Source of the DNA: Bacillota bacterium
GTDB lineage: Bacteria > Bacillota > DTU025 > MWDF01
Length of the DNA: 42,291 bases
Reading direction: 5' to 3'
Assembly (NCBI GenBank): GCA_029565935.1
Contig: JAKQNF010000027.1
Coordinates: 70,905 to 113,195 of the forward strand
Position 1 is the first letter of the stretch. Each line of letters begins with the position of its first letter. Below the pieces are notes generated by a model. It had not been told where the DNA came from and did no database searches. It worked only from the letters and a program-made list of their open reading frames with translations. Positions 1-42,291 of this stretch are shown here, in pieces. Both the position numbers and the translations under genes were made by a program.

Positions 1-683
1 ACAGCGAGATCGATTGGCTGAGGAGCCCCGAAGGCGGCAGGTTCAATTATGAGAGCCCGCAGCCCGCGAAGGGCCTCGAGCTGCTGCTGTGGTGCTGTCC
101 TTCATGTCACGGGATCAACTGCATGCATAGCTCGTCCCATTCGATCAGCTGCCAGGAATGCGGGTATTCTGCCTCCGTCGACGCAAGGCTGAACCTGAGG
201 GCATCGGACGGGACCGACCTGGTATTCGACGATATGCGTGCCTGGTATGACTGGCAGAAGGGCTACTGGGCCAAGCTGATTCTCGACAGGGCCGCACAGG
301 GCGGTACCATCCTGAAGGCCGAGTGCGACGTAGTCAAGGTCGCGCCGCACGAGGGGAGCCGGTTCGATCCCATCGGTACCGGCCCTGCCTTGCTGAGCAA
401 GGACGGCATCGATTACATGGGCACGGACGGCAGACCGAAGAGGCTGCGCATGGACGAGATCCTAGTCTGTCACTCCATCAAGTTCTCGGCCAACACCGAC
501 TACAGGTTGATGGTAAGGACGAAGGACAGCTTCTATGTGTTCTTCCTTACCGAGCCGAACCTGCCTGTGCTGGCCTGGGACCTGGCGATAAGGCACCTGC
601 TCGCGCCCAGGCCGCGGGAAGGGCCCGAGAAGGGCCGGATGCCCGGAGTCAAGGACGGGATGCCGGAATACACGAATGAATAG
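1..683 (+). CDS. C-terminal part of a zinc-ribbon protein, possibly a PlsC-type acyltransferase (partial)
   Basis: The open frame runs in from the left edge (first complete codon at base 3) and stops with TAG at 681-683, so only the last 226 or so residues are present. Two Cys pairs, CPSC and CQEC, about 17 residues apart form a probable zinc ribbon just before the internal Met at base 123, which is therefore unlikely to be the real start. The rest is a soluble alpha/beta region with a DWQKGYW stretch and a charged, Pro-rich tail. From memory, some bacterial 1-acylglycerol-3-phosphate acyltransferases carry a C-terminal zinc ribbon followed by such a domain. The catalytic half lies outside the window, so this identity is only a guess. 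The gene converges on the leftward DUF2202 gene. Confidence 0.55.
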   Translation, partial: SEIDWLRSPEGGRFNYESPQPAKGLELLLWCCPSCHGINCMHSSSHSISCQECGYSASVDARLNLRASDGTDLVFDDMRAWYDWQKGYWAKLILDRAAQGGTILKAECDVVKVAPHEGSRFDPIGTGPALLSKDGIDYMGTDGRPKRLRMDEILVCHSIKFSANTDYRLMVRTKDSFYVFFLTEPNLPVLAWDLAIRHLLAPRPREGPEKGRMPGVKDGMPEYTNE

Positions 684-711
684 CTAAATAGGGTAAGGTA
701 TCAACCAGAAA

Positions 712-780
712 GCATCGTGGCGTGATGTACGCCACGATGCCCCTACATAGGATGGAAGGCGCGCCTTTTTGCGGCGCGCC
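712..780 (-). terminator. Two tandem hairpins between convergent genes
   Basis: A perfect 11-bp inverted repeat (GCATCGTGGCG, 712-722, with its complement at 730-740, loop 7) is followed on the minus strand by TTTCTGG. A second repeat, GGCGCGCC at 758-765 and 773-780, lies closer to the DUF2202 stop. The pair probably ends leftward transcription of the DUF2202 gene and may also serve the rightward gene ending at 683. The U-tracts are weak. Confidence 0.55.
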
Positions 781-796
781 TCCGTCATCTTCTTCC

Positions 797-1564
797 TTAT
801 TTACAGTTACAGTTCGCGTTGATGCAGTTGGATCCCCTGCCCTGTCCGTACAATCCGCTTATCATCCGACCGCCCATCATGCCGCGCTGCCCGTCGGCGA
901 TCCTGCCTGCCTTGCCCTCGATTATCTGGCCGAACAGGTCATCGCCCATATATTGCGGGGCGTACTCGCCCCCTTGGGCCTTCAGCTGTGTATAGAAGGC
1001 GTTCATGTGGTTCTCCGACCCTATCAGCAGATTCTCGTACACGCGCGCCACCTCTTCGTTCTTTACCACCTTAAGGGCCTTGCCCAGATCCGCTATGTCG
1101 AGGTCCTCGATGGTAGCGCCTACTTTGTACGCCGCGGCGAGCGAGGCCTTGCCCTCGGCTACGAGCTTGTCGTACAGCGCCTTCAGGTCCTTATTGATGA
1201 AGGTCCCCTCTTTGGCGCCCTCGGTTGGATCGGCTACACCGTATCTGTCCAGGAGCATCGATACGCTGCCCATATGCCTGAGCTCGCTGTTCGCTATCTG
1301 CTCGAACACCCCTGATTTCCACGTCCCTGCCAGTGCCGTGTATACGTCATGCGCCAGCTTCTCTTCCTCTACCATGTAGACGAGGCTCGCCTTCTCCTCG
1401 TCGGTAAGGGTCCCCAGGGGCGCGGTCCCGAGTGCTATGCATCCTGCTGCCTGCTGTCTTAGGTTCTGGTTCCTGTACATCATCGCGCTTGCTCCGACCG
1501 CGGCTCCCAACACCGCGATTATCGCTACCGCCGTTATGATTGTGGCCGTCTTGTGCTTTCTCAT
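797..1564 (-). CDS. Exported DUF2202 ferritin-like protein with Met- and Cys-rich tail
   Basis: The 255-residue product starts MRKHK. AGGAGG at 1575-1580 is correctly spaced for this ATG and rules out the longer upstream start at 1621. An N-terminal hydrophobic segment (about residues 7-28) is a signal peptide or anchor. The central region matches DUF2202, a ferritin-like four-helix domain: EEEKLAHDVY, ANSELRHMGS and NEEVARVYENL, then SENHMNAF. These supply the Glu/His residues expected for a di-metal or structural site. The C-terminus is unusual, with a Met/Gly-rich stretch (MMGGRM) and a tail holding three Cys (CINANCNC). It lies 97 bp downstream of the histidine kinase gene, so it may be co-transcribed with the two-component system. 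The function of DUF2202 is not firmly known; metal binding is inferred from fold and composition. Confidence 0.85.
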   Translation of the reverse strand: MRKHKTATIITAVAIIAVLGAAVGASAMMYRNQNLRQQAAGCIALGTAPLGTLTDEEKASLVYMVEEEKLAHDVYTALAGTWKSGVFEQIANSELRHMGSVSMLLDRYGVADPTEGAKEGTFINKDLKALYDKLVAEGKASLAAAYKVGATIEDLDIADLGKALKVVKNEEVARVYENLLIGSENHMNAFYTQLKAQGGEYAPQYMGDDLFGQIIEGKAGRIADGQRGMMGGRMISGLYGQGRGSNCINANCNCK

Positions 1565-1661
1565 CTTATCTCTTCCTCCTAAGGTTGATGGCATGTCTTC
1601 CATGCGACTAGAAGATAACATCCCAACCTCAAGAAAAGCTCAAGCGCGACTCACCCCCGGC

Positions 1662-3134
1662 TCAACAATCGCCTGCGGCCCTTAGCCTTACCCTCGCTTT
1701 CGTGCCTTGGCCCTTTGCGCTCTCGATGCTCACCTCGGCACCCATGGCGTCGGCCAGCGCCTTCACTATGGCTAGACCCAGCCCGGTTCCGGACCCCCCC
1801 AGGGACCTCTGCTTCTCGGACCTGGAGAACCTGTCCCATACATGTTCCAGCTCCTCGGCCGGTATGCCCGGTCCGTCGTCCTCGACCAGTACCTCAGCAA
1901 AACCTTCCTTCCTGGTTATGCTCACAGCTACCCTGCCGTCCTTCGGGGCGAACCTCAACGCGTTATCCAGGTAGTTGCGTACGATCCTGAACAGCCCCTG
2001 CTCATCGCCTATCGCCTTGGGCGGCGGCCCGTCAATCATAAGGGAGATCTCGGCCCCATGCCGCCCGTGGTAAGAGGAGACCACATCCTGCACGATCTCG
2101 GCCACGTCCAGCACCCTCATGTCCATCTGGATGCGACCGGATTCTATCCTCGACAGGTCCAGCAGCTGTTCCGCGAGCGCACCCAGGCGAGCCACCTCGT
2201 CCCTTACGTGCTTCACCGCGTCTTCCTTCTCCTCCTCGGTGAGCAGGCCGTCCTTCCAAGCGTCTAGCGTTATCGCAATCGTGGCCAACGGAGCCCTTAT
2301 CTCATGGGACGCGTCGGCTATGAACCTCTTCTGGGACTGCTCGAGCCTCGCAAGCCTCTCTTGCTCCTCCTTAAGCTCTTCCGTCCTGCTTGACAGATCC
2401 CCGGCCAGCCCTTCAAGGGATTTGGCTATCTGGTCCAGCTCTTCTACCTCTTGTGGTTTGAAGCTCGCGCCGTAATCGCCCGCCGCGATTCTCCTGCTGG
2501 ATTCGGCCACAGAGGAGAGCCCGGCGGAAAGCCTCCTCGCCACCCTCGCGGCCAGGGCCATATTGAGCGCCGAGGCGACCGCGATCCCTGCCGTTCCCAT
2601 CACGTACAGCGCCCAGCCCTCGGTCCTGACGGAGGATGCCTTGCGCCAGGTAACCAGTATCACAGGGTCCTGGCCCTGTTCCTTAAGGTATTTCGCCGCC
2701 CAGACGGTGCTGCCTTCCACCCATGGTATGTCGCCGTATCCGTCAAGGCGCCCCTTTTCGACGACCTCTCCGCTTTTGGCCCATTCTTCCGCGGAACTGC
2801 GCGAACTTGTAATCCTCGACTGGTTCCCATACCCCATCCCGTAACCCATCATGCCCATCCCCATGCCCGGGCTCTGCACGCCGGATATCGGAAATCCCTC
2901 AGAATCCAGCACTATCCTGCTGCCCCTGCCGGGGAAGCTGGAAACGAACTCCTCCAGGGTGTCCACTCCGTCCAGGTCTGAGGCGAGTGCGTCTAAGGCG
3001 CCTTCAAGGGCGATCCTGTCCGCCGTGAAGAACGCGACGAGCAGCATTATCAGTACGGCGATGAGCGCCGCCGCGCCGCTATGGGCCAAAAAGCTCGCTA
3101 TGAGCGTCGGCTTCTTCTTCCTATCCTCTCTCAT
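1662..3134 (-). CDS. Sensor histidine kinase with Met/Gly-rich extracytoplasmic loop
   Basis: The 490-residue membrane kinase has TM1 at about residues 11-36, an extracytoplasmic domain at 37-172 and TM2 at about 175-197. HAMP follows (about 195-250), then HisKA with the phospho-acceptor His in FIADASHEIRAP (H277), and HATPase_c with N box NYLDNALRF, DDGPGIP and GTGLGLAI. The sensor domain contains a striking Met/Gly/Tyr-rich run (about residues 90-104, MGMGMMGYGMGYG), which could ligate a soft metal such as Cu(I); that is an inference from composition. The start ATG overlaps the response regulator stop by 14 bp, so the two are translationally coupled. The partner regulator is the overlapping OmpR-type gene. 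Confidence 0.93.
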   Translation of the reverse strand: MREDRKKKPTLIASFLAHSGAAALIAVLIMLLVAFFTADRIALEGALDALASDLDGVDTLEEFVSSFPGRGSRIVLDSEGFPISGVQSPGMGMGMMGYGMGYGNQSRITSSRSSAEEWAKSGEVVEKGRLDGYGDIPWVEGSTVWAAKYLKEQGQDPVILVTWRKASSVRTEGWALYVMGTAGIAVASALNMALAARVARRLSAGLSSVAESSRRIAAGDYGASFKPQEVEELDQIAKSLEGLAGDLSSRTEELKEEQERLARLEQSQKRFIADASHEIRAPLATIAITLDAWKDGLLTEEEKEDAVKHVRDEVARLGALAEQLLDLSRIESGRIQMDMRVLDVAEIVQDVVSSYHGRHGAEISLMIDGPPPKAIGDEQGLFRIVRNYLDNALRFAPKDGRVAVSITRKEGFAEVLVEDDGPGIPAEELEHVWDRFSRSEKQRSLGGSGTGLGLAIVKALADAMGAEVSIESAKGQGTKARVRLRAAGDC

Positions 3135-3819
3135 CCTTCACTACCTCGAACTTGTAGCCTATGCCCCTCACCGTGGTTATGAAACTAAGGCCGTCATTAG
3201 CCTCTAGCTTCGTCCTGACCCTATTTATGTGAACTTCCAGGGTGTGGTCGTCGAAATCGGCCTCCTCGCCCCACACCTTCTCGTACAGCTGCGCCCTTGG
3301 GATCACCCTCCCGGGCATGCTCGCAAGCTTAGCCAACACGTCGAACTCCTTGGCGGTCAGCGCCACTTCCTTGCCGTTCCTTGCGACCATCCTCCCCGGA
3401 ATGTCCATCACGAGGCCTTCGAACTCGAGCGGCCCCTCCTTCCGGGCTGATGCGCCGGCCCTTCGGAGCACGGCCTTCACCCTGGCCACTACCTCTAGCG
3501 GCTCGAACGGCTTGACGATGTAATCGTCGGCCCCAAGATCTAGCCCCATCAGCCTGTCCGGCACATCACTCCTGCTCGTAAGCATTATCACCGGCAGGTC
3601 CCTGTCGGGTCCTTTCCTGATCCTGGTAAGTATGGACCATCCGTCTATGTCCGGCAGGTTGACATCCAGGATCACAAGCGAAGGCCTGCTCTCATATATC
3701 ATGTCGAGGCCCTCGTATCCCGCCGGTGCGGTGGCCATCTCCATGCCCTCTCGCGCGAAGTAGCGGGGCAGCAGCTGCCTTATCTGCCTGTCGTCCTCAA
3801 TAAGGAGTATCCTTTCCAA
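3121..3819 (-). CDS. OmpR/PhoB-family response regulator
   Basis: The 232-residue protein has an N-terminal receiver domain with acidic residues E8-D9-D10, phospho-acceptor D52 (VILDVNLPDIDGW), T81 and K103 (IVKPFEP). A winged-helix DNA-binding domain follows (about 130-228), with ALTAKEFDVLAKL, DDHTLEVHINRVRTKL and TVRGIGYKF, typical of OmpR/PhoB. The start codon is TTG at 3817-3819, supported by AGGAGG at 3825-3830. It is the first gene of the two-component pair and lies 72 bp downstream of the HerA-like ATPase gene. Its targets are unknown; the DUF2202 gene downstream of the kinase is the nearest candidate. Confidence 0.95.
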   Translation of the reverse strand: MERILLIEDDRQIRQLLPRYFAREGMEMATAPAGYEGLDMIYESRPSLVILDVNLPDIDGWSILTRIRKGPDRDLPVIMLTSRSDVPDRLMGLDLGADDYIVKPFEPLEVVARVKAVLRRAGASARKEGPLEFEGLVMDIPGRMVARNGKEVALTAKEFDVLAKLASMPGRVIPRAQLYEKVWGEEADFDDHTLEVHINRVRTKLEANDGLSFITTVRGIGYKFEVVKDERG

Positions 3820-3891
3820 CCGGTCCTCCTTTCCCGCCCGCCCAGCCGTACATGTCCCCCGTGCTCGTCAAACAAACAAGCCACCGGCACC

Positions 3892-6384
3892 TCATACAGC
3901 CCTTACGATGCGCTTCGGCTCGAGGGCGAACGCCCTTAGCCTCCTCGTGTAGGCCCCTTCCTTGAAGATGTACTGAGGCAGCCAAACTACGCCGAAGAAC
4001 GATATGAATATGTCGCTCTTCCTGGGTGTGCAGGGCACCTCGGTGATCATCTCCGCCTTTTTCTTCCATGCCGCCGCAAGGTCCTCCTGGGCCCTGTCGA
4101 ATTCCTTATCCAGCTCGGCAAGGTCGTCCATCATATCCTGGAGCTCCTTCTTCTCCCTGGTTAACACGCTCTTGGCCTCGGTGGTCATCCTCGTCTTCGT
4201 AATAGATGACCCCAGGCTTCTTTTCTTGCCTCCCAGAAGCATCCCGAATATCGCGGTGCCCGCCGTCCCGATCGCCTCCATTGTGCGCTGGCTGACGTTC
4301 TGCTCCCTTAGCTGCACCTCGCCCTCCTGCTTGCGGATCTTGTCCTCGAGTGCGTCCTTCTTCTTCCTGAAGGCGTCCTCCAGCTTGTCCAGCTCCGGGA
4401 CCATCAGCCTGTCCGCCTCCTTGAGGCATCTCTCAAGGAAGCCGTCCTTCCCGTCGTCGGGTTTTGCATACAGCTTCAGGCCTTCGTTCGCGAGTATGCT
4501 TATCCTTGAGTTCCTGTACAGCCAGTCGGCGAAATCGTCCGAAGCGGACTTGATTAACCTCTGGTCCGATAGCCAAGCCGGAAGTCCTTCGAACAAAGCT
4601 CCGCTCGCAGGGTCCTTGCCGAATCCCTTCAGGTCCTCGGCATTGATTAGGCCGCTTTGCCAGTCGGGCCTGCCAGAAGGGTCGTCCTCGACCAATGATG
4701 TCATCCTGTCTGTCAGGTCGATTCCGTACTTGATGGACGAGTAACGCACTTCCGCCTGCACTATCATGGCCGGCGCGTAGGCGATGGCATCCGGCTTCAC
4801 GGTAGAAGGCATGCCTGAGCCGGCCGACCGTATGGCATCCTGGGCATCGAGGTTGAGCGGCATGAAGGCCTCGTCTACCTTCGAAGGGACCGCAGGCTTT
4901 ATCCTGAGGAAACCGTCATCCTCCTTAAGGGCCGCGCCGTTTGCTGCGCCGCCGGTACAAGATCCTTCAGATGGAACGTACTCCGCTCCCGCCAGCTTGT
5001 TCAGATCAGGAAGTAGGTCCTTGGAGAGAGGTCCGGCCAGGTAGTTCAGCACCTGACGGGCATGGAACACCTTCGGACCGGGCCTGTTAACGTTGTTCAT
5101 CAAAAACACCCGCTTGCCCAGGCTCGAGATCGTGTCGCCTATGGTATTGGCGTCCATCCCGCCCGTCAGCGTCTGGAGCCCGTCCATGAGCCTCATCTTG
5201 TCCCTTTCGGTCTGTAGCCTGCCTATGAACCACGTGCCTATGTTCGAAAGCGCCTTGTAGTCGAGGTCCACCGGATTCTGGGTCACCAGCAGCAGCCCCA
5301 CCCCGAATGCCCTCGCTTGTTTTATCATCCTCAGCATCACGTTCCTGGACGGTGGATTGCTCACGGGGGGGAGGTAGCCGAGTATCTCGTCGAAATACAC
5401 CAGGGCCCTTAGGCCGCTGGTCCCCCTCTGCCTTCTCATCCACGATTCCACCGCGGAGAACAGCAGCGTGACGAAGAACATCCTCTCGTTCTCGCTCAGG
5501 TGGGCAAGGTAGAATATACTGTGGCGAGGCTTCTTGTCATCGGTGTAGAGCAGCTCCTCCACGTCGAGCGGCTGGCCCTGCTGCCAGACCCTGAAGGACG
5601 GTGACGCCAAAAAGTTGTTAAGCAGCATCGCGAGCGCCATCCTGTCCTTCTCGGGGAAGAAGGTCTCCACCGGGAACGCCCCAAGGCGCTCCATCTGAGG
5701 GCTCTGGACCCTCAGGATCAGATCGGTCAGCGAAAGGTCCTCTCCCAAAGCCCAGGCGTGCTCCAGGATGCTGGACATGAGGATGTGCTCCCTTGATCTT
5801 AGAGGATCTATGTCCTTCATCCCGACGAGGCCGAGCACCGCCGTCACTGTGCTTGATATCTTCTCCCTTAATGCCTCCTCGTTGCCTTCCCAGGGTATGC
5901 CGGGGGCCTTGAACGAGGAGAGTATGTTTACCGGAATGCCCGAAGAGGAGCCGGGCGAGTATATGGCGAACGAGAAGGCTTTAAGGGTGGACAGGGCGCC
6001 TTTGGAAAGTCCCCAGTCATCGATGCTTGTGCTCCAGCTGGTAGCGGCTTCCTCTGCCATCTGTCTTGCGCTCTTGCCCTTGATCCTCGCAGAATCCGGG
6101 TCTATCCACGGCTCGAAGTCGGACGGCGCCAGGTCCGGGAAGTGAAGCAGCAGGTTCGTAAGGTCTCCTTTGGGGTCTATGATTATCGCCGGCAGCCCCT
6201 TCAGGGCGGCTTCTTCAAGCAATCCTATGCAAAGCCCGGTCTTGCCGGAACCTGTCATGCCGGTCACCACCGCGTGCGTGGTGAGGTCCGACGGGTTGTA
6301 CATGACCTCCCCTCCTGATATCTTGCCCTCTTTCAGGTCGTACTCCCGCCCGATGTAGAAATCCCTGGCATCAGGATGTGTCAT
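3892..6384 (-). CDS. HerA-like P-loop ATPase (DUF853/DUF87 type)
   Basis: The 830-residue protein starts at the ATG at 6384, with SD GGAGGGGAG at 6390-6398; the longer frame would begin with a poorly supported TTG. Walker A is GMTGSGKT (about 42-49), followed by IIIDPKGDL. Walker B is LVYFDEI with D332/E333, and a sensor-like LLLVTQNPVDLD and GTWFIGRLQTERDK come next, as in HerA/FtsK-related hexameric ATPases of the DUF853 group. The C-terminal third is a long charged coiled coil (about 650-780) unlike classical HerA. No NurA-like nuclease is nearby, so a role in end resection cannot be claimed; many DUF853 proteins occur alone. It could share a leftward transcript with the two-component genes, 72 bp away. 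Confidence 0.88.
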   Translation of the reverse strand: MTHPDARDFYIGREYDLKEGKISGGEVMYNPSDLTTHAVVTGMTGSGKTGLCIGLLEEAALKGLPAIIIDPKGDLTNLLLHFPDLAPSDFEPWIDPDSARIKGKSARQMAEEAATSWSTSIDDWGLSKGALSTLKAFSFAIYSPGSSSGIPVNILSSFKAPGIPWEGNEEALREKISSTVTAVLGLVGMKDIDPLRSREHILMSSILEHAWALGEDLSLTDLILRVQSPQMERLGAFPVETFFPEKDRMALAMLLNNFLASPSFRVWQQGQPLDVEELLYTDDKKPRHSIFYLAHLSENERMFFVTLLFSAVESWMRRQRGTSGLRALVYFDEILGYLPPVSNPPSRNVMLRMIKQARAFGVGLLLVTQNPVDLDYKALSNIGTWFIGRLQTERDKMRLMDGLQTLTGGMDANTIGDTISSLGKRVFLMNNVNRPGPKVFHARQVLNYLAGPLSKDLLPDLNKLAGAEYVPSEGSCTGGAANGAALKEDDGFLRIKPAVPSKVDEAFMPLNLDAQDAIRSAGSGMPSTVKPDAIAYAPAMIVQAEVRYSSIKYGIDLTDRMTSLVEDDPSGRPDWQSGLINAEDLKGFGKDPASGALFEGLPAWLSDQRLIKSASDDFADWLYRNSRISILANEGLKLYAKPDDGKDGFLERCLKEADRLMVPELDKLEDAFRKKKDALEDKIRKQEGEVQLREQNVSQRTMEAIGTAGTAIFGMLLGGKKRSLGSSITKTRMTTEAKSVLTREKKELQDMMDDLAELDKEFDRAQEDLAAAWKKKAEMITEVPCTPRKSDIFISFFGVVWLPQYIFKEGAYTRRLRAFALEPKRIVRAV

Positions 6385-6516
6385 ATTGTCTCCCCTCCGC
6401 AAAGCAATCTTGTCTCATCGTTCCTAACCGTCGTAATTGCTTTCGGCGCGAACAAGCCTTGTTCCTCCGGCCGGCCCCTTGCATCCTGTCGTACGGGAGA
6501 TCCAGGCAGCTCCTCG

Positions 6517-7761
6517 TTAAGCTCGACTGTTAGGCCATGCGCCCTCCCATACTATCTTCCGGTACCTGTCCGGGTCAGTATCCCCCTCGGTGCTTATCAT
6601 AAGCACCTTGGACGAGGCGCCCAGACCCAGCTGCTCTCCAAGCCCGCTCAGGCTTCCCCCATTTGCCATCAGCTTGATGAGGCCCGCGCCGACGGCGCCC
6701 GATTCCCCTGAGATCACCCTCGGATCGCCGTCTAGCGGATTGCCCAGCACCCTCATGCCAAGTGCAGCGACTTCATCATCGCAGGAGACGAAAGCGCTTG
6801 CCCTTCCCCTTGTCACGCCCCATGCGATAGGATTGGGCTCCCCGCATGCGAGTCCCGCCATTATCGTATCCAGGGAACCCTTAACGTTTACTATGGCGCC
6901 GTCCTCGGATTTTGCGGATTCATATAGGCAATCTGCTTTATCAGGCTCCATGAGCACTACCTTTGGCATATCCTCTCCCATGGCATGTTCAAGGTATGCG
7001 ATCATGCTCCCGGCGAACGAGCCTACGCCCGCTTGTAGGAGCACATGGGTCGGCATCCCATCCCCTGAGGCTTTAAGCTGCTCCATTATCTCCTGCATGA
7101 TGGTTAGATAGCCGTGCATTATCCATGTCGGCACCTCTTCGTAACCTTCCCACGCCTGGTCCTGGACCACGAAGAAGCCCCTGTCGGCCGAGTAGGAGGC
7201 GGCGATTCTTACCGAGTCGTCGTAGTTCACCTCGGTCACGAACACATCGGCCCCTTCACCGGATATGGCATCTATCCTGGACTTCGAGGAGCCTTTGGGC
7301 ATGAAGACTACCGCCTTCTGGCCCAGTATCCTGGCCGCCCACGCTACGCCCCTGCCGTGGTTGCCATCGGTCGCCGTCACGAAAGTAGCCGATTTGTTTC
7401 TTAGGGCCGCCTCTTTCAACGATCTGTAGTTGATCCTGTCCTCTTCTATGCCAAGTTCCCTTCCAAGAAGGCGGGCTATTGCATAAGAGCCCCCCAAGCC
7501 CTTGAAGGCATTGAGTCCGAACCTCCTGGATTCGTCCTTCACCCATATGCCTCCAAGCCCGAGCGATGAGGCGAGGGCCTTGAGCGGCTGCAGCGGCGTC
7601 ATGCAATACCCTGGCAGCCCGGAATGGTATCTCATCACACTTTCTATGATCTTATCGTCCAGGGCGAAACCCGGCATAGGTTTCAGGTGCTTCTTTCCTA
7701 GAAGGTCGTTCATGGTCCAACGGGCCGGCTTTTCGTGCATGAGCTTACACCGCCTCTTCAT
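6517..7761 (-). CDS. dpaL: Diaminopropionate ammonia-lyase (PLP fold type II)
   Basis: The 414-residue enzyme resembles the DpaL/YgeX family, which converts 2,3-diaminopropionate to pyruvate and two ammonia. The PLP lysine lies in NAFKGLGGSYA (K87), preceded by WVKDESRRFGLNAF. Further family marks are TDGNHGRGVAWAA (phosphate and substrate region), QAGVGSFAGSM and a SGESGAVGAGL loop. The length matches the family (about 400). The ATG at 7761 has an AGAGG at 7771-7775; a second Met eight residues in is possible. It lies near peptide-utilisation genes, so it probably serves amino-acid catabolism. Threonine dehydratase-type PLP enzymes are the alternative, but the N-terminal motif favours DpaL. 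Confidence 0.9.
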   Translation of the reverse strand: MKRRCKLMHEKPARWTMNDLLGKKHLKPMPGFALDDKIIESVMRYHSGLPGYCMTPLQPLKALASSLGLGGIWVKDESRRFGLNAFKGLGGSYAIARLLGRELGIEEDRINYRSLKEAALRNKSATFVTATDGNHGRGVAWAARILGQKAVVFMPKGSSKSRIDAISGEGADVFVTEVNYDDSVRIAASYSADRGFFVVQDQAWEGYEEVPTWIMHGYLTIMQEIMEQLKASGDGMPTHVLLQAGVGSFAGSMIAYLEHAMGEDMPKVVLMEPDKADCLYESAKSEDGAIVNVKGSLDTIMAGLACGEPNPIAWGVTRGRASAFVSCDDEVAALGMRVLGNPLDGDPRVISGESGAVGAGLIKLMANGGSLSGLGEQLGLGASSKVLMISTEGDTDPDRYRKIVWEGAWPNSRA

Positions 7762-7858
7762 TATTCAATGCCTCTATAATGCGATTATAGCATCGATGGA
7801 TGCGCCTCCCCATAACGCGTGCAGGCCTCTAGCCGGCTGCGCGAGGATCGGATGGGAA

Positions 7859-7891
7859 AGCCCGGATCCGCCTTGTGGGCAGTCCCGGGCT
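7859..7891 (-). terminator. Hairpin downstream of lipoprotein gene 1
   Basis: AGCCCGG (7859-7865) pairs with CCGGGCT (7885-7891); on the minus strand the stem is followed by TTCCC. It lies 30 bp beyond the lipoprotein stop. The same 14-mer GGGCAGTCCCGGGC occurs at 7877-7890 and again at 24321-24334 in another leader. Confidence 0.45.
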
Positions 7892-7920
7892 CTTGAGAAG
7901 ATGAGCCTATTGCATGGATT

Positions 7921-8568
7921 TCAGATCATCGATCCTTTGTAGTCTACCTTGACCTTCTTAAACCACACATCCCCGCCGTAACTATAACCATAAAGGCCTA
8001 TGTAATACTTGTCGCTTCTGCACTCCTTGGAAACGAACTTTGCGATCCTATAGCCGTTGAGGCTTATCACATAATAATCGCCCGTCTTGCTCAGCTTCCA
8101 AACATTATCACCTTTCCTTACAATATTTGGTATCGGGCCGAATCCACCTGCGACCTCTGTTCTTCTATCGGGTCCCTCGTCAGTCACCATCAAGGATTCT
8201 CCATCGTCATCGGTGCCGATATTCTCGAAGCAGCTGAAAATCATGTTGTCAGGTTCCCAAAACTGCCCGTCGCATATGTAGCACTCGAAGTAGGCGCAAT
8301 TCGAAGCATCGGTGTCCAAAAAAAGGTCCACAGTCACGGTGAAATCGCCCGTAAAAGCCACAGGAGAGCAGACTGAATGATTGTCCAGTTTCAGTCCCAT
8401 GTCGGTTACCAACGTTGCCGAACCGTCATCGTATTCCTCGTGCACCCAATCTTCAGTCTCGGATGCCGTAGCGAAGTCGAAGATCCATGTCTCCGTCTTG
8501 CCACAACCTGCACATGCCAAAACCAATGCTATCGCCACAATCGTAACCGCAAGGCGCCTTTTAAGCAA
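7921..8568 (-). CDS. Lineage-specific lipoprotein, family copy 1
   Basis: The 215-residue protein has a signal peptide ending in LACAGC with the lipidation Cys at residue 22 (C19 is a less likely alternative). The start is TTG at 8566-8568, behind GGGGGTG. After the Cys comes KTETWIFDF, then an acidic segment with EDWVHEEY. A beta-rich region follows with FTGDFTVTVDLFL, and then the family signature IPNIVRKGDN...LSKTGDYY...LNG. The end is WFKKVKVDYKG. The pattern suggests a single jelly-roll (concanavalin/LamG-like) domain on the cell surface; this fold is inferred, not proven. Four paralogs occur further right in the window. No enzymatic motif was seen. It stands alone between dpaL and the M29-like gene. 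Confidence 0.82.
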   Translation of the reverse strand: MLKRRLAVTIVAIALVLACAGCGKTETWIFDFATASETEDWVHEEYDDGSATLVTDMGLKLDNHSVCSPVAFTGDFTVTVDLFLDTDASNCAYFECYICDGQFWEPDNMIFSCFENIGTDDDGESLMVTDEGPDRRTEVAGGFGPIPNIVRKGDNVWKLSKTGDYYVISLNGYRIAKFVSKECRSDKYYIGLYGYSYGGDVWFKKVKVDYKGSMI

Positions 8569-8710
8569 TGATCACACCCCCGTCGAAGTAGTGATTAATT
8601 ATTTCGAGTTGCGCTGCCTCCAGTCCTGCTAGAGAAATGTATTTGAATCGGTGCACCTGCTTGGGCCTTGTTTTAGTTTTGGGAAGCGGCATAAACGCCA
8701 TTATCGGCAT

Positions 8711-8754
8711 ATGGAAAGCCTTCCTCGAGAACACGCACGAGGAAGGCTTTCCAT
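8711..8754. terminator. Strong 17-bp stem-loop after M29-like gene
   Basis: A perfect 17-bp inverted repeat occupies 8711-8727 and 8738-8754 with a 10-base loop. It begins 24 bases beyond the stop of the M29-like gene at 8778. Neither side carries a clear U-tract, so it could be a factor-assisted terminator or an mRNA 3'-end stabiliser. Confidence 0.6.
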
Positions 8755-8777
8755 AGTTATTCAAGTGACGTGACCCA

Positions 8778-9752
8778 TCAGTCAAATATGCAAGGAACTC
8801 CGTCCTTCATGATGATGCGCCCGTCTACGTCTACTGTAGCCTTAGTCATGATCAGGTCATAGTGGCTCTTTGCTTTTACCGTGCCTCCGAGTGTGATACT
8901 GGTGCCTATTCCTATATGGCATGAGCCCCTGACACCCTCGTCCTCGAGCATGAAGCCACAGAAATAGCAGTTGGGATTAAGCCCGATCCCGAGCTCGGCT
9001 ACGTTGAAGCAGTTGGGATCACCCTTTGCGAGCAGGTCTTCGTACAGCCTCTTCGCCTGGCTTCCTCCCGTCATTGAGGTTATGAAACCGTCCTTCACCT
9101 CACATACCACCGGTTCGTCCAGCACTCCTATGCCTATGTAGGGCACGCTGGCATCCGCGACTATCCTGCCGTTGGGCGTACCCTCCAAAGGGGATACGTT
9201 GGCTTCTATGGTGGGTATGGTGGAGAACTGTCCAGGCTTCACCATGCAGTAGAGAGCGTTGCCCCTCCTACCCTCGGCGCTGAACGTAAGGTCAGTGCCG
9301 AACGGCGAGGTGAGGTGGATTTTCTTGGCTCCTGCCATGACCTTTGCGAATTCTATGCATTCGGGGGCTATCGCCGCAAAATCGCACTCTATGCCGCCGT
9401 GTATCATCATATCCTCGGAGAACTGCGTGAGCACTACGCCGCGGGATCCGCCCTCCTTGGCTTTCTTGACGGCGTTCGTATGTGTTATCGACTTGCCTAC
9501 TACGCATATGAAAGCGTCGCTAGCAAGCATCGCGGCCGCTATCGGTTCTGGAGGCTCGGCTCCGTCCACTTCCCTTGGTATCATTACCGTGATGACCGGC
9601 TCCGATCCGGCGGCAAAAGCCGCAGCCGCCAGGCTCTCCGCTATGCTCATCTTCGAGGCCTCGGTGATTATGAGTATCTTCTCGCCAGGTTTGGCTCCTA
9701 TGGATACGTTGATTACTTTATGGGCACCCTTGGCCATCAAGACCTTTTTCAT
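8778..9752 (-). CDS. M29-family-like metallo-aminopeptidase, copy 1
   Basis: The 324-residue protein has the C-terminal features of M29 (thermophilic aminopeptidase / leucyl aminopeptidase) and related NicX-like proteins: HLTSPFGTDLTFSAEGR, VAELGIGLNPNC, MLEDEGVRGSCHIGIGTS and SHYDLIM, which provide Glu, His, Tyr and Asp metal-ligand candidates. The ATG at 9752 follows GGGAGGT (9758-9764). It is about half identical by eye to the second copy at 13775-14746, and the two share an upstream regulatory module. It is divergent from a LysR gene across 146 bp, which suggests direct control. The likely role is N-terminal trimming of peptides; a dihydroxypyridine-dioxygenase-like function is a less likely alternative. 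Confidence 0.83.
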   Translation of the reverse strand: MKKVLMAKGAHKVINVSIGAKPGEKILIITEASKMSIAESLAAAAFAAGSEPVITVMIPREVDGAEPPEPIAAAMLASDAFICVVGKSITHTNAVKKAKEGGSRGVVLTQFSEDMMIHGGIECDFAAIAPECIEFAKVMAGAKKIHLTSPFGTDLTFSAEGRRGNALYCMVKPGQFSTIPTIEANVSPLEGTPNGRIVADASVPYIGIGVLDEPVVCEVKDGFITSMTGGSQAKRLYEDLLAKGDPNCFNVAELGIGLNPNCYFCGFMLEDEGVRGSCHIGIGTSITLGGTVKAKSHYDLIMTKATVDVDGRIIMKDGVPCIFD

Positions 9753-9812
9753 CTTGTACCTCCCGTATTATCATTGCCCTTGATAAAATTGTATGTTCAT
9801 AATAAGGTGTGC

Positions 9813-9853
9813 ACAAATATATAAATCTAATTGGCGGTATAAGAATATCTTAT
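9813..9853 (-). promoter_or_regulatory. Compound LysR-type operator, copy 1
   Basis: ACAAATATATA at 9813 is followed, with its first base exactly 26 bases before, by the inverted repeat ATAAG-N5-CTTAT (9839-9853). The same two elements with identical 26-base offset and orientation lie upstream of the second M29-like gene. A further 12-bp palindrome, CTTATATATAAG, overlaps the right end (9849-9860). Location in the LysR/M29 divergent intergenic region supports LysR binding for both activation and autoregulation. Confidence 0.65.
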
Positions 9854-9898
9854 ATATAAGCCCGTTCAGAAGACGCAAATCCGATAGGGGGGTGTCCA

Positions 9899-10822
9899 GT
9901 GAACGATAAGGAATTGCTGTACTTCCTGACCATAGCCGAGACAAGGAACCTAACGAAAGCCTCACAAAAGCTATTCATCTCACAACCCTCCCTTAGCCAG
10001 ACATTGCAGCGAGTAGAGGAAGAACTAGGAACGAGGTTGTTCAATCGAACTACAGACGGCATGGTCCTCACATTCGCAGGGGAGAAATATTTCAAGACAG
10101 CCAAAGACATACTAGCAATCTATGACGACCTTCAAAGGGACATAAACAACATGAACGACCTCAAGGGAGGGAAGATAACCGTTGGCACGACATCGTTTCT
10201 GGCGACGTACATGCTTCCTGCAATAATCCCGAAGTTCTATGAGGCTTTGCCTAACGTTGAGATAAACTTGATAGAAGAAAGCTCTATGGAGCTGGAAAAC
10301 TTACTGCTTAAGGGTGGCATAGACATCTCGCTTATGCATATTCCTCCCAAGAAGACCAGCAGATATCTTAAATTCGAACCTTTATCCAACGACCCGTTCG
10401 TCCTCGTTACTAAAATCGGACATCCTTTGGCTTTGTCAGCTGCCTCAGATATCGGGAAACTCTACCCTTTGATAGACTTGCACGAATTCTCCAACGAACC
10501 CTTCATCATGATGCGAAAAGGCACGATTATAAGGCAAGTTTCGGATTCTATCCTAGAATGTGCATCCATTAATCCCAATATTATCCTAACTTCAAGTAAT
10601 TTCGAGACCATAAGGAGGCTTTCTAGCATAGGTATGGGCGTTACGCTGCTTCCTTTGGAATATACCAAGATTTTCGAGGGTAAGTTTCCTGCGAGTTATT
10701 TCACGCTGGATGACAAGTATAAACCTAGTTGGACGACGTGCATAGCGACGAACAGACAGATGTACATACCAAAGTCGGCATTCGTTTTTATGGACGTAGT
10801 AAGGGATTTCTATAGAGACTGA
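9899..10822 (+). CDS. LysR-family transcriptional regulator
   Basis: The 307-residue protein has an N-terminal winged HTH (residues 2-60: ELLYFLTIAETRNLTKAS, ISQPSLSQTLQRVEEELG, LFNRTTDGMVLTFAG), a linker helix and a periplasmic-binding-protein-like effector domain (about 90-300). The start is GTG at 9899-9901, behind the G-rich sequence AGGGGGG. It is divergent from the M29-like gene at 8778-9752. The shared operator upstream of both M29-like genes suggests that it also controls the 14746-10947 operon. The effector is unknown; a dipeptide or amino-acid derivative would fit. Its 3' end faces the AbgT gene, with a bidirectional hairpin between. Confidence 0.94.
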   Translation: MNDKELLYFLTIAETRNLTKASQKLFISQPSLSQTLQRVEEELGTRLFNRTTDGMVLTFAGEKYFKTAKDILAIYDDLQRDINNMNDLKGGKITVGTTSFLATYMLPAIIPKFYEALPNVEINLIEESSMELENLLLKGGIDISLMHIPPKKTSRYLKFEPLSNDPFVLVTKIGHPLALSAASDIGKLYPLIDLHEFSNEPFIMMRKGTIIRQVSDSILECASINPNIILTSSNFETIRRLSSIGMGVTLLPLEYTKIFEGKFPASYFTLDDKYKPSWTTCIATNRQMYIPKSAFVFMDVVRDFYRD

Positions 10823-10870
10823 TTAGGATATAGTCTCTGATGCAACTTGGAACTGCTGCAGTTAATACAA

Positions 10871-10903
10871 AGAAAGAGGGGGGCTTTCGTCCCCACTCTT
10901 TCT
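10871..10903. terminator. Bidirectional terminator between LysR and AbgT genes
   Basis: AGAAAGAG plus a G-run (10871-10884) pairs with CCCCACTCTTTCT (10891-10903). It lies between two convergent stops (10822 and 10947), with A/T-rich arms able to act in both directions. Confidence 0.7.
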
Positions 10904-10946
10904 CTGCAGATCTCTTGGCGGTCATCTTATGCTAATTCATAGGCAG

Positions 10947-12527
10947 TTACTTTATGAGCGCCGACATCTCTGGGATTGCAGGACCCATAGGTAAGTTGAA
11001 TGCATAGAATATTACGAATATTACCACTAGTGTTATTAGGAAGCTGATCGAGAACGGTAAGTTATAGGATATGACCGTACCTAATCCAGGTCTATCCTTC
11101 CTGTTTTTATCCCAATATTCCTCCACGAGAGCGATGGCAACAGGTAGCGTGGAACCTAATGGTGAGAGTGGATTTGCTACAGTATCCCCTATCCTGTATG
11201 CTACTTGCGTGATCGCCGGGTTGATGCCCATCCTAGCGAACATCGGGATAAATATCGGGGCAAGAATGAAGAATTTGTTGGATCCACTCGTCATGAAGAG
11301 GTCCATGAAGATTACCACGACTATGAAGACGAGCAATAATGGCAGGCCCTGTAAGTTAATCGCTTCTAAAAACTGCTGCCCTTTCACAGATACTATAGTA
11401 GCCAGATTAGACCTTCCGAAAATGGCGACAAATTGTGCCACCCATGCCAGCACGAGGATCATGGACGCAACTCTAGATATACCTTTCTTCATAAGCTGGG
11501 GTATGTCGTTCCATGATTTTATCTTCCCGCTACCGAAACCGTAGGACGTCCCTAGTACGGCGAACATTATGGCTACTATCACAACAATAGAGCTTATGAA
11601 CGGCGATTTTGGTATGAGTGTGCCGTTGGAATTCCTCAACAATCCATTCGATGGCACCGTAACAACCAGGATCATGGCTAGATAGACTAGCATCGCGATA
11701 CCACTGGTTCTTAGGCCCCTCGCTTCCTCAGGCGAAACCTTGTGTTTTTCTATACCTGAAGCATCGCCTAGTATTTTGTAGTCTCCTATAAGTGGGGTGA
11801 CTATTTTCTCTGACACTATTGTGCAGACTATCGCAAGTATTATCGTAGAAAACGCCATGAAATACCAGTTTATCAGCGGATGGAAATCCGCAAAACCTAG
11901 GATCTTCGTGACTGCAGTCGTAGTTGCGGACAAGGTGACATCCTGGTTTGCTATCATCAAGTTAGCAGTATATCCAGCCGATGCTGCCGAAAAACCGGTT
12001 ATGACACCTATGACGGGATTCCTGCCAATAGCTTGGAATACAACGCCGCCCAATGTAGCAGCAAGCACATTCCCCGCATCTCCGGCGATATTGGCGTTGA
12101 CACCAACAAAAGCGAGTATGAAAGTAATCAGCACCTTAGGCGCTCCGAGTAGAACCTTCCTGAAGAATGCATCAAAAAAGCCCGTTGATTCAGCTATCAT
12201 CATGCACATGGATATGGTAATAACATTGCCTATGACTGCATTCGATAGAATGTTGGCCGTAAAATCGGAGAATAGCTTAGGGAATTCCTTCTTGGACAGA
12301 AGGTTCACCACGCTTGCGGTTTGTTCCACTACTTCTTTACCTTGTACCGCCAGATACTTAACACTCACTCCCATAGATGAGAACACCCAAGATGCTATCA
12401 AGGTGACGAATATGAGGAAAACGAAAATCCATACTGGATGAGGTAGTTTATTGCCGATGCGTTCCAGGCCCTTGAAAAATCCCGAGAACTTCTCGCCTTT
12501 ATTGTTCCTTTCACCAGCAGTCTTCAT
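10947..12527 (-). CDS. AbgT-family transporter
   Basis: The 526-residue polytopic membrane protein has an AbgT-family start (KGLERIGNKLPHPVWIFVFL) and about a dozen hydrophobic segments, including the re-entrant-type motifs SAASAGYTANLMI and NPLSPLGSTLPVAIALVEEYW. E. coli AbgT imports p-aminobenzoyl-glutamate, and other members export sulfonamides. Here it is the last gene of an operon with M29-like and M20 hydrolases, which supports uptake of an N-acyl amino acid or dipeptide that these enzymes then split. The ATG at 12527 follows GGGAGGT. It lies 24 bp downstream of the M20 stop. The exact substrate cannot be read from the sequence. Confidence 0.92.
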   Translation of the reverse strand: MKTAGERNNKGEKFSGFFKGLERIGNKLPHPVWIFVFLIFVTLIASWVFSSMGVSVKYLAVQGKEVVEQTASVVNLLSKKEFPKLFSDFTANILSNAVIGNVITISMCMMIAESTGFFDAFFRKVLLGAPKVLITFILAFVGVNANIAGDAGNVLAATLGGVVFQAIGRNPVIGVITGFSAASAGYTANLMIANQDVTLSATTTAVTKILGFADFHPLINWYFMAFSTIILAIVCTIVSEKIVTPLIGDYKILGDASGIEKHKVSPEEARGLRTSGIAMLVYLAMILVVTVPSNGLLRNSNGTLIPKSPFISSIVVIVAIMFAVLGTSYGFGSGKIKSWNDIPQLMKKGISRVASMILVLAWVAQFVAIFGRSNLATIVSVKGQQFLEAINLQGLPLLLVFIVVVIFMDLFMTSGSNKFFILAPIFIPMFARMGINPAITQVAYRIGDTVANPLSPLGSTLPVAIALVEEYWDKNRKDRPGLGTVISYNLPFSISFLITLVVIFVIFYAFNLPMGPAIPEMSALIK

Positions 12528-12551
12528 AGTATACCTCCCAACACTGAAGTT

Positions 12552-13748
12552 CTATCTGCCGTTCAAGTAACCGATCACTACCTTCGTAAAGGCCATTACT
12601 CCGTATTTCATTGCTCCCTCGTCGAAGTCGAACTCCGGACTGTGCGCTACCCTCGCAATACCGTCTTCTCCTTGGCTTCCTACCCAGAAATAGACGGAGG
12701 GCACTGCTGATGCGAAGTATGAAAAATCCTCACCCCCAGTGTTCGGGAAGTTCTGCTCTATGAAACCGTCCTTCCCTAGCAGGTCTTCTATCCAACTCCT
12801 TACGTCCGCATACATTTTCTCGTCGTTCATTAAGGGGCCGTAGTTCCACCTGATATCAAGTTCGGCCCTTATATCCATTGCGTTTGCCACGTTTTCAACA
12901 ATGGATGTTATCCTCTCCCCGATGAGCTTCCGTGTAGAATCATTAAAACTACGTATCGTGCCTCTCATGTGAACTTTCTCGGGAACGATATTATGGCGTG
13001 TACCCCCTTGTATCATGCTTACGCCAACGACGGCGTTCTCGAAGGGGCTTATGTTTCTTGAAATGACAGTTTGAAGTGCGGTGATTATATAGGCTGCAGC
13101 CACTATCGGATCCTTGACCAGATTCGGAGTGCTAGCGTGACCGCCTACACCGTATAAATCAAGGTAGAAGGGATCCGAACCAGCATGAGTAGGACCAGCC
13201 TTGCATATTATCTTTCCTACTGGGTATCTGTTGTTGAGATGTAGGCCGATCATAAAATCCACTTGGGGGTCGTTCGTAAGAACCCCCTCTTTGATCATGA
13301 ACTGTGCCCCTCCTCCCTGCGGGCCATTCTCTTCTGCAGGTTGGAATATGAGTTTTACGTTTCCACATAGTTCATTCCTAATATCGAAGAGTACTTTTGC
13401 AGTTGCTAGCAATATCGCGGTGTGTCCGTCATGTCCACACATATGAGCAACACCAGGGACTTCGGAAGTGAACGGTAGACCTGTGTTCTCTTCCATCATA
13501 AGAGCGTCCATATCCGCTCTAATCCCTATCGTCTTGCCTTGTTTGCCTCCCCTAACCACGGCCGCAAGCCCAGTGTTAAAGTACTTCTCTATCTCAGTTA
13601 TGCCGATTCTCTTTAGTTCATCGATAATCAACTGTTGCGTTCTGAATTCTTTGGTGCTTGGCTCGGGGTGCCTATGGATGTCCCTCCTGGTCTCGACCAT
13701 GAATTCCAATAGAGATTCTGCCGCCTTCACAATCGCCAGGTTATCCAT
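12552..13748 (-). CDS. M20-family amidohydrolase (AbgB/HipO/IAA-amino-acid hydrolase type)
   Basis: The 398-residue zinc hydrolase has the M20D pattern: RRDIHRHPEPS, GIRADMDALMMEE, the metal motif HMCGHDGHTA (C104, H106), PAEENGPQGGG (E139/E140) and GLHLNN. A dimerisation domain follows with GVGGHASTPNL, and the end is NTGGEDFSYFA. Such enzymes cleave N-acyl amino acids, including hippurate, N-acetyl and p-aminobenzoyl-glutamate. Pairing with AbgT matches the E. coli abg arrangement in principle, although the sequence is of the single-chain type. The ATG at 13748 follows GGAGGG. It lies 26 bp after the upstream M29-like gene and 24 bp before AbgT, in one operon. Confidence 0.93.
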   Translation of the reverse strand: MDNLAIVKAAESLLEFMVETRRDIHRHPEPSTKEFRTQQLIIDELKRIGITEIEKYFNTGLAAVVRGGKQGKTIGIRADMDALMMEENTGLPFTSEVPGVAHMCGHDGHTAILLATAKVLFDIRNELCGNVKLIFQPAEENGPQGGGAQFMIKEGVLTNDPQVDFMIGLHLNNRYPVGKIICKAGPTHAGSDPFYLDLYGVGGHASTPNLVKDPIVAAAYIITALQTVISRNISPFENAVVGVSMIQGGTRHNIVPEKVHMRGTIRSFNDSTRKLIGERITSIVENVANAMDIRAELDIRWNYGPLMNDEKMYADVRSWIEDLLGKDGFIEQNFPNTGGEDFSYFASAVPSVYFWVGSQGEDGIARVAHSPEFDFDEGAMKYGVMAFTKVVIGYLNGR

Positions 13749-13774
13749 GACAATCCCTCCAAATCGGAATTTTA

Positions 13775-14746
13775 CTAGATAAGCAGCTTCCCCCTGTCAA
13801 GGATCGGTTTATCGTCCAGATATAAGATGGGGTTGCGTATCATCATATCCAGATGGATATTAGTGCTTACCTTACCTCCAAATGCAGCGCTTGTGCCAAC
13901 TGCAATATGAATCGTCCCAAAAGAACCCTCATCCTCGAGCATTACCCCTATGAGCTTAGCACAGGTATTCATACCTATACCCAGTTCAGCGATGTTGTAG
14001 GCGTAAGGGTCGTTAGCGTCTTCAAGTACTTTCCGAAAAGCATCCGCCTTGGCGTCGCCTTCAATCTTTGTTGCGAAGCCGTCCTTAACCGCGACCTTTA
14101 TGGGATTTTGTATTAGACCTACTTCTGGTATCGGTATCGAACCATCAACAAATATTACCCCGTTGGCTGTTCCTTCTACTGGTGTCACCCTTGCCTCTAC
14201 ATCTGGCACGGTAGCGAACTGCCCGGGATTATGGGAAAGGCATGCTAATGCAGCACCATCGCGCTTTTCTATACTCATCGTTATGTCAGTACCGATATCG
14301 GTCGTAACCCTAGCTATCTTGGCTTTAGTGAGAAGGTCGGCTACTTTCTTAACGAGTGGTTCATTCGCTACGAAATCCAGGTCTATGGCACCACTTATAA
14401 GGGTCTCTCTTTCCAGAGCAGGTAAGTTTATTACTCGCGCTCCTGCTTTGCACGCCATAGTCCTGGCTTCAGTATGGGCAATTGACCATGTAGTAGGTAC
14501 GAATAGGACATCCGACGCAGCCATTGCGGCCGCGACCGCTTCGGGTAATTTTTGATTATGCATTTTTCTTGGTTCCATTACGGTTATCACGACTTCAGCT
14601 TGTAACTCAAGGCAGCAAGAGGCTATTGATTCGGCAAGATCAACCTTGTTGAAATCAGTTACTATAGTTACTTTTTCACCCTTTTGTACATTCGCGCATA
14701 TGGTTGCGATCTTAAATGCGTTTTTCCTCAAGACAAGGTCTTTCAC
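13775..14746 (-). CDS. M29-family-like metallo-aminopeptidase, copy 2
   Basis: The 323-residue protein parallels copy 1 throughout: KIARVTTDIGTDITMSIEKR, NPGQFATVPDVEARVTP, NIAELGIGMNTC, MLEDEGSFGTIHIAVGTS and HLDMMIRNP. Where copy 1 has HYD, this copy has HLD, so the Tyr/His/Asp cluster differs in one position. The start is GTG at 14744-14746 behind GGGGGA. It is the first gene of the M29-M20-AbgT operon, and the shared upstream motif (14893-14933) suggests LysR control. It probably acts on peptides or on products of the M20 enzyme. Confidence 0.83.
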   Translation of the reverse strand: MKDLVLRKNAFKIATICANVQKGEKVTIVTDFNKVDLAESIASCCLELQAEVVITVMEPRKMHNQKLPEAVAAAMAASDVLFVPTTWSIAHTEARTMACKAGARVINLPALERETLISGAIDLDFVANEPLVKKVADLLTKAKIARVTTDIGTDITMSIEKRDGAALACLSHNPGQFATVPDVEARVTPVEGTANGVIFVDGSIPIPEVGLIQNPIKVAVKDGFATKIEGDAKADAFRKVLEDANDPYAYNIAELGIGMNTCAKLIGVMLEDEGSFGTIHIAVGTSAAFGGKVSTNIHLDMMIRNPILYLDDKPILDRGKLLI

Positions 14747-14892
14747 ATTCTTTCCCCCAATTCGTCCTTATAATCTGCGTGATCACTGAACTAACAACCG
14801 ATGCTCTGCATGGAGTGCCGGACGCTTTGTTGTATTTAGGGGGCAATGACAAGTGTTCTTAATCTAAATGCTATTATTATGGGACGATATCT

Positions 14893-14934
14893 ACAAATAT
14901 ATATATTCAATAGAAGTGATAAGTAATTCTTATC
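14893..14934 (-). promoter_or_regulatory. Compound LysR-type operator, copy 2
   Basis: ACAAATATATA at 14893 is followed, at the same 26-base offset as in copy 1, by GATAAG-N5-CTTATC (14918-14934). It lies 147 bases upstream of the GTG of M29 copy 2. A conserved spacing in two otherwise unlike intergenic regions argues for functional binding. Confidence 0.65.
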
Positions 14935-15298
14935 CCCTATATTAACAGCCATTTTAATCATTAGGTAAGCAAAATGTGATCACTTTTATTATGATTAGCT
15001 GTCTACGGGAGGGTACAAGTGGCTCGCGCTAAACTATATCATAGTACTCTACCTTCGCGTCAGTCCATCTTATAGTTTCTATTAATCATCCATAGCTTAG
15101 CCATTGTTATGGGGATTTTGTCCCTGCTTTGATTACGTCCGAGAGTTTTACCATAGATACCATGACCACATGCGAGCATGCTATCATTTGTATGAATTTC
15201 GCTATTTACCTGACGTTGCTCATCTAGTATTGATTTCGCCATTATACATAGCGATTTTCTACATTGCTGTATGATAACGCTGTAGCGCAAATTGATAG

Positions 15299-15334
15299 AA
15301 GACGTGCTCCCTTCTTTGAAAGGCGGCACGTCTT
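15299..15334 (-). terminator. Hairpin downstream of the 2-hydroxyacid dehydrogenase
   Basis: AAGACGTGC (15299-15307) pairs with GCACGTCTT (15326-15334), with an inner CCTT/AAGG pairing. On the minus strand the stem is followed by CTATCAATTT. It starts about 60 bases past the stop at 15396 and probably ends the long leftward operon. Confidence 0.6.
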
Positions 15335-15395
15335 TCATTCAGTACCGATATTGCTGGCTTAACTGATAATGATTACTTCGAAGCACTTGTCCATC

Positions 15396-16325
15396 CTAAA
15401 TCCCGAGGCTTTCCAGCAGGTTAGACACCGCCATGCGGCCCATGTTCTGAACCGCTTCAAGCGTATGCGCACCTATGTGCGACGTCATCACGACATTGTC
15501 GAGTTCCTTCAACGGCGAATCTTCCACGGGCTCGTTCTCGAACACGTCCAAGGCCGCTCCTGCTATAACATTATTTACCAGCGCGTCGTACAGCGCGTTT
15601 TCGTCTATGATGCCGCCCCTTGCGGTGTTGACGAGTATCGAGTTCTTCTTCATCCTCGCTAGCTGGTTCACGGATATCATATGGTACGTCACGTCGACGA
15701 GCGGCACGTGCAGGCTTACGAAGTCCGACCTTTCGAGCAGCTCGTTGAAGCTGCAGTAGGCCACCCCGGCCTTCTTTGCCCAGAAGCCGTCAGGATAGAT
15801 GTCGTAGCACAGGACCGACATGCGAAGCCCCTTCGCCCGCTCGGCCACCTGCCTTCCTATCTGTCCGGTGCCCACGATCCCCATGGTCTTTCCTTCCAGC
15901 TGGAAGCCAGGGTGCTGCGTCCACTTACCCTGCCTTATCTCCCTGTCAGATGTCGCGATGTGCCTGCACACCGATAAAAGCAGCCCGATGGTGTGCTCGG
16001 CGACGGCGGCGCTGTTAGCGCCCGGCGTGTTCGTTATCTTGATGCCCTTGCTTACAGCGTAGTCAATATCTATGTTGTTGACGCCCACCCCGTACTTCGA
16101 GACGGCCCTAAGGGAACCGCCGCTGTCTATGACCTTCTTCGTAACAGGGTCCAGGCCCACTATGATGCCGTCGACGCCCTGTACCATCGCTACCATCTCT
16201 TCTTCGGTCATGACGCGTCCATGGGGGTTCCTTACGATTTCACAGCCCGCCTCCTCAAGCATGGCCAGCGGGACTGGGTCCGATTTACCGAATGTCCTGG
16301 GCGTCACTAATATCTTCACGGTCAT
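15396..16325 (-). CDS. D-isomer-specific 2-hydroxyacid dehydrogenase (SerA-like)
   Basis: The 309-residue enzyme starts at the ATG at 16325, spaced from GGAGGG; the GTG two codons upstream is too close to it. It shows NAD-binding GTGQIG (152-157), KYGVGVNNIDI, NTPGANSAAVAEHTIGLLL and the catalytic triad R236 (NTARGG), E265 (ENEP) and H283 (SHIGAHT). It lacks the ACT regulatory domain of full-length SerA. It is the last gene of the catabolic locus, 55 bp downstream of RpiR. Reduction or oxidation of a 2-keto/2-hydroxy acid derived from the imported substrate is inferred, as in glyoxylate, hydroxypyruvate or sugar-acid reductases. Confidence 0.92.
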   Translation of the reverse strand: MTVKILVTPRTFGKSDPVPLAMLEEAGCEIVRNPHGRVMTEEEMVAMVQGVDGIIVGLDPVTKKVIDSGGSLRAVSKYGVGVNNIDIDYAVSKGIKITNTPGANSAAVAEHTIGLLLSVCRHIATSDREIRQGKWTQHPGFQLEGKTMGIVGTGQIGRQVAERAKGLRMSVLCYDIYPDGFWAKKAGVAYCSFNELLERSDFVSLHVPLVDVTYHMISVNQLARMKKNSILVNTARGGIIDENALYDALVNNVIAGAALDVFENEPVEDSPLKELDNVVMTSHIGAHTLEAVQNMGRMAVSNLLESLGI

Positions 16326-16380
16326 GGTCACCCTCCAGCAGTTGAGCGGATCCTGGCTTCGTGACTTCTTGTGCAGAATC

Positions 16381-17226
16381 CTAGAATCGTTTCGGGGCTA
16401 TCGCCTCGCGGGTAGCCAGGATGTTCTTCACGGCCTTGGCCGGATCCTTAAGGCATACGCCGATGAACAGCGTATCGATTATCGTAAGCTGGGCCACCCT
16501 TGAGGAGGTGCTCTCCATACGGTACAGCGTCTCGTAGGATGAGGTCCCCAGCTTGATGTCCAGCACCTTGTCTATAGGCGAGCGCGCGTAGTATGTTATG
16601 CCGATCGTCGTGGCACCCCTGCTCCTAGCTATCGCCAATGCGTCTATTACGTCCCTGCTGCTGCCCGAATGCGATATCGCGACCACTACGTCGCTCGGTT
16701 CCACCAACGATGCAGCCATCGCCTGCATGTGGGTGTCGATGTACGCCGTCACCGGTTTTCCGGTCTTCATGAACTTGTGGGCGGCGTCCATCGCGACGGA
16801 CCCCGAGCCACCCACCCCGTAGAACTGTATGGACCTTGCGTCGTAAAGGCGGTCCACCGCCTTTTGCAGGTCCGTCTCCGACAGCACGTCGAGGGTGGAT
16901 TGCAACGTCTTCGTATTGGCCGCGACGATCTTCCTCATGACCGCGCCGATGACGTCGTTCTCGGCGATCTCCTCATGCAGCGCCTGTATGGGTTTCACCG
17001 TCTCCACGGCGAGGTTTATCTTCAGTTCCTGGAAGCCGTGGAATCCTATCTTCTTGCACATGCGCACGATGGTGGCTTCGCTTACGCCTATCCTCTCGGC
17101 CAGCTCCGTGATGGGAAGGTTTATCACTTCCGCAGAATGTGCGAGTATGTAGTCAGCGGCCTTCTCCTCTGAATCCCTGAATGTGGATTTCCCCTCCCTA
17201 AGCCGCATGAACACGGTTTCCGACAT
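16381..17226 (-). CDS. MurR/RpiR-family transcriptional regulator
   Basis: The 281-residue protein starts at the ATG at 17226 with GAGG eight bases before; the in-frame GTG at 17235 abuts the SD. The N-terminal HTH_6 domain (about 15-75) has AEVINLPITELAERIGVSEATIVRMCKKIGF. The C-terminal SIS domain (about 120-245) has FYGVGGSGSVAMDA and ISHSGSSRDVIDALAIARSRGATTIGIT, the sugar-phosphate pocket. RpiR regulators respond to phosphosugars or sugar acids, which supports a carbohydrate-related substrate for the locus. It lies between the MDR dehydrogenase and the 2-hydroxyacid dehydrogenase with gaps of about 50 bp. Confidence 0.94.
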   Translation of the reverse strand: MSETVFMRLREGKSTFRDSEEKAADYILAHSAEVINLPITELAERIGVSEATIVRMCKKIGFHGFQELKINLAVETVKPIQALHEEIAENDVIGAVMRKIVAANTKTLQSTLDVLSETDLQKAVDRLYDARSIQFYGVGGSGSVAMDAAHKFMKTGKPVTAYIDTHMQAMAASLVEPSDVVVAISHSGSSRDVIDALAIARSRGATTIGITYYARSPIDKVLDIKLGTSSYETLYRMESTSSRVAQLTIIDTLFIGVCLKDPAKAVKNILATREAIAPKRF

Positions 17227-17277
17227 TGCAGTCACCTCTTCGTCTAGGGTTCGTCCTCTAGCCTGCCTGCCCTCGGA

Positions 17278-18318
17278 CTATGGCACCAGGATGATCTTCA
17301 TCGCTTTCTTCTGTTCCACCTGCGCGCAGGCCTCGTTCACCTCTTCGAGCGGCCTTATGTCGCTGACCATCGGGGCTATCTTCAGCTTGCCTGAAGCGTA
17401 CAGGTCCAAGGCGAGCAGGTAGTCGGCCCATGCGAAGCCCTGCAGCCCCTTGAGCATCTTCTCGTCCCTGACCATGTTCCATGGCTTGAAGCTCACCTCG
17501 CGCCCTCCGAAGCCGCTGCCTCCCATCAGTATGAGGCCTCCCCCGCAGGCCGCGTCTATCGCCAGTGAGACCGCCGCCACGTTGCCGGTGGCCTCCACCA
17601 CGTAATCGGCCCCCTTGCCCTTTGTCATCTCGTTGATCTTGGCGACCGGGTCTTCCTTGTCGGCCATGATAACGTCCGTAGCACCCAGCTCAAGTGCCAT
17701 CCTCAACCTGTGCTCATCGGAGCTGAGCCCCACCATGACCAGCCTCTTCGGAGAAGTCGCGGCCATCGTCTGCATTATGAACATTCCGAAGGGTCCCGGG
17801 CCGAACATAGCTATGAAGCTGCCCGGCGTTATGTTGTTCGTCCTGATAGCCCTGGCCGCCGTAGTAGCGGGCTCTAGAATCGCCGCGTGCTCGTCCGGCA
17901 CGAAGTCAGGCACCTGGAACAGGATGTCCTGGTCCGCGCACATGTACTCCGCGAAGCAGCCTGGGGAATCAATTCCGATGTGTTCCCAGTTCCTGCACCT
18001 GTTCAGGATCCCGGTCCGGCATGCATAGCATTCACCGCACCCGCGTATCGCGCTGCTGGTGACTCTGTCGCCTACCTTGACCTTCTTTACCTGCGAGCCT
18101 ACCGCGACCACCTCGCCCAGTAACTCGTGTCCTGGTATCATCGGCATCTTCACAAGACCGTGCCTGCCCATGAAGGTGTTGTTCTTTATCGCGACGTCCG
18201 TTCCGCAAAGCCCTATCGTCTTTATCTTCACCAACGCCTCGGAAGGCTTCGGCTCAGGCATGGGAACGTCCATCAATACCAGCCTTTTCTCCTCGTTTAC
18301 CTTTACTGCCGCTTTCAT
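17278..18318 (-). CDS. Zinc-dependent medium-chain alcohol/polyol dehydrogenase
   Basis: The 346-residue MDR enzyme has catalytic zinc residues C38 (GLCGTD) and H64/E65 (PGHELLG), and structural zinc cysteines C94, C97, C100 and C108. The nucleotide-binding region has FGPGPFGMFIMQ. It most resembles threonine, sorbitol or galactitol dehydrogenases; the substrate cannot be assigned. The ATG at 18318 follows GGAGGG. It lies 17 bp downstream of the Gfo/Idh/MocA gene, and the two dehydrogenases probably act in sequence on a polyol or sugar. Confidence 0.92.
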   Translation of the reverse strand: MKAAVKVNEEKRLVLMDVPMPEPKPSEALVKIKTIGLCGTDVAIKNNTFMGRHGLVKMPMIPGHELLGEVVAVGSQVKKVKVGDRVTSSAIRGCGECYACRTGILNRCRNWEHIGIDSPGCFAEYMCADQDILFQVPDFVPDEHAAILEPATTAARAIRTNNITPGSFIAMFGPGPFGMFIMQTMAATSPKRLVMVGLSSDEHRLRMALELGATDVIMADKEDPVAKINEMTKGKGADYVVEATGNVAAVSLAIDAACGGGLILMGGSGFGGREVSFKPWNMVRDEKMLKGLQGFAWADYLLALDLYASGKLKIAPMVSDIRPLEEVNEACAQVEQKKAMKIILVP

Positions 18319-18334
18319 GTCGGTCTAACCCTCC

Positions 18335-19531
18335 TTATGCCTTGATGCTGGCGTCGAGCTGCGCAAGGTCTATGCGTCGGCCCTGCTCCGCGCTAAGGTA
18401 TGCCGCATACATGGCCCTTACGACCTGCCGGCCGAGCTCGCCGTCGGACACAGGGTCGCGCCCGTAGCTGATGGCCTCAACGAAATCCTGCATCTCCTGT
18501 GGATAACCCCTCATCCAGTCCTCGTCCGGGGACGGGAACGTCCAACCGGCCTTTGTCTGTATCTTCTCGCTGATGTACTCGTCCTTGAAGGTTTCGTTCT
18601 CGGGGGCGTATGCCCTGACGGTGTCGTTGGCCGCCATGTTGCACTTGATGACGCTGTTCGTAGTATATACTTCGAGCGTGTTCACTATGCCGCCCATCGT
18701 AGTGTCGTTGGAGAGCACGAGAGCCTTGGTCCCGTCCTCGAACGTTAGGACGACCGTCGACCAGTCCTCGACGTCCTCCCATTCGCTTACCAGCCACTTG
18801 CCTGGGTTCTTCTTGAAAGCGTCTGTATGGGTCAGGTTACCCACGTCCGCCATGACGGACTTGAGCCCTATCGGCTTTCCGTCCTTAATCTGGCCTTCGA
18901 AGTGCTTTATGTGAAGGACCAGCCCCATGGGATGCGAGCCGAGCCTCATCAGCGAGCCACCGCCGGCCAGGTCCCATCTGCGCGAATAGGCTGCATGCGA
19001 GCCGCTGTGGCTCTCCTCGGACCTTATCTCCAGCACGGCGCCGCCGCTCTGTTTCAGCAGCCTCTTGGCCTTGAGCACAGGAGGCGCGTATATGAAGTCC
19101 TCGGCGTAGCACACCTTCACGCCGCTGCGCTTGGCGGCTGCCAGTATGCTGTCGGCGCTTTCCATGGCTTCTTTGTACATGTCTATCCTGGGGAGCCTGC
19201 CCGCCTCGCGCACATCACCGAAAGCACCGGTGAGAGGTTTCTCGCAGATTATGTGCTTTCCTGCGTCCGCCGCGTCGACGCACAGCTGCCTATGGGCCCT
19301 GTTGGGCGCGCATATGTCCACCGCGTCAATATCGCCATCGTCCAGCATCTCGCGATAATCCCTGTATACACGGGGTATGCCGTACTCCTTGGCGAACGCT
19401 TCCGCCTTGGCCGGAGTACCCGATACGATTCCTGCGACTTCCACGGGTATGCCTACTACCTTCTCGTACGCGTCCATGTGGATCTTCGATACGAAACCGG
19501 CTCCTACCATACCTATCTTTACTTTCTTCAA
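18335..19531 (-). CDS. Gfo/Idh/MocA-family oxidoreductase
   Basis: The 398-residue protein starts at TTG 19529-19531, behind GGGAGGA at 19541-19547; the longer frame would read into the ABC gene. The N-terminal Rossmann domain has IGMVGAGFVSKIHM and VDICAPNRAHRQLC. The catalytic EKPL motif follows (CEKPLTGA). The C-terminal alpha/beta domain has EIRSEESHSGSHAAYSRRW. Family members oxidise sugars, inositols or sugar acids. The TTG lies immediately behind the LivF stop, so translation is coupled. Together with the MDR enzyme it points to carbohydrate or cyclitol catabolism. Confidence 0.92.
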   Translation of the reverse strand: MKKVKIGMVGAGFVSKIHMDAYEKVVGIPVEVAGIVSGTPAKAEAFAKEYGIPRVYRDYREMLDDGDIDAVDICAPNRAHRQLCVDAADAGKHIICEKPLTGAFGDVREAGRLPRIDMYKEAMESADSILAAAKRSGVKVCYAEDFIYAPPVLKAKRLLKQSGGAVLEIRSEESHSGSHAAYSRRWDLAGGGSLMRLGSHPMGLVLHIKHFEGQIKDGKPIGLKSVMADVGNLTHTDAFKKNPGKWLVSEWEDVEDWSTVVLTFEDGTKALVLSNDTTMGGIVNTLEVYTTNSVIKCNMAANDTVRAYAPENETFKDEYISEKIQTKAGWTFPSPDEDWMRGYPQEMQDFVEAISYGRDPVSDGELGRQVVRAMYAAYLSAEQGRRIDLAQLDASIKA

Positions 19532-19532
19532 G

Positions 19533-20261
19533 TTAGTCAGTCCTCCCTTCGCTCTCTCCTCCGAGGTATGCCTCGAGCACCGCCTTGTCCTCGGCAATTG
19601 ATTCCGAATCACCCGAGAGGACCACTTCGCCGACGCTCAGCACGTAGGCGTAGTGCGAAATCGAAAGTGCGAGCTCTGCGTTCTGTTCTATGAGCAGCAC
19701 CGTTGTGCCCGCTTCGTTGATCTCCCTTATCTTGTCCATGATAGAGTCGATTATCACCGGGGCCAGTCCCAAAGAGGGCTCGTCCAGCATCAGCAGTTTC
19801 GGGTTCGACATCATGGCCCTGGCTATCGAGAGCATCTGCTGCTCGCCGCCCGACATCGTGCCCGCCAGCTGGTTGCACCTTTCCGCGAGCCTGGGGAACA
19901 GGTCGAACGCCTTTTGCATGTCCGACTTGACTTCGGAGCGGGAGGCCTTCCTGGTATAGGCGCCGATCTTGAGGTTCTCGGTGACGGTAAGACCAGGGAA
20001 CACCAAGCGGCCTTCTGGCACGTGTGCCAGCCCCATCTTTACTATCTCGTCCGGGCGCTTGTTGGATATCACCTCGCCGCAGAACTCGATGCTGCCCGAA
20101 AGGGGCTTTATGAGCCCGGATATGGCCTTTAGCGTCGTAGACTTGCCGGCTCCGTTGGCGCCCAACAGCGTCACGATCTTGCCCGCCTGGACTTCCAGGC
20201 TTACGGAATGCAGCACCGGCGCCACTTCATATGCGACTACTAGGTCGTTTATCTTGAGCAA
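19533..20261 (-). CDS. livF: Branched-chain-amino-acid-type ABC transporter ATPase, LivF
   Basis: The 242-residue ATPase has Walker A GANGAGKST, signature SGGEQQ and Walker B LLMLDEPSLGLAP, the last motif being typical of LivF. A short D-loop and H-loop region (LLIEQNAELAL) follows. The preferred start is TTG at 20259-20261, just behind the LivG TGA, with GAGGGGG eight bases upstream; the reported longer frame adds seven residues of LivG sequence. It energises import by the LivHM permease with LivG. The gene ends two bases before the next start, so the operon is tight. Confidence 0.94.
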   Translation of the reverse strand: MLKINDLVVAYEVAPVLHSVSLEVQAGKIVTLLGANGAGKSTTLKAISGLIKPLSGSIEFCGEVISNKRPDEIVKMGLAHVPEGRLVFPGLTVTENLKIGAYTRKASRSEVKSDMQKAFDLFPRLAERCNQLAGTMSGGEQQMLSIARAMMSNPKLLMLDEPSLGLAPVIIDSIMDKIREINEAGTTVLLIEQNAELALSISHYAYVLSVGEVVLSGDSESIAEDKAVLEAYLGGESEGRTD

Positions 20262-20262
20262 G

Positions 20263-21054
20263 TCATCTGCCCCCTCTGCCAAGGTAAGCTTGTATGACGG
20301 CCGGGTCTTCCTTGACCTTGTCGAACGTCCCCTCGGCTATCTTGGCGCCGTGATTGAGGACGAACACCCAGTCGGCGAGCTTACCTACGATTTCCATCCT
20401 GTGTTCGATCAGCAGTATCGATATCCCGCGCTCGCTGATCCTCTTGATCAGCTCCATGAGGGCGTGTATCTCCTGGGAGTTGAGCCCTGCGGCCGGCTCG
20501 TCCAGCAGCAGAAGCTTAGGGCCGGTGATGAGCGCCCTTGCGATCTCGAGTATCCTCTGTTTGCCGTAGGGCAGGTTCCTGGCGTACTCGTTCTTCAGGT
20601 CCAGCAGCCCCACGAACTCGAGTATCCTGTCGACCTCCTCTGTGCAGGCCGCTGTAGCCTCCCGGTACTTCTTGGTATTGAGGGCGGTCTGGAGTATGCT
20701 GACCCCGCCGTTGCCGTACCCTTTGCCAAGGAGCGCGTTCTGGAAGACCGTCTGTGAGCTCAATATCCTTATATTCTGGAACGTGCGCGCTATGCCCTTC
20801 CAGCATATGGTATGAGGTGGCAGGTTCTGGACGTGCTGCCCTGCGAAATCTACGACGCCGCGATCGTTCTTGTACACTCCGGTTATAAGGTTCAGAACCG
20901 TCGTCTTGCCTGATCCGTTCGGCCCGATAAGTGCGCATATCTGGCCTTCCTTGACGTTTATGTCCAAGTCGTCGACCGCCACGAGCCCTCCGAACTTCTT
21001 GGTGAGGCCCTTTACGTTCAGTACTTCCCTTGCGGTGTTCGTGCTTCCCACCAT
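20263..21054 (-). CDS. livG: Branched-chain-amino-acid-type ABC transporter ATPase, LivG
   Basis: The 263-residue ATPase has Walker A GPNGSGKTT, the LivG-type Q-loop region PPHTICWKGIARTFQNIRIL, a degenerate signature LPYGKQRILEIARAL and Walker B LLLLDEPAAGLN. ATGs at 21060 and 21054 are both possible. AGGAG is better spaced for 21054, while 21060 overlaps the LivM stop as TGATG. It pairs with LivF in the HAAT-type importer. Length and motif set are normal for the family. Confidence 0.94.
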   Translation of the reverse strand: MVGSTNTAREVLNVKGLTKKFGGLVAVDDLDINVKEGQICALIGPNGSGKTTVLNLITGVYKNDRGVVDFAGQHVQNLPPHTICWKGIARTFQNIRILSSQTVFQNALLGKGYGNGGVSILQTALNTKKYREATAACTEEVDRILEFVGLLDLKNEYARNLPYGKQRILEIARALITGPKLLLLDEPAAGLNSQEIHALMELIKRISERGISILLIEHRMEIVGKLADWVFVLNHGAKIAEGTFDKVKEDPAVIQAYLGRGGR

Positions 21055-21059
21055 GGCCA

Positions 21060-22025
21060 TCAACTCCTATCCTTGGCTCTGCCGGTCCCGAGCGGGAAGC
21101 CGAGCGTCTTCATCAGTCCGGCCAGGGAGCCCTTGCCGGTCCTCACCCAGTTGAGCCTCAAGTAGACGAGCAGGACGAGCGAATAGACCAGCAGCCTGCT
21201 GCTGGAAAGGAACCTGAGCACCTCAGGCAAGGAAGTGATGACTATCGAGGACACTATCGCGCCCGTTACGCTCTGCATGCCGCCCATGACCACCATGAGC
21301 AGGTATGAGGCGCTTTCTGCGGCGGTGAACGAATCAGGGCTGAGATAGCCCGTGAGGTTGGCGAGGAATACGCCAGACAGGCCCGCCAGCATGGCGGAAA
21401 GGGCGAAAGATACCATCTTGGCCCGCCTTACGTCAACGCCCATGACCTCCGCTGCGACCTCGTCTTCGCGAAGGGACTTGAGCGCGAGCCCCAGGCGCGA
21501 TTCGCCTATGCGCTTGACAGCTATTGCTATCAGGAACAGGGCCGCCACCATGAGGTAGTAGACCCAGCGCGTGCTAGGCAGCAGCTTCGCGAAGCCGGCG
21601 AGCCCGTACGCGCCTCCGGTTATGGGTTCCATGTTCAGTATAAGTATCCTCACGATCTCGCCGAATCCCACCGTAGTGACTACCAGGAAGGGGCCTGCCA
21701 GCCTGAAGGCAGGAAGGGCCAGCCCGGTGCCTATGAACGTCGTGAGCGCGACGGCCAAAGCAGCTCCTACCCAGGGGTTTAGGCCTACTTTCACGAGCAG
21801 TATGCCGTAGGTGTAGGCTCCCGTCGCCAGCAAAGCGGCGCTTCCAAGCGAAAGCATGCCGCTGTATCCGATCAGTATCAGAAGCCCAAGGACATGTATC
21901 GCGTTCTGCACTCCGCGCTGCACGACGTAGAACTCGTACTGCGAAGTCACCGAGGGAGCGGCGAGGAGCAGCAGCATAACTATCAAGAGAGCGTATTTCT
22001 TCAGCCACTTAAACAGCTTCACCAT
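21060..22025 (-). CDS. livM: Branched-chain-amino-acid-type ABC permease, LivM
   Basis: The 321-residue permease starts at ATG 22025 behind AGGAGG (22033-22038). An open frame continues upstream to 22835 but only antisense to LivH content in another frame, so it is not coding there. Eight or more TM segments are visible, and the LivM motif GLALKSLREDEVAAEVMGVDV lies about residues 200-225, followed by FALSAMLAGLSGVFLAN. It forms the channel with LivH. The gene is six bases from the LivG start. Confidence 0.94.
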   Translation of the reverse strand: MVKLFKWLKKYALLIVMLLLLAAPSVTSQYEFYVVQRGVQNAIHVLGLLILIGYSGMLSLGSAALLATGAYTYGILLVKVGLNPWVGAALAVALTTFIGTGLALPAFRLAGPFLVVTTVGFGEIVRILILNMEPITGGAYGLAGFAKLLPSTRWVYYLMVAALFLIAIAVKRIGESRLGLALKSLREDEVAAEVMGVDVRRAKMVSFALSAMLAGLSGVFLANLTGYLSPDSFTAAESASYLLMVVMGGMQSVTGAIVSSIVITSLPEVLRFLSSSRLLVYSLVLLVYLRLNWVRTGKGSLAGLMKTLGFPLGTGRAKDRS

Positions 22026-22036
22026 GTCCGAGCCTC

Positions 22037-22924
22037 CTATACCTTCTCCGAGACGCTCGCCCTGAATATCCCGCCCGGTCTGAAGAGCAGGAACAAGACC
22101 AGCACCCCGAAGATGAATATGTCTCTGTAGGTGGAGCTTACGAAAGCGGCGAACAGTGTCTCTGCGATCCCTACCGCCACTCCGCCCAGCAGCGCGCCGC
22201 TGAAGCTGCCCAGGCCGCCGATCAGCACGGCCGCCATGGCCTTGACTGCGATTATGCCGCCCATGGACGGGGTAAGGGGTATGATCGGGGATATGAGAAC
22301 GCCGGAGACCGCGGCTATTGCGGTGCTTAGCATGAAGGTGAGGGCGATCATCCGGTCGTTGCGAATTCCCATCAAGTAAGACGCCGTCGGGCGCTGGGCG
22401 ACGGCCCTCATGGCCGTGCCTACCATCGTACCGCGCAGGAAATACTGCAGCGTTATGAGGAGCACCGCGACGATCGCCACGATCCAGATTACGTGCGGCA
22501 TCAAGTACAGCTCCCCTATTTGGAGGACGCTTGAGCCGAATGGGTTCTTGTATGTCTGGGGCGTGGTTCCCCAGATGACCAACACGAGATTTCTTATGAA
22601 GACCGAGAACGCCACCGTCCCGATCAGGATTATCTGCGGATTGACCCTGTGCTCGAGCATAGGGTAGAAGTATGCCTGGCTTAGCGCATAGCCGATGATT
22701 CCCATTACAGCCACCGTCATTATGAATGAGGGGATGTACGGCAGCCCTGCTTTGCCGAACAGCGAGAGCATTACATAGCCGCCTAGAGTAAGTAGGTCGC
22801 CCTGAGCGAAGTTGAAGAGCCCCGAAGCATTCCATATCAATGATATGCCCAGCGCCGGCAAGGAGTAGATAATGCCCATGGCCAGACCGTTCAGTACTAG
22901 TTGTAGCAGGATTGCTGCTGTCAA
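22037..22924 (-). CDS. livH: Branched-chain-amino-acid-type ABC permease, LivH
   Basis: The 295-residue permease begins with LivH hallmarks: LNGLAMGIIYSLPALGISLIW and FNFAQGDLLTLGGY. The loop GTAMRAVAQRPTASYLMGI is the EAA-like ATPase contact. Start TTG at 22922-22924 has GAGG seven bases upstream. It follows the binding-protein gene after a 97-bp gap that contains a strong hairpin, so expression relative to the binding protein may be lowered. Confidence 0.94.
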   Translation of the reverse strand: MTAAILLQLVLNGLAMGIIYSLPALGISLIWNASGLFNFAQGDLLTLGGYVMLSLFGKAGLPYIPSFIMTVAVMGIIGYALSQAYFYPMLEHRVNPQIILIGTVAFSVFIRNLVLVIWGTTPQTYKNPFGSSVLQIGELYLMPHVIWIVAIVAVLLITLQYFLRGTMVGTAMRAVAQRPTASYLMGIRNDRMIALTFMLSTAIAAVSGVLISPIIPLTPSMGGIIAVKAMAAVLIGGLGSFSGALLGGVAVGIAETLFAAFVSSTYRDIFIFGVLVLFLLFRPGGIFRASVSEKV

Positions 22925-22958
22925 GGTATCACCTCTTCAAAGTTCTTGCCGGCATTTT

Positions 22959-22992
22959 GCCGCCGGTGCGGTGTCTTGTGCGCACCGGCGGC
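22959..22992 (-). promoter_or_regulatory. Intercistronic hairpin between binding protein and LivH
   Basis: A perfect 12-bp GC-rich inverted repeat (22959-22970 and 22981-22992, loop 10) lies just past the binding-protein stop. With no U-tract it looks like an mRNA 3'-end stabiliser or partial terminator, which would raise the amount of binding protein over permease. Confidence 0.6.
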
Positions 22993-23020
22993 ATAGGGCC
23001 GGCCTTAGGAAACTAGCGGC

Positions 23021-24163
23021 CTATTTTACGGGGTATTCCTCCTTGATGAGGGGAGTCCACTTGCCGTTCTGGAACACCTGGGTGTAGATCGTATGTACGA
23101 GGTTGCCTTCGCTGTCGGCCTGGTAGCGTGCAAGAGCGCCTACGTAGTTGAGCTTGGACAGCTCGGTGCGTATCTTCTCGGGGTTGTCACCGACGCGCTT
23201 GATGATGTCGGCGAGGATGTATATGGAGTCATAGTGGTTCACGTGGGTCGGTGACAGGGGCTCCTTGAAAGTCGAGGTGTACTTCTTGATGAACGCCTGG
23301 CGTGCGGGGTCCGGGTCGCCCTGGGAAAGCGTGGTGCTGCAAACGAGGCCTTCGATGTTCGTCGTTCCGGCTATCTGCTCGATAGCGGGTGAGCTGCAAC
23401 CGCGCTCGCCGAACACGAGGAGGTTCTTCATGCCGAGCTCTACGCGCTGCCTCAGGATGATGCCGATCTCAGCTTCGTATCCGTAGCAGAAAAGGGCGTC
23501 GGCGCCGGCGGCCTTGATCTTGAGCAGCTGTGCCGTGAAGTCGCGGTCACCGTCATTATAGGTCTGGACCGTCACGGGGGCCAGGCCATACTGCGTTAGC
23601 GCGGGCAGGGTGGCGTCCCACAGGCCCTTGGAGTACTCGTTCGTGCCGTAGATTACTGCGGGCTTCGTTACCTTGTAATATTCTTTGGCGGTACGGGCGA
23701 GGATCGGGATCCAGTAGGTCGACTCGATCTGGATGCGAAAGGTGTAGGGGTTGCCCTTCTTGGTCGTCTGCGCGTTGGTTCCGTCGGTTATGAAGGGGAT
23801 CTTCGCATCCTTCCAAAGCGCTTCGGCCGCGAGGATGGTTCCCGAACGGTTGGGGCCGATGACGGCCACAGGATTGAGGGCCAACGCCTTGCGGACGGCC
23901 TCAATGCCGGTTGCGGTGCTTGAAGTCTCGTCGACCGGGATGTATTCGATCGGTACGCCGTTGATTCCACCCTTGGCGTTGATCTCATCGACGGCCAACT
24001 TCGCCGCGTTGACCAGGATCTGTCCCTGGAAGGACGCGTCGCCGGTCAGGGGGGCCAAATGGCAGATTCTGTAGGACTTGGGTGCCGCCACCGTCATGAC
24101 GGAGCCAATGAGTACCAACATGGCGGCGATTAGTAGACCATGCCTTACCCTTGCTTTGAACAT
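23021..24163 (-). CDS. LivJ/LivK-type ABC substrate-binding protein
   Basis: The 380-residue secreted protein has a Sec signal peptide (about 1-27, ending VMTVAA) without a lipobox, which implies a periplasm or shedding. The peripla_BP_6 fold is shown by HLAPLTGDASFQGQILVNAAKLA, VDEINAKGGINGVP, AVIGPNRSGTILAAEAL and IYGTNEYSKGLWDA. ATG 24163 follows GAGGAGG. Its substrate may not be an amino acid, because the locus encodes sugar or polyol enzymes and an RpiR regulator; HAAT systems also import aromatic acids, urea and other compounds. First gene of the importer operon. Confidence 0.94.
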   Translation of the reverse strand: MFKARVRHGLLIAAMLVLIGSVMTVAAPKSYRICHLAPLTGDASFQGQILVNAAKLAVDEINAKGGINGVPIEYIPVDETSSTATGIEAVRKALALNPVAVIGPNRSGTILAAEALWKDAKIPFITDGTNAQTTKKGNPYTFRIQIESTYWIPILARTAKEYYKVTKPAVIYGTNEYSKGLWDATLPALTQYGLAPVTVQTYNDGDRDFTAQLLKIKAAGADALFCYGYEAEIGIILRQRVELGMKNLLVFGERGCSSPAIEQIAGTTNIEGLVCSTTLSQGDPDPARQAFIKKYTSTFKEPLSPTHVNHYDSIYILADIIKRVGDNPEKIRTELSKLNYVGALARYQADSEGNLVHTIYTQVFQNGKWTPLIKEEYPVK

Positions 24164-24302
24164 CTGTTGAACCTCCTCTTTTATTTTCCTTGGGCATACT
24201 GAATAACCAAGAATCTTGAATGTCTCGGATCAACTGCTGTGTTCCGGTACTTTCCCCCTTTCCAGTCAAATCATCACATGTATCGGTCTTGCCATCTTCC
24301 TA

Positions 24303-24360
24303 CATGAATGCGTACTTCATGGGCAGTCCCGGGCATGAACGGTTCATTCACGATCCGGGA
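24303..24360 (-). promoter_or_regulatory. Nested inverted repeats in the importer leader
   Basis: CATGAA...TTCATG (24303-24308/24316-24321) is adjacent to ATGAAC-G-GTTCAT (24335-24347), which is itself enclosed by TCCCGG (24327-24332) and CCGGGA (24355-24360). These could be a protein operator or an RNA hairpin in the 5' leader of the binding-protein mRNA. Confidence 0.35.
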
Positions 24361-24465
24361 TGTGCGGGGGTTTATTTTCCTGCTTGACAGTCATGAAACT
24401 TTAGATATTCGCTTATATCGCACTTATATGTATCTTTGGTAGACGTGTTGGCCCTTATAATTTGC

Positions 24466-24494
24466 ATTGTAGAATAATTTTTTCACGTTTACAA
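24466..24494 (-). promoter_or_regulatory. Sigma-A-like promoter with LacI-type operator overlap (importer operon)
   Basis: On the minus strand, -35 TTGTAA (24489-24494) and -10 TACAAT (24466-24471) are 17 bases apart. TGTAAACGTGAAA overlaps the -35 and resembles the palindromic site TAAACGTTTA near the promoter at 27151-27179. Confidence 0.5.
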
Positions 24495-24650
24495 GGCAAT
24501 AAATGGCAATAGATCTTCCTTATCCTCTCATCCTTGCGTTGACGTGCGGGAAGCTTATTTCGGGCCGTTGAAAATCATTTTCCCCGTGCTCTTTCAAGGC
24601 AGCGGCGGTTTCGCAACGGCCGTATGTGACCGGCACAGTATGTAAGAAAA

Positions 24651-24694
24651 AAGGCAGGAGCCTCCCCGTGTTTTAACTGGGCGGCTCCTGCCTT
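24651..24694 (-). terminator. Intrinsic terminator of the M24 gene
   Basis: AAGGCAGGAGCC (24651-24662) pairs with GGCTCCTGCCTT (24683-24694). Read leftward the stem is followed by a T-run (TTTTTTCTT). It ends the two-gene transcript from 27053. Confidence 0.85.
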
Positions 24695-24723
24695 CATGCT
24701 TGTCTTGTGCACCTTTTATGGGC

Positions 24724-25803
24724 TCATCTCATTAGGATGTCCGGCACTTCTACTTTCTCTCCTTGCGATTCGACCACGATGCTCGGTAGTCTGGGAGTTC
24801 TGGTGACCGTCTCGTTTTCGGTCCTGCCGACGATGAACGTATCTTCGACCTTATATCCAGGCACGGAAGGATTCCACGCATATGCCTGGCCAGTTTCCAC
24901 CGATACGTCCGTCCCTAGGCAGGCCTTGATTTCGCGGGCCGCATAGCCTATAGGGCCGCCCTGGTGGAACTTCGCCCACTCCCCTGGATAGCCCAACTCT
25001 GCATACCTGCCGGCTAAAGCCGCGAATATATCGCCAAGCCTCGCGCCGGGCCTTGTGGCTCGATGCAGCGACGCATACTGGCTCGACACTGCCGCCCTCC
25101 TCTTAGCCGACTCCGGGCTGTCCGGCCCGAAGCTCACGAACCGCGTGACGGATGCGTAGATGCCCCTGTACCTTCCTACAAGCACCAGCATAGCGTGCTT
25201 ATCCAGCCTCTTTCCGGTCGGGAGAGGATGTCTGTACCTGAAAACACGATCGTCCACCGCCACTATGGCAAGGTTGGGGTCGATTCCCAGCTTTGTGCAC
25301 TTCCCTGCCAGCTCGCCGGCCATCTCGTACTCCGAATCACCCCTGGAAACGGACAGGCAGACCTCCTCGATGACAGCTCCGATCCCAGCGCCGACGTACC
25401 TAAGCGCTTCGAGTCCTTCTTCATCAAGTGCCATCCTCAGGCCCCTTAGCTCTTCCTCCGCCTGGGAATCCGTTATCATCCGGCCCTTTATCAAAGCCTC
25501 GGCGAGGCTGCATGCGGATTCTGCCCCGTACCATGGATGTACCACGGGCGTGAGGCTTATGCCGGCGAACTCCTCCTCCATCAGCCTGTCGGCCTCTACG
25601 TTGTCTGCCAATAAGTATATATCCCCGCTCTTGACGATAAGGCTCGCCGCGCCCTCTACGGAAAATAGCCCTATATGAGACCTTCCCCCTAGAAGCCAGG
25701 ATATGTTCTTCTGCATCCTGATGTGGATCGCATCCGCTTTATGACTGGCGCATATCGCATCGAGCGCCCTTAGCTTACCCTCCAGCCTGGTTTGATACGG
25801 CAT
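24724..25803 (-). CDS. M24 (pita-bread) fold protein lacking metal ligands, creatinase-like
   Basis: The 359-residue protein has the two-domain layout of Xaa-Pro peptidases and creatinase: an N-terminal creatinase-type domain (about 1-130) and a C-terminal pita-bread domain (about 135-350). By eye alignment, four of the five M24 metal ligands are replaced: the Asp pair by V207 and S218 (LVLVG...ASVTR), the His by P284 and the first Glu by N311. Only E320 (KVEDTF) remains. H192 (RHPLP) and H280, which match substrate-binding histidines, are kept. Creatinase is a known metal-free member, so a C-N hydrolase or non-enzymatic role is possible. ATG 25803 follows AGGAGGG. It lies 11 bp downstream of the isomerase-like gene, in one operon. 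Confidence 0.82.
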   Translation of the reverse strand: MPYQTRLEGKLRALDAICASHKADAIHIRMQKNISWLLGGRSHIGLFSVEGAASLIVKSGDIYLLADNVEADRLMEEEFAGISLTPVVHPWYGAESACSLAEALIKGRMITDSQAEEELRGLRMALDEEGLEALRYVGAGIGAVIEEVCLSVSRGDSEYEMAGELAGKCTKLGIDPNLAIVAVDDRVFRYRHPLPTGKRLDKHAMLVLVGRYRGIYASVTRFVSFGPDSPESAKRRAAVSSQYASLHRATRPGARLGDIFAALAGRYAELGYPGEWAKFHQGGPIGYAAREIKACLGTDVSVETGQAYAWNPSVPGYKVEDTFIVGRTENETVTRTPRLPSIVVESQGEKVEVPDILMR

Positions 25804-25814
25804 CCTCGGCCCTC

Positions 25815-27053
25815 CTATTTTATCCCGGTCAGCTCCTTGGCGTTTTCCGAGAAGAGCATCTCTACGTCCCGCCCGATGTCCTCGGCGCTAACCTGCCAGC
25901 CGGTCTTGGCTAGGTCGGCATATTTATCGTAGAGCACCTCGGCAATTATGCCCTTGCTGTGCTTCCACTTGTAGATCAGCTGATCCAGGACCCTCGCGTC
26001 CGAATGCTGCGGTATGAAGCTTAGGCCGAGCAGCTCTACCCTCATCCTCGTGATCTCCTCGACCAGGCTCGGGTTGTTGAGGAACCACCAGCAGCCGAAC
26101 ACCGTAAGGTTGGGGAACTTCCTCGCGGTAACCGCCAGCTCGTGCTGGTTCTCCCTCGCGAGCATGGTCACCATGAACTTAACGGAAGGATTCTCCAAGC
26201 AGAGCTTCGCCACGGCCTCCACGGGCGAGCAGCCGACGCCGTCGCCGCCTAAGCCCATGACAGGGTTGATGAGCTTCTTGACCCCGATCATCAAGGCGAT
26301 AGGAAGGCCTCTCTCCTCGCAGCATGGCAGCACAACGTTCTTCAGCACCCTGTAGCCGATCGCGTCCTCGCTCCAGTCGAAGCCGGGCGGAAGGGAGGCA
26401 GCGAGATATACAGGCTCGATCCTGTTCGCGCAGTCCAAGAGGAATTTCCTCATGACGCAGTAATCCAGCCCGCCGGTATCCGTTACCGGCTTATAGCCGC
26501 GCTGCTCGAGCTTCTTGAACGTAGCCTGTGGGGAATTGAGCATGTCGTCTATCCTGAGCGCCGTCTTGAACCTGTTGTCGCTTATGAATTCTGGGCCCCA
26601 GTGCGGCTCCTCCTCCTCGTCGAAGGGGTTGTTGGTCATCACCAACGTGTCTACTCCCGATTTCTCCAAGACGAGGTCAACATGTTCGTCCAAGCTCAGC
26701 TCCGAGAAGTATTGCCTTATGCTCCCTAGCGATTCGCTCGTCGGGTCGAGCCCGTAGGAATTCAGGGTGGTGAGGATCCCCCTGCAGGCTTCACTCACGG
26801 GAGAGCGCCTTTCGAAGAGCACGTCCCAGATTATGTCCGCCTGTAAGTGCTTCGATAGGGAGAAGAACTTCTCCGGCCCGATCTCCCCGTACCTGAGAGT
26901 CTCGACCGTCAGGTAGTGGTATGTGAGCAGGTCGTCAACCCCCCGCAGAAGAAGCTTGTCGCAACAAGGCGGGTACAAGTGCGTGTGGACGTCTACGATT
27001 TTCGCTTTTTCTACTGCCTTCTGTACGGCTAGGCGCAGATCCGATGAATTCAT
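25815..27053 (-). CDS. Uronate-isomerase-like amidohydrolase-superfamily protein
   Basis: The 412-residue protein probably starts at the ATG at 27053, with GAGGG eight bases before; two upstream in-frame ATGs lack a ribosome site. It has the HxH metal motif VDVHTHLYPP (H23, H25), then GVDDLLTYHYL, as in uronate isomerase-related members of the amidohydrolase superfamily, and FIPQHSDAR near the C-terminus. Real uronate isomerases convert glucuronate or galacturonate to the keto sugars; this divergent, shorter protein may act on a different sugar acid or hydrolyse a ring. It is the first gene of the leftward isomerase-M24 operon and divergent from the HD-GYP gene. Confidence 0.75.
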   Translation of the reverse strand: MNSSDLRLAVQKAVEKAKIVDVHTHLYPPCCDKLLLRGVDDLLTYHYLTVETLRYGEIGPEKFFSLSKHLQADIIWDVLFERRSPVSEACRGILTTLNSYGLDPTSESLGSIRQYFSELSLDEHVDLVLEKSGVDTLVMTNNPFDEEEEPHWGPEFISDNRFKTALRIDDMLNSPQATFKKLEQRGYKPVTDTGGLDYCVMRKFLLDCANRIEPVYLAASLPPGFDWSEDAIGYRVLKNVVLPCCEERGLPIALMIGVKKLINPVMGLGGDGVGCSPVEAVAKLCLENPSVKFMVTMLARENQHELAVTARKFPNLTVFGCWWFLNNPSLVEEITRMRVELLGLSFIPQHSDARVLDQLIYKWKHSKGIIAEVLYDKYADLAKTGWQVSAEDIGRDVEMLFSENAKELTGIK

Positions 27054-27391
27054 CCTATCATCCCTCATCCGGTCGGCATGACCAATATTTTCCATCTTCG
27101 GTCTGTTTGGTGAAACTAGATTTGCCGTGTTAAACGTTTATCCAAGCGAAAATCTATCATCTTGTCCTCGGTCTGTCAAATATAGGCATCATAGCAGGCA
27201 CAATCATTGCCATATAAGCAGAGACCCTTAATAGGGCTTAATCTTCCGGCGGTAAAATGGTTCATTACGCTTAATGTTCTGATATATTATTAAAGAGTAG
27301 CTTATCAAACATTCTCACGGTCTTCCTGATTCCAGGATAAGGCCAAATCATAATCGGAGCGGATCTGCCCCGAACATCAGAGGTGGCATCG
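27054..27391. other. Divergent intergenic region with promoter and palindrome
   Basis: This 338-bp stretch separates the leftward isomerase-like gene and the rightward HD-GYP gene. It holds the promoter and palindrome described separately (27131-27179). No extra ORF is credible. Confidence 0.6.
27131..27179 (-). promoter_or_regulatory. Promoter with TAAACGTTTA operator (isomerase-M24 operon)
   Basis: On the minus strand -35 TTGACA (27174-27179) and -10 TAGATT (27151-27156) are 17 bases apart. A perfect 10-bp palindrome TAAACGTTTA (27131-27140) sits around the predicted start site, a position typical of repression. Its half-site recurs at the importer promoter. Confidence 0.55.
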
Positions 27392-28393
27392 ATGTCCTTC
27401 ATAGATACAGAGGACTTGTTGAACAACGCAATGCTGAACCTGCCGTTCGCGGTAACGATAATAGACCGGGACGGGACGATAGCCCTTATGAACAAGGCTG
27501 CCCGGGATGCCGTGGGCATCGGGAAGGAAGATTCTATCGGTAGGGATTATAACGAGGTGGGGTTCTTCACGGATGAGATCAGGCTCGGAAGGGCGATCGA
27601 GCACCTGAAGAAGGTGGATAAGTCCTTCAGAAGGTATTATCATGACAATGCCACCAACAAGATCTGGAGGATGACATTCGCGAGGATACTCGACAACAAA
27701 GGGCAGTATGCCGGCACCTTGCTGATGTCTATGGATATAACCAGCGAAAGGAAGAAGGAAGAGGAGCTTGTAAGGAAGATCTCCTCTTTGAAGGAGCAGA
27801 ACGGCAAGCTTACGAGCATGCTAGACGAGCTCTTCTTCGGCTCACTGGGAAGCTTGGTGCAGCTGGTGGAGGCCAAGCACAAGTATACGGTCGGCCATTC
27901 CGTGAGGGTGTCGAATACGGTCTACATGCTCACGGAACATGCCATGGGCATATCCAGCCAGCAGGCCGACATAGTGATAGCGGCGAAGCTTCACGATATC
28001 GGCAAGGTCGCGATAAAGGATGACGTGCTGAACAAACCCGCCAAGCTTACGGATAGGGAATATGAACACATCAAGAGCCATCCCGGAGTGGGTGCCAAGA
28101 TAGTGGCCAACATCCCGCGGATGAAGGATATAGCCAAGAACATCAGACACCATCACGAGAAATTCGACGGGACCGGATATCCAAGTAAGCTGGAGGCGGA
28201 CGGCATCCCCCTAGGGTCGAGGATCATCGCTATTGCGGACACGTATGACGCGCTGACCAGCGACCGCCCTTACAGGGAAGCGCTTAGTACGAGAGATGCC
28301 GTTCGGATAATCGAAGATGAGGCCGGCACGCAGCTTGACCCTTACTGGACGAAGGAGTTCGTCGGCATGGTGGACAAGGGTATAATTCTTTAA
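27392..28393 (+). CDS. PAS-HD-GYP protein, probable cyclic-di-GMP phosphodiesterase
   Basis: The 333-residue protein starts at ATG 27392, eight bases behind AGAGG; the GTG at 27383 overlaps that site. An N-terminal PAS-like domain (about 8-118) has PFAVTIIDRDGTIALMNKAA. A coiled linker (118-148) joins it to an HD-GYP domain (about 150-333) with HDIGK (H201, D202), SHPGVGAKI, HHEKFDGTGYP (254-264) and IAIADTYDALTSDRPYR. The canonical GYP triad is present, and such proteins hydrolyse cyclic-di-GMP. It lacks a membrane segment, so it should sense a cytoplasmic or diffusible ligand through PAS. It stands alone, with a terminator at 28479-28504. Confidence 0.93.
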   Translation: MSFIDTEDLLNNAMLNLPFAVTIIDRDGTIALMNKAARDAVGIGKEDSIGRDYNEVGFFTDEIRLGRAIEHLKKVDKSFRRYYHDNATNKIWRMTFARILDNKGQYAGTLLMSMDITSERKKEEELVRKISSLKEQNGKLTSMLDELFFGSLGSLVQLVEAKHKYTVGHSVRVSNTVYMLTEHAMGISSQQADIVIAAKLHDIGKVAIKDDVLNKPAKLTDREYEHIKSHPGVGAKIVANIPRMKDIAKNIRHHHEKFDGTGYPSKLEADGIPLGSRIIAIADTYDALTSDRPYREALSTRDAVRIIEDEAGTQLDPYWTKEFVGMVDKGIIL

Positions 28394-28478
28394 CCGCGGG
28401 ATCCTATCCGTCGTCATCGTCCTCTCGTGGATTAAGCCGAAGCTGGTTAATCCATACTGAATCGACATAAAATACAGA

Positions 28479-28504
28479 GCCCTCCTGGAAACGACCGGGA
28501 GGGC
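28479..28504. terminator. Bidirectional terminator
   Basis: GCCCTCC (28479-28485) pairs with GGAGGGC (28498-28504); rightward it is followed by CTTTG, leftward by TCTGTATTTT. It separates the HD-GYP gene (+) and the lipoprotein gene (-). Confidence 0.75.
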
Positions 28505-28528
28505 CTTTGTGTTTAGGTTCTGTTCTTT

Positions 28529-29179
28529 TTACAATACGGGGCCGTCGGTGACATCCCCGCTATATTTCACCTCTATGTTCTTGATCGTTATGTCTCCGCC
28601 GTTCTCGCCGGTGAATATGGTGACATAGTTGCTAAGGCCTGCGAAATGTTCCAGTGTAATCGTCCTGAGCTTGGTCCCGTTCATGAACATGGTGAACTGG
28701 TTTCCGGTCTTGACCATTTTGAGCGTATTGCTACCGTCATACCTGATGCCGGGGACTTGCTCATATCTCTCGTAGTCTATATAACCGGTCAGATCGCTGT
28801 AGTCCTCGATTTCCCAACCTTCGGACTCAGGATCCCCCAGGCACCAGAAATCCGCGTAAAGATAATTTTCGCCATCCCATAGGATATCGTCTTCGATTCC
28901 AACCTCCAGCCTCGCATTGTTATCGACGTCCACACTGAGCAGGAAATCGACGATTACCGTCATATCTCCGCTGAATGAGATAGGCGTAGTGATGTTGACA
29001 TGGCTCATGCTCAAGCCGTCAACGGTGAACTCGTATGCTCCGTAATTCTCTACATACCAGTCATTGATATCCGCTTCAGGATCAGAAAAATCGTACGACC
29101 AGGTCTTGCTGAGACAGCCGGAAAGAAGAGCAGCGATCAGTACAACGGCTGCCATTGCGATAATGCGGGCCTTTTTCAT
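28529..29179 (-). CDS. Lineage-specific lipoprotein, family copy 2
   Basis: The 216-residue protein has signal LLSGC with Cys at residue 22. The mature start is LSKTWSYDFSDPEADINDWYVENY. It has the family mid-region ISFSGDMTVIVDFLLSVD and the signature VPGIRYDGSN...KTGNQFTMFMNG. The end is IKNIEVKYSGD. ATG 29179 follows AAGGAGG. An acidic, Asp/Glu/Tyr-rich composition fits an extracellular carbohydrate- or protein-binding domain. It stands alone between a terminator and a 350-bp intergenic gap. Confidence 0.85.
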   Translation of the reverse strand: MKKARIIAMAAVVLIAALLSGCLSKTWSYDFSDPEADINDWYVENYGAYEFTVDGLSMSHVNITTPISFSGDMTVIVDFLLSVDVDNNARLEVGIEDDILWDGENYLYADFWCLGDPESEGWEIEDYSDLTGYIDYERYEQVPGIRYDGSNTLKMVKTGNQFTMFMNGTKLRTITLEHFAGLSNYVTIFTGENGGDITIKNIEVKYSGDVTDGPVL

Positions 29180-29527
29180 GATATACCTCCTTATATTTGA
29201 TATAAGTAAGAACTTCTTCGGTTCCTGCTCAAACCCTTCTTCCCCGACAAATTATCTGCTTGGATGGCCTAACTACTAATTAATACGACTATTTGGCTTG
29301 TTATCTACCGTACTACCGGCTGAAGGCTTTTTCCGTATGACCCGTCTAGACGGCATTTTGTACGGATTACACTTTACACCAAGCACAGTACACCTAGATG
29401 GAATAGTGTTCGGCATCGTCATATAGTGATGGGGCAATTTGTCACTGTTATGGAATAGTAATATACTCAAATTAAATAGGCGGTCATCCACATGCGAATG
29501 GCCCGGATATGGATAAAAGGTATGAAC
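29180..29527. other. Intergenic region, no supported gene
   Basis: This region is AT-rich. It contains one perfect 12-bp palindrome CCGTCTAGACGG (29342-29353). A 71-codon minus frame (29276-29491) has no ribosome site or recognisable sequence and is not called. Confidence 0.5.
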
Positions 29528-29776
29528 ATGAAGGAAACGAATGCGGCGAATCCATCACAACTGCGCGGTGTGAAGCAATACCTTCGCTATAACTATTGGT
29601 CTTTATCCCCAAGGCCCTTGCGTGAGCGCAAATCAAGGCGGAATATCCTCAGTTCGCTGCGTGAGCGCATATCCGTAACGCCGCCTTTGGCCGCGTGGTT
29701 TGAAGCTTTTATGCGCATCGGTCGCAGAGGAGTTTCCGAATCACGTACTTCACAGAAGCACGCCATAAAACGCTGA
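29528..29776 (+). CDS. Small basic hypothetical protein with LRER repeat
   Basis: The proposed 82-residue product begins MKETNAANPSQLRG at ATG 29528, eight bases after AAAAGG; earlier in-frame ATGs at 29492 and 29522 are possible. It is rich in Arg/Lys and Ser. Two copies of TGCGTGAGCGCA (29619-29630 and 29658-29669) are 39 bases (13 codons) apart and encode repeated LRER. A hairpin with GCCATGG arms (29783-29789/29795-29801) follows seven bases after the stop. No family was recognised. The codon bias is weak evidence, so this could be a chance frame. Confidence 0.35.
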   Translation: MKETNAANPSQLRGVKQYLRYNYWSLSPRPLRERKSRRNILSSLRERISVTPPLAAWFEAFMRIGRRGVSESRTSQKHAIKR

Positions 29777-29932
29777 GAGCTCGCCATGGAGGGCCCATGG
29801 CTTGAGATCTGCGATGTTCGTTGTTTGTCTTAACGGAATCATCTGGCATCTACGATATATGGTGCCGATGCTTAGAATAAGGCTTCCGTTATAGACGCAT
29901 GCCCTCTGTAAACATTCGGCTAGGATGCGCCT

Positions 29933-30346
29933 TTAATTTTTCTTGGCTCGTTTCTTCGCAGCTGTGATGTACTTTTTCTCCCATTCCCCTATCGATTCCT
30001 TATCGAGCTTCGAAAGGGTAGAAAAAACGTTGAAGACGACCTTGCCACCCTGATTTCGAGTATCGATCCCCTCTTCAAGCGATACGAGCTCCACACCCTT
30101 TTCCATGAGTACGCCGACGATCAGCAATAAGTCCCTCGTACTTCCTCCGAGGTCCAGCAAAGTCCTTATATGGAGGACGTCGCCATTCGTGAGCGCCGAT
30201 AGCATCCTGCTTAGCTCTGGCCGCCTTATGTCATTAGGACGCACCTCGTCCTCGTATACCACCTGACATGCATCTTTCAACCTGATTTCTTCTTTTCGGA
30301 CTTCCTGTCTATCTGTTTCGTGCCGCAAATATCCTATGTCGGCCAT
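29933..30346 (-). CDS. Catalytically dead serine-resolvase-like protein
   Basis: The preferred 137-residue product starts MADIGYLRHETDRQ at ATG 30346, behind a G-rich ribosome site; the frame continues open upstream to 30574. It aligns with the resolvase N-terminal domain throughout. The catalytic Ser of GYARVST is Glu here (E10 in GYLRHET), and the conserved Arg pair of LDRLGR is D65 and G68. R8 and R42 remain. There is no C-terminal HTH, unlike gamma-delta or Hin. It should not recombine DNA; a structural or regulatory role, or decay of an old element, are the alternatives. It lies alone upstream of an MFS gene in the opposite direction. Confidence 0.75.
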   Translation of the reverse strand: MADIGYLRHETDRQEVRKEEIRLKDACQVVYEDEVRPNDIRRPELSRMLSALTNGDVLHIRTLLDLGGSTRDLLLIVGVLMEKGVELVSLEEGIDTRNQGGKVVFNVFSTLSKLDKESIGEWEKKYITAAKKRAKKN

Positions 30347-30728
30347 ACGGATCCCCCCATGAAAATCGTTTCGCCAGCTTGCATGCTCCTTGTTTCCCAT
30401 GTGTCTGCCCAGCCAGGGTCTGGCGACTGTCGGTATGCGCGTAGGACATAGACCATTTTCTCGCTCCATCATCGTTCTGGAGCAATCCTCCCATGAACCG
30501 TACCCATAATATGCCCAGGTATTCGCCAAAATGCCATCTTTACCTTTCAGTATATCCTTTGCCCATCCAAGCATCCGCTACTTCGACCATTGCCCAGGTA
30601 GTAAAATATCGGTGTATGTTCATATAAATATGCACGGCGGGCGCTCTTAGAAAGGCCCCTGCCTTGATGGGGCTCTGGAATATTAGTGTGGCTAAGAAAA
30701 CGGGCAGCCGCAGACGAGGAACGATTAT
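30347..30728. other. Intergenic region with open frame and short hairpin
   Basis: The frame upstream of the resolvase-like start stays open for 76 codons (to 30574) but has no similarity that I recognise and no clear ribosome site. A short stem GCCCC/GGGGC (30655-30659/30669-30673) lies nearer the MFS gene. Confidence 0.4.
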
Positions 30729-31937
30729 ATGCGAACAACAGACGGACAGGATAAGATTGCAGGCATCGAAAAGAACGTCTTCTTCGCCGGCCTTACGAGC
30801 TTCCTTACGGATACCACCAGCAAGATGATCTATTCCATCATGCCTTTGTTCCTTATGACGCTGGGGGCATCTAAGACGGAGATATCCCTCATCGAGGGCA
30901 TCGCCGATAGTACGGCTTCGATATTGAAGGGTCTATCCGGCTGGTGGAGCGACAAAACCGGGCGCAACAAGCCTTTTATGATTATCGGATACGCGTTCAC
31001 AGTCCTGCTATCACCCCTGTTCGCATTCGTCGTCAATCCAGTGCAGGTGCTGGTGATAAGATTCAGTGAAAGAGTGGGCAAAGGGATCCGCACTGCTCCA
31101 AGGGACAGCCTGGTTGCGGCCTCTTCCGAGTGCGGGACCAGGGGCAGGAGCTTCGGCTTCCACAAGGCGATGGACAACAGCGGGGCCATATTGGGACCGT
31201 TGCTGGCGTTCGCCGTGCTCTCGCTTTTCCCCGGTCAATATAGGAAGGCCTTCTTGATATCCGGCTTACCTGCACTGCTGGGCATACTCTCTTTAATTAT
31301 CTTCGTCAAGGAGAGGAAGACGGAGAAGGGTAAACTTCCCGGAAGGCTCTCCTTCAAGGATTTCCCGGCGAGATACTACGCCTTCCTGGCGATAGTCTTC
31401 GTATTCACTCTTGGCAACTCGACTGATGCCCTGCTTCTGGTAAAAGCGGCGGATTCTGGGATCGATCCTGCTTTCATCCCCATGATGTACCTTATCTACA
31501 ACTCGGTATCCGTGCTATTCTCCATCCCCGCGGGCATGCTTTCGGACAGGATAGGCAGGGAAAGAGTCATCATATTCGGCTATCTGCTCTACTCACTCAT
31601 ATACCTCGGCTTCGGAAGGGCTAACAGTAGTAGTGCCATAATAGCCCTTTTTGCTATGTACGGCCTTTACAGCGCCACCACCGACGGCATCCAGAAAGCA
31701 CTGGTCACGGATATCGTAGATTCAAAGCTAAAGGGCACCGGCCTTGGCATCTACAACTTCCTCGTGGGCATAACCCTGCTGCCGGCCAGCATCATCGCGG
31801 GCCTGCTATATGACCATGTCGACAACAGGGCGCCGTTCTATTTCGGCTCCGCTTTAGCGCTGTTGGCCGCGATACTTCTTCTTTTCTATAACAAATACGG
31901 CAAGCATGGAAACAGTCATGCCAAACATCCCGCTTGA
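30729..31937 (+). CDS. MFS transporter
   Basis: The 402-residue protein has twelve probable TM segments and MFS signatures: LSGWWSDKTGRNKPFMIIGY (loop 2-3 motif), GKGIRTAPRDSLVA with RTAPRD, and the second-half repeat GMLSDRIGRERVIIFGYLLY. The RTAPRD segment and MTLGASKTEISLIEGIADSTASIL recall a prokaryotic MFS group of unknown substrate, commonly annotated as drug or metal efflux. GAGGAA precedes the ATG. It ends at a convergent hairpin. Confidence 0.9.
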   Translation: MRTTDGQDKIAGIEKNVFFAGLTSFLTDTTSKMIYSIMPLFLMTLGASKTEISLIEGIADSTASILKGLSGWWSDKTGRNKPFMIIGYAFTVLLSPLFAFVVNPVQVLVIRFSERVGKGIRTAPRDSLVAASSECGTRGRSFGFHKAMDNSGAILGPLLAFAVLSLFPGQYRKAFLISGLPALLGILSLIIFVKERKTEKGKLPGRLSFKDFPARYYAFLAIVFVFTLGNSTDALLLVKAADSGIDPAFIPMMYLIYNSVSVLFSIPAGMLSDRIGRERVIIFGYLLYSLIYLGFGRANSSSAIIALFAMYGLYSATTDGIQKALVTDIVDSKLKGTGLGIYNFLVGITLLPASIIAGLLYDHVDNRAPFYFGSALALLAAILLLFYNKYGKHGNSHAKHPA

Positions 31938-32032
31938 CGGGACGAGCCGACTACCTGTCTGGATGGTGCCGTCACTAATAGATTACTACGTAGAGCAGGA
32001 CCTGCCATTTTTACCGCAAGACGCAAACAAAG

Positions 32033-32056
32033 AGCAGGCGGTAGATCCCGCCTGCT
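32033..32056 (-). terminator. Terminator between MFS and glycosyltransferase genes
   Basis: AGCAGGCGG (32033-32041) pairs perfectly with CCGCCTGCT (32048-32056); leftward it is followed by CTTTGTTTG. It lies between two convergent stops. Confidence 0.75.
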
Positions 32057-32127
32057 AAAGCACATCCCGCCGATTATCGGATCCGAGTAGTAGTCCTGAC
32101 CGAACATACATCTAGCTTAACCGGTGG

Positions 32128-32769
32128 TTACCTCGCGCTGAAGGCCCACCTGAAGAACTGCCTTATGACCTCACTGTACATCGTCATCCTGTGGGACATC
32201 CCCTTTATGACGCCGAACTTCTCTTCCTTCGTCACCTGGGTGATGTTATCCAGCCTGATTTTTACGACCCTTGCGGCCTTCTCCTTCGATATCTGCGTCA
32301 TCATGGTCTCCAGGCCGTACCTCGTGTCCTTCAGTTCCTCAGGGTCGAAAAGGTCCCTTTTGAAAGCCCTCTGTCCGGTGAAAGGCTGGAAAGCCGCATT
32401 AGAGACGAATGTCTTGAACCTTCCCCCGTGGAAGATCCCTATCGTCATGTCGGCAACACCCTTCTTTACGGGTTCGAGGAGGTCTTTCACGTGCTTCTCA
32501 GTGAGTCCCACCAGGTCCGCGTCTATAAGCAGCACTACATCGCCGCTCGTCTCCTCGATGCCCTTTGCGACTGCGCCGCCTTTGCCTACGTTCTCCGGCA
32601 ACGATATGACCCTAACTCCGGTCCGCATCGCAGCTTCGGCCGTATTGTCTTTGGACCCGTCGTCGACGACGAGCACTTCATCCACACCATGGCATCTCTT
32701 AAGGACACGGGTAACGTCAGCCACCCTCGGTCCTTCGTTGAACGCCGCTACTATTGCCGTTGTTTTCAT
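32128..32769 (-). CDS. Family 2 glycosyltransferase
   Basis: The 213-residue cytoplasmic enzyme has the GT-A pattern: IVAAFNEGPRVADV, VVDDGSKDNTAEAA (DDG), NVGKGGAVAKGIEE and the metal-binding DADLVGL. The length and lack of a TM anchor suggest a soluble dolichol-phosphate-mannose-synthase-like or glucosyl-phosphoglycerate-type enzyme. The start is ATG 32769 with GAGG seven bases upstream; the GTG at 32775 is too close to it. It is monocistronic here, and donor and acceptor are unknown. Confidence 0.9.
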   Translation of the reverse strand: MKTTAIVAAFNEGPRVADVTRVLKRCHGVDEVLVVDDGSKDNTAEAAMRTGVRVISLPENVGKGGAVAKGIEETSGDVVLLIDADLVGLTEKHVKDLLEPVKKGVADMTIGIFHGGRFKTFVSNAAFQPFTGQRAFKRDLFDPEELKDTRYGLETMMTQISKEKAARVVKIRLDNITQVTKEEKFGVIKGMSHRMTMYSEVIRQFFRWAFSAR

Positions 32770-32948
32770 CGTCACACCTCATAGCCTGCGCGGCCGGATC
32801 TTGGCGACGGGCTCCGTTACAGTTGCTGTGCCAATTTGATTCTACACCACTGACCTTCTCTTTATACGACATTTCGAAGCCGAATGCATTACCCTTAAAG
32901 TGATGAACCTAAAAATGAGTCCTTGCATGCAAGCCACTCCACATGGCA

Positions 32949-33320
32949 TTACGTGCTGGATCCCCGAAGCCTCTTCAGCCTTTCCAGGGCTCTTTCGTAA
33001 CCTTCGTCGCCCTTTGCCCATTCTTCAAGCCTGCCGCACGGGAATTCCGAACATTGGCTGCAGTTCTTGAGCCTTCTCGTATCTACGCAGCAGATGAGAA
33101 TCCAGCAATCTGGCGACCAATGCGATGCCCTGTCTCCAAGACAGCCGCAGCAATACATCTTCCTTTCGAGCACTTCTGCAAGCCCCTCGTGGGCTGCTAG
33201 AAGCTTGCGCTCCTTAAGCCAGATTACCAACTCTTCGGCCGCCTTCGGATCCTCCGGGGCCCGCCTTATCGTGCATCCTTGGCAATCGAGCCCGCAGGCC
33301 GCCATCATGTCTTCTTCCAA
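32949..33320 (-). CDS. DUF3795 cysteine-rich protein
   Basis: The 123-residue protein starts with TTG (33318-33320) behind GAGGAGGG. It has the DUF3795 Cys pattern: CGLDCQGC at about 9-16, CCGC near 57-60, then C-x4-CC, NCSQC and FPC. Nine or more cysteines suggest zinc or iron-sulfur binding. The function of the family is unknown. It is a single gene in the opposite direction to GrpB. Confidence 0.88.
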   Translation of the reverse strand: MEEDMMAACGLDCQGCTIRRAPEDPKAAEELVIWLKERKLLAAHEGLAEVLERKMYCCGCLGDRASHWSPDCWILICCVDTRRLKNCSQCSEFPCGRLEEWAKGDEGYERALERLKRLRGSST

Positions 33321-33447
33321 TGACTACCCTCCTCGATAAGACAGGTTACGTAAATTATCCTAAAGGGCAATCTGGTGGACGATCCGTCAATAGGTCCCCG
33401 ATACCCCCACCCGGACAGGTCTCCGATAGGCCGCAAGCCTGCGGCGA

Positions 33448-33630
33448 TCAGACCTTCATGTACTTGAGCAGCTCATATACCAGGAATACCGGCCATACTA
33501 TCGCCTTAAGGAAGCCAAGCACCCCGGCCCAGAAACCTGCCGCCTGCGATATGAAATATATCGCTGCCCCTATCAAGCCCAGTCCGTATACGGCGTTGGC
33601 CGCACCTCCTGAACGCATTTCCCTAGCCAT
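33448..33630 (-). CDS. Small two-helix membrane protein
   Basis: The 60-residue protein starts MAREMRSGGA (ATG 33630, GGGAG nine bases upstream; a GTG at 33654 would add eight residues). Two hydrophobic helices (about 12-33 and 36-55) contain AAIYFISQAAGFWAGVLGF and IVWPVFLVYELL. It ends YMKV. No family was recognised, but the pattern of a short loop between two helices is common in small bacterial membrane proteins. Confidence 0.7.
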   Translation of the reverse strand: MAREMRSGGAANAVYGLGLIGAAIYFISQAAGFWAGVLGFLKAIVWPVFLVYELLKYMKV

Positions 33631-33911
33631 GCTCAAAATCTCCCTTCTGAACACCTTATCCTGCGTAAAATCAGTTGTTTTATATATAGTTTCTAGCGAT
33701 TAGGCGCATACCCTTCAAATCGTCGTGCTTCCCGTCTTAAATATTCCGTCGGGAGGTGTATGCCGGCCGTCGATAGAATACCGAATTCAGAACAATGAAA
33801 CCGTTCTCCGTTTACGGTTGCTTGACTACTGCATATCCTAATATCGGGGCATCCGGGATTTGGATGTATGTGGTCTTTGCTCATAGTTCATTTAAGGATG
33901 GAGGGGCCGGC

Positions 33912-34430
33912 TTGAAGACAAAGGAGGTCATCGTCGAGGAGTACAGCTCCGATTGGGAGGCAGAATTCCGCAGGATCGAAGCTTCCCTGAACAGCAAGCT
34001 GTGTGGTAAGGTCCTGGCGATAGAGCATGTGGGCAGCACATCGGTCCGTGGCCTTGCCGCCAAGCCGATAATCGACATAGACGTGGTAATCGAGGACTCG
34101 TCGTACTTCGACGATGTGAGGTCGTCGCTCGAGCTGCTAGGTTACAGATATGAGGGCGATCTTGGAATCTCGGACAGGGAAAGCTTTAAGTATGAAGGTG
34201 AAGCGACTTTCATGCAGCATTACCTGTATGTGTGCGCACAAGATTCATCCGAGCTCAAGCGGCACTTAACGTTCAGGGAGCACCTAAGGGAGGACAAAGA
34301 CGACAGGGAGGCCTACGGTAGTATAAAGAAGCTGGCAGCAAGGCTCTATCCTAGGAACATAGATGCATACATCGAGACAAAGGCCCCCATCATAAAGGAG
34401 ATCTACAGGAAGCTAGGTCTGTTGGACTGA
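33912..34430 (+). CDS. GrpB/UPF0157 family protein (nucleotidyltransferase fold)
   Basis: The 172-residue protein begins with TTG at 33912 behind GGAGGGG. It shows the GrpB pattern: YSSDWEAEFRRIEASL, IEHVGSTSVRGLAAKPIIDIDVVIED, and HLTFREHLREDKDDREAYGSIKKLAARLY. The fold is that of nucleotidyltransferases, with the GS...DIDVV motif. The reported longer frame from 33795 has no supporting ribosome site. It is the first of two rightward small genes, 183 bp from the ATL-like gene. Confidence 0.9.
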   Translation: MKTKEVIVEEYSSDWEAEFRRIEASLNSKLCGKVLAIEHVGSTSVRGLAAKPIIDIDVVIEDSSYFDDVRSSLELLGYRYEGDLGISDRESFKYEGEATFMQHYLYVCAQDSSELKRHLTFREHLREDKDDREAYGSIKKLAARLYPRNIDAYIETKAPIIKEIYRKLGLLD

Positions 34431-34612
34431 GATTAGGATATCCGGATCTTGATCAAATGCCCTGAAACAGTCAGAACCGCGGATTGTTTAGCAGGTCCAT
34501 CATCTTGCTTGGCCAAACAGCGCACCATTAGTCTAGTTGATCCATGGCGCAGGAATAACCGGTCCAGCTTGTTAGACCACGGCACATGGCGTTCATGGAG
34601 GTGTAAGGACAC

Positions 34613-35074
34613 ATGGCACGCAAGTCATTCAACGAGAAGTTACATAACAGCGGCGATCTTCCAAGGATCGAAGAGATCACGGATGCAAGGATGATCTCCA
34701 GGTACGGGGGCAGCCGCATGCTCATAGCCCCTGCCATATATTATGACCAGGCGATGAGGAAAATTCCTTTCGGCATGTTGACGACGGCCGACGAAATCAG
34801 GGCTTACTTGGCGCGAAAGCACGGTGCGGACTTTACGTGCCCGCTGACGGCCGGTATCTTCATCAACATAGCCGCTAGCGCATCCTGGGAGCGCGTGACG
34901 GACGAGACGCCTTACTGGAGGACCCTGAAGAAGGACGGGATGCTTAACGAGAAGTACCCTATCGGCATAGAAGGTCATAAAAAGCTGCTCGAAAGCGAAG
35001 GGCATACCGTGATCCAAAGGGGTAGCCGCTACTTCGTGAAGGATTATGAGCAGAACCTCTTCAAGTTTCGATGA
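34613..35074 (+). CDS. Alkyltransferase-like (MGMT/ATL-type) protein without the active cysteine
   Basis: The 153-residue protein has a DNA-binding segment like MGMT and ATL proteins: LTTADEIRAYLARKHGADFTCPLTAGIFINIAA, then TPYWRTLKKDGMLNEKY and GIEGHKKLLESEGH. Where MGMT has PCHR, this protein has PYWR (100-103), so the alkyl-accepting Cys is Tyr. It therefore cannot act as a suicidal methyltransferase; ATLs recognise O6-alkylguanine and recruit nucleotide excision repair. This functional assignment is an inference from the motif. ATG 34613 is preceded by GGAGG, 8-9 bases away. Similar proteins are often called MGMT family protein. Confidence 0.7.
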   Translation: MARKSFNEKLHNSGDLPRIEEITDARMISRYGGSRMLIAPAIYYDQAMRKIPFGMLTTADEIRAYLARKHGADFTCPLTAGIFINIAASASWERVTDETPYWRTLKKDGMLNEKYPIGIEGHKKLLESEGHTVIQRGSRYFVKDYEQNLFKFR

Positions 35075-35106
35075 ATAGCATCCTTTCGTGGAGATATCAA
35101 AGACAA

Positions 35107-35128
35107 GGGCTCCCGAAAAAGGGAGCCC
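35107..35128. terminator. Terminator between ATL-like and lipoprotein genes
   Basis: GGGCTCCC (35107-35114) pairs perfectly with GGGAGCCC (35121-35128), loop 6; leftward it is followed by TTGTCTTTG. It lies between convergent stops. Confidence 0.75.
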
Positions 35129-35191
35129 TACTATTGGATGATCCTCTTCCAGACCCGGTCAGGAAAAAATGGAGACAACCGTTGCGCTTTA

Positions 35192-35842
35192 TTATGGCCT
35201 GGCCTCGTACGTTCCTGAATAGGTGAACTTTACGCTGGTGAAAAGAAGCTTGGGTGAATCCTGGACGGCGTATATTATCGGGAAAGAATATACTAGGTCA
35301 TAATGCTCAAGCATGTATTCGCATAGGAATATTCCGTTAAAATACGCCCTGATCGTATCGCCGTTCTTGGAGAGCCTATAGGTGTTAAGGCCATGTCTCC
35401 TTATCGCGGGTATATGGTCCAAAGCCAAGAAAGTGCTGAAGTCCCCGCCGTTTATCTCCGTCATGTGCAAGCTTTCTGAAGCAGGATTCCCTAAGGAATC
35501 CAAGTACAGCATGATATGCTGCATCGTATACATTCCCGTTCCATCGCCTAACCCGATCCAGGCTTTGTTGACGGTGTCGACCTCGTCCGCATTCAGGAGG
35601 AAGACTACGGTCAACGTGAAATCCCCGCTGAACCCATACGGGCCTATCGCCCTGTAGTAGTTTAAGAACAGACCCTCGCCATATAGGTTGACGTTGCCGG
35701 GACCACCTCCGAAAGATTCTATGTCCCAGTCGTTTACGTCGTACACCTTAGTGAAGTCGACTGACCAGGTCTCATCACATCCTGCCATGCCGATTAGCAG
35801 GACCAGTAGCGCAAGGATGATAGCCAGTCGAGTGAGCTTCAT
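35192..35842 (-). CDS. Lineage-specific lipoprotein, family copy 3
   Basis: The 216-residue product starts at ATG 35842 with GGGGGTGAT upstream; the longer frame from 35896 adds an unsupported 18 residues. Signal IGMAGC puts Cys at residue 22. The mature end begins DETWSVDFTKVYDVNDWDIESF. The +2 residue is Asp, which in E. coli keeps lipoproteins in the inner membrane; whether this rule holds here is unknown. FSGDFTLTVVFLLNADE and IPAIRRHGLN...LSKNGDTIRAYFNG identify the family. The end is FTSVKFTYSGT. Confidence 0.85.
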   Translation of the reverse strand: MKLTRLAIILALLVLLIGMAGCDETWSVDFTKVYDVNDWDIESFGGGPGNVNLYGEGLFLNYYRAIGPYGFSGDFTLTVVFLLNADEVDTVNKAWIGLGDGTGMYTMQHIMLYLDSLGNPASESLHMTEINGGDFSTFLALDHIPAIRRHGLNTYRLSKNGDTIRAYFNGIFLCEYMLEHYDLVYSFPIIYAVQDSPKLLFTSVKFTYSGTYEARP

Positions 35843-36202
35843 GATATCACCCCCGGCATGGTATTCTACGATTTTCAAATATTTCCTTTCGTTCAATTTA
35901 TCCGTGCCACTAACCGTTGAACCTGCTTAACGATAACCACACCAGTGGTCGTTGCTTGATTCGTCAATGCGTAAAGGATTACCGGTATCCGCATATTGAG
36001 TCCTTTTACTGTTGTTCCTGATGAACGGCATGGTCGGTTAAGTCCGGTAATCCAGTGAATCAAACGATGCATGGCATGTGGATAGTCAAGTATCGATCCT
36101 GCTGGTCCACGCCTGAATGTGGAGCCCGATCCACCCGGCAGGCTAGAACTCAACCTACTAAAGGCCAGGATCATTACATATATGCGATATTGGGTCGCGA
36201 TT
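35843..36202. other. Intergenic region with nested long-range inverted repeats
   Basis: TTGATTC (35956-35962) and GGATTACCGG (35976-35985) are repeated inverted as CCGGTAATCC (36044-36053) and GAATCAA (36057-36063). ACCAC/GTGGT (35936-35940/35945-35949) is a short hairpin beside them. No ORF was supported. A structured leader RNA or small RNA is possible. Confidence 0.45.
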
Positions 36203-36526
36203 TCACACGATAGCGTTCCATATGCTCTGTGAGAACGTAGCGGGCTCGATGACATCGTGGAATTCGTCGCTGATCTTCTTCATGCCGACATCTGCGAATA
36301 TCCTCTTGTTGATAGCATCCATGCCGGTTATGTCTTCGTATTCCCACATCTCGATATACAGGTCCGATGGATCCCCGAAATTTTGCTTGAAGAGCTTCCA
36401 CGTCCTAAGTCCCTCAAAGAGCTCGGCGTGTGCCTCCTTATAGGCCAGGAACTCCTTCAGAAGGGGCTTGAACCTGCCCCTTCTGTCTGACTGGATGACG
36501 TATTTCTGTACCAAGAAGACACTCAA
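36203..36526 (-). CDS. Small dimeric alpha/beta-barrel protein (ABM/NIPSNAP-like)
   Basis: The 107-residue product starts with TTG 36526 behind AGAGGGGGG; the frame to 36556 would start with a TTG lacking a site. The sequence alternates beta strands and helices: LSVFLVQKYVIQ, RFKPLLKEFLAYKEAHAE, FEGLRTWKLFKQNFGD, LYIEMWEYEDI and MDAINKRIF. This is the general layout of ferredoxin-like monooxygenase-type domains, and family placement is by pattern only. It lies 92 bp left of lipoprotein 4's stop, in the same direction. Confidence 0.6.
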   Translation of the reverse strand: MSVFLVQKYVIQSDRRGRFKPLLKEFLAYKEAHAELFEGLRTWKLFKQNFGDPSDLYIEMWEYEDITGMDAINKRIFADVGMKKISDEFHDVIEPATFSQSIWNAIV

Positions 36527-36618
36527 GATGATCCCCCCTCTATCATATGAATCCAAGGCTTCCTGAATCTAGAGAGCCGCCCAGGCCTCGTTGATGCGCG
36601 TGTGGAAGTTCGTAACCG

Positions 36619-37287
36619 CTACCTAAGTATCTGCTCCCCGCTGAACTCCATCTCCATCCGCTTGAATATCAACGAATAAGTGCTCGAGATGTCCGCATGC
36701 TGCCATCCCCAGAGGACCGGAATGAAAAGGTCGACATCATATTCGGTCAACGACAAGTTAGAAGCTAGCAACGTGCCGTTCAGTACGTACTTGAAGCGTC
36801 CATTGCGCCTTTCTATCTCCAGCTTATTGGGCCCGTTATTTACGATGCCAGGTATCGGGGACGTAGGGCCGACTATAGGAGTCATTAAACCATCCATGAT
36901 GTAGAAGCCCTCTTCATCAGAACCCATACCGTAAAGGTTTATTCCGGTCACAAGAGGCTCTTCTGCGATCTCGGAGTAAAGAAATATGTGCGCAACCGCG
37001 ATGTCCGGGTCCGCTACTTGCAGGTTGAAATCAACCGTCCATTTGAAGTCCCCGGTATATGAATGAGGGGCTACAGCATGGTAGTACTTAAGGACGAGCC
37101 CTTTCGCCGTATGTTCATAGAAAGAATCTCCTGGACTGGCACTCGCTATCATCTCCCAGTCCCCGTCGCTCCTTAAGAGGTCTTCTTCGGTAGTAAAATC
37201 AAATACGTACATTTTGCTGCTGCAACCACCTATAACTACCAAGACGATGAGCGTTAGTATCATTAAAACGTTTCGCATCCTTACCAT
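36619..37287 (-). CDS. Lineage-specific lipoprotein, family copy 4
   Basis: The 222-residue product starts at ATG 37287 with GGAGGAG upstream. Signal VIGGC has Cys at residue 22. It is the most divergent member: SSKMYVFDFTTEEDLLRSDGDWEMI replaces the usual TWS...DW. YTGDFKWTVDFNLQVAD and IPGIVNNGPN...RRNGRFKYVLNG keep the signature, and it ends with MEMEFSG. It is divergent from copy 5, separated by 197 bp that must contain both promoters. Confidence 0.83.
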   Translation of the reverse strand: MVRMRNVLMILTLIVLVVIGGCSSKMYVFDFTTEEDLLRSDGDWEMIASASPGDSFYEHTAKGLVLKYYHAVAPHSYTGDFKWTVDFNLQVADPDIAVAHIFLYSEIAEEPLVTGINLYGMGSDEEGFYIMDGLMTPIVGPTSPIPGIVNNGPNKLEIERRNGRFKYVLNGTLLASNLSLTEYDVDLFIPVLWGWQHADISSTYSLIFKRMEMEFSGEQILR

Positions 37288-37484
37288 GATCGCTCCTCCA
37301 ATCCCCATCTATTTATGGCTATTGATTCTATCCCGCCATATGGTTTCCTCCAATTATCGAAATATTTGGAAGGTATACTATCCATTTTATAGAATATCGA
37401 AGCAACAACGGCGGAATGCCACGACGGCCATATAATAATTGCCCATCCTAATTTTGAGAATTCGTTGTTTGGGAGGATTCGGCA

Positions 37485-38123
37485 ATGAGGTATAAGAGGA
37501 TATTAATGTCGCTCATCGTTCTGGTCCTTTGTGTACAGCTTTCGGGATGCGTGAAGACATGGTCGGTAACCTTCAACGGCTCCGAGGACGTAATCGGCTG
37601 GGATATTAATCATATGAATAGTGACAATGATAACTGGGCGATCTCCGAGCTGGGTTTTGAGCTCGATGGTTATTACGCCATAGGGCCTTATTCCTTCACG
37701 ACGGCTGACTGTACCCTTACTTTGGTCTTCGATCTGCAGTGTGACGGATCTAATACGGCATATATGTCCGTGGAGTTCGCGGACGGCAACCAACTGATAG
37801 TGAATCGTCTGAGATTTGCGCTAAGGGATATGGGCAACGTATCCGCAGAGGCTTATTGGGTAGATGACGGAAGTGGAAGCTTGGTTACAGGAGCGACGAT
37901 ACCTGCGCTAGACCACGACGGTGAGAACAAGATAGAACTTATCAAAAAAGGGAACTACCTAACAGTGAAGCTTAATTCCATCGTGATATATAACGGCAAT
38001 TATAGTTATCCACTCGGATACGTAGTCCCTTACCTGGCATGCTACATGGTAGACGCAAGTGCTGCGACATTATACTTTAAGAGCATCAAGGTGCAGTGTG
38101 ACGGAGAGATAATCGCCAGGTAG
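37485..38123 (+). CDS. Lineage-specific lipoprotein, family copy 5
   Basis: The 212-residue product has signal LSGC with Cys at residue 22, then VKTWSVTFNGSEDVIGWDINH. It keeps the IPALDHDGENKIEL...KKGNYLTVKLN signature, with Ser in place of the Gly after LN, and ends with FKSIKVQCDG. GGGAGG precedes the ATG. It overlaps the end of the sigma region 2 ORF on the opposite strand by 38 bp. A hairpin at 38235-38263, just past its stop, probably terminates it. Confidence 0.85.
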   Translation: MRYKRILMSLIVLVLCVQLSGCVKTWSVTFNGSEDVIGWDINHMNSDNDNWAISELGFELDGYYAIGPYSFTTADCTLTLVFDLQCDGSNTAYMSVEFADGNQLIVNRLRFALRDMGNVSAEAYWVDDGSGSLVTGATIPALDHDGENKIELIKKGNYLTVKLNSIVIYNGNYSYPLGYVVPYLACYMVDASAATLYFKSIKVQCDGEIIAR

Positions 38124-38565
38124 GGATACAGATGCTATGACCAGCGCTTGTATGCTTTTGTTCAGAAAGTTCATGCACCCGCCTATGAGGCCATCTTTCG
38201 TTAGCTGAAAACCAGGCAGTTAAATCCGCTACGAGAGAGACCGCCCTTGCTAGGAGGTCTCTCGAGGTTCTCTTTATGTGCCGATTTAGTGCGCTGCAGC
38301 ATATCTTCCTCATATACACTCTTGGCTCCGCTGCTGCGTTCAGCTTCGGCCAGGCATTCCATGCTGCAATAGCACAAGTCTGAAGAAGGTCTTCTCTTTC
38401 CAGTCCCTTAATCTCGTTCTCTCTTCTAGTACGGGCTACCTCAGCCTCGATGACGTCTTGGTGCCTGGCAAGAAGACCTTCAAAATCACTCTTAGGTTGT
38501 TCATCATCTACTCTTTCACTTCCTATCCCCCCTATATAGGAGTCATCTTTTCGGGAAAATACCAA
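38086..38565 (-). CDS. Sigma-70 region 2-like protein (split sigma, C-gene)
   Basis: The 159-residue frame begins with TTG at 38565. Residues 27-105 match ECF-type sigma region 2: FEGLLARHQDVIEAEVARTR, LEREDLLQTCAIAAWNAWPKL and YMRKICCSALNRHIKRTSRD. No region 4 follows; the last 50 residues are unlike any sigma. The adjacent upstream gene encodes the missing region 4. This resembles the RsoA part of the Bacillus subtilis SigO-RsoA two-subunit sigma. The 3' end overlaps lipoprotein 5, and the terminator-like hairpin at 38235-38263 is inside the ORF. A frame error near the 3' end cannot be excluded. Confidence 0.6.
   Translation of the reverse strand: MVFSRKDDSYIGGIGSERVDDEQPKSDFEGLLARHQDVIEAEVARTRRENEIKGLEREDLLQTCAIAAWNAWPKLNAAAEPRVYMRKICCSALNRHIKRTSRDLLARAVSLVADLTAWFSANERWPHRRVHELSEQKHTSAGHSICIPTWRLSLRHTAP
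38235..38263 (+). terminator. Probable terminator of lipoprotein 5
   Basis: GAGAGACC (38235-38242) pairs with GGTCTCTC (38256-38263); rightward it is followed by GAGGTTCTCTTTATG. It lies about 110 bases past the lipoprotein 5 stop and within the sigma region 2 frame on the other strand. Confidence 0.55.
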
Positions 38566-38571
38566 AAGAAC

Positions 38572-38769
38572 TCATGCAATTATTTTCGCAAGCTCCTCAA
38601 TAGTGAGCATCAAATTGTAGTGTACAGCCTGTTGCGTAATGCCCATACGCTGACCTATTTGCCTTTGTGTCTCATTGTACACATATCGACGCAATATCTC
38701 CTGGAGGTGTTCTTGGAGCTCTTTTGCGCCTTCTCGAGAATAATCATGTTGCATATTTCCCGGGTCCAT
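38572..38769 (-). CDS. Sigma-70 region 4-like HTH protein (split sigma, N-gene)
   Basis: The 65-residue product is almost all one helix-turn-helix unit: LQEILRRYVYNETQRQIGQRM then GITQQAVHYNLMLTIEELAKII. This matches sigma region 4.2 and would recognise the -35 element. Its start is weak: ATG 38769 and an internal ATG at residue 6 lack a clear ribosome site. The stop lies six bases before the TTG of the region 2 gene, so the two are co-transcribed. The order (region 4 then region 2) agrees with the sigO-rsoA arrangement as I recall it. Confidence 0.55.
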   Translation of the reverse strand: MDPGNMQHDYSREGAKELQEHLQEILRRYVYNETQRQIGQRMGITQQAVHYNLMLTIEELAKIIA

Positions 38770-38942
38770 CGGGCATCAGCTTCGGTTTGGAGAATAATCT
38801 TTGTGGCTGTCCAAGAAGCAGAAGTAGCTGAGGCATCGACCCTTCGCCAGGATCTCAAGCACTCGGCTACTATAGACATATTCTTTTTGCTATTGGTATT
38901 AATCCCCTGGTTTTCGCTAAAGGCAAGGTGGATTTCTGTCCT

Positions 38943-38978
38943 CATGCCCCCAGCTTCACTGTTTCACATAGGGGCATG
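38943..38978 (-). terminator. Hairpin downstream of the HNH gene
   Basis: CATGCCCC (38943-38950) and GGGGCATG (38971-38978) form an 8-bp stem 23 bases beyond the HNH stop. There is no U-tract, so the assignment is tentative. Confidence 0.35.
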
Positions 38979-39000
38979 TAAAGAGTGAATATCTGATCTC

Positions 39001-39852
39001 TTATTCATCTTTCTGCTTATTCATAGAATCCGTTCTACGTTCGTTTAAAGCTGAGATCTGACCCATCCATTCATCGATAGTTGTGTGCCATTCCGTCCAA
39101 TGCCGAGCTCTTTTCGATAAATCAACTACTAAAGAATCAAGGATCTCAATGATTTTTTCTTCCTTCGTCCCTCCACTTTTTAGAAGATCCACAAATTCCT
39201 CAAGAATGTCCATGCCTCTTCTGTCGTTCCAGTAATTAAATCTATTTCTGCAGATCCCCCTGATATAGTAGAGTTTTGCCGTTATTGGTCCTTTTTTATT
39301 ATTAACTATGATACCTCCGATTTTATTAATGAACTTTTCCACAGTATCATCTATTAAAACCCCATCGTTATCGTAACGTAGATACTGTTTCTTGCTTATG
39401 TTTATTGCATCAAGGATTTCTTCCATATTGAATTTACTTACCAGCTTCGATATAGTCTGCTTTCCAGTTTCAGACAAGGTATATGGAGAAATAATTTCAT
39501 GTATACGAGCTATAAGCATATCTACAGATTGTTCCTCTATTCCTTCTAGTCCCTTTCTCCACTCGAATAGCATCTTTAACTGTTCTCTTCTTGCTTGCAG
39601 GTCCTCCATCTGTTTTCTTTGCTTTTCCAACGTGGAGCAATCATCAAGTGCTTTATAGGATTTCCCAAGATTGCATTCTTCGCAACTTGTTACTAGATTC
39701 ATGATATCGTTGGTGCCATTTCTTGCTACTGCTACTATATGATCTACATGCAGAACTACGTCTGGAGCCTTTCTTCCGCAGTACTGGCAAGTGAATTTAT
39801 CTCGCTTAAAAACTTCAAACCTTAATTTTTTGCTTATCGATTTTCTAGACAA
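39001..39852 (-). CDS. HNH endonuclease
   Basis: The 283-residue protein starts at TTG 39852 with GGAGGGG five bases upstream; the frame to GTG 39876 covers that site. The N-terminal HNH domain (about 5-65) has FEVFKRDKFTCQYCGRKAP, VVLHVDHIVAVARNGTND and LVTSCEECNLGKS, giving two zinc CxxC pairs and the catalytic DH...N. The remainder is charged and helical with no known domain (about 70-283). Its sequence is AT-rich relative to the left part of the window, as is its neighbour. It probably belongs to an acquired cassette with the PIN-like gene; a defence role is inferred, not shown. Confidence 0.9.
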   Translation of the reverse strand: MSRKSISKKLRFEVFKRDKFTCQYCGRKAPDVVLHVDHIVAVARNGTNDIMNLVTSCEECNLGKSYKALDDCSTLEKQRKQMEDLQARREQLKMLFEWRKGLEGIEEQSVDMLIARIHEIISPYTLSETGKQTISKLVSKFNMEEILDAINISKKQYLRYDNDGVLIDDTVEKFINKIGGIIVNNKKGPITAKLYYIRGICRNRFNYWNDRRGMDILEEFVDLLKSGGTKEEKIIEILDSLVVDLSKRARHWTEWHTTIDEWMGQISALNERRTDSMNKQKDE

Positions 39853-40074
39853 TTTTGCCCCTCCATTGATTTCCACATGATTGAAGAGGTCGCTGAGTAT
39901 TATCCACTGCTAAAGAATTTAAAACCTACTACTTACGGTATCACATTTTACGTAATAAACAGCACTCCGCTATCGCCCTAGCCGCTTTCCTAAACACAGG
40001 TTTAACCTGTAGAGCGTTTCTGGGATGTCCAAGAAATAAAAGTAGCCAATGAATTTGTTGAAAATCTGATATAG

Positions 40075-42060
40075 CTACTTGATCCACTTCAGAATCGTAG
40101 TTTCTACAATTTTCGTGAACTTTCTTGGTAAGAGAACTCCTATTACTGTTATCAAAGTAAACAACGCACGGCAATAATTCCCAAACAAGGGAATATCGAT
40201 ATTCCAATTACCAACTACAGTGTAATATGTTGCTATAATTGCTATTATCATCCATACTATATACACTACCCATGCCATAATGTTTGCTAAATGCTTCTTT
40301 TCCTTCTCTGATACTTCAATTTCATTTTTGAGCTGCTCTATTGTTGCGCGATCCTTGTTTTTCTGTAGTTCCTTATCTATAGCAATTCTCGTTTTCTCTT
40401 CCTCTGATGCTTTCAACTCTGCTTCCTTCTTGGAAACTATTTTATTCATTTCCTCTTCTTTTTCTGCTCCAATGGCCTTTTTTACTCTTTCAAGTATCTC
40501 TGGTATCTCCTGCTCAGTGAGACCAGTTTCATCATTTAGAGTATATTTCGTAATTTCATCAAGAGTTACCGGACTATATTTTAATATAGCAATATCATTT
40601 TCACTATACTCACCTGTCTTTTCTATCTCATCAACTATCTTTACGAGTCTGTCAAGTAATCCTTTTTTCGGTTTCAACATCGCGCAAGAGAATGCAATTA
40701 GCTCTTCTTGGGGCAACAATGGTACTTCTAATGGTGCCTTTAGCCAAGCGATATTAGAAATACTATAATGCAGTATACAACTACGAATTGTGCAAGACTC
40801 TCCATAATCAGGACCATACTTACCTACGATTTCTACTAGCCCCGGATTGGCGGTTATTAGTATTGCTTTACAAGTTTCAATGCAATCAACATTTATGGTA
40901 CCTCGTATAGTGTTAATAAGGTAAATTGACTTGATATCATCTTCAAGCGCTTCTTCGTTACGATAGTTAATATTTTTTAGGGCGCTTTTTAAATTGTTAT
41001 AATCGAGAAGATCCCATTTTTCATGTGTCTTATCATCAATAATAATTCCATATTTTTGTAAGTAGTCATCAATTCTAGCAATATCAGAAACTAAACCAGA
41101 TCTTGTTTTCCCTCTTCTTCTATAATTAACAACTACGTCCATTGGATCATCATAATTACTAAAGTTGTTGACTGCACCGTTAAGTACTCTATTGAGTTCT
41201 CTTCTTGTGTGCGAGAATATTTTTACTTCACCTTTTAACTTCTGTATTAATCTAAGCATGCTTTGACATAGTTTACTTTTAGCGTCGTTTGAAAAACCCA
41301 GTAATTGTAATACTACAGGTCCATCAAGATAGAAGACAACATCCCGAAAGTCATTTTTAGGCATAACTTGGGTGAGCGTTTCAATAAGACAATAATGCAT
41401 AAATCCTACTAATATGCTTCTGAAATTGTTATATTCAACTGGTTTTTTCTCACTTATGTGCGCAAGGTATTGAGCAATTATCACCTCATCCTCACTCATG
41501 CTATTTTCATCATAATTTAAACCCAAATCTCCATTAGTGCTAATATGAAGGCATGCAATTGAGAACTTGTTCAGAAATGACATTAATGATGCCTTTGCCT
41601 TATCGATAGGCAATGTCCTATTTAGTTCTGCCTTTGCATACTCACTTAAATCATCAGTTAAAGCATTCCATGTTCTTATCGCTTCTCTAAGATCCTGGTC
41701 CGAAATTGCGTCTGGTATATTGGATAAAAGCTTATATGTTTGGGATGAACGCTCGATTTCAACAATCTTCTTTTTCAATAAAGAATTGAGAATTGTAACT
41801 ATTATTGAATCAGCTAGTTCTAGCCCATACTTGTTTTTTACTCGAGAGACAATCTCGATATTGTTCATTGTTTTTCCTCTATTATCTATCAACACCTGGA
41901 GTACATAAGGTTCAAAGCTACTAATTAATGTGCTGTTATCATCAATTTGAATCTTCAACATGCTCATAGCGATTATCTTTTTCTCGTCGAGCATAATATC
42001 CATCCCTAATACAAGTAATGTAGTAGGAAAATTCTCTTCATTGATTATATCTACCTTCAC
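40075..42060 (-). CDS. Membrane-anchored PIN-like nuclease with winged-helix N-terminus
   Basis: The 661-residue protein (GTG start at 42060; ATG at 42003 is an alternative, and neither has a strong site) is AT-rich in codon use. Residues about 45-115 look like a winged helix. A PIN-like domain follows (about 238-415) with acidic positions D246 (FYLDGP), E288 (HTRRELNR), D374/D375 (LEDDIKSIYLI) and N405 (LITANPG), a typical D-E-D-N/D set. A middle helical part precedes a charged coiled coil (about 530-590). Two TM helices (about 594-615 and 628-645) end the protein. No full-length family was recognised. The domain set suggests a toxin-like or defence effector held at the membrane. Confidence 0.7.
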   Translation of the reverse strand: MKVDIINEENFPTTLLVLGMDIMLDEKKIIAMSMLKIQIDDNSTLISSFEPYVLQVLIDNRGKTMNNIEIVSRVKNKYGLELADSIIVTILNSLLKKKIVEIERSSQTYKLLSNIPDAISDQDLREAIRTWNALTDDLSEYAKAELNRTLPIDKAKASLMSFLNKFSIACLHISTNGDLGLNYDENSMSEDEVIIAQYLAHISEKKPVEYNNFRSILVGFMHYCLIETLTQVMPKNDFRDVVFYLDGPVVLQLLGFSNDAKSKLCQSMLRLIQKLKGEVKIFSHTRRELNRVLNGAVNNFSNYDDPMDVVVNYRRRGKTRSGLVSDIARIDDYLQKYGIIIDDKTHEKWDLLDYNNLKSALKNINYRNEEALEDDIKSIYLINTIRGTINVDCIETCKAILITANPGLVEIVGKYGPDYGESCTIRSCILHYSISNIAWLKAPLEVPLLPQEELIAFSCAMLKPKKGLLDRLVKIVDEIEKTGEYSENDIAILKYSPVTLDEITKYTLNDETGLTEQEIPEILERVKKAIGAEKEEEMNKIVSKKEAELKASEEEKTRIAIDKELQKNKDRATIEQLKNEIEVSEKEKKHLANIMAWVVYIVWMIIAIIATYYTVVGNWNIDIPLFGNYCRALFTLITVIGVLLPRKFTKIVETTILKWIK

Positions 42061-42151
42061 ATAGTAGTTTATATTTTTCCTTTGACTGTATTTTCAGCAT
42101 TTATCTTCCTTGATATGAATGTTTAGTTTATATACTTCTTGCTCTTCATAA

Positions 42152-42291
42152 TGTCAACGACGGCGAGAATTGACCCACCTAACGACGGAATTAATTGAGC
42201 CACCAAATCCTGTCAATTGAACCCGATCCTTTCCCTAAGGCGATAACTGTTACCACGAATATTGATGATCTGTGAGTGATGCAGCAGCCTG
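42152..42291. mobile_element. Terminal part of an IS21-family insertion sequence (truncated by window end)
   Basis: A TG-starting end, TGTCAACGACGGCG at 42152, is followed by repeated subterminal blocks AATTGACCCACC (42168-42179) and AATTGAGCCACC (42193-42204), and a shorter AATTGAACCC. Multiple internal repeats near a TG...CA end are typical of IS21. The end of an IstB-like gene overlaps on the minus strand. Confidence 0.75.
42213..42291 (-). CDS. istB: IstB-like helper ATPase, C-terminal end (partial)
   Basis: Read leftward from the window edge, the frame encodes RLLHHSQIINIRGNSY then RLRERIGFN and TGA at 42213-42215. This matches the C-terminal end of IS21 IstB proteins (DRLLHH...I.G.SYRL). 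Only 26 codons are present, so it is partial. It lies inside the IS21 end described above. Confidence 0.75.
   Translation of the reverse strand, partial: RLLHHSQIINIRGNSYRLRERIGFN

Follow-up and report, generated by a model that had tools for sequence, protein, structure and literature searches.

The window, a stretch of 42,291 nucleotides at the end of contig C6 of a 1.8-Mb draft genome in which four other region 2 genes are present, contains two neighboring minus-strand open reading frames (ORFs) that each resemble a different half of a sigma factor (Table 1). According to the sequence and its translations, the ORF resembling sigma region 4 (r4) lies upstream and the ORF with region 2 (r2) lies downstream. 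Both share one reading frame, and two sense codons separate the TGA of r4 from the TTG at which r2 begins. The initial annotation had described a 65-residue region 4-like gene followed after six bases by a 159-residue region 2-like gene, next to two members of a lipoprotein family. The ORFs and their Pfam and NCBIfam matches bear out the first part of this description, and the two lipoprotein-family neighbors (37485-38123 on the plus strand and 36619-37308 on the minus strand) are real.

Table 1. Features at and around the r4-r2 pair in the window (G001 is a sister genome of the same genus)
Feature	Coordinates	Strand	Remarks
r4, sigma region 4-like helix-turn-helix ORF	38572..38769	-	65 codons, ATG to TGA; Sigma70_r4 and sigma70-ECF matches
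Spacer, r4 stop codon to r2 TTG	38566..38571	-	Six bases; from sequence and translations
r2, ORF with complete sigma region 2	38086..38565	-	159 codons, TTG to TGA; Sigma70_r2 match, AlphaFold2 model, alignment
Tail-to-tail overlap of r2 ORF and lipoprotein gene	38086..38123		G001 homology ends at 38123
Lipoprotein-family gene	37485..38123	+	Backbone gene of the chromosome, outside the pair; its G001 ortholog is 65% identical
Lipoprotein-family members in the window	7921-8568, 28529-29179, 35192-35896, 36619-37308, 37485-38123		
HNH endonuclease gene	39001..39876	-	Pfam HNH, E = 1.3e-13; low GC; upstream of r4
661-codon gene	40075..42060	-	No Pfam family; GC 34%
IS21 istB-like gene end (C-terminal)	42214..42291	-	Pfam IstB_IS21, E = 1.5e-5; at the contig break

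The pair sits where conserved chromosomal DNA gives way to inserted DNA. From 30.7 to 38.1 kb, the window is collinear with contig C19 of G001, and this homology stops exactly at the stop codon of the lipoprotein gene. Between the same neighbors, G001 carries a transporter, a small 128-amino-acid protein, and another lipoprotein gene within about 3.3 kb, and at that site it has neither the sigma pair nor the HNH and 661-amino-acid genes. Both sigma halves are absent from the sister genomes G001 and G002; together with the low-GC genes beyond them, they lie in DNA that both genomes are missing, and the GC content of the window drops to 34% beyond 38.5 kb. Relatives of the HNH endonuclease, covering most of its length, were found on at least 80 viral contigs and, at about 39 to 42% identity, on a few Escherichia coli and Salmonella plasmids. 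The 661-amino-acid protein ends in two C-terminal stretches that look like predicted membrane segments, and its distant relatives (about 22% identical) are hypothetical proteins on plasmids of Enterococcus and others; as a lead to related elements, it returned no relatives among viral contigs. An insertion sequence probably broke the assembly at the contig end.

In the gene order of G001, the right-hand end of the window contig faces the integrase end of contig C31. The match of C31 to G001 extends as far as a tRNA-Arg(TCT) gene, behind which a tyrosine integrase gene is cut short by the end of the contig (locus L104, 2859-3423, where the truncated integrase directly follows the tRNA). An integrase gene thus adjoins a tRNA gene, as in tRNA-integrated elements. 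Because the other side of the gap in the sister's order holds both this tRNA-Arg and the truncated integrase, the sigma halves probably lie on an element integrated between tRNA-Arg and the lipoprotein gene, with the pair at its far edge. No direct repeat of the tRNA-Arg 3' end (attR) was found in 37900-39100 or elsewhere in the assembly, the search returning a single site with three mismatches, on C31, and the gap between C31 and C6 may hide such a repeat. Since the repeat was not found at the edge, we infer rather than observe the element boundary and the membership of both contig ends in one element. A 24-bp repeat at 38805 and 40023 was considered as an attachment or cassette site and rejected, having no further copy in the genome; a protein-level match in another genome, at L016, falls within a transporter gene region and looks like chance.

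The lipoprotein genes had been suggested as possible targets of the pair, a suggestion that does not fit their distribution. The family, which has no Pfam or NCBIfam match above cut-off, has members dispersed among the contigs (18 matches each in this genome and in G001, 13 in G002), and the order of the three lipoprotein genes nearest the pair is kept in G001, which lacks both sigma halves. Nor did the shared promoter elements that the suggestion called for appear: no common element or long word was seen upstream of five copies, with the upstream stretch of the 7921-8568 copy taken at its TTG, perhaps not the true start. The lipoprotein genes are older than the pair, and it is unlikely that they depend on it.

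The identification of r4 and r2 draws on profile matches and predicted structures. r4 matches Pfam Sigma70_r4 (E = 3.2e-5; 23.8 bits against a cut-off of 24.1) and NCBIfam sigma70-ECF (E = 1.3e-5), and as a query it retrieves full-length sigma factors from further genomes in the phylum; by sequence it matches a sigma region 4-like domain. r2 matches Pfam Sigma70_r2 (E = 1.8e-4; 21.6 bits against a cut-off of 24) and NCBIfam SigE-fam_strep (E = 4.1e-5). Each Pfam match taken alone is modest, slightly below its curated cut-off; as adjacent and complementary matches, the two are anything but modest. Ten residue-shuffled copies gave zero sigma matches and nothing below an E-value of 0.009. A single-sequence AlphaFold2 model of the region 2 part, made with no alignment, reached a mean pLDDT of 83.5, and when it was compared with the PDB by Foldseek, sigma factors took all of the first 21 places, with E. 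coli sigma-E region 2 ranked first (probability 1.00; TM-scores 0.63/0.69), with weak E-values of 0.14 at best. Built from the sequence by itself with no sigma sequences supplied, this model independently supports the region 2 identity. The single-sequence model of r4 (confidence 86.4) consists of one long helix plus another, its first helices being fused, and matches helix-turn-helix proteins generally, including region 4 of SigF and SigB; it supports a helix-turn-helix rather than sigma region 4 specifically.

Aligned with sigma factors from this genome and from one relative, r2 shows a region 2 that is complete from 2.1 to 2.4. It has FEGLLARHQ in 2.1 and DLLQ in 2.2, with a T in place of the usual E, keeps the aromatic and basic positions of 2.3-2.4, and carries an 'SL' stretch of the kind that opens the linker in extracytoplasmic function (ECF) factors. 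ECF sigma factors (sigma-E and two 206-codon sigma genes of this genome) align with it along the whole length of region 2 at 13 to 25% identity, but in those proteins region 4 follows region 2, whereas here it is a separate gene upstream. ECF (group IV) factors join regions 2 and 4 in one protein; the r2 ORF ends without a region 4.

Other properties of r2 are less like those of an intact gene. The region 2 domain proper spans about 38490-38250, and the remaining C-terminal tail is probably not native. The coding signal fades from about residue 105-120, and over its last 38 bases the ORF overlaps the 3' end of the lipoprotein gene in antisense orientation. No Shine-Dalgarno sequence is visible ahead of the TTG, no alternative in-frame ATG, GTG, or TTG precedes the domain, and a purine-rich stretch, AGGGGGGATAGGAAG, precedes starts in another frame and not in that of r2. 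A hairpin at the end of the domain is unexceptional (z = -1.06). From r4 across the junction and along the r2 domain, the in-frame coding signal resembles that of the element genes, as judged by a codon model that was built on two element genes only and serves as a guide, not as proof. The weak start, the antisense tail, and the absent coding signal in the tail weaken the case for r2 as a gene.

We considered whether the two halves are a normal sigma gene split by one frameshift, the outcome that the initial annotation had named as fatal to its own interpretation. This is excluded: because region 4 comes before region 2, no frameshift can restore the normal order, the two ORFs already share a frame, and no region 4 remnant was found in any frame downstream of r2. 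A gene that may be split by frame does occur elsewhere in the phylum, in the opposite, normal order. At locus L198 (1091-1716, plus strand; genome G341, contig C1, around 326068-326238), a region 2-like HTH_16 match (E = 8.6e-5) lies in a 149-codon ORF, and behind it a second, overlapping frame contains region 4 (Sigma70_r4, E = 5.2e-9); the frames meet at an A-rich run, GAAAAAAAC. L198 is perhaps a sigma gene split by frame, via slippage, a frameshift, or decay. Separately, a 96-codon ORF in another frame of the window (38658-38945, minus strand) overlaps the 5' part of r4; its coding signal is ambiguous, and a G-rich stretch lies ahead of its ATG. This ORF could represent an earlier gene, or else the beginning of an r4 protein that was longer before a frameshift.

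Stand-alone phage regulators (L004-L006 and L065-L070) are the nearest relatives of r4, with 47 to 60% identity over the helix-turn-helix. Their helix-turn-helix is like that of r4, and most have an MGITQQAV core, but they are about 100 to 137 amino acids long with an extra N-terminal part, compared with the 65 amino acids of r4, and they are followed by an unrelated conserved gene rather than by the region 2 gene that r4 precedes here. No relatives of r2 were found in phages, plasmids, viral contigs, or 399 genomes of the phylum, nor, in a screen for close relatives only, in a genome collection. The apparent stand-alone region 2 matches in those 399 genomes that were inspected proved to be either full-length sigma factors or wrong-frame translations of other genes. 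A second r4-r2 pair was likewise not found in these searches, including the 399 genomes, in scans that were pattern based and detect close relatives only, so that distant pairs may exist.

In nearly all sigma factors, the domains that read the -10 and -35 elements are in one protein. We tentatively prefer the reading, at a little short of an even chance, that the pair is a two-subunit sigma factor of a mobile element. A single transcript would yield r4 and r2, with ribosomes reinitiating at r2 once they have terminated at the r4 stop. The r2 protein would dock on the beta' clamp helices and open the -10 element, the r4 protein would dock on the beta flap tip and read the -35 element, and together they would direct RNA polymerase to the element's own promoters rather than to the lipoprotein genes. 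We favor this reading because complementary halves lie six bases apart on one strand, because the region 2 fold is predicted from sequence alone and the domain is complete, because an element-like coding signal runs in frame through r4, the junction, and the r2 domain, and because the order is r4 then r2 in an inserted, low-GC setting near the integrase-bearing gap at tRNA-Arg. A precedent also counts in its favor, since in Bacillus subtilis SigO (sigma 4) and RsoA (sigma 2) are separate halves that cooperate at the oxdC promoter (PMC8103513, PMC10028694). Against it stand the lack of a second pair in the searches, the r2 start with no recognizable ribosome-binding site and the antisense tail with no coding signal, the retention of the 'SL' linker motif as in a truncated ordinary sigma factor, and the two Pfam scores under their cut-offs. 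A more specific version, which we regard as less likely than not, is that a second two-subunit sigma factor arose independently on the integrated element, with r4 derived from phage-type regulators and r2 from an ECF factor minus its region 4.

The main rival, which we consider somewhat less likely, is that the two ORFs are remnants at the edge of an insertion: r2 would be the 5' part of an ordinary full-length ECF-like sigma gene, truncated at the junction of inserted DNA and chromosome, r4 an independent phage-type helix-turn-helix regulator, and the two would not act jointly. In its favor, the 'SL' motif kept by r2 opens the linker to region 4 in full-length factors, and the r2 frame has lost its own stop and enters the lipoprotein gene exactly where G001 homology ends. 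A tail that lacks coding signal and a start that lacks a ribosome-binding site fit such debris as well, as does the fact that the closest r4 relatives stand alone with no region 2 behind them. Remnants would, however, make it a coincidence that two unrelated sigma-derived pieces lie six bases apart on one strand, and would leave unaccounted for two complete, uninterrupted domains and a coding signal that crosses the junction.

Stand-alone regulators like r4 are known in phages and occur among the relatives found here, and we give a small chance to the two proteins being active in unconnected roles, with r4 serving the element as a phage-type regulator and r2 competing with host sigma factors as an anti-sigma-like or core-binding protein. 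Such a division of labor leaves the neighboring complementary halves unexplained, and r2 keeps the promoter-facing part of region 2. Read-through of the TGA between the ORFs, giving one permuted protein with region 4 then region 2, would suit the shared frame, the two sense codons from stop to TTG, and the same-frame coding signal across the junction, but two neighboring genes share a frame one time in three, and we hold it to be highly improbable. Equally remote are chance ORFs with chance sigma similarity, to which the Pfam scores just under the curated cut-offs and the lack of close relatives could be fitted; complementary matches side by side, negative shuffles, and a region 2 fold obtained from a single sequence with no sigma sequences had already made this very unlikely.

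If the pair is a two-subunit sigma factor, it would be a further divided sigma factor, one that is carried by a mobile element and whose domains are small and complete, and it would offer a case in which to study how sigma factors become divided and whether halves can be swapped. If it is only debris at the edge of an insertion, it would show how split arrangements could begin.

Naturally divided sigma factors in the literature cited here are SigO-RsoA and the T4 gp55/gp33 pair. In the operon of SigO-RsoA (YvrI-YvrHa), the sigma 4 gene yvrI precedes the sigma 2 gene yvrHa (PMC8103513), and the system already serves as an AND gate (PMC10028694). The resemblance to SigO-RsoA proposed at the outset holds for the separate neighboring genes, on one strand and six bases apart, and for the reported sigO-rsoA order with region 4 first. 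It does not extend to size, neighborhood, or conservation. SigO is 22.5 kDa and RsoA 9.0 kDa (PMC10141391), so that SigO is far larger than the 65-amino-acid r4, whereas here r2 is the longer ORF; neither oxdC nor yvrL adjoins the window pair, which lies in an inserted-element setting; and the arrangement is not conserved in G001, G002, or the 399 genomes of the phylum. Membership in the SigO-RsoA system cannot be claimed from these sequences, the likeness being that of split halves and gene order. The description of the arrangement as rarely seen elsewhere is fair for pairs of the SigO-RsoA type; the T4 late transcription factors gp55/gp33 are also termed a split sigma (PMC2988020). As in the window pair, one protein has a region 2-like function and another a sigma 4-like function. 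T4 gp33, however, has no helix-turn-helix and does not read DNA, whereas r4 looks like a DNA-reading region 4, and the gp55 and gp33 genes are widely separated, with activation that depends on the sliding clamp, whereas the r4 and r2 genes adjoin.
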